A DNA stretch of 43,894 bases, from NCBI GenBank assembly GCA_903900335.1, contig CAIUMP010000031.1:1-43894 (forward strand). The letters run 5' to 3'. Positions within the stretch are counted from its first letter, which is position 1. The number at the start of each line of letters is the position of its first letter. The DNA comes from an uncultured Ignavibacteriota bacterium. Its GTDB lineage: Bacteria; Bacteroidota; Ignavibacteria; Palsa-1295. Shown piece after piece: positions 1 through 43,894 of this stretch. Below the pieces are notes generated by a model. The model searched no databases, was not told the DNA's origin, and worked only from the letters and a program-made list of their open reading frames with translations. Position numbers and translations under genes: made by a program.

Positions 1-1422
1 CTGACCACCTCACCCACCATCGTCAACGGCAACGCGCTACGCATTGATTGGCAGAGCGTCGTGCCGAAGGAGAAGTTGAGTTTTATTTTGGGGAATCCGC
101 CGTTTCTTGGAAAGAAGGAGCAATCCAAAGAACAGAAGGAAGACTTTGAATTCGTGATGGGACGTATCACTGGTTCGGGAGTGCTAGACTTTGTAACTGC
201 ATGGTATATTAAAGCCGCGCAGCTCATCCAAAACTCACAAATTAGAGTTGCATTTGTTTCCACAAACTCCATCACGCAAGGCGAACAAGTAGGAGCACTC
301 TGGGGCGAACTTCTACGCAAACATCACATAGTCCTAAATTTTGCGCATCGGGCTTTCAGATGGACCAACGAAGCAAAAGGCAAAGCAGCCGTGCATGTGG
401 TAATAATCGGATTTGCCATGTTTCCAGTCGAGAGGAAACGAATTTACGAATATGATAGCGTGGATGGTGAACCTCTCGAAAAGATCGTAGCGAACATCAA
501 TCCATACTTAGTTGACGCCAAGGACATTTTCCCTGACAACCGTACAACTCCTCTCTGTAACGTTCCTGCGATGATCAAAGGGAGCGAAACTACAGACGAC
601 GGACACTTCATGTTGACTGATGAAGAAGTAGAGCAATTCAGAGTCAACTATCCCAATCATTCTGGCCTTGTCCGGCCATTCATCAGCGGAGGAGATTTTC
701 TCAATGGTAAGCTGAGGCACTGCTTATGGCTGAGGGACGCTGCACCAGCAGACATTCGAAACATTCCCTTTGTCAGAGATAGAGTTGATGAAGTAAGGGT
801 ATTTAGGGAAGGTAGCCCAAAGGCTAGAACACGCGAATGGGCGCAGTCACCATCTTTGTTCACGGAGGATAGACAACCGAGCACGGAGTACTTGGTCATT
901 CCCAAAGTGTCCTCCGAACGAAGAAACTACATCCCGCTAGCTTACTTCGAGCCAGATGTAATCATAAACAATACTATTACATACGTACCAGACGCAAGCC
1001 ATTATGTCTTTGGTGTTTTGCAAAGCAAGATGCACATGGCCTGGGTTCGCGCGGTTTGTGGGAGAATGAAGAGCGATTATCAATACTCTGTCAAGATCGT
1101 CTATAACAACTTCCCCTGGCCCGAATCCCCGACGGGGAAGCAGAAGATCGCGGTTGAGCAGGCGGCGCAGAACGTACTGGCGACCCGCGCGAAATATCCA
1201 GGCTCCTCGCTCGCCGATCTCTACGACCCGCTAACGATGCCCGCCGATCTCCTGAAGGCCCACCAGAAGCTGGACAAAGCGGTGGACGCCGCCTACGGCA
1301 AGCGCACCTTCTCCACCGAAGCCGAGCGCGTCGCGTATTTGTTCGAGTTGTATCAGAAGCTGACGGAACCGTTGATGGCTGGGGAGGGGAAGAAGAAAGG
1401 GAAAGTCACAGTTAGGAAGTAG
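1..1422 (+). CDS. MmeI-like class I DNA adenine methyltransferase / type IIG restriction-modification protein (5' truncated)
   Basis: The reading frame is open from base 1, so the gene begins outside the window; the GTG at 61 is internal. About 473 residues are visible. NPPF, about 15 residues after that GTG, is motif IV (N/D-PP-Y/F) of amino-methyltransferases that make N6-methyladenine or N4-methylcytosine. After it come the rest of the methylase domain (VAFVSTNSITQGEQ), a target-recognition-like middle part (RPFISGGDF, then FTEDRQPSTEYLVIPKVSS) and a helical C-terminus ending near LYQKLTEPLM. This order matches the MmeI-type methylase, TRD and C-terminal domains. If the missing N-terminus holds a nuclease domain, it is a single-chain type IIL/IIG restriction-modification enzyme; otherwise an orphan or BREX/DISARM-like methylase. 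No other restriction gene is visible downstream. Family assignment is confident, subtype is not. Confidence 0.88.
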   Translation: MTTSPTIVNGNALRIDWQSVVPKEKLSFILGNPPFLGKKEQSKEQKEDFEFVMGRITGSGVLDFVTAWYIKAAQLIQNSQIRVAFVSTNSITQGEQVGALWGELLRKHHIVLNFAHRAFRWTNEAKGKAAVHVVIIGFAMFPVERKRIYEYDSVDGEPLEKIVANINPYLVDAKDIFPDNRTTPLCNVPAMIKGSETTDDGHFMLTDEEVEQFRVNYPNHSGLVRPFISGGDFLNGKLRHCLWLRDAAPADIRNIPFVRDRVDEVRVFREGSPKARTREWAQSPSLFTEDRQPSTEYLVIPKVSSERRNYIPLAYFEPDVIINNTITYVPDASHYVFGVLQSKMHMAWVRAVCGRMKSDYQYSVKIVYNNFPWPESPTGKQKIAVEQAAQNVLATRAKYPGSSLADLYDPLTMPADLLKAHQKLDKAVDAAYGKRTFSTEAERVAYLFELYQKLTEPLMAGEGKKKGKVTVRK

Positions 1423-1466
1423 AGCAGCCTAAAAAATGTTAGGACCAGCGCCAAGCGAACGTTAGA

Positions 1467-1712
1467 ATGACACCGCGCAAAAAGAACGAGAAGAAATTCA
1501 AGGAATGGGAAGATCTGCCAAATGGTGGAAGACGATACCGGCTTTCTGTACTCGGCCGGCAGCCGGGATGGAGCGCTCGATACATTAAAGTGGTGGATAA
1601 GCATGAAGAGACGCTAACATTCCATCAGGAAATTTACGATGATAAAAATGAGTTAGTAGAAGTGCATCAAAAGTATCCGGCCAATACCGGTCATCAGAAA
1701 GTCAGGGCATGA
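1467..1712 (+). CDS. Conserved small hypothetical protein, first gene of a two-gene unit
   Basis: 81 residues, basic at the N-terminus, with a compact central part (WEDLPNGGRRYRLSVLGR, then W-ARYIKVVD) and IYDDKNELVEVHQKYP near the end. No signal peptide or membrane segment, so probably cytosolic. It resembles small proteins I have seen paired with a partner like the next gene, but I know no tested function. Its TGA stop overlaps the ATG of the next gene in an ATGA (1709-1712), so the two are almost certainly co-translated. The position after a restriction-modification gene and the small two-gene layout would fit a toxin-antitoxin or defence accessory pair, but no toxin fold is recognisable. 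Confidence 0.65.
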   Translation: MTPRKKNEKKFKEWEDLPNGGRRYRLSVLGRQPGWSARYIKVVDKHEETLTFHQEIYDDKNELVEVHQKYPANTGHQKVRA

Positions 1713-2260
1713 GAATTACGAATCAAGTTGTTGCATCGAAGCTATCCGCCTATTTGCAATTTCGAATCAAATTACCTCAATTGGTGGATTGGGCGGAAAA
1801 TGCCATAATGGAGGGCGAATTCGGCGGTAAGAACTCGCACGCCCTTGCCGAAGTAGTCGGTCGAATTGGTCTTGCCGATGTTCGCGAGTTCGGGCTCACT
1901 TGGGAAGATTGCAGCGGGATATTGAATGCACTTGGCTACACGGCACACGTTGATATCATAGGCGCAAACCAGCGTCCGCTGGGTTCCAGCTATTGGCGCG
2001 AGAAGGCGGCGCATTATGATACGCACGGTGGCGTGAGTACGAAGAAAGCCGCAGCCAACAAGGACCATTATTATGTCGAGCGGCGTCCGGATGGGTATTA
2101 TGCTGGAATCCGTGGAGGGGCCGAAAGGGCTGGCTTTACTGGACCGACGCAGGAAAGTGTGATTACCCAAATACAACGGAGCAAACCCGATGCACCGATC
2201 CATGTGGAGCGGGTACGTGATACCGATCGTGGTGGCCGTGATAAATGGCGTTCGGCTTAA
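1709..2260 (+). CDS. Hypothetical protein with C-terminal DUF2188-like domain
   Basis: 183 residues, starting in the ATGA overlap with the upstream gene. The first ~80 residues are helical and acidic (LVDWAENAIMEGEF, then GLTWEDCSGILNALGY). A linker of ~30 residues leads to a C-terminal segment (YYVERRPDGYYAGIRGGAER, then TQESVITQIQRSKPDAPIHV and DRGGRDKWR) with the beta-strand pattern and closing W/R of DUF2188 domains. The two halves look like separate small proteins joined end to end. No signal peptide. Function unknown; nucleic-acid binding or a toxin-antitoxin role is possible but not shown by any motif. Confidence 0.62.
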   Translation: MRITNQVVASKLSAYLQFRIKLPQLVDWAENAIMEGEFGGKNSHALAEVVGRIGLADVREFGLTWEDCSGILNALGYTAHVDIIGANQRPLGSSYWREKAAHYDTHGGVSTKKAAANKDHYYVERRPDGYYAGIRGGAERAGFTGPTQESVITQIQRSKPDAPIHVERVRDTDRGGRDKWRSA

Positions 2261-2561
2261 GAGCTATCATAGCACGGTTGTAGAGCAGAGCTTTACGATA
2301 CCGTCCCTCCGGGAGTCCATTCTCTGCCTCGCTTCCAAACTGGGGGCCTACGCCGCCCGGCTACAAATATTTCGCCCCTCTGGGGCTGGGTATAGCTTCG
2401 GATTTCTGGCTGGCTCGGGAACAGCAAAATAATTATGGAAATCGCATTCTGTCACCCAGACAAAAATCCGTAAGTCATTGAAATACATAGAGAGTTCATG
2501 AAGCACAGATCGAAAAAACGAATTTGAGTGACGAATTCGGTTTCAGGTATGAATTTTCCCC
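2261..2561. other. Intergenic stretch, no convincing gene
   Basis: An 80-codon frame (2190-2432) here overlaps the preceding gene and has no recognisable protein features. A GCCCC-TCT-GGGGC hairpin (2374-2386) after ACAAATATTTC resembles a dispersed palindromic repeat common in related genomes. Nothing else stands out before the promoter at 2562. Confidence 0.4.
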
Positions 2562-2589
2562 TTGACTTTTCTTCAAAAATTGTTATATT
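2562..2589 (+). promoter_or_regulatory. Candidate sigma70-type promoter
   Basis: TTGACT at 2562-2567 and TATATT at 2584-2589 are separated by 16 bp in an AT-rich patch. This is among the best -35/-10 matches in the window. It faces tmk, whose start lies ~350 bp downstream, and the non-coding stretch in between. Confidence 0.5.
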
Positions 2590-2780
2590 GTAGGAAGTAA
2601 ATGGCAGGTCGCTGCCGTTCTACTATGGATTCACAGCCTCGGCTTTGCCCCGGTGGTGTGAGAGCCTCGAAGACCCCACTCGGCCTTTGATTCTAACGGC
2701 CCCCAACCCCGCCTCATCGCTCGGGACGCTTACTACAAAACCATTTCCTCATGAGCTTTCGCGGAAGCACAATTTCGTAG

Positions 2781-2800
2781 CCGTGACCTTCCGGTCACGG
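2781..2800. repeat. Perfect palindrome of a dispersed family
   Basis: CCGTGACC-TTCC-GGTCACGG forms an 8-bp stem. A sequence-related hairpin followed by CTAC occurs at 20886-20905, and a degenerate copy follows at about 2847-2870, suggesting a dispersed REP-like family. Confidence 0.5.
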
Positions 2801-2801
2801 T

Positions 2802-2827
2802 AGCGGAGCGATACGCTGCGGCTTTTT
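2802..2827 (+). terminator. Possible rho-independent terminator
   Basis: AGCGGAGCG-ATA-CGCTGCGGCT forms an imperfect stem (about 8 pairs with one mismatch and one bulge), directly followed by a run of T. Confidence 0.35.
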
Positions 2828-2946
2828 CCGTGACCTACCTCTACCCCCGTGACCTGACCGCCACGGCTACCACGGCGTGACACCGATGCCACCGCCGCCC
2901 TGCTTCACCGAGAGCGTTTGTTAACTCACATTAGGAGTACACGTGT

Positions 2947-3651
2947 ATGCTCATTACATTTGAAGGTATCGACGGATGCGGAAAGTCCTCTCAGGCGAAA
3001 CTCATCGCGGACCGTCTGAGAGACCAGGGAATCGAAACCCTGTTAGTCCGCGAGCCGGGAGGGACAGCACTCTCCGAACAGATTCGCTCCATGGTTCTTA
3101 ACGAGAAGCATGAGATGCCGCTCTCGCACGCCACCGAGCTTTTGCTTTTTGCCGCCAGCCGCGCGCAGCTTGTCAAGGAAGTCATAGAACCGGCGCTCAA
3201 GCGCAATGCTGTCGTTGTCTGCGACCGTTTCACGGATTCTACCATCGCTTATCAAGGATACGGACGTGGCTTACCGCTCGCGTATATTCGTAGCGTGAAC
3301 GATCTGGCGACAGGCGGCCTCGTGCCGGATGTCACATTCCTCATTGATGTGCCACTTGAATTGGCTATCCAACGACGTAAAGGAATGGGTGATGACAGAA
3401 TGGAATCCGAAAGCCGACTCTTTTTCACGCATGTCTTGCAGGGCTACATGGCGCTTGCACAGAAGCATCCGGATCGCATTCATGTCATAGACGGCAACGA
3501 CTCGCTCGAAGACATTCACCACACGATCTATCGCTTGGTGGAGTACGAGCGGGGAAACGAACTTAGGCATGCCAGTCATGCCGCAACGCCCGTTGTGACT
3601 CAGCCGCTCGCAGAGACGTTTGTCGGTGCGGAGGGAGTGCTTGTCGATTAA
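2947..3651 (+). CDS. tmk: Thymidylate kinase (dTMP kinase)
   Basis: Phosphorylates dTMP to dTDP with ATP in the cytosol, an essential step of dTTP synthesis. The P-loop FEGIDGCGKSS is at residues 4-14, followed by REPGG, the CDRFTDSTIAYQGYGRG segment containing the DR(F/Y) motif and nucleoside-binding residues, and the lid RRKGMGDDRME. The start is ATG 2947, with AGGAG ten bases upstream. At 234 residues it is slightly longer than the usual ~205-215 because of a C-terminal tail after RLVEYERGNE that is not part of the fold. A stem-loop terminator follows closely. It may be transcribed from the promoter at 2562 through a long leader. Confidence 0.95.
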   Translation: MLITFEGIDGCGKSSQAKLIADRLRDQGIETLLVREPGGTALSEQIRSMVLNEKHEMPLSHATELLLFAASRAQLVKEVIEPALKRNAVVVCDRFTDSTIAYQGYGRGLPLAYIRSVNDLATGGLVPDVTFLIDVPLELAIQRRKGMGDDRMESESRLFFTHVLQGYMALAQKHPDRIHVIDGNDSLEDIHHTIYRLVEYERGNELRHASHAATPVVTQPLAETFVGAEGVLVD

Positions 3652-3674
3652 TCTTCGGAGGTGATAATAAGTAG

Positions 3675-3705
3675 AGGGACACTCGATTTGCGTGTCCCTT
3701 TTGAT
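3675..3705 (+). terminator. Rho-independent terminator after tmk
   Basis: AGGGACAC (3675-3682) pairs with GTGTCCCT (3692-3699) over a 9-nt loop and is followed by TTTGATTT. A GTG inside this hairpin (3692) is in frame with the next gene but is not a credible start. Confidence 0.8.
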
Positions 3706-3721
3706 TTCAAGTCTTAGTCTC

Positions 3722-4372
3722 ATGTTGTATCGAGCGATTATAGTCATTTCATGCTTCGTGCTCGTCTCGGAAGCAGACGCTCAGCTTGATTCGGCCCTGC
3801 GAAAGGATCTTCTCGTCCGCTTTGATTCGGATCAGATAGTCCGTACTCGGAGTATGACAAGTCCTGAAGATCATCCCAACCAACGAGCGATGACCAAGAT
3901 TGACAGCTCCAACACCGCATTCCTCAAAGAGGAAATCCGAACGCATGGATGGCCTGCTCCGGAAAGGGTTGGTCCGGATGGCGTTAAAGCTGCATTCTTC
4001 TTCGTGCAACATAGCCCCGATCCTGCATTCCAGGAGAAGATGCTGCCGATACTGGAGAACGAGGCAGATAGAAATCGAATAGACAAACAGGAGGTCGCAA
4101 TGCTGCTCGATCGCGTGTTGGTTCACCGCCATGAGCAACAAATTTACGGAAGTCAATTTGAAGAAAGGGGGAGCGTTCTCGTTGCCTATCCGATCCTCGA
4201 CGAGATGCATGTAGACGAGCGGCGGCTGGATGTTGGTATGCTCCCAATCGGATTATACGCCGCGTTCCTGAATTACCAATATCACCCGACGGCCTTCAAC
4301 TTCGTAAGCCTCATCGGTCAAATTGGAGTCGGCACAGGGACGGCTCTAATGCATAAACTCTGGCCCTTCTGA
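3722..4372 (+). CDS. Exported DUF6624 family protein
   Basis: 216 residues from ATG 3722; the longer frame begins inside the tmk terminator. An N-terminal hydrophobic segment ending ...SEADA-Q is a Sec signal peptide, so the protein should be periplasmic or surface-exposed. The body has family landmarks: HGWPAPERVGPDGVKAAFFF, VQHSPDPAFQEKMLPILE, then DRVLVHRHEQQIYGSQF and VDERRLDVGM. DUF6624 proteins are widespread in Bacteroidota and have no established biochemical role that I know of. It is followed by a convergent gene with a long GC-rich hairpin between. Confidence 0.82.
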   Translation: MLYRAIIVISCFVLVSEADAQLDSALRKDLLVRFDSDQIVRTRSMTSPEDHPNQRAMTKIDSSNTAFLKEEIRTHGWPAPERVGPDGVKAAFFFVQHSPDPAFQEKMLPILENEADRNRIDKQEVAMLLDRVLVHRHEQQIYGSQFEERGSVLVAYPILDEMHVDERRLDVGMLPIGLYAAFLNYQYHPTAFNFVSLIGQIGVGTGTALMHKLWPF

Positions 4373-4417
4373 CCGAGTTGTTTCACTCGCATTGTAGTAG
4401 AGAATGAAAATGAAAAG

Positions 4418-4444
4418 CCCCCCTCTCCCAACGGGAGAGGGGGG
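4418..4444. terminator. Strong GC-rich hairpin between convergent genes
   Basis: CCCCCCTCTCCC-AAC-GGGAGAGGGGGG is a perfect 12-bp stem with a 3-nt loop, followed by further CCCTCTCCC/GGGAG-type sequence up to about 4520. The purine/pyrimidine composition matches a common dispersed repeat; its position suggests it also acts as a bidirectional terminator. Confidence 0.55.
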
Positions 4445-4529
4445 TTGGGGGGAGAGGCAGAACCCCGAGAACGCAGCCACCTCCTCTCCCCGGCCCCCCT
4501 CTCCCGCTGGAAGAAGGGGGAGTAAATTG

Positions 4530-6593
4530 TTACTTCGTTACAATAATCCTCTCCACATCGCGCTGACCATCATCGGTAACAGTGATGAGAAGATAGACAC
4601 CGGCGTCGAGCGAAGAGAGATCGAGTTTCACATCGCCGGAGAGACCGGATGTCGTGCCGCCATCCATCATCTTCGCGCCGAGAAGATTGTGGATGCTGAA
4701 CTCCGCGCTCTTCGCGCCCTTCATGTCGTAGTGGATCGTCGTCGCACCGGGAGTCGGATTCGGATAGACGGAGAGCGCGATGTGATCCGCCTTTGGCATC
4801 GTGTATGGCGCGCTCAAGTGAGGCAGAAGGTTCGTCACTTCGGGCACGGCGTCGTACCAGAAGATGAGTTCGTGTGGTTGGCCTGGAATATTTGTGTTGC
4901 GGACAAGAATCGGGATAAGTTGATTCCATTGCACGGTATCGTGAGTCAACAGGCGATATCCCTGCTCAAAATTTTGATTTTGAGATGGACTCGATGAGTT
5001 TGGAATCGACTGCAATATGTTACTTACTTTGAGCATCAAAACATGAGCAATTGAATCATGTCCCAACTTAAATGCTTGTTGGATCTTTTCGTTCAATCCG
5101 AAGGTGCTAACATCGGAATCCTCCGCATCCAATGCACCATCCCTAATAACCATCACTCTGTTCTTAACGACGACCCTTTGTCCTGAATCGACGGGGAAGA
5201 ACTCGATTCGCTCATTTGGGTGCAGCGCTTTCACAGAATCCACATAGTGACTTGAAAAACGACCGAACACCCGCTGTGATTTCATAACTGGGTATTTCTC
5301 GATGCTGTCGAGTCTCCTCTTAAAATGTTCTGCCATGTCCATCGAAGAGGAATTTACATCAGCGATTGCTGTCAAATCGCCTTTTCCTACTATTGCTTGA
5401 TCGGAATCAACCTGAATGAACTGCATCCGAACGCCAGGACGGTTTCCACGAACCGAGTCCGAGAAGTGGGCTGAAAAGTTACCAAACACTTTGACTGAAT
5501 TTTGAGGAAGGCTGTCCCCGATCTCCACCTGAGTCTCTTCTGAGAGAATTCTCGACCCATCAGTTGTTGAAGGTGTTTTGTCCAGATCGTTCAAGGTGTA
5601 CACCTTTACATTCGATGGAGTCGAATTGGGTGTCAATGCGATGCCCCCATTTGAGTTTGAAAAAAGGTTAGTGGAGCTATTCGAAAAAATGTTCGAGCGA
5701 TTCGTGCTACCGTTACGCGTTATTCGGATTGACTTCTTCTCGATTCTCCGAGCATCGCCCGAGTCTGATCGAGAAACGGACATGGAAACGGATTCGTGGT
5801 TGAGCGAGTCACCTCGTTCAAAATTAATAAAGAGGTTGGGGTGTCCACTCTTATCCGTCCCGAAGCTATAAAGTTTCTGTGCTCCGGATGTTGTCGTTAC
5901 GATTCGTGGAACCACTGTGCTTGCGGTAACCGTGCGTTCTTCTTCGGGTGTAAGAAAGGCACCTCCGAATAGGCCTTTTGAATCAAAATAGAATTTGTTC
6001 ACCTTGCCGGTTGTACTTGACTTATCGTAGCAGGTTATCGTGCCGTCGGGATCCAACGCTACTCCAAGTCTCGCCAATTGATCCGGCGACATCTCGATTG
6101 GCTTTAAGCTATCAACCGCAGAAAACGGCGTGGTACCGATCTGCTCCGGTAATGTTGGCTCTACTTTCACCATCAACGGCGGTGGATCCGGCGGCAACTG
6201 CGGCGATGGCCCGCGATGAGATGGATGAACTGCAACTCTATCTGCAACAGCAGTAGAAGGAGCAGCGACGTTATTGCTGAAAACAGGCGAAGCATTCGCC
6301 CGTGGTGAGTGCGTCACAGTGGGTGACGAAGAAGCGAGTGTTCCGAGCGCGAGGGCTCCGATGGTAACGAGTGATGCGGTTGTCATGACGGTGGTCCCAA
6401 GTCTTAGTGGTGTGGAAAGCAGCCGCTGATACAGTTGCTGCCCTATCGTGTGTGTGACCGGTACACTCTGCATGACCGTCGTGCGAAGCAGCTGCTCGGC
6501 TTCACCACCAGATAGCAAATCAGGCTGCGATCCCGCTTCGTTGCGAGCCGCGTGGAAAAGATCGTTGAGATTTTTGTTCGAAGACATTCTCAT
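4530..6593 (-). CDS. Anti-sigma-factor-like membrane protein with T9SS type A C-terminal sorting domain
   Basis: 687 residues. The start codon overlaps the stop of the upstream ECF sigma gene as ATGA (6590-6593), the arrangement expected for a cognate anti-sigma factor. Residues 1-65 are soluble and charged; a hydrophobic segment (about 67-90, TTASLVTIGALALGTLASS) is the only membrane span. A long Ser/Asn/Thr-rich extracytoplasmic region follows, with repeated segments of similar pattern (VKVFGNFSAHFSDSVRGN and SQRVFGRFSSHYVDSVKA). The last ~80 residues, from LSVYPNPTPGATTIHYDM to DAGVYLLITV...IIVTK, form a typical T9SS sorting/gliding domain. No classical anti-sigma HXXXCXXC motif is seen, so that role rests on gene order and topology. 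A secretion signal on an inner-membrane-anchored protein is odd. Confidence 0.7.
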   Translation of the reverse strand: MRMSSNKNLNDLFHAARNEAGSQPDLLSGGEAEQLLRTTVMQSVPVTHTIGQQLYQRLLSTPLRLGTTVMTTASLVTIGALALGTLASSSPTVTHSPRANASPVFSNNVAAPSTAVADRVAVHPSHRGPSPQLPPDPPPLMVKVEPTLPEQIGTTPFSAVDSLKPIEMSPDQLARLGVALDPDGTITCYDKSSTTGKVNKFYFDSKGLFGGAFLTPEEERTVTASTVVPRIVTTTSGAQKLYSFGTDKSGHPNLFINFERGDSLNHESVSMSVSRSDSGDARRIEKKSIRITRNGSTNRSNIFSNSSTNLFSNSNGGIALTPNSTPSNVKVYTLNDLDKTPSTTDGSRILSEETQVEIGDSLPQNSVKVFGNFSAHFSDSVRGNRPGVRMQFIQVDSDQAIVGKGDLTAIADVNSSSMDMAEHFKRRLDSIEKYPVMKSQRVFGRFSSHYVDSVKALHPNERIEFFPVDSGQRVVVKNRVMVIRDGALDAEDSDVSTFGLNEKIQQAFKLGHDSIAHVLMLKVSNILQSIPNSSSPSQNQNFEQGYRLLTHDTVQWNQLIPILVRNTNIPGQPHELIFWYDAVPEVTNLLPHLSAPYTMPKADHIALSVYPNPTPGATTIHYDMKGAKSAEFSIHNLLGAKMMDGGTTSGLSGDVKLDLSSLDAGVYLLITVTDDGQRDVERIIVTK

Positions 6594-7324
6594 AGTTTCT
6601 CCTTGTAGGGAGCATTGTTGTTCATGCCCCGCGCCTGAAATGCGAATCGTGTGTTGAAGTGCCCAGTGCTTTTTCCGTTGGAGCTGACTCCATTCGAAGG
6701 GAACGTCTGGATGGATTGCACACTCTTGGGTTCTGGCGCGACCGTTGCCGCTGATTCAACTCCGAGTAACTTCGCGAGCTTCATCCTGCCGCGCGAAACG
6801 CGCGACTTGACAGCCGACAGCGACGACGATTGCGTCTCCGCAACCTCCGCAAGACTAAGCCCCGCGATCTCGCTCATCACAATCGCTTCGCGCTGCTTTT
6901 TCGGAAGCTTCGCGAGCGCTGTGTAGAGCGCATCGGTGTCGGCGTTTGCATCGGGTGCGTTTCGCTCATCGACGATGTGCTCGTGGTCGCTTGGGGCAAA
7001 CGGTATCCATCGTTTCTGCCTCACGCGCTCGTGCCGATTGACACGGACGGCTATCGTGAAGAGATAACTCTGAAACGCCTGCTTTGCGCGGACCTCCTCG
7101 AAATGCTCGAATGCTTTAAGGATCGTATCGCTGATCAAATCTCTCGCGCGTTCCTCATCACATCCTTTGCCTTCGCGGCACATTGCTCGGCAGAACCTGG
7201 AGAGTGCGGGCAGCGTCGTTTCCAGCAACGCGAGAAATTCGCGCTGCTTCGCCGTCATCTGCTCCGGACGTTGGGCAAACGCATCCGTGTTGGACACGCC
7301 GCCCATCCCTCGTACTATGTTCAT
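6590..7324 (-). CDS. ECF-type RNA polymerase sigma factor
   Basis: Up to 244 residues; a second in-frame ATG at 7306 is also possible. Region 2 is clear (ARDLISDTILKAFEHFEEVR, then FQSYLFTIAVRVNRHERVRQ), as is region 4 (LPKKQREAIVMSEIAGLSLA followed by AVKSRVSRGRMKLAKLL), the helix-turn-helix that reads the -35 element. There is no sigma region 1.1 or 3, as in group 4 sigma factors. About 55 extra residues lie after region 4. The stop overlaps the next gene's start, coupling it to the putative anti-sigma protein. It would direct RNA polymerase to an extracytoplasmic-stress or secretion-related regulon; the target is unknown. Confidence 0.9.
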   Translation of the reverse strand: MNIVRGMGGVSNTDAFAQRPEQMTAKQREFLALLETTLPALSRFCRAMCREGKGCDEERARDLISDTILKAFEHFEEVRAKQAFQSYLFTIAVRVNRHERVRQKRWIPFAPSDHEHIVDERNAPDANADTDALYTALAKLPKKQREAIVMSEIAGLSLAEVAETQSSSLSAVKSRVSRGRMKLAKLLGVESAATVAPEPKSVQSIQTFPSNGVSSNGKSTGHFNTRFAFQARGMNNNAPYKEKL

Positions 7325-7370
7325 GCTAAAAAAGTGTACCGCGGTTACAAGGGGTAAGAGTATTTATAAA

Positions 7371-7399
7371 TAAAAAGGTCGCACAATTTTTGTGCGACC
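7371..7399 (-). terminator. Rho-independent terminator for the PEBP gene
   Basis: GGTCGCACAA-TTT-TTGTGCGACC forms a perfect 10-bp stem (7377-7399). On the minus strand it is followed by TTTTTA. It lies 40 bp beyond the stop of the gene ending at 7442. Confidence 0.8.
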
Positions 7400-7441
7400 C
7401 ACCAGATTTCCCATTTCTGCCTCAAAACCGCTTCCAGGCCC

Positions 7442-8023
7442 CTATTTCCTCACGTAGGTCCCCATCAGTTCGCCCTCCCCAACAACGTGCCCTTCCAGCG
7501 CCGACATCAGCTTCTCGCGGGTAACGTCACCGGAAATGTGCAACACCTCATTGACCGCATACAAGCGGAAGTAGTACCGGTGTGGCTTACCCGATGGCGG
7601 GCACGGACCGATATAGCCTGTCGAGCCAGCGCCGTTCTTCCCTTGAAGTGTTCCGTTCACAAGTGTGTCACTCAGCGGGAAGTGCTCCGCAAGTCCCGTC
7701 TCCGATGGTGGAATATCATAGATCACCCAATGCACGAACATGCCACGAGGAGCATCCGGATCTTCGAGAACCAACGCAAAGCTCTTCGCGCTTTTCGGTG
7801 CTCCGACCCATGAGAGGGCAGGTGAGATATTGTCGCCCTCGCATGAGAATTGTTTAGGGATGGCTTCTTCATTCTTAAAGGCAGTCGAGGTGATCCTCAT
7901 TTGCGCAGCCATGACCTGTGCCGCTGAGGCTGAACCGCTCTCGGGAGTCTGTGCTTGTTGTGCCTTCGTCCCACACCCTCCGTTAAGGAGGAGCAGACTA
8001 AAAAAGAATGCAGATCTTTTCAT
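7442..8023 (-). CDS. PEBP / YbhB-YbcL family lipoprotein
   Basis: 193 residues from ATG 8023, chosen because it gives a lipoprotein signal MKRSAFFFSLLLLNGGC with lipobox LNGGC; the longer frame only adds 13 unlikely residues. The mature part has phosphatidylethanolamine-binding-protein landmarks: FSCEGDNISPALSW, LEDPDAPRGMFVHWVIYDIP and GPCPPSGKPHRYYFRLYA, which form the anion-binding pocket in YbhB-like proteins. Bacterial members bind small anionic ligands; their role is poorly known. The protein should sit in the periplasm anchored by lipid. It has its own terminator and is followed upstream by two peptide-binding lipoproteins on the same strand. Confidence 0.9.
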   Translation of the reverse strand: MKRSAFFFSLLLLNGGCGTKAQQAQTPESGSASAAQVMAAQMRITSTAFKNEEAIPKQFSCEGDNISPALSWVGAPKSAKSFALVLEDPDAPRGMFVHWVIYDIPPSETGLAEHFPLSDTLVNGTLQGKNGAGSTGYIGPCPPSGKPHRYYFRLYAVNEVLHISGDVTREKLMSALEGHVVGEGELMGTYVRK

Positions 8024-8048
8024 GATCGTGTGTTGATACAAAACCAAA

Positions 8049-8072
8049 GTGGCGCGGACCATGCCGCGCCAC
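8049..8072 (-). terminator. Hairpin after the first peptide-binding protein gene
   Basis: GTGGCGCGG-ACCATG-CCGCGCCAC, 9-bp stem, 20 bp past the stop at 8093. The minus-strand sequence after it is only moderately T-rich. A start codon of the longer version of the next gene would lie in it, supporting the shorter start. Confidence 0.6.
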
Positions 8073-8092
8073 CTCGTAAGAACAAGTCACTA

Positions 8093-9874
8093 TTAGTGCG
8101 GTTGCGCGCTCTTTACTGGTCCCAAGCTCATAGGAACAGCATTCGGCATCAGCTTTGTGCCAGCTCCGCGAATGAGCCAATATTTTGGATCGAACGGTGG
8201 GCGCGAATGGAAAAGCTCGAAGTTATCGAAGCGGTCCTGCCAGCCAATTCGCATCGGGGAAGAGTACATGAAAGTCACGGGTTGATCGTCCACAATAATA
8301 TGCTGCAATTTGTGGCTCATGTCAAACCGCTTTTGCTTATCGGGCTCAACCTTGATCGCTTCCATGAGAGCATCCGCTTCCGGGCTCCGGTAGGAGTAGT
8401 GATTCGATCCCTTGTTATAGGATTGGCTCGACTGCCACAATTGGCTGATCTCGTCTTCGGTGGTATTCCCGATCCATGAGCCGAGCATCGCGTCGAATTT
8501 ATGAGACTTGGTCTGCTCAAGATAGACGGACCACTCGATCTGGCTGATCTCTGCCATGATACCGGCTTTCTTCAGCTGATTTGCGATGATCAAGCACACC
8601 TGCTTCGGTACTTCACTTCCGCTGGGGATAAGGAAAGTGAACTTGAATGGGGTTTTCTTCCCATCAATAACCTTGTCGATCGTGCCGTCACCATCAGAAT
8701 CTTTCCAGCCAGACTCTGCGAGCAACTTCTTCGCAGCATCCACATCGTAGGCGGGTTGCTTTACCGTTGGATCGAAGTTTGGCTGCGAAGGCGCAACGGG
8801 GCCTTCCACCTTCTTGGTCATGTCGTGCAAGAGCGTGTGGATGATCTCGTCGCGGTTGATGAGCATTGTCAGCGCCTTGCGAACATTCTTGTCCTTGAAG
8901 AGTGGATGAAGGTTATTCCAGCCGACGTAGGAATAGAGATTGAGATAGATCGTATCCTTCTTGAGGTACTTATTGGCATTCGTATCCAATTGTGTCAAAT
9001 ACTGCGGTGCGCTTAGACCATCGATGATATCAATGTCCTTCGCCTTGAGAGCAGTCAGCGCGGCGTTGAGATCCTTGATCGTCTTGAAGATAATGCGATC
9101 GGGGTAGGCGTCCTGCCATGCGACATTCTGTCCCCAATAGCTTGTGTCGCGTCGGAGGATCACGCGGTCATTCGTGATCCAGGTATCAAATTTATACGGG
9201 CCAGAGCCGATCATATAATTCGGGTCGCGTGCGATCTTGTCGGACTCGAACCATTTTGCAAACTCCTGAATGGCCTGATCGCTGGACGCTGAATTGTGTA
9301 ACTCAGCCCAGCTCATCTTGTCCGAAAGGTTCTTCGGATCGAAAATGTGCTTGGGAAGAATCTTGACGTAGCTGGTAATGTGCAGAATGTCATACCGGAA
9401 TTTCGACCAGTGGAAACAGACCTTGTTTGGCTCATTCGACGCCCAGACGCTGTCCAGTGTCACGAAATAGCCTCGTTGCGCCTGTGAGTTGATAAGCTTC
9501 GGATTAAGGACGGTCTTGTAGTTAAAGATAACATCTTCGACCGTAACAGGCTTGCCGTCGGACCAGTGGGCCTTCGGGTTGACGGTGTATGTGAACGTTA
9601 GGTGATCCGGGCTCTCCTCTGGAAGTGTGGCCAGCAACGGGATGTCCTCCATCGTCCTGGGGTTTGTGCCAGAGAGCGTTTCCCAGATCTCGCCTTGAAC
9701 ATAACTGGAGCTTTCGTCGCTCGAAAGGAGCGGATTTAAGCGCTCGATATCGGCTGAGATATACCATATCGCTTCGTTCTTGGTTGAAAGCCCATTCGCT
9801 GGGCCGCCCCCGCCGTTGCAGCCAAGGGTGGCCGATAGCGCTGACACACATAACAACAGTGCTAGTTTCTTCAT
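8093..9874 (-). CDS. Peptide/oligopeptide-type ABC transporter substrate-binding lipoprotein (SBP_bac_5), copy 1
   Basis: 593 residues from ATG 9874, giving the lipoprotein signal MKKLALLLCVSALSATLGC. The mature protein opens with a Gly-rich linker and has the family-5 binding-protein pattern: LNPLLSSDES, HWSDGKPVTVEDVIFNYK, DPNYMIGSGPYKFDTW, VRKALTMLINRDEII and DVDAAKKLLAESGWKDSDGDG. Such proteins capture peptides or similar solutes in the periplasm and deliver them to a Dpp/Opp-type permease. No permease or ATPase genes lie nearby, so it must share transporter parts encoded elsewhere. It is a tandem paralogue of the next gene and has its own hairpin terminator. Confidence 0.92.
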   Translation of the reverse strand: MKKLALLLCVSALSATLGCNGGGGPANGLSTKNEAIWYISADIERLNPLLSSDESSSYVQGEIWETLSGTNPRTMEDIPLLATLPEESPDHLTFTYTVNPKAHWSDGKPVTVEDVIFNYKTVLNPKLINSQAQRGYFVTLDSVWASNEPNKVCFHWSKFRYDILHITSYVKILPKHIFDPKNLSDKMSWAELHNSASSDQAIQEFAKWFESDKIARDPNYMIGSGPYKFDTWITNDRVILRRDTSYWGQNVAWQDAYPDRIIFKTIKDLNAALTALKAKDIDIIDGLSAPQYLTQLDTNANKYLKKDTIYLNLYSYVGWNNLHPLFKDKNVRKALTMLINRDEIIHTLLHDMTKKVEGPVAPSQPNFDPTVKQPAYDVDAAKKLLAESGWKDSDGDGTIDKVIDGKKTPFKFTFLIPSGSEVPKQVCLIIANQLKKAGIMAEISQIEWSVYLEQTKSHKFDAMLGSWIGNTTEDEISQLWQSSQSYNKGSNHYSYRSPEADALMEAIKVEPDKQKRFDMSHKLQHIIVDDQPVTFMYSSPMRIGWQDRFDNFELFHSRPPFDPKYWLIRGAGTKLMPNAVPMSLGPVKSAQPH

Positions 9875-10023
9875 AATCGATTTTGAGGTAATGGAAGGAT
9901 TGTGGCAACCGGAGTTGTCCGTTTGAGTCCGCAAAAGAGGACGGGAATGCAAAAAATAATTAGCGGATGGTGGAAAATGTGGCAGCCTCAGGCCGCCAAC
10001 AATCTTTCACCCCGCATAATAAC

Positions 10024-10052
10024 ACACATGGCGCGAAAACCGCGCCATGTGT
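10024..10052 (-). terminator. Hairpin after the second peptide-binding protein gene
   Basis: ACACATGGCGCG-AAAAC-CGCGCCATGTGT, a perfect 12-bp stem 40 bp past the stop at 10092. Its core resembles the hairpin at 8049-8072 after the paralogous gene, so it was probably duplicated with it. Confidence 0.65.
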
Positions 10053-10091
10053 CAGATTCAATTGATAGTGGTCGTCACCACCGAAAGGTGC

Positions 10092-11900
10092 TTACCGGGG
10101 ATCGGCAACATTTATCTTATGAGGAAGGCTCTGAGGCACGCCATTCGGTGTACGCTTTATTCCCGAGCCTCGGACGATCCAGTATTGCGGAGAGAACGGA
10201 GGACGCGCCGGGAAGAATTGGAAGTTGTCGAAGCGATCCAGCCATGCGATGCGCGCGGGAGACGACCACAGGAAGCTCACTGGCTGATCATCGGTTATGA
10301 TATGCTGCAAGCGATAGCTCATCTCCCAGCGCTTTGCGCGATCGGGCTCGATCTTGATCGCATCCATGAGCTTGTCGGCCTCAGGATTTGAAAACGCGTA
10401 GGCGTTCGATCCCTTGTGCTGAATCTGGGAGGAGTGCCAGAGCTGGCTGATCTCGTCTTCGATCCCCTGTGCTCCCGACATGTTGCCAACCCATCCACCG
10501 AGATAACAATCAAATTGACGATTTCGGATATTGTTCAAAAAGACGGAGCCTTCGAGCTGAGAGATCTCAGCATCAATGCCTGCCTTTTTCAGATCATTAA
10601 CGACGATCAGTAAGATCTGCTTAGCCACATCATTGCCACTAGCCAACTGGAATGTGAACTTGAAATCGGTCTTCTTGCCACCGATGACTTTGTCCAAAAT
10701 GCCATCGCCGTCGTGATCAGCCCAACCTGCGGCCGCAAGCATCTTCTTCGCTGCATCAGGGTCGTATGCTGGCTGCTTGACTGTCGGGTCACAATTCGGT
10801 TGCGACGGAGCAACTGCTCCCTCGATCTTTTTTGTCATGTCATGCAGGATCGAATGAATGATCTTGTCACGATCGACGAGCATAGTAAGCGCCTTGCGGA
10901 CGCTCTTATCGGAGAAGAGGGGTTTGGCGTTATTCCATGCGAGGAATTGGACGATGTTCTCATACACCGTGTCGCGTGCGATGAAACGTTGCTGCGCGGA
11001 GTCGAAGCCTGTTAGATATTGTGTCGCAGAGAGCGTGGGATCGATATCAATATCCTGGTGCTTCAGAGCGATGAGCGCTGCATTCTGATCCTTAATAGTC
11101 TTGAAGATGATCTGATCCGGATAGGCATCTCCCCATGGGCGATCCTTCATCCAATAGTTCGTATCTTTACGGCAGACCACGCGGTCATTCGTAGTCCATG
11201 AATCGAACTTATAAGCACCAGTTCCGATCATGTGACCGGGGTCGCGCTGGACGGATGGGTCCTGGAATTTGTCCGCCATTTGCTTGACGGCCGGGTTACT
11301 CGGGTTCTCCTGGCGAAGATCTGCCCAGCTAAACTTGCTGGTGATATCCTGCGGATCCCAAATATGCTTCGGAAGGATCTTCACGTAGTTCATGATCTTG
11401 AGAAGATCGTACCTGTACTTGTTCCAATGGATGACAACCTGATTGGGCTGACCAGCCGGGATCCAGCAGCTATCCATCGTGCCGAAGTAGCTGCGCAGTG
11501 GTGCTACGTTGACAATGAAGGGATTATTGACGATCTTGTAGGTGAAAATTACGTCTTCTGCTGTGACCGGCTTACCGTCCGACCAATGAGCAGCAGGGTC
11601 CATTGTAAAAGTCCAGTTGAGGTGATCGGCACTCTCCTCCGGAACCTTCGCAAGCCCACCGATCCATGCCTGCGTGTTCGCATCCTGGCCTGTGAGCGTC
11701 TCGTACATTAAGCCCTGGACGTAGTTGGCACCCTCGTCGCTGGAGAGCATGGGATTCAGGTTCTCAATATCCCCTGCAATGTACCAAACCACGGCATTCT
11801 TTGTGGAGAGTCCATTCCCGGGACCACCGCCGGAGCCTTTACAGCCGGCGATACCAAGAGACAGCAAGGCGGCCAGGGAGAACAATGCAAATTTCTTCAT
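10092..11900 (-). CDS. Peptide/oligopeptide-type ABC transporter substrate-binding lipoprotein (SBP_bac_5), copy 2
   Basis: 602 residues from ATG 11900 (MKKFALFSLAALLSLGIAGC lipoprotein signal); an ATG at 11918 adds only six residues. It is colinear with copy 1 over its whole length: GNGLSTKN after the lipid anchor, LNPMLSSDEGANYVQGLMYE, HWSDGKPVTAEDVIFTYK, HMIGTGAYKFDSWTTNDRV, VRKALTMLVDRDKIIHSILH. The two differ throughout by substitutions, so the duplication is old and they may bind different ligands. As with copy 1, no Dpp/Opp permease is adjacent. About 215 bp separate the two genes, and each has its own terminator-like hairpin, so each may be its own transcription unit. Confidence 0.92.
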   Translation of the reverse strand: MKKFALFSLAALLSLGIAGCKGSGGGPGNGLSTKNAVVWYIAGDIENLNPMLSSDEGANYVQGLMYETLTGQDANTQAWIGGLAKVPEESADHLNWTFTMDPAAHWSDGKPVTAEDVIFTYKIVNNPFIVNVAPLRSYFGTMDSCWIPAGQPNQVVIHWNKYRYDLLKIMNYVKILPKHIWDPQDITSKFSWADLRQENPSNPAVKQMADKFQDPSVQRDPGHMIGTGAYKFDSWTTNDRVVCRKDTNYWMKDRPWGDAYPDQIIFKTIKDQNAALIALKHQDIDIDPTLSATQYLTGFDSAQQRFIARDTVYENIVQFLAWNNAKPLFSDKSVRKALTMLVDRDKIIHSILHDMTKKIEGAVAPSQPNCDPTVKQPAYDPDAAKKMLAAAGWADHDGDGILDKVIGGKKTDFKFTFQLASGNDVAKQILLIVVNDLKKAGIDAEISQLEGSVFLNNIRNRQFDCYLGGWVGNMSGAQGIEDEISQLWHSSQIQHKGSNAYAFSNPEADKLMDAIKIEPDRAKRWEMSYRLQHIITDDQPVSFLWSSPARIAWLDRFDNFQFFPARPPFSPQYWIVRGSGIKRTPNGVPQSLPHKINVADPR

Positions 11901-12080
11901 ATTCGCTAATTTCAACATAGATGGAGTCTAAAGCAGCTACAGCTGTATGATTTGGGTCAGTGCAAAGTTACGGGTTTTTCACGCCGGGAATCTGAAAGCG
12001 GATTCACTGCTATCCTGGCAATGTGCCCTTGCAACGTCGCGTGCACGCGCTTGTGCCAACTTCTCGGCATGCTGTCTTAA

Positions 12081-13466
12081 CTACCCTTCGCTCGGGAGCG
12101 TGTCGCTAATTCGACGAGATGTGTCTTTGAGTTCTACCCACTTCTCCGAGAGGTGCGGTATGTATTCAGTTGCTGTGACAAAACTCCACACATATGCCAC
12201 GATGGAGTAGAGCGCACCGATCGTGAAGCGGTCAAGATCGATCGAGATGTAAAGCGTCGTGAGGAACATGAAAAGCAACGAGACGCGAATGACGCTATAA
12301 CTGAAGGTGGAGCGAACGGAATACTTTATCTCAAGTTCGGATATGTCCGAGTAGTATTGCTTGATCTTCCCCGGTTCGCGAGTCGCGAAGATGTTATATT
12401 CCTGTTCATACCAATCGTGTAGTTTCGACTGGATGGATTGAAGCGCGCGCATGTAGTATTTGCTTCCGACAAGTACGAAGAGCAATAGGATCGTCCCCGT
12501 CACGGTTAGCCGCCAGTCAAACAGCCCGAGCGCCATGATGGCACCGGTAACGGCGATCAACTGCTCCAAGAACTCCGGTACATTGTACTGGAAGAACTCG
12601 ATGTTGTGCCACGCCATCGAGCTTCTCGCAGCAACCTTTGAAAGCTCCTCCCCTTGCGCAAGCTGCCGTGAAACGACATCGCTTGATAGCTTCGCGAACA
12701 TGCGCGTGTAGATCCGCGTATCGTAGATTCTACGGAATGCACCGATGCTCGAATTTACAAGAAAGAGTAATACCCACGGAATCAGAGGGGGCAAGAAGGG
12801 GCCGACCTCGCGGGTGACGTAAAAGGATAGTGGGCGGTCTGACTTCGGCGGAGATGTGCTCGCCGGTTTGCCAGGGCCCGGAGGGCGCGCCTGAATGGAT
12901 TTTCGAATGGAATCTCGCGCAGCCTCGCGAGGCATCTTGAGAATGGACTTGCGATGCCTGCTTCGAATCGAATCGTGTTTAGCAAGTGCTTTCTTCAGAC
13001 TATCAAGGGCGGCGCGCTCCGGCGTACCTTGAGCTGGAAGCGTCACGGTGTCTTCCTCCCGTGCCGCCGCCTTCTTGTGACTGACGAACGAAGCAAGAAC
13101 GATATAGGAAGTGGGCCTCGGAGGCGTCGGAACAGAGGCTTGCCAGACTTTGTCCGACGGCGGAGGACTGCTCAAGTTGGATGAATTGAGATCCTCTAAT
13201 GATAACGAATCGGCACGGTGGCGAAGGGAATCGTCAATTCTGAGCGAATCCAAAACGTGGGCACGGACAGAATCGGCGACTTGACGCAGAGTCAGGGTCG
13301 AAATACTCGAATCCACCTCTTCTTCGACCCGATGGGCCTCACGAAGACCATCGATGGCTTTCCCAAAGACGTACGGCTCCGCTATGTAAGCGAAATTCTC
13401 GAAAACAACGAGAAGAAACGCAAACGCGATCTGGAGGCGATATTCCTTGTAAAGTCGGCGGATCAT
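12081..13466 (-). CDS. ABC transporter six-transmembrane-domain protein without ATPase domain, with a long periplasmic insertion
   Basis: 461 residues. TM1 is near the N-terminus (LQIAFAFLLVVFENFAYIAE), and further spans appear at about 225-245, 300-345 and 385-440. The part from IPWVLLFLVNSSIGAFRRIYDT onward matches the ABC exporter membrane domain, including the intracellular-loop-like stretch FQYNVPEFLEQLIAV. No Walker A, signature or Walker B motif is present, and the protein ends after the last membrane helix (SEKWVELKDTSRRISDTLPS). Between TM1 and TM2 lies a ~165-residue polar insert rich in Ser, Asp, Arg and Pro. Stand-alone six-TM ABC proteins of this kind are known in Pfam as an ABC transmembrane family; their function is unclear. 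Confidence 0.75.
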   Translation of the reverse strand: MIRRLYKEYRLQIAFAFLLVVFENFAYIAEPYVFGKAIDGLREAHRVEEEVDSSISTLTLRQVADSVRAHVLDSLRIDDSLRHRADSLSLEDLNSSNLSSPPPSDKVWQASVPTPPRPTSYIVLASFVSHKKAAAREEDTVTLPAQGTPERAALDSLKKALAKHDSIRSRHRKSILKMPREAARDSIRKSIQARPPGPGKPASTSPPKSDRPLSFYVTREVGPFLPPLIPWVLLFLVNSSIGAFRRIYDTRIYTRMFAKLSSDVVSRQLAQGEELSKVAARSSMAWHNIEFFQYNVPEFLEQLIAVTGAIMALGLFDWRLTVTGTILLLFVLVGSKYYMRALQSIQSKLHDWYEQEYNIFATREPGKIKQYYSDISELEIKYSVRSTFSYSVIRVSLLFMFLTTLYISIDLDRFTIGALYSIVAYVWSFVTATEYIPHLSEKWVELKDTSRRISDTLPSEG

Positions 13467-13567
13467 TGGTTTGTAGTTTTGTACAAACGGCGGGGGGGCG
13501 GTAGCCGTGCCCCGCTTAAAAGTCCGGGGCTGTTATCGTTTGGCTCTGCAATTGCAGGAGGTTCGAT

Positions 13568-14254
13568 ATGCACTTCCTTGCACGGACCCTGGCTTTTCTA
13601 TTCGCGGCACTCCTGATGATCATCATCGGCACCTTGCTGTGGCTACAATTCTCGCAGACGGAACCGCAAGTTACGCAGACGACAACGAGATCATTTCACA
13701 CAGACTCCGCCAAGAGCACGAACCCTGCCCCCGAAAGCCGATCTTCACAGCGCGACTCACCGATATCCACAAGTGTGCAATCTCCGTTGCCGCTCGGTCC
13801 AAATCCGCCATTGCGCACAACAACGGGCTTAGTTATACCGGTAATTGGTGTGACTCCCGATGAACTCGTCGATACATACACACAATCACGGTGGGGTGGT
13901 CGTAGCCATGATGCGATCGACATCGTGGCTCCACATAATTGTCCGGTCGTTGCGGCGCAGGCGGGGCGGGTCGTTCGGCTCTTTCAAAGCATACGCGGCG
14001 GCACGACCATCTATGAATTGGGTCCCCACGAAGATACTGTGTATTACTACGCGCATCTCGACCATTACGTAGCGGGTCTCGCGGAAGGGATGAACGTCGA
14101 GCGGGGCCAATTACTCGGTTATGTCGGCGATACCGGCGACGCGGGCGCAGGTAATTATCATCTTCATTTCGCCATCTGGCTTATCCAGGACCCGAAGCAC
14201 TATTGGGATGGCACGAATATCAATCCTTATCCGATGTTACGACTCGTCAAATAA
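13568..14254 (+). CDS. M23 family (LytM-like) metallopeptidase
   Basis: 228 residues from ATG 13568, with AGGAGG six bases upstream. An N-terminal membrane anchor (about 8-30) is followed by a Ser/Pro/Thr-rich linker and the peptidase domain. Zinc ligands fit the family: H and D in SHDAIDIVAP, and H-x-H in NYHLHFAIW; an intermediate conserved His is in YYYAHLDHY. M23 enzymes cleave peptide cross-links in peptidoglycan. The protein should be anchored in the inner membrane facing the periplasm. The L,D-transpeptidase gene begins 19 bp downstream, so the pair probably forms a cell-wall remodelling operon. Confidence 0.9.
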   Translation: MHFLARTLAFLFAALLMIIIGTLLWLQFSQTEPQVTQTTTRSFHTDSAKSTNPAPESRSSQRDSPISTSVQSPLPLGPNPPLRTTTGLVIPVIGVTPDELVDTYTQSRWGGRSHDAIDIVAPHNCPVVAAQAGRVVRLFQSIRGGTTIYELGPHEDTVYYYAHLDHYVAGLAEGMNVERGQLLGYVGDTGDAGAGNYHLHFAIWLIQDPKHYWDGTNINPYPMLRLVK

Positions 14255-14272
14255 CCTACGAATTCACAATAC

Positions 14273-15715
14273 ATGTTAGTAATCAGACCTACTTCACTAC
14301 GCTTCTCTCTACTGTTCATCTCCATTATCTTTTGGCTCTCAAGTTGCACGAAAACGCATACCGAGAGTGCGATTGATAGCAGCACATCCCGTACCGCGCA
14401 AGCACCCACGCCATCCGCCGCGGTCGCTGCCATTAATTATCCGGTTACCTTGCCAGTTCTTGATGCCTTCCTGGCCGATTCGTCGTTCGACTCGCTGGTG
14501 AAATTCAAAGCTGGATTGACCGATGCCGAACTCCAACAGGTGCGAACTGCCGCGAATGATGAAGCCAAGCAATTAGAGCTGGAACAGACGGCGAGCACCG
14601 GGGAATATGCGGGATCGACCGCCGACGCACGTCAGCTCGCTGCCCGGATGCTCGACTCAATGATCGGCAACGAAAAGCGAATGAAGCTATTCGCTCTGGT
14701 GCAGGAACGCTGGATCGATCATGCCGACTCCAACGGCAGCGCTGCCGTTGCCGACACGAACTCCATCGAAGGCACGAGAAACGCTGTGCCGAAGGATAGC
14801 CGCGTGGTGGTGAATATCCCAGCCTTTCGGATGGATGTCTTCGATAGTGGCAGAATTGCCAAAAGCTACAGGGTGACCATCGGTTACCCAGAGTTTCCAC
14901 TGCCGACAGGGATGCGCAAGGCGCGTCAGATCATCTTCAATCCAACCTGGACCCCCCCGAACGAGGCATGGGTGGAGAGTCCGAAGGGTAAAGTGAAGGT
15001 CGGTCAGAAGATCCCCGCGGGCGACAAGCTGAATCCGCTCGGAGTGTTGAAGATTCCCATCGGAGAGCCATCGCTCATTCATGGTGGCAAATCGCCCTCC
15101 AAACTTGGGACGTTCGGCTCGCACGGTTGCGTCGGACTGGTCGATCAGGATGTGACCGATTTTGCAGAGCGGCTCGCGGGCCTTTCAGGAAAGCCTTTGT
15201 CCGACTCCGCAGTCAGGAGCTATCAGTTGGATAAGAAATCCACGCACGGCGTCACGCTGCCGAAGTCCGTTGCGGTTGAACTACGATATGAGACGATCGT
15301 GGCCGATAGCGGAAAGCTGCACATCTACCGCGACGTGTACGACCACAACACCAACACGCTGGAGAATCTGGAATCGACACTACGGACGTATGGTCTCACG
15401 ATGAAGGATCTCACTGGTGACGAGCAAGTTCAAGTTCTAGTGGCACTGCACGATATGTCCAAAGATATCACGACAAATACCGATACGACCATCGTCAGAA
15501 ATATCGCGCTCAAGGATACTGTTCTGGGCCTATCGACTAAGACACAAACGGCGAGCGACAAGAAGCTCGATCATCGGCCCGCAATGACGCGCCGCATCAA
15601 AGGCCAGAAGGAGATCGTCATCCCAATTGCGGCACTTCGGGGACGCGGCTATCCGGCACCAGTCGGGATGGCGCCGCCTATGAAGGTCAAATCAAATAGG
15701 CCCAAGAGTAAATGA
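14273..15715 (+). CDS. L,D-transpeptidase (YkuD domain) lipoprotein
   Basis: 480 residues. The N-terminus is a lipoprotein signal ending in WLSSC. A linker and a helical region (about 60-140) precede the YkuD domain: VVVNIPAFRMDVFDSG, IGYPEFPLPTGMRKARQIIF and the active-site motif IHGGKSPSKLGTFGSHGCVG, whose SHGC Cys is the nucleophile. Such enzymes make 3-3 cross-links or attach lipoproteins to peptidoglycan. The length beyond YkuD (about 150 residues) is typical of the larger YcbB-like or Chlorobiota forms, but no PG-binding motif is evident. It shares an operon with the M23 peptidase. Confidence 0.9.
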   Translation: MLVIRPTSLRFSLLFISIIFWLSSCTKTHTESAIDSSTSRTAQAPTPSAAVAAINYPVTLPVLDAFLADSSFDSLVKFKAGLTDAELQQVRTAANDEAKQLELEQTASTGEYAGSTADARQLAARMLDSMIGNEKRMKLFALVQERWIDHADSNGSAAVADTNSIEGTRNAVPKDSRVVVNIPAFRMDVFDSGRIAKSYRVTIGYPEFPLPTGMRKARQIIFNPTWTPPNEAWVESPKGKVKVGQKIPAGDKLNPLGVLKIPIGEPSLIHGGKSPSKLGTFGSHGCVGLVDQDVTDFAERLAGLSGKPLSDSAVRSYQLDKKSTHGVTLPKSVAVELRYETIVADSGKLHIYRDVYDHNTNTLENLESTLRTYGLTMKDLTGDEQVQVLVALHDMSKDITTNTDTTIVRNIALKDTVLGLSTKTQTASDKKLDHRPAMTRRIKGQKEIVIPIAALRGRGYPAPVGMAPPMKVKSNRPKSK

Positions 15716-15773
15716 CAATTGGCAACAACGGTAGTGTGGTGTCCCCGTAATTACCTGGTATTACCCTGAGTTT

Positions 15774-15851
15774 GTCATTCCCGCGAACGCGGGAATCCAG
15801 TCTTCTCGTTAACGACCAGCGGGCCTGGATTCCAGCTTTCGCGGGAATGAC
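15774..15851. repeat. Dispersed inverted repeat (ATTCCCGCG type)
   Basis: GTCATTCCCGCG at the left end (15774-15785) is the exact reverse complement of CGCGGGAATGAC at the right end (15840-15851), and inner arms AATCCAG/CTGGATT extend the pairing. It contains ATTCCCGCG-AA-CGCGGGAAT. This type of element is common between genes in many bacteria (compare dRS3-like repeats of Neisseria). Confidence 0.75.
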
Positions 15852-15921
15852 AGTTAGGAACCGTATCTAACGGTTAAGAACATTCCGCTCGGAGTATGAA
15901 AACACCGTTGATACAAACTAC

Positions 15922-16617
15922 ATGATGAATGAAGTAGTCATAATCACCGGCGGCACGAAGGGCCTCGGCTGCGCGTCCGTCAAGAAGTGGCTCGCCGAAG
16001 GTTGGAACGTTGCGACGTGCGCGCGCGACGAAGCAGACCTCGCCCTGCTCGAATCCGAAATGAACAGCGCCTATCTGATGACGCAGGCGCTCGATGCTTC
16101 GGATGCCAACGCCGTTCACGGATTTGTCGAGCGCGTGATGAGCCGGTGGTCGCGGGTGGATGTGCTCATCAACAACGCGAGCGTCCTCGGTCCGCGAACA
16201 ATGATCGAGGAGTATCCCGAGGATGGATGGCGTGAAGTGATGGAGATCAATGTGAATGGCGCGTTCTATTTTGCGAAGGCGGTGCTACCGCATATGCTCG
16301 AAGCGAGGAGCGGGGTGATTATCAATCTGTCGAGCGGCGCGGCGGTCGCGGGCAAGCCGCGATGGGGCGCGTATGCCGCGAGCAAATTTGCTCTCGAAGG
16401 ATTTACTCAAGTGCTACGCTCGGAAGTTCTGGACAGAGGCATTCGCGTTCATGCCTTCGATCCCGGCGCAATGCAAACCCACATGCGCGCCGCCGCTTAT
16501 CCCGATGAAGATCCGAAGCAGCACCCAACACCCGAGATGATCGCGCGTGTGTTGTTCGATATTGCGGCTATCTATGAACCGACGATGGGAAGGCTGGTGG
16601 CTGGGGAGTATTTGTGA
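15922..16617 (+). CDS. Short-chain dehydrogenase/reductase (SDR)
   Basis: 231 residues, classical SDR. The cofactor motif TGGTKGLG is at residues 9-16; DVLINNAS is the NNAG-type motif; the catalytic triad is Ser in INLSSGAA, with YAASK giving Tyr and Lys. It reduces or oxidises a carbonyl/hydroxyl group using NAD(P)H; substrate not predictable. No signal peptide, so cytosolic. It stands alone, ending 12 bp before a convergent gene and starting after the dispersed repeat. Confidence 0.88.
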   Translation: MMNEVVIITGGTKGLGCASVKKWLAEGWNVATCARDEADLALLESEMNSAYLMTQALDASDANAVHGFVERVMSRWSRVDVLINNASVLGPRTMIEEYPEDGWREVMEINVNGAFYFAKAVLPHMLEARSGVIINLSSGAAVAGKPRWGAYAASKFALEGFTQVLRSEVLDRGIRVHAFDPGAMQTHMRAAAYPDEDPKQHPTPEMIARVLFDIAAIYEPTMGRLVAGEYL

Positions 16618-16629
16618 ACGGGCGATCTC

Positions 16630-17580
16630 TCATTTTGAGAACCGAATGGTTATCCGCCGATAAACCGAAGCATCCGACCAATCGATGTGCGTGTTGGTAT
16701 TCGTGGTGCCGCGAACGTGCGAGGTCACCTGTTCGTCGGTATTGTATACCGGATCATGTAAGAATGCCCCTCTTGCTTCAAACACGATTTGAGAATCTGA
16801 TTGGCTCCTGCAAGGTACATTAGAAACCCCAATGTTTTCTGACCATGCAGAGACAGAACTCTCACCATAATCCGTAGGATATTCCGTGCTGGAGTGACCA
16901 GCGGACCGCATAAAGAAATTCGCTAGGGAGAATAACGCTGTGTCAATTGTGCCGCCTGCCGATTCAGTTCGATCCGACTTCCGGACTTCCAAACCGTACG
17001 TGCTATGGAGGTTCGAATCTGTCTGGCTTCCGCTTGTGTCCTCGGTGAAATTAGAGCCGCTCCAAGTCAGCAACGCTTGGGTACTAAGTATCTGAGGACC
17101 GGAAGACGGCCACGGGGCGATCAACTTACCTTGACACTCAACGGTAACATGGTTCATCGTGGCAAGCTTCAACAAATCAAAGCGGAGTGGAATCACCTGG
17201 ATGGTCCCTGTTCGACTCGCAACAAGGCCCACAGTGGAGCTGTTTACTATAGATACGACCACTGTGAAGCTTCCAGCTTTTAAATATGCGTGAATGAGGG
17301 TGCTGTCTTTCGTCATCACCTTCTGACTATCGCCAAAAGACCACAGGAAGATCCACGAACTATCCAGCGGTGAGGAACAGTGTACGCTCAGGACAGTGCT
17401 ATCTCCCCACCGACAGGAATGGGGGCCGTCCACTTCCAATGAAGGGACTTTGGATCTTGTCGGCGGAGTGATCGGAGGCGTAGTCGTTGTCGGCTCCGTC
17501 GGCGTCTTGCTACACGCCGCAAACCCGACCGCGATAACCGCGATCGAGAGTGCGAGGAGAATTCGGTTTAAGCGCCTCAT
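16630..17580 (-). CDS. Lipoprotein with PKD-like domain, hypothetical
   Basis: 316 residues from ATG 17580, which gives a clean lipoprotein signal (MRRLNRILLALSIAVIAVGF then AACS); the longer frame starts with 28 implausible residues. A Thr/Pro-rich spacer is followed by a PKD-like fold (about 50-130: GPHSCRWGDSTVLSVHCSS, then WSFGDSQKVMTKDS and HAYLKAGSFTVVVSI). The remaining ~185 residues are beta-rich and unassigned. Probably anchored on the periplasmic or outer-membrane surface. Function unknown. Confidence 0.72.
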   Translation of the reverse strand: MRRLNRILLALSIAVIAVGFAACSKTPTEPTTTTPPITPPTRSKVPSLEVDGPHSCRWGDSTVLSVHCSSPLDSSWIFLWSFGDSQKVMTKDSTLIHAYLKAGSFTVVVSIVNSSTVGLVASRTGTIQVIPLRFDLLKLATMNHVTVECQGKLIAPWPSSGPQILSTQALLTWSGSNFTEDTSGSQTDSNLHSTYGLEVRKSDRTESAGGTIDTALFSLANFFMRSAGHSSTEYPTDYGESSVSAWSENIGVSNVPCRSQSDSQIVFEARGAFLHDPVYNTDEQVTSHVRGTTNTNTHIDWSDASVYRRITIRFSK

Positions 17581-18023
17581 GCGAGGATGAGAACAGGAAT
17601 CTCCCAGTAAGATGCAGGGGGGATGGATTTGTGACCTGCGGTTCGGGCTTGATCTCGCGGCCACGTCGGCGCAAATTCAAATCGAAAATTCGAACATTGA
17701 GTACTCTGCCCCTTAGCGGGCAGAACGCGGGCTGATGGCGAAAAAGATTAATTCAAATAATTTCAGACTGGGCTTGCATTGATAAAAGCAGTGTTGTATA
17801 TTGAATATGCTACTATAGGCACCAATTGCTCATTGACAACTTGGGAAGGGACTGCAATCAGGACAAAGCGGGAGTTCATTAAATGAACACGCAATTGAGA
17901 GAATAGGGGCACCTGTTTCTTATGGCAACAAATCATGAACACTGAAGGGCGAATGGGCGAAATTGCTTCACAATCGAATCCGATCGTGATCACTGGGCGA
18001 CCAACCACGCGACGGCGGGTTTG
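17581..18023. other. Intergenic stretch, no gene supported
   Basis: An 81-codon minus-strand frame (17763-18008) lacks family features. A weak promoter-like pair TTGCAT (17774) and TATATT (17797) with 17-bp spacing faces right but precedes no plus-strand gene. I see nothing firmer. Confidence 0.4.
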
Positions 18024-19577
18024 CTACTTGACAATTTCTGTCACTTTCTGGACGAATGAACCTCCATCAGTCAGTTCGACCAGCTTAGCAATGTCCTCTG
18101 AGATGTTCCTATCCTCGTCCAAGAACGGGACACGTTCGCGAATCAACTGATACGCCTTCTCACTACCCTTGCCGGGCTTGAGGGGTTTAAGAAAATCAAT
18201 TCCCTGCGCACCGCAAAGTAGTTCGATGGCGAGAACGCTGCCAACATTAACTACAACATTGCGTAGTTTGAGCGCCGCGATAGATCCCATGGAGTTGTGA
18301 TCTTCCTGATTACCACTCGTTGGAATGGAATCCACACTCGCAGGATGTGCCAACACTTTGTTCTCGCTGACGAGCGCGGCAGCGGTGTACTGCGCAATCA
18401 TGAGGCCGGAGTTGAGTCCGCCCTTTGGCGTGAGGAAGCGTGGAAGTCCATTCGAAAGCGCACCATTGACAAGGCGCTCTGTGCGGCGCTCGGATATGTT
18501 CGCAAGTTCGGAGATCGCGATGGCGAGATAATCCAACGCGAGCGCAAGCGGCTCGCCGTGGAAATTGCCGCCTTCCAAGTGGACGCCGTCATCGCCTTCT
18601 TCATCGGGGATGATGAGAGGATTATCCGTTGCTGAATTTATTTCAGTTGAAAGGACCCGCTCGACAAATTCAATTGTATCGCGGACAGAGCCATGTACTT
18701 GCGGGATGCAGCGCAGTGAGTACGCATCCTGCACGCGCGGGTCGTTATCGAGATGTGATTTTCGAATCTCACTTCCCGCGACAAGTTGCAACATGTGCTC
18801 GGCTACGTATTGCTGACCCCTATGTGGGCGAGCCCGATGGATACGAGCATCGAATGCCGTGTCCGTCGCACGGAGCGCGTCGAAGGACATCGCAGCTGCA
18901 ATGTCGGCGAGATCTGCAAGTTGTTTCGCCCGATGTAGTGCGAGACAGCCGATAGCGGACATCATCTGCGTGCCATTGATTAGTGCAAGGCCTTCCTTCG
19001 CTTCTAGAGCAAGCGCTGGAATCCCAACAATTGCGAGTGCTTCATGGGCTGGGAGCGTAGAGCGTTGCGCCGAATCACTACCGGGAAGAGAAATGAATCC
19101 CTCCCCTGTCATCGCCAGCGCGAGATGTGAGAGCGGTGCAAGATCGCCCGAGGAGCCGACGCTTCCCCGCGATGGGATGACCGGGAGAGCATCGGCCGCG
19201 AGCATCTTCAGCAACTGCTCGATGGCAACGAGGCGAATGCCGGAGCACCCCTTGGCAAGTGCATTTGCTCGAAGCAACAGCATTGCACGAACGACCTCCG
19301 GCGCAAGCGGTTCGCCAACTCCCGCGCTATGGGAGCGCAACAAGTTCTGTTGAAGCTGCCGAATCTGCTCGGTCGGGATCGACACATTCGCGAACTCGCC
19401 GAATCCCGTGGTGATGCCGTAAATGGTCTCGCCGGAAGCGACCCATTTATCCACAAGACGGCGCGATCGCTCAACGCGCTTGGCGGCCTCATCGGAAATG
19501 CGTATATCGGTTTCATCGCGTCGTGCAACGCGGGCTACATCTTCAATCGAAAGGGATTCGCCGTCGAGTTTGAGCAA
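18024..19577 (-). CDS. hutH: Histidine ammonia-lyase with SSG instead of ASG active-site triad
   Basis: 517 residues; converts L-histidine to urocanate and ammonia, the first step of histidine degradation in the cytosol. The start is TTG at 19577: an in-frame stop lies just upstream and MLKLDGESLSIEDVARVARR fits family N-termini. Conserved residues are in register with characterised enzymes (YGITTGFG with Tyr53; GSVG-SSG-DLAPLSH with the triad at 142-144; later QEDHNSMG and GAQGIDF). In known HutH proteins the MIO cofactor forms from Ala-Ser-Gly; here residue 142 is Ser (codon TCC). The central Ser and Gly are kept, so MIO formation remains plausible. It is divergent from hutI with ~64 bp between. 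Urocanase (hutU) is not in the window. Confidence 0.94.
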   Translation of the reverse strand: MLKLDGESLSIEDVARVARRDETDIRISDEAAKRVERSRRLVDKWVASGETIYGITTGFGEFANVSIPTEQIRQLQQNLLRSHSAGVGEPLAPEVVRAMLLLRANALAKGCSGIRLVAIEQLLKMLAADALPVIPSRGSVGSSGDLAPLSHLALAMTGEGFISLPGSDSAQRSTLPAHEALAIVGIPALALEAKEGLALINGTQMMSAIGCLALHRAKQLADLADIAAAMSFDALRATDTAFDARIHRARPHRGQQYVAEHMLQLVAGSEIRKSHLDNDPRVQDAYSLRCIPQVHGSVRDTIEFVERVLSTEINSATDNPLIIPDEEGDDGVHLEGGNFHGEPLALALDYLAIAISELANISERRTERLVNGALSNGLPRFLTPKGGLNSGLMIAQYTAAALVSENKVLAHPASVDSIPTSGNQEDHNSMGSIAALKLRNVVVNVGSVLAIELLCGAQGIDFLKPLKPGKGSEKAYQLIRERVPFLDEDRNISEDIAKLVELTDGGSFVQKVTEIVK

Positions 19578-19641
19578 TGGTATTGGGGTTTAATTGTTAC
19601 AAAAATACGGCGAAGGAAGCACCGGCCGCAGATTTGAACGA

Positions 19642-20877
19642 ATGAAGCTATACTACAATATTCGGAAGCTCTACACTCCACGAGGGTTTTCCGCGCGTCG
19701 TGGTGCCGCGATGGGTCGAATCGAGGAGATCCACAACGCGGCGATTCTCATCCGCGATGATGGGACAATCGAGTATGCTGGTCCAGCAGAGGGCAAGCCT
19801 GGAGGCTTGCCCCGCATGACGGAGATTGATTGCCGAGGTCTGGTAGCGCTGCCCGGTTTTGTCGATTCACACACGCACGCCGTCTTCGCTGGAGAACGTA
19901 GTCTGGAGTTTACTTTGCGTGCCGAAGGGCGATCCTACCAGGAGATTGCTGCGATGGGTGGCGGTATTCGATCTTCGGTGGAGCATGTTCGAGCCGCATC
20001 CGTCGAGGACATCGTAAACTACTCCCAGCCGTTCATCGAGCGCGCGTTGGCGCTGGGGACGACGACCATGGAGATTAAGTCCGGGTATGGACTCTCTACG
20101 GATTCGGAGCGCAAGTTGCTTGAAGCAGCGAAGTTGGTCGGCGAGCGAACGGCGATGGAAGTGGTGCGCACGTACATCGGCGCTCACGCGGTGCCGAAGG
20201 ACAAGTCGCAGTCTGAGTACGTCACTGAAATCATAGAGGAACAACTCCCCGCTCTTCACAAAAAGGCTGAGTTTTGCGACGTCTTCATGGACGAAGGCTA
20301 TTTCACGCGAGAGGAGACGATCAGAATATGCGAAAAAGCCAAGTCGCTTGGAATGAAGATCAAACTGCACGCTGATGAGCTTGCAGAAACAAGCGGCGCA
20401 AGGACAGCGGCAGAACTAACAGCATTCAGCGCCGATCACCTGCTAAAGATTAGCGAGGATGGAATCCGAGCACTTGCCGCAAGCGAGCGAACCATCGCCA
20501 CGCTCTTGCCAATAACCGCGCTCAGTCTGCGCGCGCCATTCGCGCAAGCGCGGAAAATGATCGACGCCGGATGCGCCGTCGCGATTGCAACCGATTGCAA
20601 TCCGGGAAGCTCGATGAGCGAGAATATGCAATTCGTAGTTACACTTGGGGTGATCGGGATGCAGATGACGCCAGCCGAAGCACTCACTGCCGCGACGCTC
20701 AATGGTGCCGCCTCACTCGATAGAGCCGCAACTCATGGCTCGATTGAGCGGAATAAAGTTGCGGACTTCGTGTTGTATGATATTCCGCGACTTGAATATC
20801 TGCCGTATCATATCGCCGTGAGCGATGTGGTGAGCGTGATAAAGCGAGGCGAAATTGTTTCTGGCGAGAGGCTTTGA
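19642..20877 (+). CDS. hutI: Imidazolonepropionase
   Basis: 411 residues from ATG 19642; an upstream TTG adds 16 residues lacking family character. It hydrolyses 4-imidazolone-5-propanoate to N-formimino-L-glutamate, the third step of histidine breakdown. It belongs to the amidohydrolase superfamily: metal ligands in FVDSHTHAVF, further ligands in AHAVP and LHADELAE, and the catalytic Asp region ATDCNPGSS. Substrate-binding segments RTYIGAHAVP and MGGGIRSSV are present. Divergent pairing with hutH suggests a shared control region in the 64-bp gap. The terminator region after it contains a palindromic repeat. Confidence 0.95.
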   Translation: MKLYYNIRKLYTPRGFSARRGAAMGRIEEIHNAAILIRDDGTIEYAGPAEGKPGGLPRMTEIDCRGLVALPGFVDSHTHAVFAGERSLEFTLRAEGRSYQEIAAMGGGIRSSVEHVRAASVEDIVNYSQPFIERALALGTTTMEIKSGYGLSTDSERKLLEAAKLVGERTAMEVVRTYIGAHAVPKDKSQSEYVTEIIEEQLPALHKKAEFCDVFMDEGYFTREETIRICEKAKSLGMKIKLHADELAETSGARTAAELTAFSADHLLKISEDGIRALAASERTIATLLPITALSLRAPFAQARKMIDAGCAVAIATDCNPGSSMSENMQFVVTLGVIGMQMTPAEALTAATLNGAASLDRAATHGSIERNKVADFVLYDIPRLEYLPYHIAVSDVVSVIKRGEIVSGERL

Positions 20878-20885
20878 TTTTTTCA

Positions 20886-20905
20886 CCGTGGCCTAATGGC
20901 CACGG
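20886..20905. repeat. Palindrome related to the one at 2781-2800
   Basis: CCGTGGCC-TAAT-GGCCACGG, perfect 8-bp stem preceded by a T run and followed by CTAC. An ATG in its loop (20896) is in frame with the next gene but is unlikely to be its start. Confidence 0.6.
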
Positions 20906-20913
20906 CTACAACG

Positions 20914-21438
20914 ATGAAACAGATAGTACCACTAATCATCCTGATTCTCTACAGCATCCTTTCGGCACGCCGAAAGGCGATGCGCGAGCAGAAGCGGAAG
21001 GAACAAGCCATACTGGCCGCGCGTGGGACGGCTATGCCCGTTGATGATGCGCCGGTGGAACAGAACAGGCAGGAGGTTGAACGTCAATCGGTTGCGATGG
21101 AAGCTTCTGACCGTTGGAAGAACATGACCGAGGAGGCGGATCGGTTCGTCGAGCAGGATGATCCGGAAGTGCAACAGGCTATTCAGCAAGCATACGACGC
21201 GTTGCGACGCGGGAAGCAGGAAACGGTTACATCCGTCGCTTCATTCGAGGATGTCATTCCAGCTCCGGTTGTAGTAGCAGCGCCGAAAGTAGTGGATGCG
21301 TATGAACAAGTGACGGTCGCCCGACGGAGGATCAGCTTCGATAAGCAATCACTGAGGACATTCTTCGTGACCCGCGAAGTTCTCGGCCCGCCTCGGTCCC
21401 GGAAGCCATTTCAGTTAGGTATCAAGGCCCACGAATAG
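20914..21438 (+). CDS. Small membrane-anchored hypothetical protein upstream of rodA
   Basis: 174 residues from ATG 20914; the earlier ATG lies within a palindromic repeat. A single N-terminal membrane segment (MKQIVPLIILILYSILSA) is followed by a basic stretch (RRKAMREQKRKEQ) and a long, charged, probably helical cytoplasmic region. The C-terminus LRTFFVTREVLGPPRSRKPF resembles the conserved tail (V-x-x-EILGPP-R) of small hypothetical proteins in Bacteroidota/Chlorobiota. It lies 12 bp before rodA, so they are probably co-transcribed; a link to cell elongation is possible from position only. Confidence 0.7.
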   Translation: MKQIVPLIILILYSILSARRKAMREQKRKEQAILAARGTAMPVDDAPVEQNRQEVERQSVAMEASDRWKNMTEEADRFVEQDDPEVQQAIQQAYDALRRGKQETVTSVASFEDVIPAPVVVAAPKVVDAYEQVTVARRRISFDKQSLRTFFVTREVLGPPRSRKPFQLGIKAHE

Positions 21439-21450
21439 GACAACGCTCGA

Positions 21451-22701
21451 ATGGCACTCGATCGAAAACAGATCGACATCAATGACGCATTAGAACGGAA
21501 GAACTTCGACCTCACGACGTTCTTTCCGGTGTTGTTGCTTACCGCAGCCGGGTTCGCAGCGATCTACAGTGCTACATACGCGGCGAACATGAACAATCGC
21601 TTCGGCTCGCAGTTGCTCTTCGCCGCGGGTGGCGTTGCTGCGATGATCGTGATGGCGATGTTGCCAACGCGTTGGTTTTTGGCAATTGCGTACCCGCTCT
21701 ACGGGATGAGTCTTACATTGCTTACAGTGGTGTTATTCGCTGGGAAGCTTGTATACGGCCACCGAAGTTGGATCGCCATTGGCGGCTTCCAATTTCAACC
21801 TTCGGAGATAGCGAAGCTCGCGACGATCTTCACTATTGGGGCATTTCTAAATAAAGGTCGCGACCTCTCGGATTTCAAGAATGTCATAGTACTTTGTTTG
21901 ATTGTCCTTGTACCGGTGGGACTGATCCTGCGAGAGCCCGACCCCGGCACAGCCGTTATCTTCATGGGGTTGCTCGTTATTCTGTTGTTGTGGTCGGGCG
22001 TCGATCTCTTCCTGCTGGCGGCGATAGTAATTCCATCGTTCGTTGCGGTGCTCTCGCTCTTTGGCACGACGCCGACGGTGATCTCCGTGCTGGTTGGCGG
22101 CGCAATCTTGTTTCTTATTTTCCGCAGGAATCTCGTTCTCACGATCTTTGCCTTTAGCGTCGTTATTGCCATTGCATTCTCCACAAATTTCATCTACGAG
22201 CATCTACACCAGTTTCAACGCAATCGCGTGCAGGTGCTACTGGATCCGGAGCTGGATCCGCTTGGGGCTGGATACAATGTTATCCAAACCCGCATGGCTA
22301 TTGGCTCCGGCGGGTTGTTCGGTAAGGGATATTTAAAGGGGACGCAGACGCAGCTCCGGTATGTGCCGAAGCAATGGACGGATTTTATCATCAGCGTGCC
22401 GTCGGAAGAATTTGGGTTTGTCGGCGCTGTTTTGATTTTGATGCTCTTCCTCTTCGTAATCTTTCGGGGTGTTGCCATTGCCTCCAGTGTACGAAGTATA
22501 TTCTCCAGCGTCGTCGCTATCGGTATTGCCGGGATCTGGTTCTTACATGTTACGGTCAACATCGGTATGGCGCTTGGGCTGATGCCGGTCATCGGAATTC
22601 CGTTGCCTTTTATGAGCTACGGCGGCTCCGCGCTTCTGACCAACTTATTGATGGCGGGAATACTGATGAATCTGTATCGGAATCGGAAGGTGTTGTTCTA
22701 G
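21451..22701 (+). CDS. rodA: Rod shape-determining protein RodA (SEDS peptidoglycan glycosyltransferase)
   Basis: 416 residues, about ten membrane segments. SEDS-family motifs: RSWIAIGGFQFQPSEIAKLA, REPDPGTAVIF (the conserved Asp region), GAGYNVIQTRMAIGSGGLFG, KGYLKGTQTQLRYVPKQWTD with DFIISVPSEEFGFVG, and MPVIGIPLPFMSYGGSALL at the C-terminal end. The family polymerises glycan strands in the elongasome with a class B PBP. RodA rather than FtsW is preferred from the QTQLRYVP and DFIISV wording. No PBP2 or MreBCD gene is in the window. A stem-loop follows the stop. Confidence 0.93.
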   Translation: MALDRKQIDINDALERKNFDLTTFFPVLLLTAAGFAAIYSATYAANMNNRFGSQLLFAAGGVAAMIVMAMLPTRWFLAIAYPLYGMSLTLLTVVLFAGKLVYGHRSWIAIGGFQFQPSEIAKLATIFTIGAFLNKGRDLSDFKNVIVLCLIVLVPVGLILREPDPGTAVIFMGLLVILLLWSGVDLFLLAAIVIPSFVAVLSLFGTTPTVISVLVGGAILFLIFRRNLVLTIFAFSVVIAIAFSTNFIYEHLHQFQRNRVQVLLDPELDPLGAGYNVIQTRMAIGSGGLFGKGYLKGTQTQLRYVPKQWTDFIISVPSEEFGFVGAVLILMLFLFVIFRGVAIASSVRSIFSSVVAIGIAGIWFLHVTVNIGMALGLMPVIGIPLPFMSYGGSALLTNLLMAGILMNLYRNRKVLF

Positions 22702-22720
22702 GGACATTCTGAGAATAAGT

Positions 22721-22761
22721 AAGCCTCGATTGTTGAAGATTTGCTTCAATCATCGAGGCTT
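22721..22761. terminator. Long stem-loop between rodA and tRNA-Pro
   Basis: AAGCCTCGATTGTTGAAG (22721-22738) pairs with CTTCAATCATCGAGGCTT (22744-22761), 18 positions with a two-base mismatch. No strong T run on the plus side; on the minus side ACTTATTC follows. It can serve both rodA and the convergent tRNA. Confidence 0.65.
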
Positions 22762-22772
22762 AAAGGTTCTTG

Positions 22773-22846
22773 TCGGCGTGGCGGGATTTGAACCCACGGC
22801 CCCTACTACCCCAAAGTAGTGCGCTACCAGGCTGCGCTACACGCCG
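22773..22846 (-). tRNA. tRNA-Pro (anticodon TGG)
   Basis: On the minus strand a 74-nt cloverleaf is complete: acceptor arms CGGCGTG (5') and CACGCCG (3') with discriminator A, D arm AGCGCAGCCTGGTAGCGC, anticodon stem ACTAC/GTAGT enclosing loop TTTGGGG (anticodon TGG, G37), and T arm GTGGGTTCAAATCCCGC. The 3' CCA is not encoded (ACA follows). It reads CCA and related Pro codons. Confidence 0.97.
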
Positions 22847-22912
22847 TCTCTTAGTCCAGAGTGCTAAGTAAGGCCGTAACAGGCCGCTTCGGGCCACCGT
22901 TCCGGTGGTGGG

Positions 22913-23917
22913 TTAGGGAGTATCTGCGTTTGAGCGCGCGATATTGATCTTCCTGTCTTGCTCCGCCAGCGTTTTGCTAAAATAGTGCCCCCCAGAGCCA
23001 TCTCGTCTCGCAACAAAATACAGATACGGATGCTTTGCAGGATGGAGCACAGCCCACACGCTTGCAGCACCGGGACTGCAAATCGGGCCCGGCGGCAAAC
23101 CAACATTCATATAGGAGTTGTAGGGCCCTGGCTTTAGAAGCTCGTCATGTGTGATAGGACGCGTGAGATGGAGTCCGTACGCCACGGCAGGATCGGCATC
23201 CAGTTTCATCCCGATTCGGAGGCGATTGAGATACACTCCCGCGATGGTATCTCGCTCCTGAGCACGCCTCGCTTCTGCTTCGACAATAGAAGCAATCGTC
23301 ATCAATTCGTGCAGAGAAAGATTCTCTTCCTCAGATTGAGCATACAACGAATCTGCGACGATCTTCTTCCAACGCTTCACCATACGTTCTACCAATCCGC
23401 GAGGATCGGCGCTTAGCAAGAACTCGTAAGTGTCCGGAAATAGATAGCCCTCGCCGGTCTTTGCTTCCGGTGGAATTCCTAACGAATGAAGAAAGGCCGT
23501 GTCCGTTGCGAAGCGAAGGAAGATCGCCGAGTCGAGTCCGAGTTTGTCTCGTGCGATGGAGGCGGCACGGTACATCGTGATGCCTTCCGGGAATGTCGCT
23601 TGGAGGATAAGGGCATACTCCGCGCCGGAAAGTCGTCTGCAGATTTGTGAGTTGGAGAGCCCGGGTTGAATGCGAAAGAGTCCGGCGTGTAGCTTTTTCG
23701 CGGTCCCCAGAATTCGGGCAGCAATTTGGAAGGACCACCTGGAGCGAAGAAGATGATGTGCATTCAGGCTATCGGCCAATGCATTTACACCCGTTCCTTT
23801 GGGGATAGTCACGACTTCTTCCTTAATGGAAGACAGCGGATTTCGCACAAAGAAGATGTAATACGGGGCGAGAATAGCTACGGCGAGAATGGCTATCGTG
23901 ATGAGTCGGCGTTTCAT
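22913..23917 (-). CDS. mltG: Endolytic murein transglycosylase MltG (YceG-like)
   Basis: 334 residues. A single N-terminal membrane anchor (about 5-25) is followed by a LysM-like part (VVTIPKGTGVNALADSLNAH) and the YceG domain: EGYLFPDTYEF, MTIASIVEAEARR containing the catalytic Glu, GVYLNRLRIGMKLDADPAV, YNSYMNVGLPPGPICSPG and FVARRDGSGGHYFSKTLAEQ. It cuts nascent glycan chains at the membrane and so sets their length. It sits close to tRNA-Pro, transcribed the same way. Together with rodA it adds to the cell-wall theme of this stretch. Confidence 0.95.
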   Translation of the reverse strand: MKRRLITIAILAVAILAPYYIFFVRNPLSSIKEEVVTIPKGTGVNALADSLNAHHLLRSRWSFQIAARILGTAKKLHAGLFRIQPGLSNSQICRRLSGAEYALILQATFPEGITMYRAASIARDKLGLDSAIFLRFATDTAFLHSLGIPPEAKTGEGYLFPDTYEFLLSADPRGLVERMVKRWKKIVADSLYAQSEEENLSLHELMTIASIVEAEARRAQERDTIAGVYLNRLRIGMKLDADPAVAYGLHLTRPITHDELLKPGPYNSYMNVGLPPGPICSPGAASVWAVLHPAKHPYLYFVARRDGSGGHYFSKTLAEQDRKINIARSNADTP

Positions 23918-23970
23918 GTCATCAAATTTACGGAAGGACTCGAGGGTCTTAACGATTTACACATTCACGC

Positions 23971-24082
23971 CGTCATTGCGAGGAAGTCCCGGAGTGACAA
24001 CGAAGCAATCCTTTACGGAGGTAAGAGGTCGTTCTCGATAAGGGATTGCTTCGTCACCGCTACGCGGCTCCTCGCAATGACG
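23971..24082. repeat. Dispersed inverted repeat (CGTCATTGCGAGGA type)
   Basis: CGTCATTGCGAGGA at the left matches TCCTCGCAATGACG at the right end in inverted orientation, and inner arms GAAGCAATCC/GGATTGCTTC pair as well. It is a common dispersed intergenic repeat, with no open frame. Confidence 0.8.
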
Positions 24083-24096
24083 CCTGTGAAAAAAGG

Positions 24097-24128
24097 AAGG
24101 GCAAGTTCATGATCACGAACTTGCCCCT
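24097..24128 (-). terminator. Rho-independent terminator for the OmpA-family gene
   Basis: GGGCAAGTTC (24099-24108) and GAACTTGCCC (24117-24126) form a perfect 10-bp stem; the minus strand continues TTCCTTTTTTCAC. It lies 50 bp past the stop at 24179. Confidence 0.85.
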
Positions 24129-24178
24129 TAATTCTTCTACATGTTCGAGCAGGCTTGGAGGCATGCTCTACCTCTTCC

Positions 24179-26125
24179 TTACTGGCTGGATTTCTCGATG
24201 GTGAACTCCACACGGCGATTGAGTTGTCGGCCTTCTGGAAGATCATTCGGGAATTTCGGGTCACGAACACCGTGACCGTGAACCGTTACATTTGAAGGGA
24301 GTGAGGTCATCGAGCGCAATGTGGTCACGGCTGAATTTGCCCGCGCCTCACTGAGCGATTGGTTGTATGGCACAGTCCCGGTCGAGTCGCAGTAGCCATC
24401 AATCTGTAGGCCTGTAGCCTCGCGGCTAATACTCTCAGAGATGAGTTCGAGCATCTGGCGTGCACGCTGATTGATCTCCGCCTTATCGAAATCAAAGGAA
24501 AGCATTCCATATCGTTCAAGATTATCACGTCCGACCGTCTTTGCCGTGATCCGAGTGAGTCCCTCCGCTCGGGCACTGCGGCCAGCGGCATCAGTGACAG
24601 ATAGCGTATAATGGATGGGCTGATCAAGATATTTTCCAGCATCCGGAATTTCAGCTGTTGTCGAAGTGGGTGGTGCTCCCGTGCCGGACAAAGGAGTACC
24701 AAGTGGCGTTCCGTCCTTGTCCAGTGTGATCGTCCAGTTCGTGTATGTATGCGTTGACGGATCTGGGGATACAGTCATATCATACCGAACTTGCGTTGCT
24801 CCGACGCTTAGCGCCGTCTTCTTCTCGATCTTGACAGGTGCTGTTAGGTCCGAAGATGTTGAGATGATTTCAACACGTCGGTTCTCCTCTTGACCTGCCC
24901 TCTTGAGCGGGTTTGTGGGCAATTCAGGGAGATTCCTTTGATCGATAGTAATTCGACTCGGGTCAATGTTCCACGTCGATATCAAGTAGTCAGCTACAGC
25001 TCGGGCACGAGCCTTCGACAGCAAGATGTTGCTTTTTTCAGATCCCGAGTTACTATTTGTCCCAACGAGCTTCACCTTGAGACTCGGATCGTTCTTCATT
25101 CGTGAGCCGGTGACATCAAGAACCTCATGATTTGCCTGGAAAGCATCCTTGCCCTGAAGTGCACTCTGCTCGCTGAATCCCGTTGCCCCACTTCGACTGT
25201 AGCGCGCAGGGATTGTGGAGGAATTCTCGTCAAAGAAGATGTATGGGAGGAGCGGAAGCGACGAGCGAGTTCGAATTGCTTGCTGCGGCGAAACTGGTTC
25301 AGACGTAACAGTGCCGTCCGGCAATACGCCATGAGCGGTGATAGTTGCGGTCAACTGCAACGGCGGCGGAGGTGCAACTTCTGGAGCTCCGTCGAGGGCG
25401 AACTTGAGGCTCGCACCGGCGGTAATAGTTAAGGGATAGTAGTTATTCGTGGTGCTCCCCGAAATATCGGAGTGCTTGGTAAAGCTGTATGAGAAAAACG
25501 CCTCTGGTGCAAGCCAAATCGTGTTCTTCGAGTTAAGCGGGATGTCATAGCCAACACCGAGCTTCAGTCCAGCAATAAGACCAGCGGTGCTTGGAAGGGT
25601 TGAGTCACCGGTGTAACTCGTACTATAAGCGTATTTCGCGCTTACAGGTGTTGATAGATTAAATCCTCCCATCACATGAAAATTGCTCAGGGAGTATTTC
25701 AGCAAAAGGTCTGCCCCAAGTGCAGCTTCAGAAATGCGAAGCCCCGGATGCGCAACCCCTGATGTAGAGTCAAAGCCTAAACTATAATCGTTATATGCAA
25801 TGCGCGGGGCGAACATCAGGTTCGTCCCGATAGGAATTTCCGCAAGTAGATGGAATTCCGGTCCGATATGGTTTACTCCCTGTGTGAAAAGGGGCGAGCC
25901 AGAGTGCGGATCATACCCGCTGGATCCATTCCAATTATCATTCATCCCCAACCCACCGCCGAGCGTAAGAGTAGTCGGCCAGGTACTTGACGAGCCAGGG
26001 GTGGTACCCGCAACAGTCTGCTGCGCAAAGGCAATAGGCGCAATCCATGCAACGGCCAGGAGTGCAACAACTAAAGTGGAAGTCGTTCTTCTTATGAGTC
26101 GTGGTAACATACGGTGCGTTTCCAT
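24179..26125 (-). CDS. Outer-membrane protein with two OmpA-like domains
   Basis: 648 residues; a start at ATG 26110 is equally possible. A signal peptide ending PIAFAQQ is followed by an aromatic, beta-rich region (about 40-240) that looks like an outer-membrane barrel. Two OmpA-type peptidoglycan-binding domains follow. The first (about 290-435) has LPLLPYIFFDENSSTIPARY, SKARARAVADYLISTWNI and EENRRVEI. The second, at the C-terminus, has LSFDFDKAEINQRARQMLEL, YCDSTGTVPYNQSLSEARA and EGRQLNRRVEF. Between them is a ~90-residue Ig-like stretch (TNWTITLDKDG ... GKYLDQPIHYTLSVTDAAG). The protein would tether the outer membrane to peptidoglycan. One OmpA domain is usual; two make it atypical. Confidence 0.85.
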   Translation of the reverse strand: METHRMLPRLIRRTTSTLVVALLAVAWIAPIAFAQQTVAGTTPGSSSTWPTTLTLGGGLGMNDNWNGSSGYDPHSGSPLFTQGVNHIGPEFHLLAEIPIGTNLMFAPRIAYNDYSLGFDSTSGVAHPGLRISEAALGADLLLKYSLSNFHVMGGFNLSTPVSAKYAYSTSYTGDSTLPSTAGLIAGLKLGVGYDIPLNSKNTIWLAPEAFFSYSFTKHSDISGSTTNNYYPLTITAGASLKFALDGAPEVAPPPPLQLTATITAHGVLPDGTVTSEPVSPQQAIRTRSSLPLLPYIFFDENSSTIPARYSRSGATGFSEQSALQGKDAFQANHEVLDVTGSRMKNDPSLKVKLVGTNSNSGSEKSNILLSKARARAVADYLISTWNIDPSRITIDQRNLPELPTNPLKRAGQEENRRVEIISTSSDLTAPVKIEKKTALSVGATQVRYDMTVSPDPSTHTYTNWTITLDKDGTPLGTPLSGTGAPPTSTTAEIPDAGKYLDQPIHYTLSVTDAAGRSARAEGLTRITAKTVGRDNLERYGMLSFDFDKAEINQRARQMLELISESISREATGLQIDGYCDSTGTVPYNQSLSEARANSAVTTLRSMTSLPSNVTVHGHGVRDPKFPNDLPEGRQLNRRVEFTIEKSSQ

Positions 26126-26350
26126 TTATCGCTGTGTTTTGTAAGAGATTCAACATGACCGGAAATATGTCTTCGAGTTTTAATCGAGGACATTCGCCGC
26201 CATATGACGAGTCCCTATCGGGGGTGAATGCTCATCAACTTTCAGCTCGGTAGTTGTCTGTTCACTTCCGGTGACGGTTCCTCTGTGATCCTCGCTTGAG
26301 TCATCGTGCCTCAAAATCCTCGCCAAATCAAACTTCTATCTTGTCCAAGA

Positions 26351-26382
26351 AGTCACGGAAGAGCGAATGCGCTTTCGTGACT
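26351..26382. repeat. Hairpin in the long intergenic region
   Basis: AGTCACG (26351-26357) pairs with CGTGACT (26376-26382); AAGAGCG/CGCTTT extend it inward. No T run; role unknown. Confidence 0.4.
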
Positions 26383-26553
26383 CGAGCACTCCGGAGAAGT
26401 TACGCGACGGATTGCGATGTGAATAGTGGTTTGGGGATAATTTTATCGTGCGGTCGGCGCGAATGTTTCTACAATCGGATTATTATGAGTTAATTCAGGA
26501 CAATATTCCGCTGCCAGGATCAACCCTTCACTTGTCATACGACGAATAGCCAG

Positions 26554-26610
26554 ATCGATTCTCTAACACTCCTAATAATCGATTCTCTAACACTCCTAAT
26601 AATCGATTCT
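26554..26610. repeat. 24-bp tandem repeat, 2.4 copies
   Basis: The 24-base unit starting ATCGATTCTC and ending CTCCTAATA is present exactly twice (26554-26577 and 26578-26601), followed by nine bases of a third copy. It lies in the ~860-bp gap between two divergently transcribed genes, where it could be a binding-site array or slippage product. Confidence 0.85.
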
Positions 26611-26779
26611 TCACTGGAATTGCAATTTGCAATGAGCGAATCACGATGTATTACAACTGTACACATCTAGAAAATGGTGCCACTTTCTGACGAGCGTCTC
26701 CGCGTGCCCGTGCATATCTGCGAATTTGAATCATTTTGAATGCACAGTTTCAGGCCGCATGTCGTATTTTGAAACTGGA

Positions 26780-26803
26780 AATTTCAGGAATACTCCTGAA
26801 ATT
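26780..26803. promoter_or_regulatory. Perfect palindrome, possible operator
   Basis: AATTTCAGGA-ATAC-TCCTGAAATT is a perfect 10-bp inverted repeat about 185 bp upstream of the exported-protein gene at 26988. AT-rich symmetry of this size suits a dimeric repressor site, but no regulator is known. The gap 26126-26987 holds two short frames (26296-26493, 26726-26920) without protein features. Confidence 0.4.
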
Positions 26804-26987
26804 CAAGAAAATATCCGAATTCGTGGACTTCCGAAGCCGGGAATTGTGTCTTTAATACAGCAGCGCACAGTTCAAGAAGTTGCCCCACGACGGTCGTTGC
26901 CATTTCAAGTGAGTCTCTAGTTTTTGCCCGCGGTCTGGTTTTGCCGCCAGATCAGTTGCGGAGTCTTTAGTTTAGTTTGCAAAAGTT

Positions 26988-27533
26988 ATGAAAGCTCTTA
27001 TAGTTGCTCTGATAATGAGCGTCTCGATTGCCCCGAGCGCTCTTGCGCAATCGGATCTTAGCACCCAAGACCCAATACCCACTGCGCTGCAGATACAGGT
27101 AACAAACGCATCTGCTATCGTCATGAGCGCAGCCGAAGTTACCTCGGTTGTGCGAGGTGCGGCCCGTCAATCGGTTGCGGAGTCGCTCTCTGCGATTGCC
27201 ACTACTTCGATTAATCATCATTTGGAAGGAGCCAGTGAGATACTGCGAAGCGGAGGCGTCGTCCAATTCTCTACAGCGGTCTGCTCGAAAGATCAACTTA
27301 CAAATCGACGGTTGGCGAATGTGCGTGTTCGCTACGACTCGCGGCCGATCGGAGGGATTGTTACCGTTCGCGTGGAACTCGTGCCACTCTTTGCCGGAGT
27401 TGGTGCCGCCAGCCGAGCCGACATCAGCAGAGACTACGCTCAGGCGGTGGACAGTTTTGACGATGAAGCAATAAGCAACACTATTATTCGACTGACCCAT
27501 GACATGGCTGCGGACTACGCTTCCGAATTGTGA
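26988..27533 (+). CDS. Exported hypothetical protein
   Basis: 181 residues from ATG 26988. A Sec signal peptide (MKALIVALIMSVSIAPSALA-Q) is clear. The mature ~160 residues have an Ala/Val/Ser-rich helical part (AEVTSVVRGAARQSVAESLS) and a later beta-rich part (RLANVRVRYDSRPIGGIVTV RVE...). One Cys (VCSKDQL). No family recognised. It stands alone on the plus strand between two minus-strand genes; the nearest terminator is 110 bp downstream. No Shine-Dalgarno sequence is evident. Confidence 0.7.
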   Translation: MKALIVALIMSVSIAPSALAQSDLSTQDPIPTALQIQVTNASAIVMSAAEVTSVVRGAARQSVAESLSAIATTSINHHLEGASEILRSGGVVQFSTAVCSKDQLTNRRLANVRVRYDSRPIGGIVTVRVELVPLFAGVGAASRADISRDYAQAVDSFDDEAISNTIIRLTHDMAADYASEL

Positions 27534-27645
27534 TCGCTAATTCCACCCAACAAATTTAACTTCAAAAGAAAGAAGGAAACGAGTCCTAAATCACACTCAC
27601 AGAAGGAAAACGCTTTTTCTCACCGTGATTCCTTAGGAAGTAGCG

Positions 27646-27685
27646 GAATCCGCTTCAGACGAAAGTCTGAAGCGGATTCTTTTTT
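27646..27685 (+). terminator. Very strong rho-independent terminator
   Basis: GAATCCGCTTCAGAC-GAAA-GTCTGAAGCGGATTC (27646-27679) is a perfect 15-bp stem capped by a GAAA tetraloop and followed by TTTTTT. It serves plus-strand transcripts, most likely the exported-protein gene 110 bp upstream. Confidence 0.92.
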
Positions 27686-27716
27686 AAGTGCTATCCGAGG
27701 TCCGGTACCATCGTAT

Positions 27717-29210
27717 CTATTCCGGTTTCAACGGTCGACCGGCCTCATAATCGAATAGTGTCTTTTGCGTGAGATCCGCAAGTGCCAAATGCACGGCGAC
27801 TTCCGCAGTTAACGATGAGAGCCTCGCTTTTGTGAGGCGTTGCTGTCCAAGTGTGAGATCCTGTGAAGTGATCTTCCCTGCGTCGAACCTGGATCGAGAG
27901 AGCCCGTAAGCCTTCTCAGCTACGGCAACCGACTTTTTCGCAACCTCTACCTGCTTCCGAGCCGATTCCAGTTGTTCGATCGTACTCCGAACCTCCGCTT
28001 CTACCTCTTGCTGCTTAATCGCAAGTGCGGTCCGAGAGATTTCGATTCCGGCCTCAGCTGCATCCATTCGAAGCGAGTGCACCCCCCAATCGAAGATCGG
28101 GACCGATATCAGAAGAGTCAACCCGCGATTGACATAGGGATTCTGCGAGATCAATGAAAGAGAGGTAGCATCCTGGGACGCACCGAAGCTCCCAGTAAGC
28201 GAAGCATTTATTGCTCGCGTGTTCCCTGTTCGCGCCATCGCGTTTTCGCTCCGTTCGATATCAAAACGAGAAGACAAGATATCGGCACGCGCCTCGAGGG
28301 CGCGGTGCACTGCTTCGCCGGGTTCTACTACCATTTCATCACCAGATAGACTATCCAGAGAAGCAGTGATAGGACTTGTTAGTGATTGTCCCAATGCCGC
28401 TTGCAAAGCTCGCTCAGCGGCAAGCAATTGCCGTTCTCGATCAAACAAGTCTGTGCGAGCACTTGCGAGATCCACCTCCAGCTCCAGCGCATCCACTTCA
28501 GCAATCAGTCCTGCTTTGAACTTGTTCGAAGCAAGTTGGTAGTTGGCTGCACTCGCGGCCACTTGCTCCTCTTGGATCGCCAGCTGCTGTTGGTTCTGAT
28601 AGAGATTGTAGAACAGACTCTTGATCGTGTAGTTGATCGTTGCCCAAGCAGTCAGGTACTCTGCGCGCGCAAGTTCGAGATTCATCTCAGACTCTCGCTC
28701 CGAAAGCTTCATCTCATTCGTCTTGAAGATCGGCTGATCCAGAGTGATCGAACCAACACCGAGATAGTCTTGGATACTTTCACCAGCGGCCGTTAGCTGG
28801 GTACGACGATATAGACTGGTGTTAAGGGAAAGTGTGCCACCGGTCCAATAAACGGGTTGTCGAATTGTTAAGCCCGGACCGAACTCTGTAACTCGCGCGC
28901 TGAGAAGGTCCGTTAATCCGCTACTAGGGTTGTATATTGGAGTCGTGTTGTCGGAGTAAATTGGCGCGGCAAGCGTCAGATCAACCTGGGAGCGGAGCGA
29001 ACGGCTCGCTGCCTCAGCATTGTCGCGAGCGATCTCATAGCTACGCTTGGCTTGAATAAGCGCAGGAGCTTGAGAGTGCGCAATGCGAAGGCATTCGTCG
29101 AGCGTAACCGAGCGCTGCGCAATAGCCGTGGAAAGTACTGGGGCGAGTAGGATTGATACATAAAGCAATGTACCAATACTTTTCGCTATTGTTACCATGT
29201 GTCTATTCAT
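27717..29210 (-). CDS. TolC family outer-membrane efflux protein
   Basis: 497 residues; ATG 29210 overlaps the permease stop by 8 bp, while ATG 29198 would avoid the overlap. A signal peptide ending STAIAQ precedes two outer-membrane-efflux-protein repeats rich in long helices (RSYEIARDNAEAASRSLRSQ; later KQQEVEAEVRSTIEQLESAR and YGLSRSRFDAGKITSQDLTL). Such proteins form trimeric channels spanning outer membrane and periplasm. Gene order adaptor, permease, TolC indicates a tripartite MacAB-TolC-type pump. Last gene of the long minus-strand run. Confidence 0.92.
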   Translation of the reverse strand: MNRHMVTIAKSIGTLLYVSILLAPVLSTAIAQRSVTLDECLRIAHSQAPALIQAKRSYEIARDNAEAASRSLRSQVDLTLAAPIYSDNTTPIYNPSSGLTDLLSARVTEFGPGLTIRQPVYWTGGTLSLNTSLYRRTQLTAAGESIQDYLGVGSITLDQPIFKTNEMKLSERESEMNLELARAEYLTAWATINYTIKSLFYNLYQNQQQLAIQEEQVAASAANYQLASNKFKAGLIAEVDALELEVDLASARTDLFDRERQLLAAERALQAALGQSLTSPITASLDSLSGDEMVVEPGEAVHRALEARADILSSRFDIERSENAMARTGNTRAINASLTGSFGASQDATSLSLISQNPYVNRGLTLLISVPIFDWGVHSLRMDAAEAGIEISRTALAIKQQEVEAEVRSTIEQLESARKQVEVAKKSVAVAEKAYGLSRSRFDAGKITSQDLTLGQQRLTKARLSSLTAEVAVHLALADLTQKTLFDYEAGRPLKPE

Positions 29211-30522
29211 ATCGGAGCGACTCTATCGGATCTTTGCGAGCGGCCTGTCGCGCTGGATAGTAACCAAACGCGATGCCCGTCGCAACGCTTACGCCGAATG
29301 CCACGATCATCGAGATGGGTGTTAGTACTGTTCGCCACTCGGCATACATGGAGATCGCCCTCGTCATAGCATAACCTAGTATCAATCCCATGATCCCGCC
29401 CGACATGGACAGCATCACAGCCTCAGCTAGGAATTGGGAAGTAACAACTCGTGCAGTTGCACCGAGAGCGCGACGAATTCCGATCTCACGCGTACGTTCG
29501 AGTACGCTCGCGAGCATGATGTTCATGATTCCAATTCCGCCAACGAGAAGAGAGATGCTCGCGATGGCGAGCATGACGATATTAAAGATACGCTGCGTCG
29601 CTTGCGATTGGCGCAGTAACTCTTCCGGCACCGTGACGGCGAAATCTTCGACCTTGTTATGTCGGCGCGTAAGGATGCGACTGATGATTGCCGCCGATTC
29701 GCCCGCATCGGCATCGGCCTTGAGCTTCACCGTGATCTGGTCAATTGGTGGCGAAGCCTTGTTGCTTCCGTTGAAGGAATACATGCCCCCGCCCCCGAAT
29801 ATCGTGACGTTTCCACCATTGTCGTCTTTATCCTTTTCGCGACCAAACTTCGTCTCAGATGTGGTTACCGGTACGTAGACATCCATGTTTGGATCGCGCT
29901 CACCAGGACTGGAGTACTTTGCTTCATGTGCCTTTTCTTCCATCACACCGATCACCGTGAACCACTCGTCGCCAAGCTTGAGATGCTCTCCGAGCGCTGG
30001 ACCGAATTGAAAAAGCTTACGCCTCGCTGTCGATCCAATAACACAGTAATTCGCCATTGACTGCATATCCGCACTCGAAATGAAACGTCCTTCTTTCAGA
30101 GTCGTGGGATAAAGGACCGTGTACGTGGGGGTTACACCGAGAACCATTAGATCTGTATGTTCACCACCATGGAAGGCGTGTTTGTGATGTTCGGCGTTCG
30201 CCTCGACAGCTTCCGCAAATGTGCATTCAGAAAGGATCGCATCAGCGTCCTTGGTCGTAAGCCCAAGTGAGTTGGTTACTTTCGATTGATCTTTCCCGCG
30301 CTCTTTCTGCGCTTCTTCGGACACAGCTTTGACGATAATGTTATGTAACCCCATTACGGAGATCTGTTCCATCGTCTCTTGCCGGGCGCCCTCACCAATC
30401 GAGAGCATCGCCACAACGGCCCCAACTCCAAAGACGACCCCAAGTACCGTCAGCATAGAGCGAACCTTGTGCGCAAGGACGCTCTGGAGACTCATCTCTA
30501 TTATTTCCGACAAGTTAAGCAT
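29203..30522 (-). CDS. MacB/FtsX-type ABC transporter permease (no ATPase domain)
   Basis: 439 residues. N-terminal cytoplasmic/TM1 segment SVLAHKVRSMLTVLGVVFGVG, a large periplasmic (MacB_PCD-type) domain, then three C-terminal membrane helices starting IVMLAIASISLLVGGIGIMN, followed by MLASVLERTREIGIRRALGA, the coupling motif, and the ending YYPARQAARKDPIESLRYE. This is the MacB/LolCE-type mechanotransmission permease. E. coli MacB carries its ATPase on the same chain; here there is none, and no separate ATPase gene is in the neighbourhood. Lies 29 bp after the adaptor gene and overlaps the TolC-like gene. Confidence 0.92.
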   Translation of the reverse strand: MLNLSEIIEMSLQSVLAHKVRSMLTVLGVVFGVGAVVAMLSIGEGARQETMEQISVMGLHNIIVKAVSEEAQKERGKDQSKVTNSLGLTTKDADAILSECTFAEAVEANAEHHKHAFHGGEHTDLMVLGVTPTYTVLYPTTLKEGRFISSADMQSMANYCVIGSTARRKLFQFGPALGEHLKLGDEWFTVIGVMEEKAHEAKYSSPGERDPNMDVYVPVTTSETKFGREKDKDDNGGNVTIFGGGGMYSFNGSNKASPPIDQITVKLKADADAGESAAIISRILTRRHNKVEDFAVTVPEELLRQSQATQRIFNIVMLAIASISLLVGGIGIMNIMLASVLERTREIGIRRALGATARVVTSQFLAEAVMLSMSGGIMGLILGYAMTRAISMYAEWRTVLTPISMIVAFGVSVATGIAFGYYPARQAARKDPIESLRYE

Positions 30523-30551
30523 TAGGTTCGAGGATTTTTGAAGTGGGATTC

Positions 30552-31850
30552 TTAAACTTTCGGCTTCCCATCACTCTTCCCCGGCTTGTCCTCTTTTTCA
30601 GTAGCCTTGTTTGGATCGGTCAAACTAACCTTCTCGCCTTCTTTGAGACCCTTTGCAACAATCACGAAATTATCATTTTTCGTCCCAAGTGTGACCGGGC
30701 GTCTTTCGAAGGATGAACCGTTCTCCACATAGACTACGGGCTTGCCTGCATCATCAAAGACAGACTCGATCGGCACCGAGATAACATTATCAACTTTGCT
30801 CACCATTATGCGCGCTGCGACCGTCATGCCGGGACGCAGAACTGAATCGGCTGCATCGAGATCCACGAGTACCTCGAAAACCTTTACGCTGGGGTTCGAC
30901 TCCTTTGCGTTGCCAATGGATGCAACACTCTTGATCTTACCCGTAAACTTCTTATCCGGAAATGCATCAAGCGTAACCTCAACTGCCTGATCGTTCTTCA
31001 CCTTGCTCACATCCACTTCGTTGACTTCCAGCACAGCTTGCATGTGCGAGAGATCGGGCAGTTGCATCACAGGCTGTCCGCCCCAGAGCTGATCGCCTTT
31101 GCCGATCTTCTTGCCGGTATTCCAATTCCGATTATAGACGATGAGCCCGCTAGCGGGGGCATGAACGGTGAGGCGTTCGAGATCGAGCGTGGCGCGTGAT
31201 AGTGCGTTTGTGATCTGCGCGATCCGTAAGTCCAGGCTGGCAAGTTCGCTCTTCCGCACGGCGGTTTTGCCTTTCAGGTTTTCGTCCGCTTGCTTGAATG
31301 CAAGCTCCGCTTTCTTCAGCTCCAACTGCGACTCCCGCTGTTTTGCATCCGACTCGAACTTCATCGCATCGTTCGCAAGCTTGGCAAGTTCAAAACTTAG
31401 CTTCGCGTTCTCGTAGGCGATCTCCGCGTCGGACTTATCGGATTTTTGCTGTGCCCGCAATTTATCCATATCCGCCTGAGCAAGCTTGAGGTCGTTCTCT
31501 TTGTCCGAGATATTCTTTAGCTGATCGGCCTGATCGAACGTCACGACGACCGCGCCACTATCCACCGTGGTGCCTTCGGGCGCGATATACTGCACGGCAA
31601 GCTGCGAGCGGCCACCGGAGGTCATCACCGGGGAGGTAACCGAGCGCGAGTGCTCCGCCTGCAACTCGCCCGTCTCCACGACGACAATATCGAACGTGCC
31701 GCGTTTTGCGGTTGCCGTTAGGTGCGCCGACGCGCTGCCGCCAAAGAGCGAACGGACGGGGAAGTACGCGATGACAACAAGCGCCGCGGCAGCGAGGAGC
31801 TTGTTACGGCGTGTCCAGAAGGTTTTGCGGGAAGTGGAAGGGGCACTCAT
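30552..31850 (-). CDS. MacA/HlyD-type periplasmic adaptor (membrane fusion) protein
   Basis: 432 residues from ATG 31850 (MSAPSTSRKTFWTRRNKLLA); the longer frame runs back into the repeat at 31890 and is not plausible. One N-terminal membrane anchor (LLAAAALVVIAYFPV), then lipoyl-like halves (VVVETGELQAEHSRSV and LTVHAPASGLIVYNRNWNTG) flanking a long alpha-helical hairpin (about 120-215, KLAQADMDKLRAQQKSDKSD ... ). Beta-barrel and membrane-proximal domains follow (VEVTLDAFPDKKFTGKIKSV, VLRPGMTVAARIMVSKVDNV, VPIESVFDDAGKPVVYVENG). The C-terminus is Lys/Asp-rich. It bridges the permease to the TolC-like channel. Confidence 0.92.
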   Translation of the reverse strand: MSAPSTSRKTFWTRRNKLLAAAALVVIAYFPVRSLFGGSASAHLTATAKRGTFDIVVVETGELQAEHSRSVTSPVMTSGGRSQLAVQYIAPEGTTVDSGAVVVTFDQADQLKNISDKENDLKLAQADMDKLRAQQKSDKSDAEIAYENAKLSFELAKLANDAMKFESDAKQRESQLELKKAELAFKQADENLKGKTAVRKSELASLDLRIAQITNALSRATLDLERLTVHAPASGLIVYNRNWNTGKKIGKGDQLWGGQPVMQLPDLSHMQAVLEVNEVDVSKVKNDQAVEVTLDAFPDKKFTGKIKSVASIGNAKESNPSVKVFEVLVDLDAADSVLRPGMTVAARIMVSKVDNVISVPIESVFDDAGKPVVYVENGSSFERRPVTLGTKNDNFVIVAKGLKEGEKVSLTDPNKATEKEDKPGKSDGKPKV

Positions 31851-31889
31851 TGGGCGTGTGGCGAATAGACTGCGTGGTCGTTCTGCATC

Positions 31890-31926
31890 GAAAGTGCAAC
31901 GACCGGAGAGGGGAAATGTTTCAGGG
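31890..31926. repeat. 37-bp element, copy B (after thioredoxin-like gene B)
   Basis: Matches the copy at 34375-34411 at 35 of 37 positions (GAAAGTGCAACGACCGGAG at one end, GGGAAATGTTTCAGGG at the other). It lies ~20 bp past the stop at 31945. Confidence 0.8.
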
Positions 31927-31944
31927 GGACGTGGGGAGGTCGAG

Positions 31945-32439
31945 CTAATGCGCCGTTTTACTGTGCAGCAGTTTGCGGAGCTTTGGACTAAGGTCACCGT
32001 CGAACTCATCGTGTTTTATCACGCCGAGGCAAATTCCAGTCTTCCGCTCATACACGGCAAGACCATCATCGACAGCCAAGTGCAGGGAAGTACGAATGTC
32101 GCCGTGATCGACAATAGCACGATGAGCCCAACTATAGTTGCGGATGAATGACTTCAATTCGCGTTCGCGCGCTACACTAACGGCGGCAACCAACGTAACT
32201 TTTTCGGCGCTGGCGGGCATGGTGTTGACGGAAGCCACCGCTTCATCCGCGAGCGCCACACACTTGATGCAATCACCCGGTGTAATAAGTAACACAGCGA
32301 CATAAGGCTGGTGAGAATCCCCGGCAAGTGAATCGAGCAGAGCAATTGGCGCGGCTTGAGCCGCAGCACGGTCAATCCCTGCCGCTTGCATGGCAACGGC
32401 AAACACAAAAAGAAAAGTTAAGCGAAAGATTGTCCTCAT
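31945..32439 (-). CDS. Exported thioredoxin-like protein with GDCIKC motif (module B)
   Basis: 164 residues; its ATG overlaps the stop of the propeller lipoprotein (ATGA, 32436-32439). A signal peptide (MRTIFRLTFLFVFAVAMQAA, cut near DRAAAQ-A) exports it. A strand YVAVLLITPGDCIKC ends in a CxxC pair (Cys57, Cys60) at the start of a helix, as in thioredoxin folds; later VTLVAAVSVARERELKSFIR and the end GVIKHDEFDGDL fit the fold. No cis-Pro motif is obvious, so redox activity is uncertain. Paired with the same type of gene in module A. Confidence 0.75.
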   Translation of the reverse strand: MRTIFRLTFLFVFAVAMQAAGIDRAAAQAAPIALLDSLAGDSHQPYVAVLLITPGDCIKCVALADEAVASVNTMPASAEKVTLVAAVSVARERELKSFIRNYSWAHRAIVDHGDIRTSLHLAVDDGLAVYERKTGICLGVIKHDEFDGDLSPKLRKLLHSKTAH

Positions 32440-33701
32440 AAACTATATCGTATCATCTCCCAGGTTTCATGCTTCGTATGGCGAAGAACGATGAGGTCAT
32501 CAATAGCACTTGAGTAGAATACAGCCTCAAGCTTATCCGTCGGGGAGCCGAGGATTGTTTGGGCTTTCAGATCTCCGTCTTCCGTGTACTCCTGCACATA
32601 CCAGGAGAGGTTGTGCTGCGGGTCGGCAATTGCGGAACAGACGATGATGTTGCCAGAAGGACGGACGCCTAACGACCATACTGTAACCGGCTTCGTCAAC
32701 GCAAGACTATCCCATACAACTTTCAATTTCGGGTGAGCACTGTATTTTCGCATCAGTTCGAACATTCGGCTATTATCTTTTGGAAGCTTAAGGTTAAAGC
32801 TGGCTCCACTTGAAAGATTGCGAATCTCTAGGGACGGGCCGTACCCAACGAATATAGAGCGATCAGGCGCAAAGCCTACAAGATTCCGGTGGTAAGAGTA
32901 TCCCAAACGTCTGATTTTACATTCAGACGGAACAGAGCAAAGCTTTGCGAGTACATTTCCATTCGTGTCTACACGGACAAGGGTGACTGCGGAATCAAAA
33001 CGTACACTATCAAAAGCGCTTATGTCCATTGCTGACATGAGGTAGCTCTTCCGCAGACCATCCCAAAACCCGTCATATGCTAATGTGCAAAAATAACCAC
33101 GCCAGAGGGGAAGCACAAAAGAAGGATGTTCACGGCTAAGGGAATAGGTTAATATTGCTGTAGCTGCCCCTGCCCAAACGTCTTCATGGTTCTGCATGAA
33201 GGTTTTTACGTTTGCGGCAATCACTATTGTGGTGTCAGTTTTGAAAAACGCAGCGCCAAGCCGCTGGACAACACTTTGTTCTAAAAACTTCCGTGTTTCG
33301 TCGGCAGGATTTGGTTGAATTTTGTAATACTGAGCGCGCGTATAATATACCACCGTATCACAACCTGGAGTCCCGGTATAGAAGGGACTTGGCATATTCC
33401 GTGCGAGCGAGTCACCAAGGCCAGGATATCCTTGGAAGTGGCGGAGAAGTCTTCCGCTCTTCAATGAGTAGAGGAAGACTCCGCCGCCGCTTGCATCACC
33501 TATTAGAACCTTGGTCCCATCAGGACTCACATCAAGCGAGTTTACACTGCTTATTAGTGCGGTGTCAGTTTCTTCGATCTCCACCGAGGCTGTCATTCTA
33601 ATGGCAAGAGGGGCAAGCTGCCCCGCTTTGCAGCCGAACAGCAAAGCACACAAGACAAAGATCACAGCTTGGCTGCGGATTGTATAGACCCCTGATATCA
33701 T
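32436..33701 (-). CDS. Beta-propeller-like lipoprotein (module B)
   Basis: 421 residues. Lipoprotein signal MISGVYTIRSQAVIFVLCAL with lipobox LFGC. The mature part opens with a beta-propeller-like stretch (ISSVNSLDVSPDGTKVLIGD, then VFLYSLKSGRLLRHFQGYPG) and continues with blade-like repeats of hydrophobic strands (RNLVGFAPDRSIFVGYGPSL; KPVTVWSLGVRPSGNIIVCS; AVFYSSAIDDLIVLRHTK). It resembles the 6-bladed beta-propeller lipoproteins of Bacteroidota, though no family can be named. Located after the small CxGxGxC peptide gene and coupled to the thioredoxin-like gene. Colinear with the gene at 34914-36203. Confidence 0.75.
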   Translation of the reverse strand: MISGVYTIRSQAVIFVLCALLFGCKAGQLAPLAIRMTASVEIEETDTALISSVNSLDVSPDGTKVLIGDASGGGVFLYSLKSGRLLRHFQGYPGLGDSLARNMPSPFYTGTPGCDTVVYYTRAQYYKIQPNPADETRKFLEQSVVQRLGAAFFKTDTTIVIAANVKTFMQNHEDVWAGAATAILTYSLSREHPSFVLPLWRGYFCTLAYDGFWDGLRKSYLMSAMDISAFDSVRFDSAVTLVRVDTNGNVLAKLCSVPSECKIRRLGYSYHRNLVGFAPDRSIFVGYGPSLEIRNLSSGASFNLKLPKDNSRMFELMRKYSAHPKLKVVWDSLALTKPVTVWSLGVRPSGNIIVCSAIADPQHNLSWYVQEYTEDGDLKAQTILGSPTDKLEAVFYSSAIDDLIVLRHTKHETWEMIRYSL

Positions 33702-33763
33702 CTAGAGCGTGAAAGGATTTGTTCCATGGTGATCAATGATAGTGCACGTAGTGTCTGATACCA

Positions 33764-34060
33764 CTACTCATCGAGTGTAGCATATCCGATTGGATCGTCA
33801 CTAGGCGGTTGTATGGCGTGGAAACCATCATTAACGTGGAGTCCGGAGCCGTCTGCGGTGGCACATATGCCTCCCCCGTCACAACTCCAAAAGACTTTTT
33901 TGCCATCAAGCGATTGGCTTGTGCCTGATGCTTTACCCACCGTTCCGGAATGTATGGTCCAGTTCCCCGGAAAATCCGTGGCGTATGAACCGGTATTTGA
34001 CACCAAAACCGCTGTGAATAATGGAATCGCGGTTAAAGCCGCAATTAGGCCTTTTTTCAT
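33764..34060 (-). CDS. Small exported CxGxGxC peptide (module B)
   Basis: 98 residues from ATG 34060, giving signal peptide MKKGLIAALTAIPLFTAVLV ... SYA-T; the longer frame adds 10 residues. The mature ~70 residues are Gly/Ser-rich and acidic at the end. The only cysteines are Cys60 and Cys66 in SCDGGGICATADGSG. The peptide at 36255 carries the same C-x-G-x-G-x-C spacing and neighbours. The spacing would allow a small disulfide loop. Such a small exported peptide beside a propeller lipoprotein recalls the NVEALA-peptide loci of Bacteroides, by analogy only. Start has no Shine-Dalgarno. Confidence 0.65.
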   Translation of the reverse strand: MKKGLIAALTAIPLFTAVLVSNTGSYATDFPGNWTIHSGTVGKASGTSQSLDGKKVFWSCDGGGICATADGSGLHVNDGFHAIQPPSDDPIGYATLDE

Positions 34061-34091
34061 TGTGATTACTATTTGAGAAACATTAAACACA

Positions 34092-34116
34092 CCCCGCGAT
34101 GTGAATCATCACGAGG
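34092..34116 (-). promoter_or_regulatory. Leader hairpin, copy B
   Basis: On the minus strand CCTCGTGATG-ATTCA-CATCGCGGGG pairs over 10 positions including two G-T pairs. It lies ~32 bp before the peptide start. The equivalent place in module A (36592-36613) also holds a hairpin of different sequence. Confidence 0.5.
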
Positions 34117-34120
34117 TAAC

Positions 34121-34275
34121 TCCCCCTCTCCCCAAAAGCTGGATCGCGTACGAAGGATGGCCTGTCCTTCGAGCCAGCAATTAGCAGAGCGAGGTTATAG
34201 GTAAGAGTGTTTTCGCGGGCGAAATGGGACAGACAAAATTCGTTTTTTGGAGATTTATTCTTAGGCTTCGTTTTT
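34121..34275 (-). repeat. ~155-bp leader direct repeat, copy B
   Basis: Nearly identical to 36616-36772 (shared landmarks CTCCCCAAAAGCTGG, GAAGGATGGCCTGTCCTTCG, AGCCAGCAATTAGCAGAGCG, ATGGGACAGACAAAATTC). Includes a hairpin with 7-nt loop (CGAAGGA-CAGGCCA-TCCTTCG). Sits directly upstream of peptide B, and continues to about 34275, where it matches bases from the end of the sigma-like gene of module A. Confidence 0.85.
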
Positions 34276-34374
34276 GTCAGTTTGGACCTGTGAGAGAAGT
34301 GCCCAAAGGTTTTTTTCGGGGTACTCATGGAGAGGGATTCGGGCGAAAGCTATGTGGTAGTTTACAGCACCAGA

Positions 34375-34411
34375 GAAAGTGCAACGACCGGAGGAGGGAA
34401 ATGTTTCAGGG
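34375..34411. repeat. 37-bp element, copy A (after thioredoxin-like gene A)
   Basis: Second copy of the 37-bp element at 31890-31926 (two mismatches), ~40 bp past the stop at 34451, the same relative place as in module B. Confidence 0.8.
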
Positions 34412-34450
34412 AGCAGTGGACTCCGAAGGAGCAAGTAAGTGCCCGGAGGA

Positions 34451-34909
34451 CTACCTATTGCCTCGTCCTTCGACCACGCGAAGGAAGTCTTTGCAACTTG
34501 CCCCCAAGAATGCGTCCTGTGAGAATATGTGTAGAACCCTCCCCTTTCCACTTAGTATGGCAAGCCGTGAGGAATTAGGTATCCCAAGCGCAGCCAGTTT
34601 GCCTCGGTCGGGATAAGCAGGTAGCGTCCAATCTGTTCCTTGCGTAAATAGCGGGACTTCTTTTTCGCGTTCACAATTGACTACTGCAAATGCATGAATA
34701 GTCTTCCTTTTCGCCGAGAGCTTTAAGCAAGCAAGGTTCTCCCTGAATTTCGTGATGCATTTCTGACAATCACCTACCTGGCCTACAAAAAGCAGTATGC
34801 GATCATTAGCCCTAATGTGCTGCTTCGCGATAACCCAGTCCATAAAATCAGGAGGGGTTTTAGTGGGAACCGAGAACAAGAGCATGAGCGAAAGCAGAAT
34901 AGAAGCCAT
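34451..34909 (-). CDS. Exported thioredoxin-like protein with GDCQKC motif (module A)
   Basis: 152 residues from ATG 34909, 5 bp after the propeller gene's stop; a longer frame overlaps that gene. Signal peptide MASILLSLMLLFSV. A strand RILLFVGQVGDCQKC ends with CxxC at Cys48/Cys51. The context GDC-x-KC is identical to the module B protein. The later part has a beta strand AFAVVNCEREKE, WTLPAYPDRGK and RLAILSGKGRVLHIFSQ, consistent with a thioredoxin-like core; LPAYP could be the cis-Pro strand. Likely periplasmic oxidoreductase or binding partner for a neighbouring exported protein; substrate unknown. Confidence 0.75.
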   Translation of the reverse strand: MASILLSLMLLFSVPTKTPPDFMDWVIAKQHIRANDRILLFVGQVGDCQKCITKFRENLACLKLSAKRKTIHAFAVVNCEREKEVPLFTQGTDWTLPAYPDRGKLAALGIPNSSRLAILSGKGRVLHIFSQDAFLGASCKDFLRVVEGRGNR

Positions 34910-34913
34910 GCGC

Positions 34914-36203
34914 CTAATTTCCCCACCGATACGTAGCGAGCTTCCAGCCATCCGGCGACTGAACCGTGACCAATACTTGATCGTTTTGGGGATCGTAGGT
35001 CGCATAAAGAGGCATCCCAATACTCAAATTATACGGCAACTCCATCTGCTTGAGTAGGTCACCGTCCAGCGAATACTCTTGAATTACAAAAATGTACTTC
35101 CACGGGTACCACTGAATCTTATTGCTTGTGACAGCAATAATGGTGTTCCTCTTTGAAACAGAGATGTTGAGCATCCATACGCGAATGAGCGCACCAATAC
35201 TATCCATATTAACACTCTTCTGATGACGCATGAATACAGTCTTTCCTGCGCGAAAGAAAGTGTCGTTGTTGAAGGGAAGGTTTTTCAATTCGAAGGACGT
35301 CCTGTTAGCTAGATCATAAATTCGAGGAAGTGTGTTAAAAGCCGCGTGGGGATGATCCGAACTGTCCAAGCACAGGTGCGGCCTCATGTTGCCGTAGTCA
35401 ATTACGGAGTTATGGCATTCTGGCGGTAGAAGCGCCAAATCAACCAATTTCTTTCCGCTTGAAGCAAACGAGGCTACTGCCCACATCGAGTCGTATAGGT
35501 TCTTCTTGAATCCAAGCCAATATTCCTCATCAAGATAAACAACACTTCTGTCCCTTGAACACGTCAAGCCATTACATTCTTGGTAGATCTGGTACTCGTT
35601 TACTCTTTGATGCTCCGTCGGAATTATTCGGTACTTCCCGTCACGCGTGTTTGCAATAACCAAGGTAGTGAACTTAGCGATGTTCGTAGGCATACTGAAC
35701 GAGGGGTCCTCCCTCGCTCGTGCGAACGCCAAGACATGCCCGGCTAATAGTACTTCCGTGTCATTCAAAAATATGCCATTCTCGAGCGCATTTGGAAGGT
35801 TCTTCCTCTGAAGCAGGAGTGGCATTGCTCGGCCGATTGAGTCTCTGATATGGTCTCCCCTCATTAGTACAAGATGGTCAAAGAAGTGAGGATTGATCGC
35901 CACAATCGAGTCGGACATGGATGCACTGAAGTAATAGGATCTAATTAGTCGACCGGATCTTGAAAATATGGAACCTCGACCAGTGCTTTCGTCAACGAGC
36001 AAGACTTCCTGCCCGTCCGGACTCAAGCTTAAGTTCTGCACCTCATGAATGATTGTGTCTCCGGGTTCATCGAGTGCAACAAGAGAGACAAGCGCAGTTG
36101 AGTCAATAGTAGAGGGCTTCGTCGCGGCGGCACCCGTGCATGAAAACACAGGTAGCAGCATACAGATTATACCTAGATGTCTCAATTTGTTGACAGTTCG
36201 CAT
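34914..36203 (-). CDS. Beta-propeller-like lipoprotein (module A)
   Basis: 429 residues with lipoprotein signal (MRTVNKLRHLGIICMLLPVF then SC). The mature N-terminus, VALDEPGDTIIHEVQNLSLS PDGQEVLLVDESTGRG, parallels the module B protein (SSVNSLDVSPDGTKVLIGD). Blade-like strands continue to the end (DQVLVTVQSPDGWKLATYRW). It is followed by the thioredoxin-like gene 5 bp away and preceded by the peptide gene ~50 bp upstream. Probable role: periplasmic or surface binding/sensing of a partner. Exact family not identifiable by eye. Confidence 0.75.
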   Translation of the reverse strand: MRTVNKLRHLGIICMLLPVFSCTGAAATKPSTIDSTALVSLVALDEPGDTIIHEVQNLSLSPDGQEVLLVDESTGRGSIFSRSGRLIRSYYFSASMSDSIVAINPHFFDHLVLMRGDHIRDSIGRAMPLLLQRKNLPNALENGIFLNDTEVLLAGHVLAFARAREDPSFSMPTNIAKFTTLVIANTRDGKYRIIPTEHQRVNEYQIYQECNGLTCSRDRSVVYLDEEYWLGFKKNLYDSMWAVASFASSGKKLVDLALLPPECHNSVIDYGNMRPHLCLDSSDHPHAAFNTLPRIYDLANRTSFELKNLPFNNDTFFRAGKTVFMRHQKSVNMDSIGALIRVWMLNISVSKRNTIIAVTSNKIQWYPWKYIFVIQEYSLDGDLLKQMELPYNLSIGMPLYATYDPQNDQVLVTVQSPDGWKLATYRWGN

Positions 36204-36254
36204 GTGCTGGTCACAAGAGAGGGAACCCGTTCAGCCCGAGTTCCCCCATGAGTA

Positions 36255-36563
36255 TCAGTTATTGATTAGTGTACCTGAATCCTGGGATGCATCGTTGGGA
36301 TCATAACCGTTGTCAGGCTGATTTATCACTCCTTTAACAACCAATGTATGTCCCCCATTTGTGGTATACCAGCAATTCCCTGTTCCGGAACAATGGACCG
36401 TCACCGTTCCATTTGGATTAGTTGTCCCTGTGCCACAATTCCCCGTGATAGCAGGTCCACTCCATGTTCCTGGCCCATTAAACTCTTGGTCAGCGTGAAG
36501 GACGCCTATTGCCGGGATTGCCAATATCAGCCCCAAGACAAAAAGACTTATCTTCTTTCTCAT
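36255..36563 (-). CDS. Small exported CxGxGxC peptide (module A)
   Basis: 102 residues. Signal peptide MRKKISLFVLGLILAIPAIG ... LHA-D. The mature ~78 residues are rich in Gly, Asn, Thr and end NQPDNGYDPNDASQDSG. Cysteines: Cys43, Cys58 and Cys64, the last two in HCSGTGNCWYTTNGG, the CxGxGxC motif shared with peptide B. The segment after it also aligns (GGHTLVVKG versus GSGLHVNDG). First gene after the leader repeat, so translated first within the module. The start has no Shine-Dalgarno sequence, as often in Bacteroidota. Confidence 0.65.
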   Translation of the reverse strand: MRKKISLFVLGLILAIPAIGVLHADQEFNGPGTWSGPAITGNCGTGTTNPNGTVTVHCSGTGNCWYTTNGGHTLVVKGVINQPDNGYDPNDASQDSGTLINN

Positions 36564-36591
36564 AGTGTTTGTTTCAATATGGATATATGTT

Positions 36592-36613
36592 CACCGTGCT
36601 ATCATGCACGGTG
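36592..36613 (-). promoter_or_regulatory. Leader hairpin, copy A
   Basis: CACCGTGC-TATCAT-GCACGGTG (or its complement) forms an 8-bp perfect stem ~30 bp upstream of the peptide start. Same position as the hairpin at 34092-34116, different sequence. Confidence 0.5.
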
Positions 36614-36615
36614 CG

Positions 36616-36772
36616 TTCCCCCCCTCCCCAAAAGCTGGTTCGCGATCGAAGGATGGCCTGTCCTTCGAGCCAGCAATTAGCAGAGCGAGGTTAATAGTAA
36701 GAGTCGTTTCGCACCCAAAATGGGACAGACAAAATTCATTTTTTTGAAGATTTATTTTTGGGCTTCGTTCGG
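36616..36772 (-). repeat. ~155-bp leader direct repeat, copy A
   Basis: Near-identical to 34121-34275. It overlaps the 3' end of the sigma-like gene and runs to the peptide A leader hairpin. Includes the TCGAAGGA-CAGGCCA-TCCTTCGA hairpin. It probably carries the promoter and leader of each module; the unit appears duplicated with its genes. Confidence 0.85.
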
Positions 36773-37312
36773 GCTGGCTTTTTGCCGGCGGGGGGGGGGG
36801 GCAGAAATTCCCTGCTCGCGTAGCATCTCCCGTTTTGCCTCCTCGCGTAACTTCCCCATCGCGCGAGTGTACCGCTTGCGAATGGTCTCCACTTTTTCAC
36901 CCAGCGTGGTTGCCAACTCACTAAAGGGAATATCAAAAATGGTGTGCTGCATCACAAGCTCCTCCTCGTGCTGCTCGAGCATCTTCAAAAGGCTCATCAT
37001 ATCGATCGTTGCCTCCGCTCTCTGCGCCGCACTTTCCTCATAGATCGGTTCGAGCAACAACGCTTCAATAGAAATAAAGCGCTTTCCATAGCCGAGCATG
37101 TTCTTAACAGCATTGCCAGCAACGACGATGGTCCAATCCTCTCGTTTGCCACGTCGTTCAATATCTGCCGCCTTCGGCTCAATCAGCCACTGCTCGCGGG
37201 CATGTGCCAAAGCGTCTTCAACGTCCTGTCGCTGGGCCTTACGGAAAATTCCGTGAAGCCTCATTTGAATGTTCCACCAAAACTGCTTCTCAACTTCCGA
37301 CATTACTGGCAT
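36752..37312 (-). CDS. Divergent RNA polymerase sigma-factor-like protein with a homopolymer tract
   Basis: 186 residues from ATG 37312 (37303 also possible); a longer frame has no family character upstream. Helical, no signal peptide. The C-terminal half has a region-4-like helix-turn-helix: LKMLEQHEEELVMQHTIFDI, then PFSELATTLGEKVETIRKRYTRAMGKLREEAKR. Region 2 is weak (MRLHGIFRKAQRQDVEDALA HAREQW). It lies directly before module A and could activate it. The last codons cross a run of 12 G (12 C on the coding strand). With the run as given the tail reads APPPRRQKASPNEAQK. One base fewer gives APPPAGKKPARTKPKNKSSK and a stop at 36736. Confidence 0.65.
   Translation of the reverse strand: MPVMSEVEKQFWWNIQMRLHGIFRKAQRQDVEDALAHAREQWLIEPKAADIERRGKREDWTIVVAGNAVKNMLGYGKRFISIEALLLEPIYEESAAQRAEATIDMMSLLKMLEQHEEELVMQHTIFDIPFSELATTLGEKVETIRKRYTRAMGKLREEAKREMLREQGISAPPPRRQKASPNEAQK
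36790..36801. repeat. 12-base G homopolymer in coding sequence
   Basis: Twelve consecutive G in the last ~20 codons of the sigma-like gene; possible slippage site. Confidence 0.9.
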
Positions 37313-37410
37313 GGCCACAGAACGAGAATAATGCAAGAGTGTAGAGGATATGATATGCTCTTTGAAAAGGAGGCCACAACAATTGGTTCCAATTTGGGAA
37401 TATGCGCGTT

Positions 37411-38526
37411 TTACAACGGCGACTTCACCACCCATGCCCGGTGAATCACGGCGTCTGGAAAGCGAGAATCTCGCGTGGTAAAGATGAACGCAAACTGCGA
37501 TTCGGTTGCTTCCGTTAGCGTGCGGTCGTTCACTTGTTTCTTTGCTCGCTTGCCTGGTGTGGAGGCTGTGAGGAAATCGAGGACATTGTCTCTCGTGAGA
37601 TCCGGATTGGCCCCGTTTGTTGGTGCAAGCGCGATGGCTTCCGTCGCCCAGGCGCGCAAATGTTTGTGCCATGCAGATGTGAACATCTCGTGCGAACCAT
37701 ACATATCTCCGCCGACAATCTTTCCATCCAGCGCATATATTGCCCCGACGGAATGCTCTATGTTGGAGGCGAGATCACCAAAGTGTTTCTCGTAAGAGTT
37801 TCTGGGCACGTCGAGCGATTTGCTTTCGAGCGCAAGTTGCAAACTCGTTGGAGACGGATTCCGGGTGACGCTGTCCTTCAGATTATTCGAGAGAGCAGTT
37901 TGCGTCTGCGCCACATCATGCCAGATGGATTCCTGCACCGCGTCACTGCCAATGCTCTCGAACTGCGGCATGGTGCCAAGCGCCTCCAGCAGTTTTAGTT
38001 GATCGGGATCCGGAGCAGTACGACCACCAAGATGTGGCGTGAGAAGCATCCCCGTCAACTCATGCTGAGCGATGACCCGCATGTGGTGCATCGGTGCCAT
38101 TTCGTGTGATGCACTAAATGTCTCGATCGGCTCCGCACCACGCTTGAAGGAACGTCCCTTCTCCACACAATAGACATTGAGGTCGCGCGAGGTGTCATGC
38201 CCAGCGACGACCATGTCGCTTGCAACCATGCGATCCTGCTGCCCGCCTTTGAGAATTGCCGAGGACTCGATGAAGAGATCAGTGTCCGAGCGATTCTCGA
38301 TCCACAGCTTCTGACTATTATTCTCGTGAATTACCGCTCGACCTGTTGCAAGCGCCCTTTCCAATGTGACATACGTGTGAGGGACATCGTCCCGCAACTC
38401 AATCGGAAATATCGTCAGCCTTCCATAGCTTCGCGGCTCGCGAACGATGAGCGAGTCCAGCGAGGCATGCGCCGACATCGGCAGGAATACGACAACAACA
38501 AGAGTAACGAAGATCGACCGAATCAT
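37411..38526 (-). CDS. ARPP-1 / DUF6569 family exported protein
   Basis: 371 residues from ATG 38526 (MIRSIFVTLVVVVFLPMSAHA-S signal peptide); the longer frame adds unlikely residues. Family pattern: TYVTLERALATGRAVIHENN, LWIENRSDTDLFIESSAILK GGQQDRMV, VVAGHDTSRDLNVYCVEKGR. C-terminal half is less typical (ASNIEHSVGAIYALDGKIVGGDMYGS). The family was named for association with ARG and rhodanese/phosphatase proteins and has no clear enzymatic role. Exported to the periplasm here. Located between the SIMPL protein gene and the sigma-like gene, all on the minus strand. Confidence 0.78.
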   Translation of the reverse strand: MIRSIFVTLVVVVFLPMSAHASLDSLIVREPRSYGRLTIFPIELRDDVPHTYVTLERALATGRAVIHENNSQKLWIENRSDTDLFIESSAILKGGQQDRMVASDMVVAGHDTSRDLNVYCVEKGRSFKRGAEPIETFSASHEMAPMHHMRVIAQHELTGMLLTPHLGGRTAPDPDQLKLLEALGTMPQFESIGSDAVQESIWHDVAQTQTALSNNLKDSVTRNPSPTSLQLALESKSLDVPRNSYEKHFGDLASNIEHSVGAIYALDGKIVGGDMYGSHEMFTSAWHKHLRAWATEAIALAPTNGANPDLTRDNVLDFLTASTPGKRAKKQVNDRTLTEATESQFAFIFTTRDSRFPDAVIHRAWVVKSPL

Positions 38527-38642
38527 GACCAGACCAACGGAGAAGCCTACCCGATAAAATCCCGCCGACGCACACTCCGACTCCCTAGGGTGAAGCAAGC
38601 CGGCGGAGCCAAGGCGTCGAAACCCCGCTTAGGTTGAAATTT

Positions 38643-39344
38643 CTACTTCAATTCGAAGACGACCTTCAACTCGGCTTTCTCCGTCAATGTATTTGGCTGT
38701 GCCTGTTGGCCTTTCTTCCCCTCACGCTCTTCGCGCTCCTCTTCGCTTCCAGCCGGCGCAGACTTTCCGCCGTCTTCCGCTTCGGAGATAGAGACGATAT
38801 CCCCGATCGACTTGCCCATTCCCTTCGCGAGCGCTGCTGCCTCTTTCTTTGCGTTCGCGATCGCACTCTTCATCGCATCCTCGTGCAGCGTGCGTCCACC
38901 ACCCAAGCTAAAGGCACCAACTGCAACAGAGCCAGCACCATTTGCCGTAGCGAGATCGATCAGGCGAGGCAAGTCCTTCACCTCTTCAAGTTCAACATCA
39001 AGCGGCGTATCCATACGGTACCCGATAATGCGTGTCCCGGCTTGACCATACTCCATGTTCGGCAACAGGCGAAATGGCTGTACGGCGATATCGCCAGCTT
39101 TTACGCCACCATCGACAAGTGCTTTCTTCAGTCGTGATACGACATCATTTTGCTTGACAAAGAGGCCAGTCGCAGTCTGATCCTGACTGGAAACAGTGAA
39201 CTGCAATGACACGCGATCCGCTGCAGCGCTCGCGCTGCCAGATGAAAGCACCGTGAGGGTGCGCTCGCTCGACTGGGCCCTAACTGCACCTGCGAGGCCC
39301 ATCACTCCGCACATGATCGCTACGAATGTAAGATTCGATTTCAT
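38643..39344 (-). CDS. SIMPL domain (DUF541) periplasmic protein
   Basis: 233 residues. Signal peptide MKSNLTFVAIMCGVMGLAGA-VRAQ. SIMPL landmarks: RTLTVLSSGSASAAADRVSL, QPFRLLPNMEYGQAGTRIIG YRM, AKKEAAALAKGMGKSIGDIV and ELKVVFELK. A Lys/Glu/Gly-rich insert (EEEREEREGKKGQQAQP) precedes the last strands. Members are periplasmic or outer-membrane proteins of uncertain function (E. coli YggE reduces oxidative stress). First gene of the long minus-strand run. Confidence 0.9.
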   Translation of the reverse strand: MKSNLTFVAIMCGVMGLAGAVRAQSSERTLTVLSSGSASAAADRVSLQFTVSSQDQTATGLFVKQNDVVSRLKKALVDGGVKAGDIAVQPFRLLPNMEYGQAGTRIIGYRMDTPLDVELEEVKDLPRLIDLATANGAGSVAVGAFSLGGGRTLHEDAMKSAIANAKKEAAALAKGMGKSIGDIVSISEAEDGGKSAPAGSEEEREEREGKKGQQAQPNTLTEKAELKVVFELK

Positions 39345-39513
39345 AAAAAGCTTCCTATAAAATTATGACGATTGAACGATAGACTTCTTCACTCCACCAA
39401 CTATTTCTACAAATTTACACTCAAAATCTCCTGCACGCTTCGAACGCATTCTTCGAAGATCTCAAACTATTAAAGACGCATCGTTGTATTTATCATCTGC
39501 GTTTGTTGCGCAC

Positions 39514-39531
39514 GAGACGACAGCTCGTCTC
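39514..39531. promoter_or_regulatory. Short perfect hairpin upstream of the ligase gene
   Basis: GAGACGA-CAGC-TCGTCTC, 7-bp stem, 50 bp before the GTG start at 39581. It would lie inside the coding region if the TTG at 39503 were used, which is one reason to prefer the later start. Confidence 0.4.
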
Positions 39532-39580
39532 ACAAATCTTATTTCCGTCGAGCACGAACTTCACCAAATCGACCAACCAC

Positions 39581-40663
39581 GTGGCGCGTCCGATCGTAGT
39601 AGCTCTCCTCTATAACGACATCCCGCTCACTGCATCTGCTGGCGACGATCCCGTCGATCTCTCGCCGGAAGCGCTTGGCTTCACTCCGTACTTCGATCTC
39701 GAAGATATTCCTGCTGAGCAGGAATACACCAACATCGAACATGCCCTCGTCGATGCCGGATACAAGGTCGCCAGCTATAACGTCAAGGACCGCTTCGAGC
39801 GCCTCTTCAAATTTCTCGCTCGACGCAAGATCGACGTCGTCTTTAACCTCGTCGAATTCTTTCACGGTCGTCCCGAGCAGGAGATGAACGTCGCATCCTT
39901 CTACGAACTTCTCGAAATCCCCTACACCGGCGCGCCGCCGATGACCCTCGCCCTCTGCCAGAACAAGCCGATGGCGAAAGCCATTCTCCGCTCCTACGAC
40001 CTTCCCACGCCACGCTCCATGACAGTCCGCACCATGGCCGACTTCAAGTCGCGCCATAACCTGCACTACCCGGTCATCGTAAAGCCCGCTTGCGAGGACG
40101 GCTCCGGCGGCATCGAAAATGCCAGCATCGTCAGCACACTCGAAGATCTCAAAGCCCGAACAGAGTACGTTCTCAGCGACTTCAAAATGGACGCCCTCAT
40201 CGAGGAATATATAGAGGGCCGCGAGCTCAACGTAGCAGTACTCGGAAACGGCCCCGACCGCCGCGCCCTCCCCATTTCTGAGATCGAGTTCGGCGGCATG
40301 CCCGAACACCTTTATAAAATTGTCAGCTACCAGGCAAAGTGGGATCCCATGCACGAGGCCTACCACAAGACCATCCCTTCCTGCCCCGCCGATCTGCCCC
40401 CGGCGATCACCGAATACGCCCAGCAACTCGCGCTCAAGGCCACCGAGGCCCTCGGCACCCGAGACTATGCCCGGGTAGACATGCGCATGAATAAAGACGG
40501 TGAGCTGTTCATCCTGGAAGTCAACCCCAACCCTAATCTTTCCGAAGGAACAGGAATCGCCAGAAGCGCAGAGGCGGCCGGTTTCGCCTTCAAGGATTTG
40601 CTCGGAAACATCGTCGAGTCTGCTCTTTCCCGCGACAAGCACAAATCCGCTGGTGACGAGTAG
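39581..40663 (+). CDS. ATP-grasp protein, D-alanine--D-alanine ligase homologue
   Basis: 360 residues from GTG 39581 (VARPIVVALLYNDIPL), chosen over TTG 39503 because family N-termini begin with this beta strand. ATP-grasp features: FNLVEFFHGRPEQEMNVASF, EIPYTGAPPMTLALCQNKPM AK, LHYPVIVKPACEDGSGGI, IEEYIEGRELNVAVLG, RVDMRMNKDGELFILEVNPN PNLSEGTGIARSAEAAG. The order matches D-Ala-D-Ala ligases; the acceptor may be D-Ala or another amino acid, and the canonical ddl cell-division context is absent. GC-rich third codon positions make a long open frame on the other strand. Confidence 0.85.
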   Translation: MARPIVVALLYNDIPLTASAGDDPVDLSPEALGFTPYFDLEDIPAEQEYTNIEHALVDAGYKVASYNVKDRFERLFKFLARRKIDVVFNLVEFFHGRPEQEMNVASFYELLEIPYTGAPPMTLALCQNKPMAKAILRSYDLPTPRSMTVRTMADFKSRHNLHYPVIVKPACEDGSGGIENASIVSTLEDLKARTEYVLSDFKMDALIEEYIEGRELNVAVLGNGPDRRALPISEIEFGGMPEHLYKIVSYQAKWDPMHEAYHKTIPSCPADLPPAITEYAQQLALKATEALGTRDYARVDMRMNKDGELFILEVNPNPNLSEGTGIARSAEAAGFAFKDLLGNIVESALSRDKHKSAGDE

Positions 40664-41391
40664 CTTCCTCAGCGGCACCGCAAAATATTTTGTGCGTGTG
40701 TGTCTATTCGCGATTCATAATTCTCTGCTGTATGACAACTTTTGCTTTTCAAATCCCAAGTTCCCGCTGTTTTTCCGAAAAACCGATGCCGCACAGAACA
40801 AACGGTAATCCCTGAAAAGCCTGTCGATAAGCAACTTCTTCAATCTTCAAGGACTCCCCTCCGGTTCGTCCGTCATCCTGAGCTTGCGAAGGATCCCTTC
40901 CGGAAATGCCCTCACCCTCGTGCGCGTGAATTCACCCAGTAACCCAGCGGCCCAAACCGACCTAATATATAGTGCGTGTCAATTCATAATTCATGAACTT
41001 CTCATATAAATCAACAGCTTACAGCTTTTTGTCTATATGACAGAAAACGCTTTCCATAAATATTTTGCGGTTCCAAAACCGACGGAATTCGGTATAGAAG
41101 CAAAGAATTCTTCGAAAATCGCGCACGCGCCGAGACTTACAACCACCGCACAGAAATGCTTGTCTCAAAACAGAACACACCGTGCCATAAGCGGGCACGT
41201 GAACTTCACGTCATTGCAAATTGGAATGATGGGGAGGGGGCGGCGAGACAACTATTTGCGGAGACTGGACGCAGTTAGTAACTGCGGGGTCGGGCTGGAA
41301 GCCACGACCTCCCCGACCCCGCGCCCAATTATTTTCATTTTTCTTGCCCCCTTAGCTGTTACCTTTTTGCCGGTTTGGTGGTCTTTATTAT
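40664..41391. other. Non-coding stretch with dispersed repeats
   Basis: Contains GTCATCCTGAGC...GAAGGATC (40872-40895), a common dispersed repeat type. A 142-codon plus frame (41037-41465) overlaps the next gene's possible start and has no protein features. Homopurine patches and a GC-rich hairpin (41284-41322) follow. Confidence 0.5.
41284..41322 (+). terminator. GC-rich hairpin with downstream T-rich stretch
   Basis: GCGGGGTCGGG (41284-41294) pairs with CCCGACCCCGC (41312-41322), 11 bp, followed by CCAATTATTTTCATTTTTC. Could end readthrough from the ligase gene. Confidence 0.45.
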
Positions 41392-41523
41392 ATGGGAATT
41401 CGTCTGATTGGGATTTTGATGCGCAGGAGCGTTCTGCTTGCGGCGCTGGGGGTGCTGTGCGGTGAAGGTATGCCCACTTCGCAAACCCCACCGAGGCGAG
41501 CGAGGACGTTCGAGCTACGCGCT

Positions 41524-43894
41524 ATGCGAATAAGCCGGTTCTTGCTGGCTATGCTGCTCTTCACCTGGATGGCTGAAGCCGCACGCTCCCAGAACTGGCA
41601 CCAGATTGGAAGTCTGCCTGCCGCTCCGACGAGCGGATACTTCTTTAATGCGAAATCTGGTTTGGTTGGATGCAGGTTCGGTGGCTGGGATGCGATGGAT
41701 CTCGGGGTTAGCATTTTTAGAACAAATGACGGTGGGTTGAGCTGGTATCAATCAACTCTGCCAGCGGTGTTGAGTCTCAGATTAACAGCGATTGTCAGTT
41801 CGATCTTTATGAAGGACTCGTTGAACGGGTGGTTCACATTAGGTTGGGCCGCAATTGATACAGGTGGAGGAGGTCTCAATGCACAGATTCCAGGTGTATA
41901 TTCCACCACTGATGGAGGTATGACTTGGGAGGCAGTCGCAAATTCTTCTCAATGGCATAATCTTAAGGCTTCGAGAAATGGGAAGATATACATGAGCGAT
42001 GGAGGAATTGTCACCCTTAGCGATAGCCTCTGCATCGTAAGCACGGCAGTTCCGAATGTTATTAACAATCACCAATTTCATGACTACCACAATTACTTGA
42101 CAACCGATGCAGGGTTCACCTGGCGAGACTTAAATTGGTCACCAGGTCTGAGCGATCAAGGCGAGTGTTTTGGATTGGCATATTCCTCTACAACGCACAA
42201 TCTTGTTGCGTATGCTGACGCAGATCATAGCAAGCACGCGTATTATTCCCCAGACACTGGAAAAACGTGGCTCGTTGGGGGCTCAATCCTTCCTCCAGCG
42301 GTAAATAATGCGGTCACTGGTGACGTGGAGGGAACGGCCGGCGTAGTCTATGTTCAGGGCACCGGGTTCGGCTTAGGAGATGGGGTATTCCGCTCGATGG
42401 ATGGAGGTAAGAACTGGAAATTCATTGGCGGACCCTGGAATCACTTTGATACCCGCTTCTGTGTACCCCCAACTTGTAAGGGCGGTACTGTTATAGCATT
42501 TGATCAGAATGGCGGGATCTGGGAAACTACAGACGGCGGCGATGGCAGCCTACGTGAGGATGACCAGACTACCATGCAAGTGAATTCTATTCCCTCCGTT
42601 CGTGCGTGCTCCTTCAGCCACGCGCTCATTAAAATATTCAGCAATGCGTGCCCGCGAGGCCTCACCATTACCACTGCCTCGCTCCTTGGTGACACCACCC
42701 ACTTCTCGCTCGATTCGCTTCCGCATTTGCCGGAGTCATTAGGCGGCGGCGCGAGCGATTCATTCTATGTGCGCTTCGATCCGCATAAACAAGCGGGGAA
42801 GTTCACGACAAAACTGCATATCCTCGGCACCACCATGTTGCCGGATACGTCATTCCCGTATGACACGACGATAGACATCTCGGCCTTCTCCACTCCGGAG
42901 CCGCCACAGCTCTATTCGTTTCCGCAGTCGTTCGATTTCGGCCCCATCGGCACCTGCAACACGGGCCGCGATACATCGGTCTTCTTCATCAACAAAGGCT
43001 GCGAACCCGATACTATCACGGCCCTCGATCTTACGGGCTTAGGCTTCACCTGGCTTCGCGATTCCCTGCCTATCGTCGTTCAGCCGGGAGACTCGGTCTC
43101 GTTCCGTTTTCACTTTATGCCGCCGGGTGAGGGCGCGTTTAATGGGCAGGATGATCTGCGCGTTACATCTATGGGGCTTACGCAATCGCCGTCTATTCTG
43201 TTCAATGGCTCGGGTGTGCAGGGTATCGGTGTGTTGGACGTGCGCAGCACGTCCCTACAAGCGGGGAGCTTCTCCTTCTGCGCGGGGGACACCACGCTCT
43301 CCACCAGCATCTCGAACACCGGCTGCGATACGTTGCGCATTACGAATATCCGCTTTGCCGGAGATGTGGCGCTCGCGTATCTCTCTTCCACAAACGATAC
43401 ACTCCTTGTGCCAGATTCTGGTCGGAAGACATTCACGTTCTACTTCGCGCCGCGCAGTGCGGGCGCGCATTCCGGTACGCTCACGTTCCACTCGGCGAAT
43501 TTGCATGGCAACGATGCGGGGCACGACACCACCATCACCATTTCCGGCACGGGCATCCCCTCCAAGCCCGCGCTCTCGGTGCCAACGCGCGTGCTCGCGC
43601 TTCCACAACTCATCGCCGGATGCACCACCGCCTCAGACACCATCTGGCTCTTCGATAGTCTCTGCGCCGACCAAAAACTCACCATCGACTCCACCCGCGT
43701 GGAGAGTGCCGCCCCCGGCACTCTCACCCTGCCCATCATCGCAAGTTCGATCCTGGATTTCCAGATCGGCAATCACGATTCCATCGGCATCATCGTCTCG
43801 TTCTATCCCACATCTGCGGATACGGGCGCGAGCACATCCCTCATCCGCGTCTTCTATCATGGCGAAGATGGTGTTCGGCACGATACGACGGTTC
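41524..43894 (+). CDS. Large secreted protein with Asp-box (BNR) repeats and HYDIN/ASH-like Ig domains, 3' truncated by window end
   Basis: The frame runs without a stop from ATG 41524 to the window end, 790 residues. The signal peptide is MRISRFLLAMLLFTWMAEAARSQ. An in-frame ATG at 41392 would add 44 residues with no clear purpose. Residues ~40-340 contain Asp-box repeats S/T-x-D-x-G-x-(T/S/N)W: FRTNDGGLSWY, YSTTDGGMTWE, LTTDAGFTWRD, YYSPDTGKTWL, FRSMDGGKNWK, WETTDGG, the pattern of a beta-propeller (sialidase/VPS10-like). Afterwards come repeated ~100-residue Ig-like units with paired Cys (CNTGRDTSVFFINKGCEPD, CAGDTTLSTSISNTGCDTLR, CTTASDTIWLFDSLCADQ), as in HYDIN/choice-of-anchor-D proteins of this phylum. 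A T9SS sorting domain may lie beyond the window. Confidence 0.88.
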   Translation, partial: MRISRFLLAMLLFTWMAEAARSQNWHQIGSLPAAPTSGYFFNAKSGLVGCRFGGWDAMDLGVSIFRTNDGGLSWYQSTLPAVLSLRLTAIVSSIFMKDSLNGWFTLGWAAIDTGGGGLNAQIPGVYSTTDGGMTWEAVANSSQWHNLKASRNGKIYMSDGGIVTLSDSLCIVSTAVPNVINNHQFHDYHNYLTTDAGFTWRDLNWSPGLSDQGECFGLAYSSTTHNLVAYADADHSKHAYYSPDTGKTWLVGGSILPPAVNNAVTGDVEGTAGVVYVQGTGFGLGDGVFRSMDGGKNWKFIGGPWNHFDTRFCVPPTCKGGTVIAFDQNGGIWETTDGGDGSLREDDQTTMQVNSIPSVRACSFSHALIKIFSNACPRGLTITTASLLGDTTHFSLDSLPHLPESLGGGASDSFYVRFDPHKQAGKFTTKLHILGTTMLPDTSFPYDTTIDISAFSTPEPPQLYSFPQSFDFGPIGTCNTGRDTSVFFINKGCEPDTITALDLTGLGFTWLRDSLPIVVQPGDSVSFRFHFMPPGEGAFNGQDDLRVTSMGLTQSPSILFNGSGVQGIGVLDVRSTSLQAGSFSFCAGDTTLSTSISNTGCDTLRITNIRFAGDVALAYLSSTNDTLLVPDSGRKTFTFYFAPRSAGAHSGTLTFHSANLHGNDAGHDTTITISGTGIPSKPALSVPTRVLALPQLIAGCTTASDTIWLFDSLCADQKLTIDSTRVESAAPGTLTLPIIASSILDFQIGNHDSIGIIVSFYPTSADTGASTSLIRVFYHGEDGVRHDTTV

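What the first reader, a model, noticed from the sequence alone, without database searches (positions are those of the whole stretch)
31945..36563. Two tandem copies of a three-gene secreted-peptide module
Seen: 36563-34451 and 34060-31945 have the same order on the minus strand: ~100-aa exported CxGxGxC peptide, ~425-aa lipoprotein with SPDG-type beta-propeller start, exported thioredoxin-like protein with GDC-x-KC. Both copies share leader DNA, a leader hairpin and a 37-bp downstream element. Established: small exported peptides next to 6-bladed propeller lipoproteins occur in Bacteroides (NVEALA loci), but I recall no described version with this peptide. Inferred: a system to make, bind or mature secreted peptides.
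Basis: partly seen in the sequence, partly recalled or inferred. Interest (0 to 1): 0.85.

Follow-up and report, generated by a model that had tools for sequence, protein, structure and literature searches.

The report
Variable secreted-peptide, propeller and thioredoxin cassettes
Two side-by-side sets of three genes make a small exported peptide, a propeller-shaped lipoprotein and a thioredoxin-like helper; the same trio recurs across related bacteria as fast-changing cassettes and most likely makes a disulfide peptide with its matched receptor, though no function has been tested.

Summary
Two tandem minus-strand trios (36563-34451, 34060-31945) encode a ~100-aa exported CxGxGxC peptide, a ~425-aa propeller lipoprotein and an exported CxxC thioredoxin-fold protein. 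A third trio lies elsewhere in the genome, and full trios occur in five families of the class. Of 18 strong peptide hits in 391 genomes, 17 directly precede a propeller gene; the 18th is at a contig end. Peptide dN/dS is 0.24-0.29, so these are real genes. The layout matches Bacteroidia NVEALA loci, and the closest solved fold is DUF4221, which neighbours an NVEALA peptide there; but these peptides are not NVEALA. Two points are new. (1) Copies are mosaics: A/B flanks are 88-89% identical while coding DNA is near the alignment floor; elsewhere two modules share a thioredoxin gene at dS 0.03 with peptide/propeller dS ~0.9. Cassettes are apparently exchanged or locally homogenised. (2) The only long G/C runs in 159 kb of genus DNA end 226-242 bp before three peptide genes, in a sigma-like gene where visible, suggesting phase variation. 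Best explanation: a diversifying peptide-receptor pair with a dedicated thiol oxidoreductase. Mechanism inferred, untested.

The parts
36752..37303 (-). Sigma-70/ECF-like regulator gene upstream of copy A (183 aa from ATG)
   Evidence: TIGR02937 E 5e-8 but below its curated cut-off; Sigma70_r4 E 2.7e-4; a like gene also precedes the C50, G410 and G418 trios
36790..36801 (-). Run of 12 C (on the - strand) in the 3' end of the sigma-like gene; candidate slippage tract
   Evidence: One of only three G/C runs of 9 or more in 158.8 kb of genus DNA, all upstream of peptide genes
36617..36769 (-). Copy A leader, repeated in front of copy B
   Evidence: 131 + 30 bp at 89-90%; 153 bp at 88% by blastn
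36634..36674 (-). Leader hairpin 1, copy A
   Evidence: RNA fold, whole leader z -4.65
36592..36613 (-). Leader hairpin 2, copy A (8 bp, perfect)
36255..36563 (-). Copy A exported peptide, 102 aa, CSGTGNC
   Evidence: member of family A9 with invariant Cys pair
34914..36203 (-). Copy A propeller lipoprotein, 429 aa
34451..34909 (-). Copy A exported thioredoxin-like protein, 152 aa, GDCQKC
34375..34419 (-). 45-bp downstream element after copy A
   Evidence: 89% identical to 31890-31934
34083..34328 (-). Junction frame: HlyD-like start (MSTPKKTF) joined to a sigma-gene tail; scar of the tandem duplication
   Evidence: Translations and alignment
34121..34272 (-). Copy B leader, repeat of the copy A leader
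34138..34178 (-). Leader hairpin 1, copy B
   Evidence: RNA fold, whole leader z -2.16
34090..34118 (-). Leader hairpin 2, copy B (12 pairs; same position as in A, different sequence)
33764..34060 (-). Copy B exported peptide, 98 aa, CDGGGIC
32436..33701 (-). Copy B propeller lipoprotein, 421 aa
   Evidence: Model pLDDT 77; best solved match 3s9j DUF4221, Z 21.5
31945..32439 (-). Copy B exported thioredoxin-like protein, 164 aa, GDCIKC
   Evidence: Model pLDDT 84; DsbE/ResA-type matches, Z 12.1
31890..31934 (-). 45-bp downstream element after copy B, before HlyD

Best explanation
Each copy is a cassette for an exported, disulfide-containing peptide, a matched propeller lipoprotein that binds it at the cell envelope, and a dedicated periplasmic thioredoxin-fold thiol oxidoreductase that sets the redox state of the peptide's conserved cysteine pair. 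Shown here: the trio, its recurrence, the two folds, the invariant Cys pair, purifying selection on the peptide, and mosaic evolution in which peptide and propeller diverge together while flanks, or the thioredoxin gene, stay nearly identical. Inferred: binding, disulfide handling, diversification of the peptide-propeller pair by recombination through conserved ends, and control by the upstream sigma-like factor, whose gene carries a slippage-prone tract, so that expression may vary between cells. The most likely role is recognition between cells or strains (signal and receptor, or peptide and protector).
For: Co-occurrence: 17 of 18 strong peptide hits directly precede a propeller gene. All 20 inspected peptides carry the Cys pair and the neighbouring protein has an invariant CxxC in a DsbE/ResA-type fold. 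Propeller fold like DUF4221. Purifying selection on the peptide. Peptide and propeller diverge as a unit while the Trx gene can be shared: G674 c/d Trx dS 0.03 against 0.86 and 0.96; in G674 a/b and the G121 array one Trx gene follows several propellers. Young flanks around old cargo in A/B. G/C tracts at a fixed distance. Peptide-propeller distances correlate after removing Trx distance, partial r 0.53-0.55 (confounded by phylogeny).
Against: No binding, redox or expression data. The Trx-like proteins show no proline at the usual cis-Pro position, so oxidase or isomerase activity is uncertain. Some loci lack their own Trx gene (L178; first pair of L066) and one array has three propellers with no peptide found (L060), so the trio is not obligate. 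The sigma-like gene is seen at only four loci. Tract and cassette variation are inferred from single assemblies.
Confidence: 0.45

Rival explanations
1. Narrow-spectrum toxin and protector: the peptide is a secreted bacteriocin-like molecule, the propeller lipoprotein protects the producer, and the Trx-like protein folds the peptide. Fast diversification of the pair is an arms-race signature.
For: Small exported disulfide peptide next to a lipoprotein; pairwise diversification and patchy presence, two of seven genus genomes; an ABC-type HlyD-MacB-TolC exporter follows the module in the window and in G121:C138.
Against: A 420-residue propeller is large for an immunity protein; peptides are acidic, unlike most membrane-active bacteriocins (general knowledge); no match among the defence models of PADLOC; the pump is not linked to the module elsewhere.
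Confidence: 0.2
2. Envelope structural or coat protein: the peptide is a surface subunit or ligand displayed on the propeller lipoprotein, varying to escape phages or predators, without signalling or killing.
For: Slippage tracts and conserved-end mosaics resemble surface-antigen variation; lipoprotein anchor.
Against: No direct evidence of surface display, and no known surface-layer or fimbrial family matched.
Confidence: 0.15
3. Subunits of an envelope enzyme: the propeller is the large subunit, the peptide a small cross-linked subunit and the Trx-like protein its maturase, as in methylamine dehydrogenase (MauA, MauB, MauD).
For: Same three kinds of protein (propeller, small Cys protein, Trx-like maturation factor) as in the mau operon, from general knowledge; the propeller model also aligns to sugar dehydrogenases and lactonases.
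Against: No conserved tryptophan pair or other cofactor-type residue in the peptides, where only the Cys pair, one Gly and one Leu are invariant; propeller sequences diverge too fast for a shared active site; best structural rows are non-enzymatic propellers.
Confidence: 0.08
4. The conserved flanks of copies A and B reflect constraint on a regulatory leader rather than recent duplication or exchange, and the coding parts simply diverged since an old duplication.
For: The leaders fold better than shuffles (z -4.65 and -2.16) and could be a regulatory RNA.
Against: The copy B repeat includes a sigma-gene tail with no sigma gene in front of it, which should not be constrained. In G674 a Trx gene has synonymous divergence 0.03 while its neighbours have about 0.9, which protein constraint cannot explain. 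Identical-end mosaics recur in G121, G632 and G410/G418.
Confidence: 0.15

Closest known systems
NVEALA peptide loci of Bacteroidia (PF14055 next to PF13970, PF17170 or PF15869 propellers)
   Same: Small exported Cys-containing peptide beside a six-bladed propeller lipoprotein, several pairs per array, and a CTSC thioredoxin-like lipoprotein in the array.
   Different: Peptide sequence unrelated: no PF14055 match and no NVEALA motif; in the profile comparison only the signal peptide aligns. The NVEALA arrays have about one Trx-like gene for several pairs and no sigma-like gene was seen beside them.
DUF4221 propeller (PF13970; structure 3s9j, BVU_1028)
   Same: Best structural match of the copy B propeller, Z 21.5, 321 residues, 3.8 A; a DUF4221 gene directly follows an NVEALA peptide in L182.
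   Different: 7% identity and no PF13970 match by sequence; profile similarity to NVEALA-neighbour propellers is limited to the first blade.
TlpA/ResA/DsbE-type periplasmic thiol oxidoreductases
   Same: Thioredoxin fold, CxxC at the helix start, signal peptide; weak profile match to ResA.
   Different: No proline at the usual cis-Pro position; too divergent for Pfam in the window copies; a separate gene tied to a peptide-propeller pair.
Phase-variable, recombination-diversified surface or secreted loci of other bacteria (general knowledge)
   Same: Homopolymer or short-repeat tracts in an upstream regulator, and conserved ends with diverged middles between copies.
   Different: No population data here; slippage and exchange are inferred from single assemblies.

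Membership tests
NVEALA peptide family (PF14055) | Match to the PF14055 profile | tested here: not met
   No match for any of 15 family members at E up to 1; none in the own genome
NVEALA peptide family (PF14055) | NVEALA-type motif after the signal peptide | tested here: not met
   Motif absent from the alignments; profile comparison aligns only 19 signal-peptide columns
NVEALA-type locus (layout) | Peptide gene next to a six-bladed propeller lipoprotein gene | tested here: met
   17 of 18 strong peptide hits; the same in L182 and L183
NVEALA-type locus (layout) | Thioredoxin-like CxxC protein in the locus | tested here: met
   Both window copies and most relatives; CTSC proteins in L182 and L183
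DUF4221 (PF13970) | Profile match | tested here: not met
   No match at E up to 1 for the 19 propellers
DUF4221 (PF13970) | Fold | tested here: met
   3s9j Z 21.5, 321 aligned, rmsd 3.8
TlpA/ResA-type thiol oxidoreductase | Thioredoxin fold with CxxC at the helix start | tested here: met
TlpA/ResA-type thiol oxidoreductase | cis-Pro before the fourth strand | tested here: not met
   No conserved proline at that place in alignment A7; judged from sequence and model, not from a solved structure
TlpA/ResA-type thiol oxidoreductase | Thiol-disulfide exchange activity | not testable with these tools
   Needs purified protein
ECF/sigma-70 factor (gene 36752-37303) | Region 4 helix-turn-helix | tested here: met
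   Sigma70_r4 E 2.7e-4, below cut-off; C50 relative over the Sigma70_r4_2 cut-off, 26.9 against 25.7 bits
ECF/sigma-70 factor (gene 36752-37303) | Region 2 (core binding, -10 recognition) | tested here: inconclusive
   TIGR02937 alignment spans 28-164 of 165 at E 5e-8 but below its cut-off; no region 2 domain match
Methylamine-dehydrogenase-like enzyme | Conserved tryptophans for a cross-linked cofactor in the small subunit | tested here: not met
   Only the Cys pair, one Gly and one Leu are invariant in the peptides
Bacteriocin with immunity protein | Killing activity and specific protection | not testable with these tools
   Needs an assay; no match for the trio in PADLOC or PHROGs

The most novel reading that the evidence does not exclude
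An undescribed recognition system of Chlorobiota/Ignavibacteria-type bacteria: phase-variable, recombination-diversified peptide-propeller pairs with their own thiol oxidoreductase, of which the NVEALA loci of Bacteroidia are a distant branch, so that the whole peptide-propeller-thioredoxin class would be one envelope recognition system across Bacteroidota.
Probability: 0.3. Interest if true: 0.85.

Novelty: new variant of a known kind. Interest (0 to 1): 0.62.

Why it matters
NVEALA peptides and their propeller neighbours are Pfam entries whose function I do not know, and the library held no paper that names NVEALA. Finding the same plan with an unrelated peptide sequence in a distant class suggests that the plan, not the peptide sequence, is what selection keeps. 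It makes a testable prediction: cognate peptide-propeller binding that depends on a disulfide handled by the neighbouring thioredoxin-fold protein. The mosaic divergence and slippage tracts suggest a conflict or recognition locus, which tells experimenters what to test first.

Tried and rejected
Plasmid, phage or viral cargo: no match in plasmids (propeller), phages (Trx) or viral contigs (propeller). Known defence or phage family: none for the trio. Known RNA family in the leader: none at E up to 1; the one weak match, E 0.28, lies inside the propeller gene. Leader as a coding extension of the sigma gene: differences by codon position 5/5/10 in 150 columns, no clear coding signal. Efflux operon as part of the module: HlyD-MacB-TolC follows copy B and also one G121 pair, but orthologous pumps in G008 and G009, and more distant relatives elsewhere, have no module beside them. 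Clean empty site in the genus: the ARPP/SIMPL side is recognisable but the other side differs among relatives, so no simple insertion boundary was obtained. Literature: NVEALA gave no paper; DUF4221, DUF5128, DUF4934 and propeller terms gave none on such loci among those listed. The first named-genome query was too divergent; a narrower alignment gave nine loci.
Full report
WHAT IS THERE. Both trios exist at the reported places on the minus strand and are homologous gene for gene. Copy A is 36563-34451 and copy B 34060-31945. Each has a ~100-residue exported peptide with C-x-G-x-G-x-C, a ~425-residue lipoprotein with a lipobox-like motif and an SPDG-type repeat, and an exported ~155-residue protein with GDCxKC. 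No Pfam or NCBIfam family covers the trio. A and B share 131 bp of leader at 89%, or 153 bp at 88%, and a 45-bp downstream element at 89%.

MORE COPIES. A third trio lies on another contig of the same genome, and a related trio in one other genome of the genus; of the seven genus genomes searched only these two carry it. Profile searches of the class found full trios in four more families: f10 (G172, G121, G207, G674, G616, G561), f11 (G410, G418), f8 (G222) and f6 (G117). Partial sets occur in f5 (G035, propeller and Trx), f6 (G156, peptide and propeller) and f10 (G632, peptide and propeller at a contig end). The G561 and G117 peptides are diverged variants that the peptide profile did not list. 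G343 (f3) has a further-diverged set with a PF17170 propeller and a Redoxin protein. Named records behind several loci are MAGs labelled Bacteroidetes, Ignavibacteria, Chlorobiota and, for one, Desulfobulbaceae, which is probably a mislabel.

CO-OCCURRENCE. A peptide profile searched alone in 391 genomes of the class gave 18 strong hits (E below 1e-7); the rest were weak. Of the 18, 17 sit directly upstream of a propeller gene and one is at a contig end (L179). Three strong hits were not in the profile's training set, and both that can be judged (L127, L178) are next to propellers. Trx-like genes follow at most but not all of these: L178 has none, and two pairs in L066 share one.

PROTEINS. 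The Trx-like protein of copy B is predicted as a thioredoxin fold (pLDDT 84) with CxxC at the helix start; its best rows are DsbE- and ResA-type structures (Z 12.1 and 11.5) and its family profile weakly matches ResA. No proline is conserved at the cis-Pro position, so it may be atypical. The propeller of copy B is predicted at pLDDT 77; the best solved match is 3s9j, a DUF4221 protein of Bacteroides vulgatus (Z 21.5, 321 aligned, 3.8 A), followed by six-bladed NHL domains and 4raa from B. fragilis. Mature peptides are acidic overall and glycine-rich; all 20 inspected carry the Cys pair, usually followed by an aromatic residue and then xIxGxxL.

SELECTION. The peptide pairs close enough to measure have dN/dS 0.24 and 0.29, so the short frames are real genes under purifying selection. 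The A/B pair itself is saturated at synonymous sites and says nothing on this.

MOSAIC EVOLUTION. This is the strongest new point. Between A and B, flanks are 88-89% identical, while coding DNA is about 40% identical in windows, near what global alignment gives unrelated sequence, with synonymous sites at or near saturation (pS 0.70-0.86). The flank in front of copy B includes a sigma-gene tail joined to an HlyD-like start, that is, the junction of a ~2.49-kb tandem duplication. Such a remnant has no evident reason to be constrained, so the flanks look young and the cargo old. In genome G674 two modules have Trx genes at dS 0.03 while their peptides and propellers have dS 0.86 and 0.96; the peptide's signal-peptide codons and one propeller segment are also nearly identical. 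Arrays in G121 and G632, and G410 against G418, also show near-identical ends and diverged middles. I infer exchange or conversion of cassettes through conserved ends, with peptide and propeller diverging as a unit. Distance matrices agree (partial r 0.53-0.55) but are confounded by phylogeny.

REGULATION. A sigma-70/ECF-like gene lies upstream of copy A, C50, G410 and G418. In 158.8 kb of genus DNA the only G/C runs of nine or more are three: 12 C in the window, 14 G in C50 and 19 C in G009. They end 226, 242 and 241 bp before a peptide start; in the first two the run lies in the 3' end of the sigma-like gene, and the G009 contig is cut there. The G418 sigma-like gene instead holds 12 copies of a hexamer, which keeps the frame. 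This looks like slippage-prone sequence, but only population reads can show phase variation. The leaders of A, B and C50 fold better than shuffles (z -4.65, -2.16, -4.64), with hairpin 2 formed by different sequences in A and B at the same position; leaders elsewhere are mixed.

COMPARISON WITH KNOWN LOCI. NVEALA (PF14055) is absent from the own genome and present in Bacteroidia-type genomes of the phylum, where most peptide genes neighbour a PF13970, PF17170 or PF15869 propeller lipoprotein and a CTSC thioredoxin-like lipoprotein lies in the array. The plan is the same, but the window peptides are not NVEALA and the propellers are not PF13970 members by sequence. Profile comparison of the two propeller sets gives 87% probability over the first blade only. 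So it works like an NVEALA-type locus as far as layout shows, and it is a new sequence variant of that kind, not a member of the NVEALA family.

MECHANISM. Most likely the peptide is exported, its cysteine pair is handled by the neighbouring thiol oxidoreductase, and it is bound by the cognate propeller lipoprotein, with cassette exchange and possibly phase variation generating diversity, as expected for recognition or conflict. Shown: gene content, folds, conservation, selection and mosaic pattern. Inferred: binding, redox action, control and role. Toxin-protector, coat and enzyme-subunit readings remain open at lower probability.

Noticed in passing
window 36790-36801; L015 4684-4697; L016 56-74: The only G/C runs of 9 or more in 158.8 kb of genus DNA lie 226-242 bp upstream of three peptide genes; candidate slippage (phase-variation) tracts.
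   Followed up: partly
L069 5248-5319: Twelve copies of a 6-bp unit inside the sigma-like gene upstream of the G418 trio; in-frame length variation of a Thr-Gly linker is possible.
   Followed up: no
window 27717-31847; L214 1456-7435: An HlyD-MacB-TolC operon directly follows copy B, and also follows a peptide-propeller pair in G121:C138, same strand and order; orthologous pumps in G008 and G009 have no module beside them.
   Followed up: partly
L062 5063-7129: Right after a normal trio in G207 comes a second set with a different Cys-rich 164-aa exported protein, a 360-aa exported protein and a CKEC thioredoxin-like protein.
   Followed up: no
L060 2330-6619: Three tandem propeller genes with near-identical ends and diverged middles, one Trx-like gene and no peptide gene found.
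   Followed up: partly
L126 2858-3823: G525 carries a propeller copy broken by an in-frame stop, between the same neighbouring genes where G674 has two intact peptide-propeller pairs.
   Followed up: no
window 37411-39344; L090-L095: The ARPP-1 and SIMPL genes beside the module are neighbours in most genus genomes, but the side where the module lies differs among them; one has a Cas9-like 1134-aa protein nearby (the Cas9 call is from reading the sequence start only).
   Followed up: no

Follow-up and report, generated by a model that had tools for sequence, protein, structure and literature searches.

Small exported two-cysteine peptides encoded with propeller-like lipoproteins and ResA-like CxxC proteins: comparison with the NVEALA loci of Bacteroidota

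The described loci closest to the one studied here are those of the NVEALA peptides (PF14055), in which a small exported Cys-containing peptide is followed by a lipoprotein propeller (ca. 350-390 aa) and a CxxC thioredoxin-like protein. The NVEALA loci used for comparison were drawn from other Bacteroidota genomes, which were taken to be Bacteroidales on the basis of the family's known range. The propeller of one of these (locus L109) was matched by PF15869 (TolB_like) at E 1e-87, and the CxxC thioredoxin-like protein of another (locus L097) carried a DUF1573 domain; several of the loci ended before the third gene. No function was assigned to the NVEALA peptides in the literature searched.

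Three other systems share single traits with the locus. Bacteroidetocins (class IIf) are likewise small Cys-containing exported peptides of Bacteroidota, and most of their regions encode nearby a thiol oxidoreductase that has been proposed to form their disulfides (PMC6671954). Their leader is of the double-glycine type (15 aa) and their ABC transporter contains a peptidase, whereas the present peptides have Sec-type signals; neither the window nor the flanks of the examined units showed such a transporter, and the double-glycine leader was absent from the peptide under study (peptide B), whose leader, read by eye, is a Sec-type signal ending in SYA. The ResA/TlpA thiol-disulfide oxidoreductases resemble the CxxC partner, which has a ResA profile match. 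Polymorphic toxin-immunity systems have in common with the locus a diverged two-gene core between constant flanks, but the variable part here is a small peptide plus a propeller instead of a C-terminal toxin domain.

The window, i.e. the whole 43.9-kb stretch of DNA that was analyzed, belongs to a 4.0-Mb genome in 62 contigs. It contains two tandem units (A upstream, B downstream) on the minus strand, located behind a sigma-factor-like gene; the features are collected in Table 1. The order within a unit is normally peptide, lipoprotein beta-propeller, ResA-like CxxC protein.

Table 1. Positions of the two units and their surroundings in the window
Feature	Position	Strand	Remarks
Sigma-70 region 4 (ECF-like) gene	36752..37315	-	TIGR02937 at E 2.3e-8, below cut-off; directly upstream of unit A
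C12 run (coding strand), near 3' end of sigma gene	36790..36801	-	238 nt before peptide A; candidate phase-variation tract
Constant 5' flank, copy before peptide A	36617..36769	-	88% identical to 34121-34272
Peptide A, 102 aa	36255..36563	-	loop CSGTGNC at 36372-36392
Beta-propeller-like lipoprotein A, 429 aa	34914..36203	-	25% identical to B, BLASTP E 1e-17
CxxC thioredoxin-like protein A, GDCQKC	34451..34909	-	inferred start at MASILL; 29% identical to B over 94 residues, E 2e-8
Constant 3' flank, copy after unit A	34375..34419	-	89% identical to 31890-31934
Constant 5' flank, copy before peptide B	34121..34272	-	partner of 36617-36769
Peptide B, 98 aa	33764..34060	-	ATG start; Sec-type signal peptide and ca. 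71-aa mature part
Probable signal peptide of B, MKKGLIAALTAIPLFTAVLVSNTGSYA, followed by TDF	33980..34060	-	read by eye: KK, hydrophobic core, SYA cleavage site
Cys loop CDGGGIC (Cys60-Cys66) of peptide B	33863..33883	-	both Cys invariant in family, 17/17
Beta-propeller-like lipoprotein B, 421 aa	32436..33701	-	profile and AF2/Foldseek matches; lipobox Cys24
CxxC thioredoxin-like protein B, 164 aa, GDCIKC	31945..32439	-	signal peptide; profile matches ResA, E 1.7e-5
Constant 3' flank, copy after unit B	31890..31934	-	partner of 34375-34419

The gene of peptide B had been placed correctly at 33764-34060 by an earlier sequence-only reading; it runs from 34060 to 33764. That reading had also described peptide B as a CxGxGxC peptide with only two cysteines and with the Cys spacing of peptide A, and both descriptions were confirmed: Cys60 and Cys66 (context SCDGGGIC) are the sole cysteines of peptide B and enclose DGGGI, and the spacing in A is the same, although A carries a third Cys besides. 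Among shuffled versions of the mature part of peptide B, 2.6% contained Cx5C and 0.075% contained CxGxGxC.

Peptide B as the sole query yielded no match above noise in 41 relatives, and a pairwise BLASTP of A against B was not significant (E 0.17). The peptide family was reached instead by using the lipoprotein propeller as bait; this led to units in other genomes, most of them headed by a gene for a small exported product. With A, B and all signal peptides left out of its construction, the family profile scored peptide B at 24.2 bits and peptide A at 22.3 bits, each above all 1000 of its shuffles (the shuffle maximum for peptide B was 10.8 bits). Given these scores, the relation between A and B was considered real despite the pairwise E of 0.17. 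The corresponding leave-out test against shuffles was passed by 15 of the 17 family members (L055 and L080 failed). The peptide profile alone recovered a complete further unit (L151) and two more peptides (L152 and, weakly, L133), all with the Cys pair. As judged from these profile comparisons, peptide B belongs to a genuine family of small exported proteins with two conserved Cys.

Both cysteines were invariant in all 17 aligned peptides and were also present in the three that were found later by profile; no homologue devoid of both cysteines was found among them. The Gly upstream of the Cys pair was largely conserved in the 17-peptide alignment. The enclosed loop was five residues long in six peptides, six in another six, seven in four and eight in one. 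CxGxGxC was found in 6/6 of the five-residue loops, and the glycines were not kept in the longer ones (e.g. CDPNPSEWC, CNPNPTIWC and CDTAYPTEQC); thus, of the invariance that had been considered for the cysteines and the glycines together, only that of the cysteines held. An AlphaFold2 (AF2) model of peptide B alone was uninformative (pLDDT 40). Outside the alignment, in family f10 of the same class, stands a locus (L127:864-2573) that encodes a 65-aa six-Cys exported peptide, a TolB-like lipoprotein and a thioredoxin-like protein with DCPSC; its propeller reached PF15869 at E 6e-5, below the cut-off.

The association of peptide B with a neighboring CxxC protein, on which the sequence-only reading had relied, was upheld, but that reading had overlooked the propeller lipoprotein, which is also a constant neighbor of the peptide. 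The order peptide, propeller, CxxC protein recurs in families f1, f4, f14, f15 and f18 of the class, and the three-gene set has undergone repeated duplication. Variants occur: in genome G674, two peptide-propeller pairs precede one CxxC gene, and in genome G152 three propellers do so. Searches of Pfam and NCBIfam with the peptide, the propeller and the CxxC protein gave no usable match save AhpC-TSA, which was reached by two relatives of the CxxC protein. An Rfam search gave no match above threshold.

The lipoprotein profile was compared to the PDB, and WD40/NHL propellers were matched, among them designed WRAP-T proteins (E 4e-10) and TRIM2 (E 4e-5). An AF2 model of lipoprotein B was calculated from three sequences (pLDDT 54.5, pTM 0.60), and Foldseek again matched it to WD40/NHL propellers (E 5e-9, probability 1.00). 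By profile and model, the lipoprotein is predicted to have a propeller fold; because the confidence of the model was low, the fold was taken from it, but not the number of blades or other details. The gene of lipoprotein B overlaps that of CxxC protein B by 4 nt. In the alignment of the CxxC proteins, C57, C60 and R91 were invariant in 12/12 sequences, and the family profile matched ResA (E 1.7e-5). Compared with ResA/TlpA, the active site in this family mostly reads PG(D/E/N)C(I/V)KC, and an Arg ca. 30 residues further along is invariant.

The two units of the window are alike at their edges. Identity is 88% across the 153 nt that precede the peptides and 89% across the 45 nt that follow the CxxC genes, and the genes between have only ca. 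40% DNA identity. No third copy of either flank was found in the genome; the copies occur only at these units, and a dispersed repeat was ruled out on that ground. On the minus strand, the 45-nt repeat includes a TGAAAC-N16-CGTT motif that resembles an ECF-type promoter, and one copy of the repeat lies directly before macA. This gene belongs to a set (27717-31853) encoding a MacA-like adaptor, a MacB-like permease without an ATPase domain (439 aa) and a TolC-like protein. The set was considered as the export machine of the unit and was rejected, since MacA orthologues in two genomes of the same genus had no adjoining unit and the flanks of other units contained no such neighbor.

The same mosaic was examined at synonymous sites in G674. 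When its contigs C2 and C58 were compared, identity in the region upstream was 91-100% for the most part but fell to 70-77% in places. The dS was 0.08 in the signal peptide and 1.3 in the mature peptide, 1.1-1.7 in the middle of the propeller (with an isolated conserved patch) and 0.03 in the CxxC gene, whose product was 99% identical at the amino-acid level. The mature peptide and the propeller core were thus near synonymous saturation between the units. On contig C13 of this genome, the cores of two tandem units had diverged, whereas the flanking leader DNA and C-terminus of the propeller were constant. Because dN/dS was below 1 in the cores, divergence or exchange is claimed and positive selection is not; an old duplication followed by gene conversion of the flanks would account for the mosaic as well. 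The constant CxxC protein is a feature of G674, for in the window these proteins are no less diverged than the other parts of the units. Since variation in the peptide is accompanied by variation in the propeller but not necessarily in the CxxC enzyme, the propeller is indicated as the specific partner of the peptide. On these sequence comparisons, the simplest reading would be that peptide and propeller form a specific pair that is served by the CxxC protein as a shared, generic thiol-disulfide partner.

Sigma-like genes also precede the units L034, L036 and L038, and such a gene was observed in f1 and f4 units only. The C12 run of Table 1 is the only homopolymer of at least nine in the window. 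In L038, a unit on contig C50 of the genome to which the window belongs, a G14 run is situated at -256, inside the sigma gene of that locus; in L095, a C19 run is found at -260, where the start of the contig is too close for a sigma gene to be visible. A C/G run of 12-19 thus lies 238-260 nt before the peptide at 3/3 loci seen in the genus. From the matching position of these runs, it is plausible that expression of the peptide may be phase-variable through slippage of the tract. Twelve copies of a 6-nt repeat (CCTGTG) were located inside the sigma gene upstream of another peptide unit (L034:3543-3614), and the units on contig C13 of G674 have T10-T11 runs ca. 80 nt upstream. Upstream of the sigma gene in the window, an ARPP-1 domain protein is encoded (PF20208, E 2e-39; 37411-38523).

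The comparison with NVEALA extends beyond gene order. One subgroup of NVEALA peptides has CxGxG(S/D)(I/L)(D/E)C, which is akin to the CxGxGxC of the present family, and between NVEALA units of one genome (L097/L101 and L100/L107) the upstream DNA and the leader were ca. 93% identical with the rest diverged, as in the units of the window. However, the present family lacks the N-E-A-L-A motif, its propellers gave no match to PF15869, and the CxxC partner of NVEALA can carry DUF1573. PF14055 matched nothing in the genome of the window, nor any of the first ten family members. Profile comparisons between the two groups were weak, and the peptide profiles aligned in the signal peptide only. Membership of peptide B in NVEALA was rejected, as it has neither the motif nor a PF14055 match. 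By layout and apparent evolution, the unit would be termed NVEALA-like, yet it was not filed as NVEALA.

The following account was preferred. Peptide B would be exported by Sec as ca. 71 residues and would be the variable peptide encoded by a three-gene unit. A single small disulfide loop is most likely formed by its Cys60 and Cys66; given an exported peptide whose Cys pair is conserved and whose gene is accompanied by that of an equally conserved kind of CxxC protein, a disulfide is the simplest reading of the Cys-based maturation that had been suggested for peptide B. The ResA-like CxxC protein, as a generic thiol-disulfide partner, would probably close or proofread the loop. The propeller lipoprotein would bind the peptide as its specific partner, either as a receptor or as an immunity or neutralising protein. 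A near-constant CxxC protein (99%) beside near-saturated peptide and propeller cores, as in G674, fits this pairing with a generic enzyme. Expression would be phase-variable via the tract of G or C in the sigma gene upstream, and the role of the system may lie in recognition or antagonism between strains. The account as a whole was judged to have slightly better than an even chance of being correct.

The proposed role in recognition or antagonism was weighed against self-signalling, in which the oxidised peptide would be a pheromone or cell-surface cue that is sensed by the propeller lipoprotein and fed back on the upstream sigma factor. The sigma-like gene directly before the unit, in the window and at L034, L036 and L038, speaks for such a circuit, as does the joint divergence of peptide and propeller. 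It is made rather unlikely by the f18 units, where no sigma gene was seen, by the lack of an anti-sigma gene or a transmembrane relay in the unit, and by the lack of pairwise similarity between the sigma proteins of the window and of L038. Recognition or antagonism between strains was considered somewhat more likely. A structural or adhesive role, with the peptide as a disulfide-pinned component of the surface or matrix and the propeller as its anchor, would suit the Gly/Asn/Ser-rich mature parts of the family peptides and the predicted lipoprotein nature of the propeller, but it leaves the extreme divergence of both between constant flanks unexplained and was held to be improbable. Least credible was that the Cys pair carries a metal, as had been offered earlier, or is modified in some other way (thioether or other RiPP-type). 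In principle, a short Gly-rich Cx5C loop can bind a metal or undergo modification; however, the recurrent unit comprises no modifying enzyme, only the propeller and the CxxC protein, and a metal site is unlikely given the variable length and sequence of the loop and the lack of a conserved third ligand.

In its layout, the unit resembles a gene set that is present in gut Bacteroidales but poorly understood, and it possibly serves a variable system of peptide recognition or antagonism. A broader proposal is advanced tentatively, at less than even odds: these loci might represent an undescribed, phase-variable, polymorphic peptide-propeller system across the Bacteroidota, with NVEALA as its Bacteroidales branch, in which the pair is swapped between constant flanks and a thioredoxin-like enzyme is shared, for kin recognition or inter-strain antagonism. 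With the present family, a second group of peptides without the NVEALA motif but with partners of like kind is at hand. The covariation of peptide and propeller beside a CxxC enzyme that may remain constant points to the propeller as the specific partner of the peptide, and that assignment would bear on both families.
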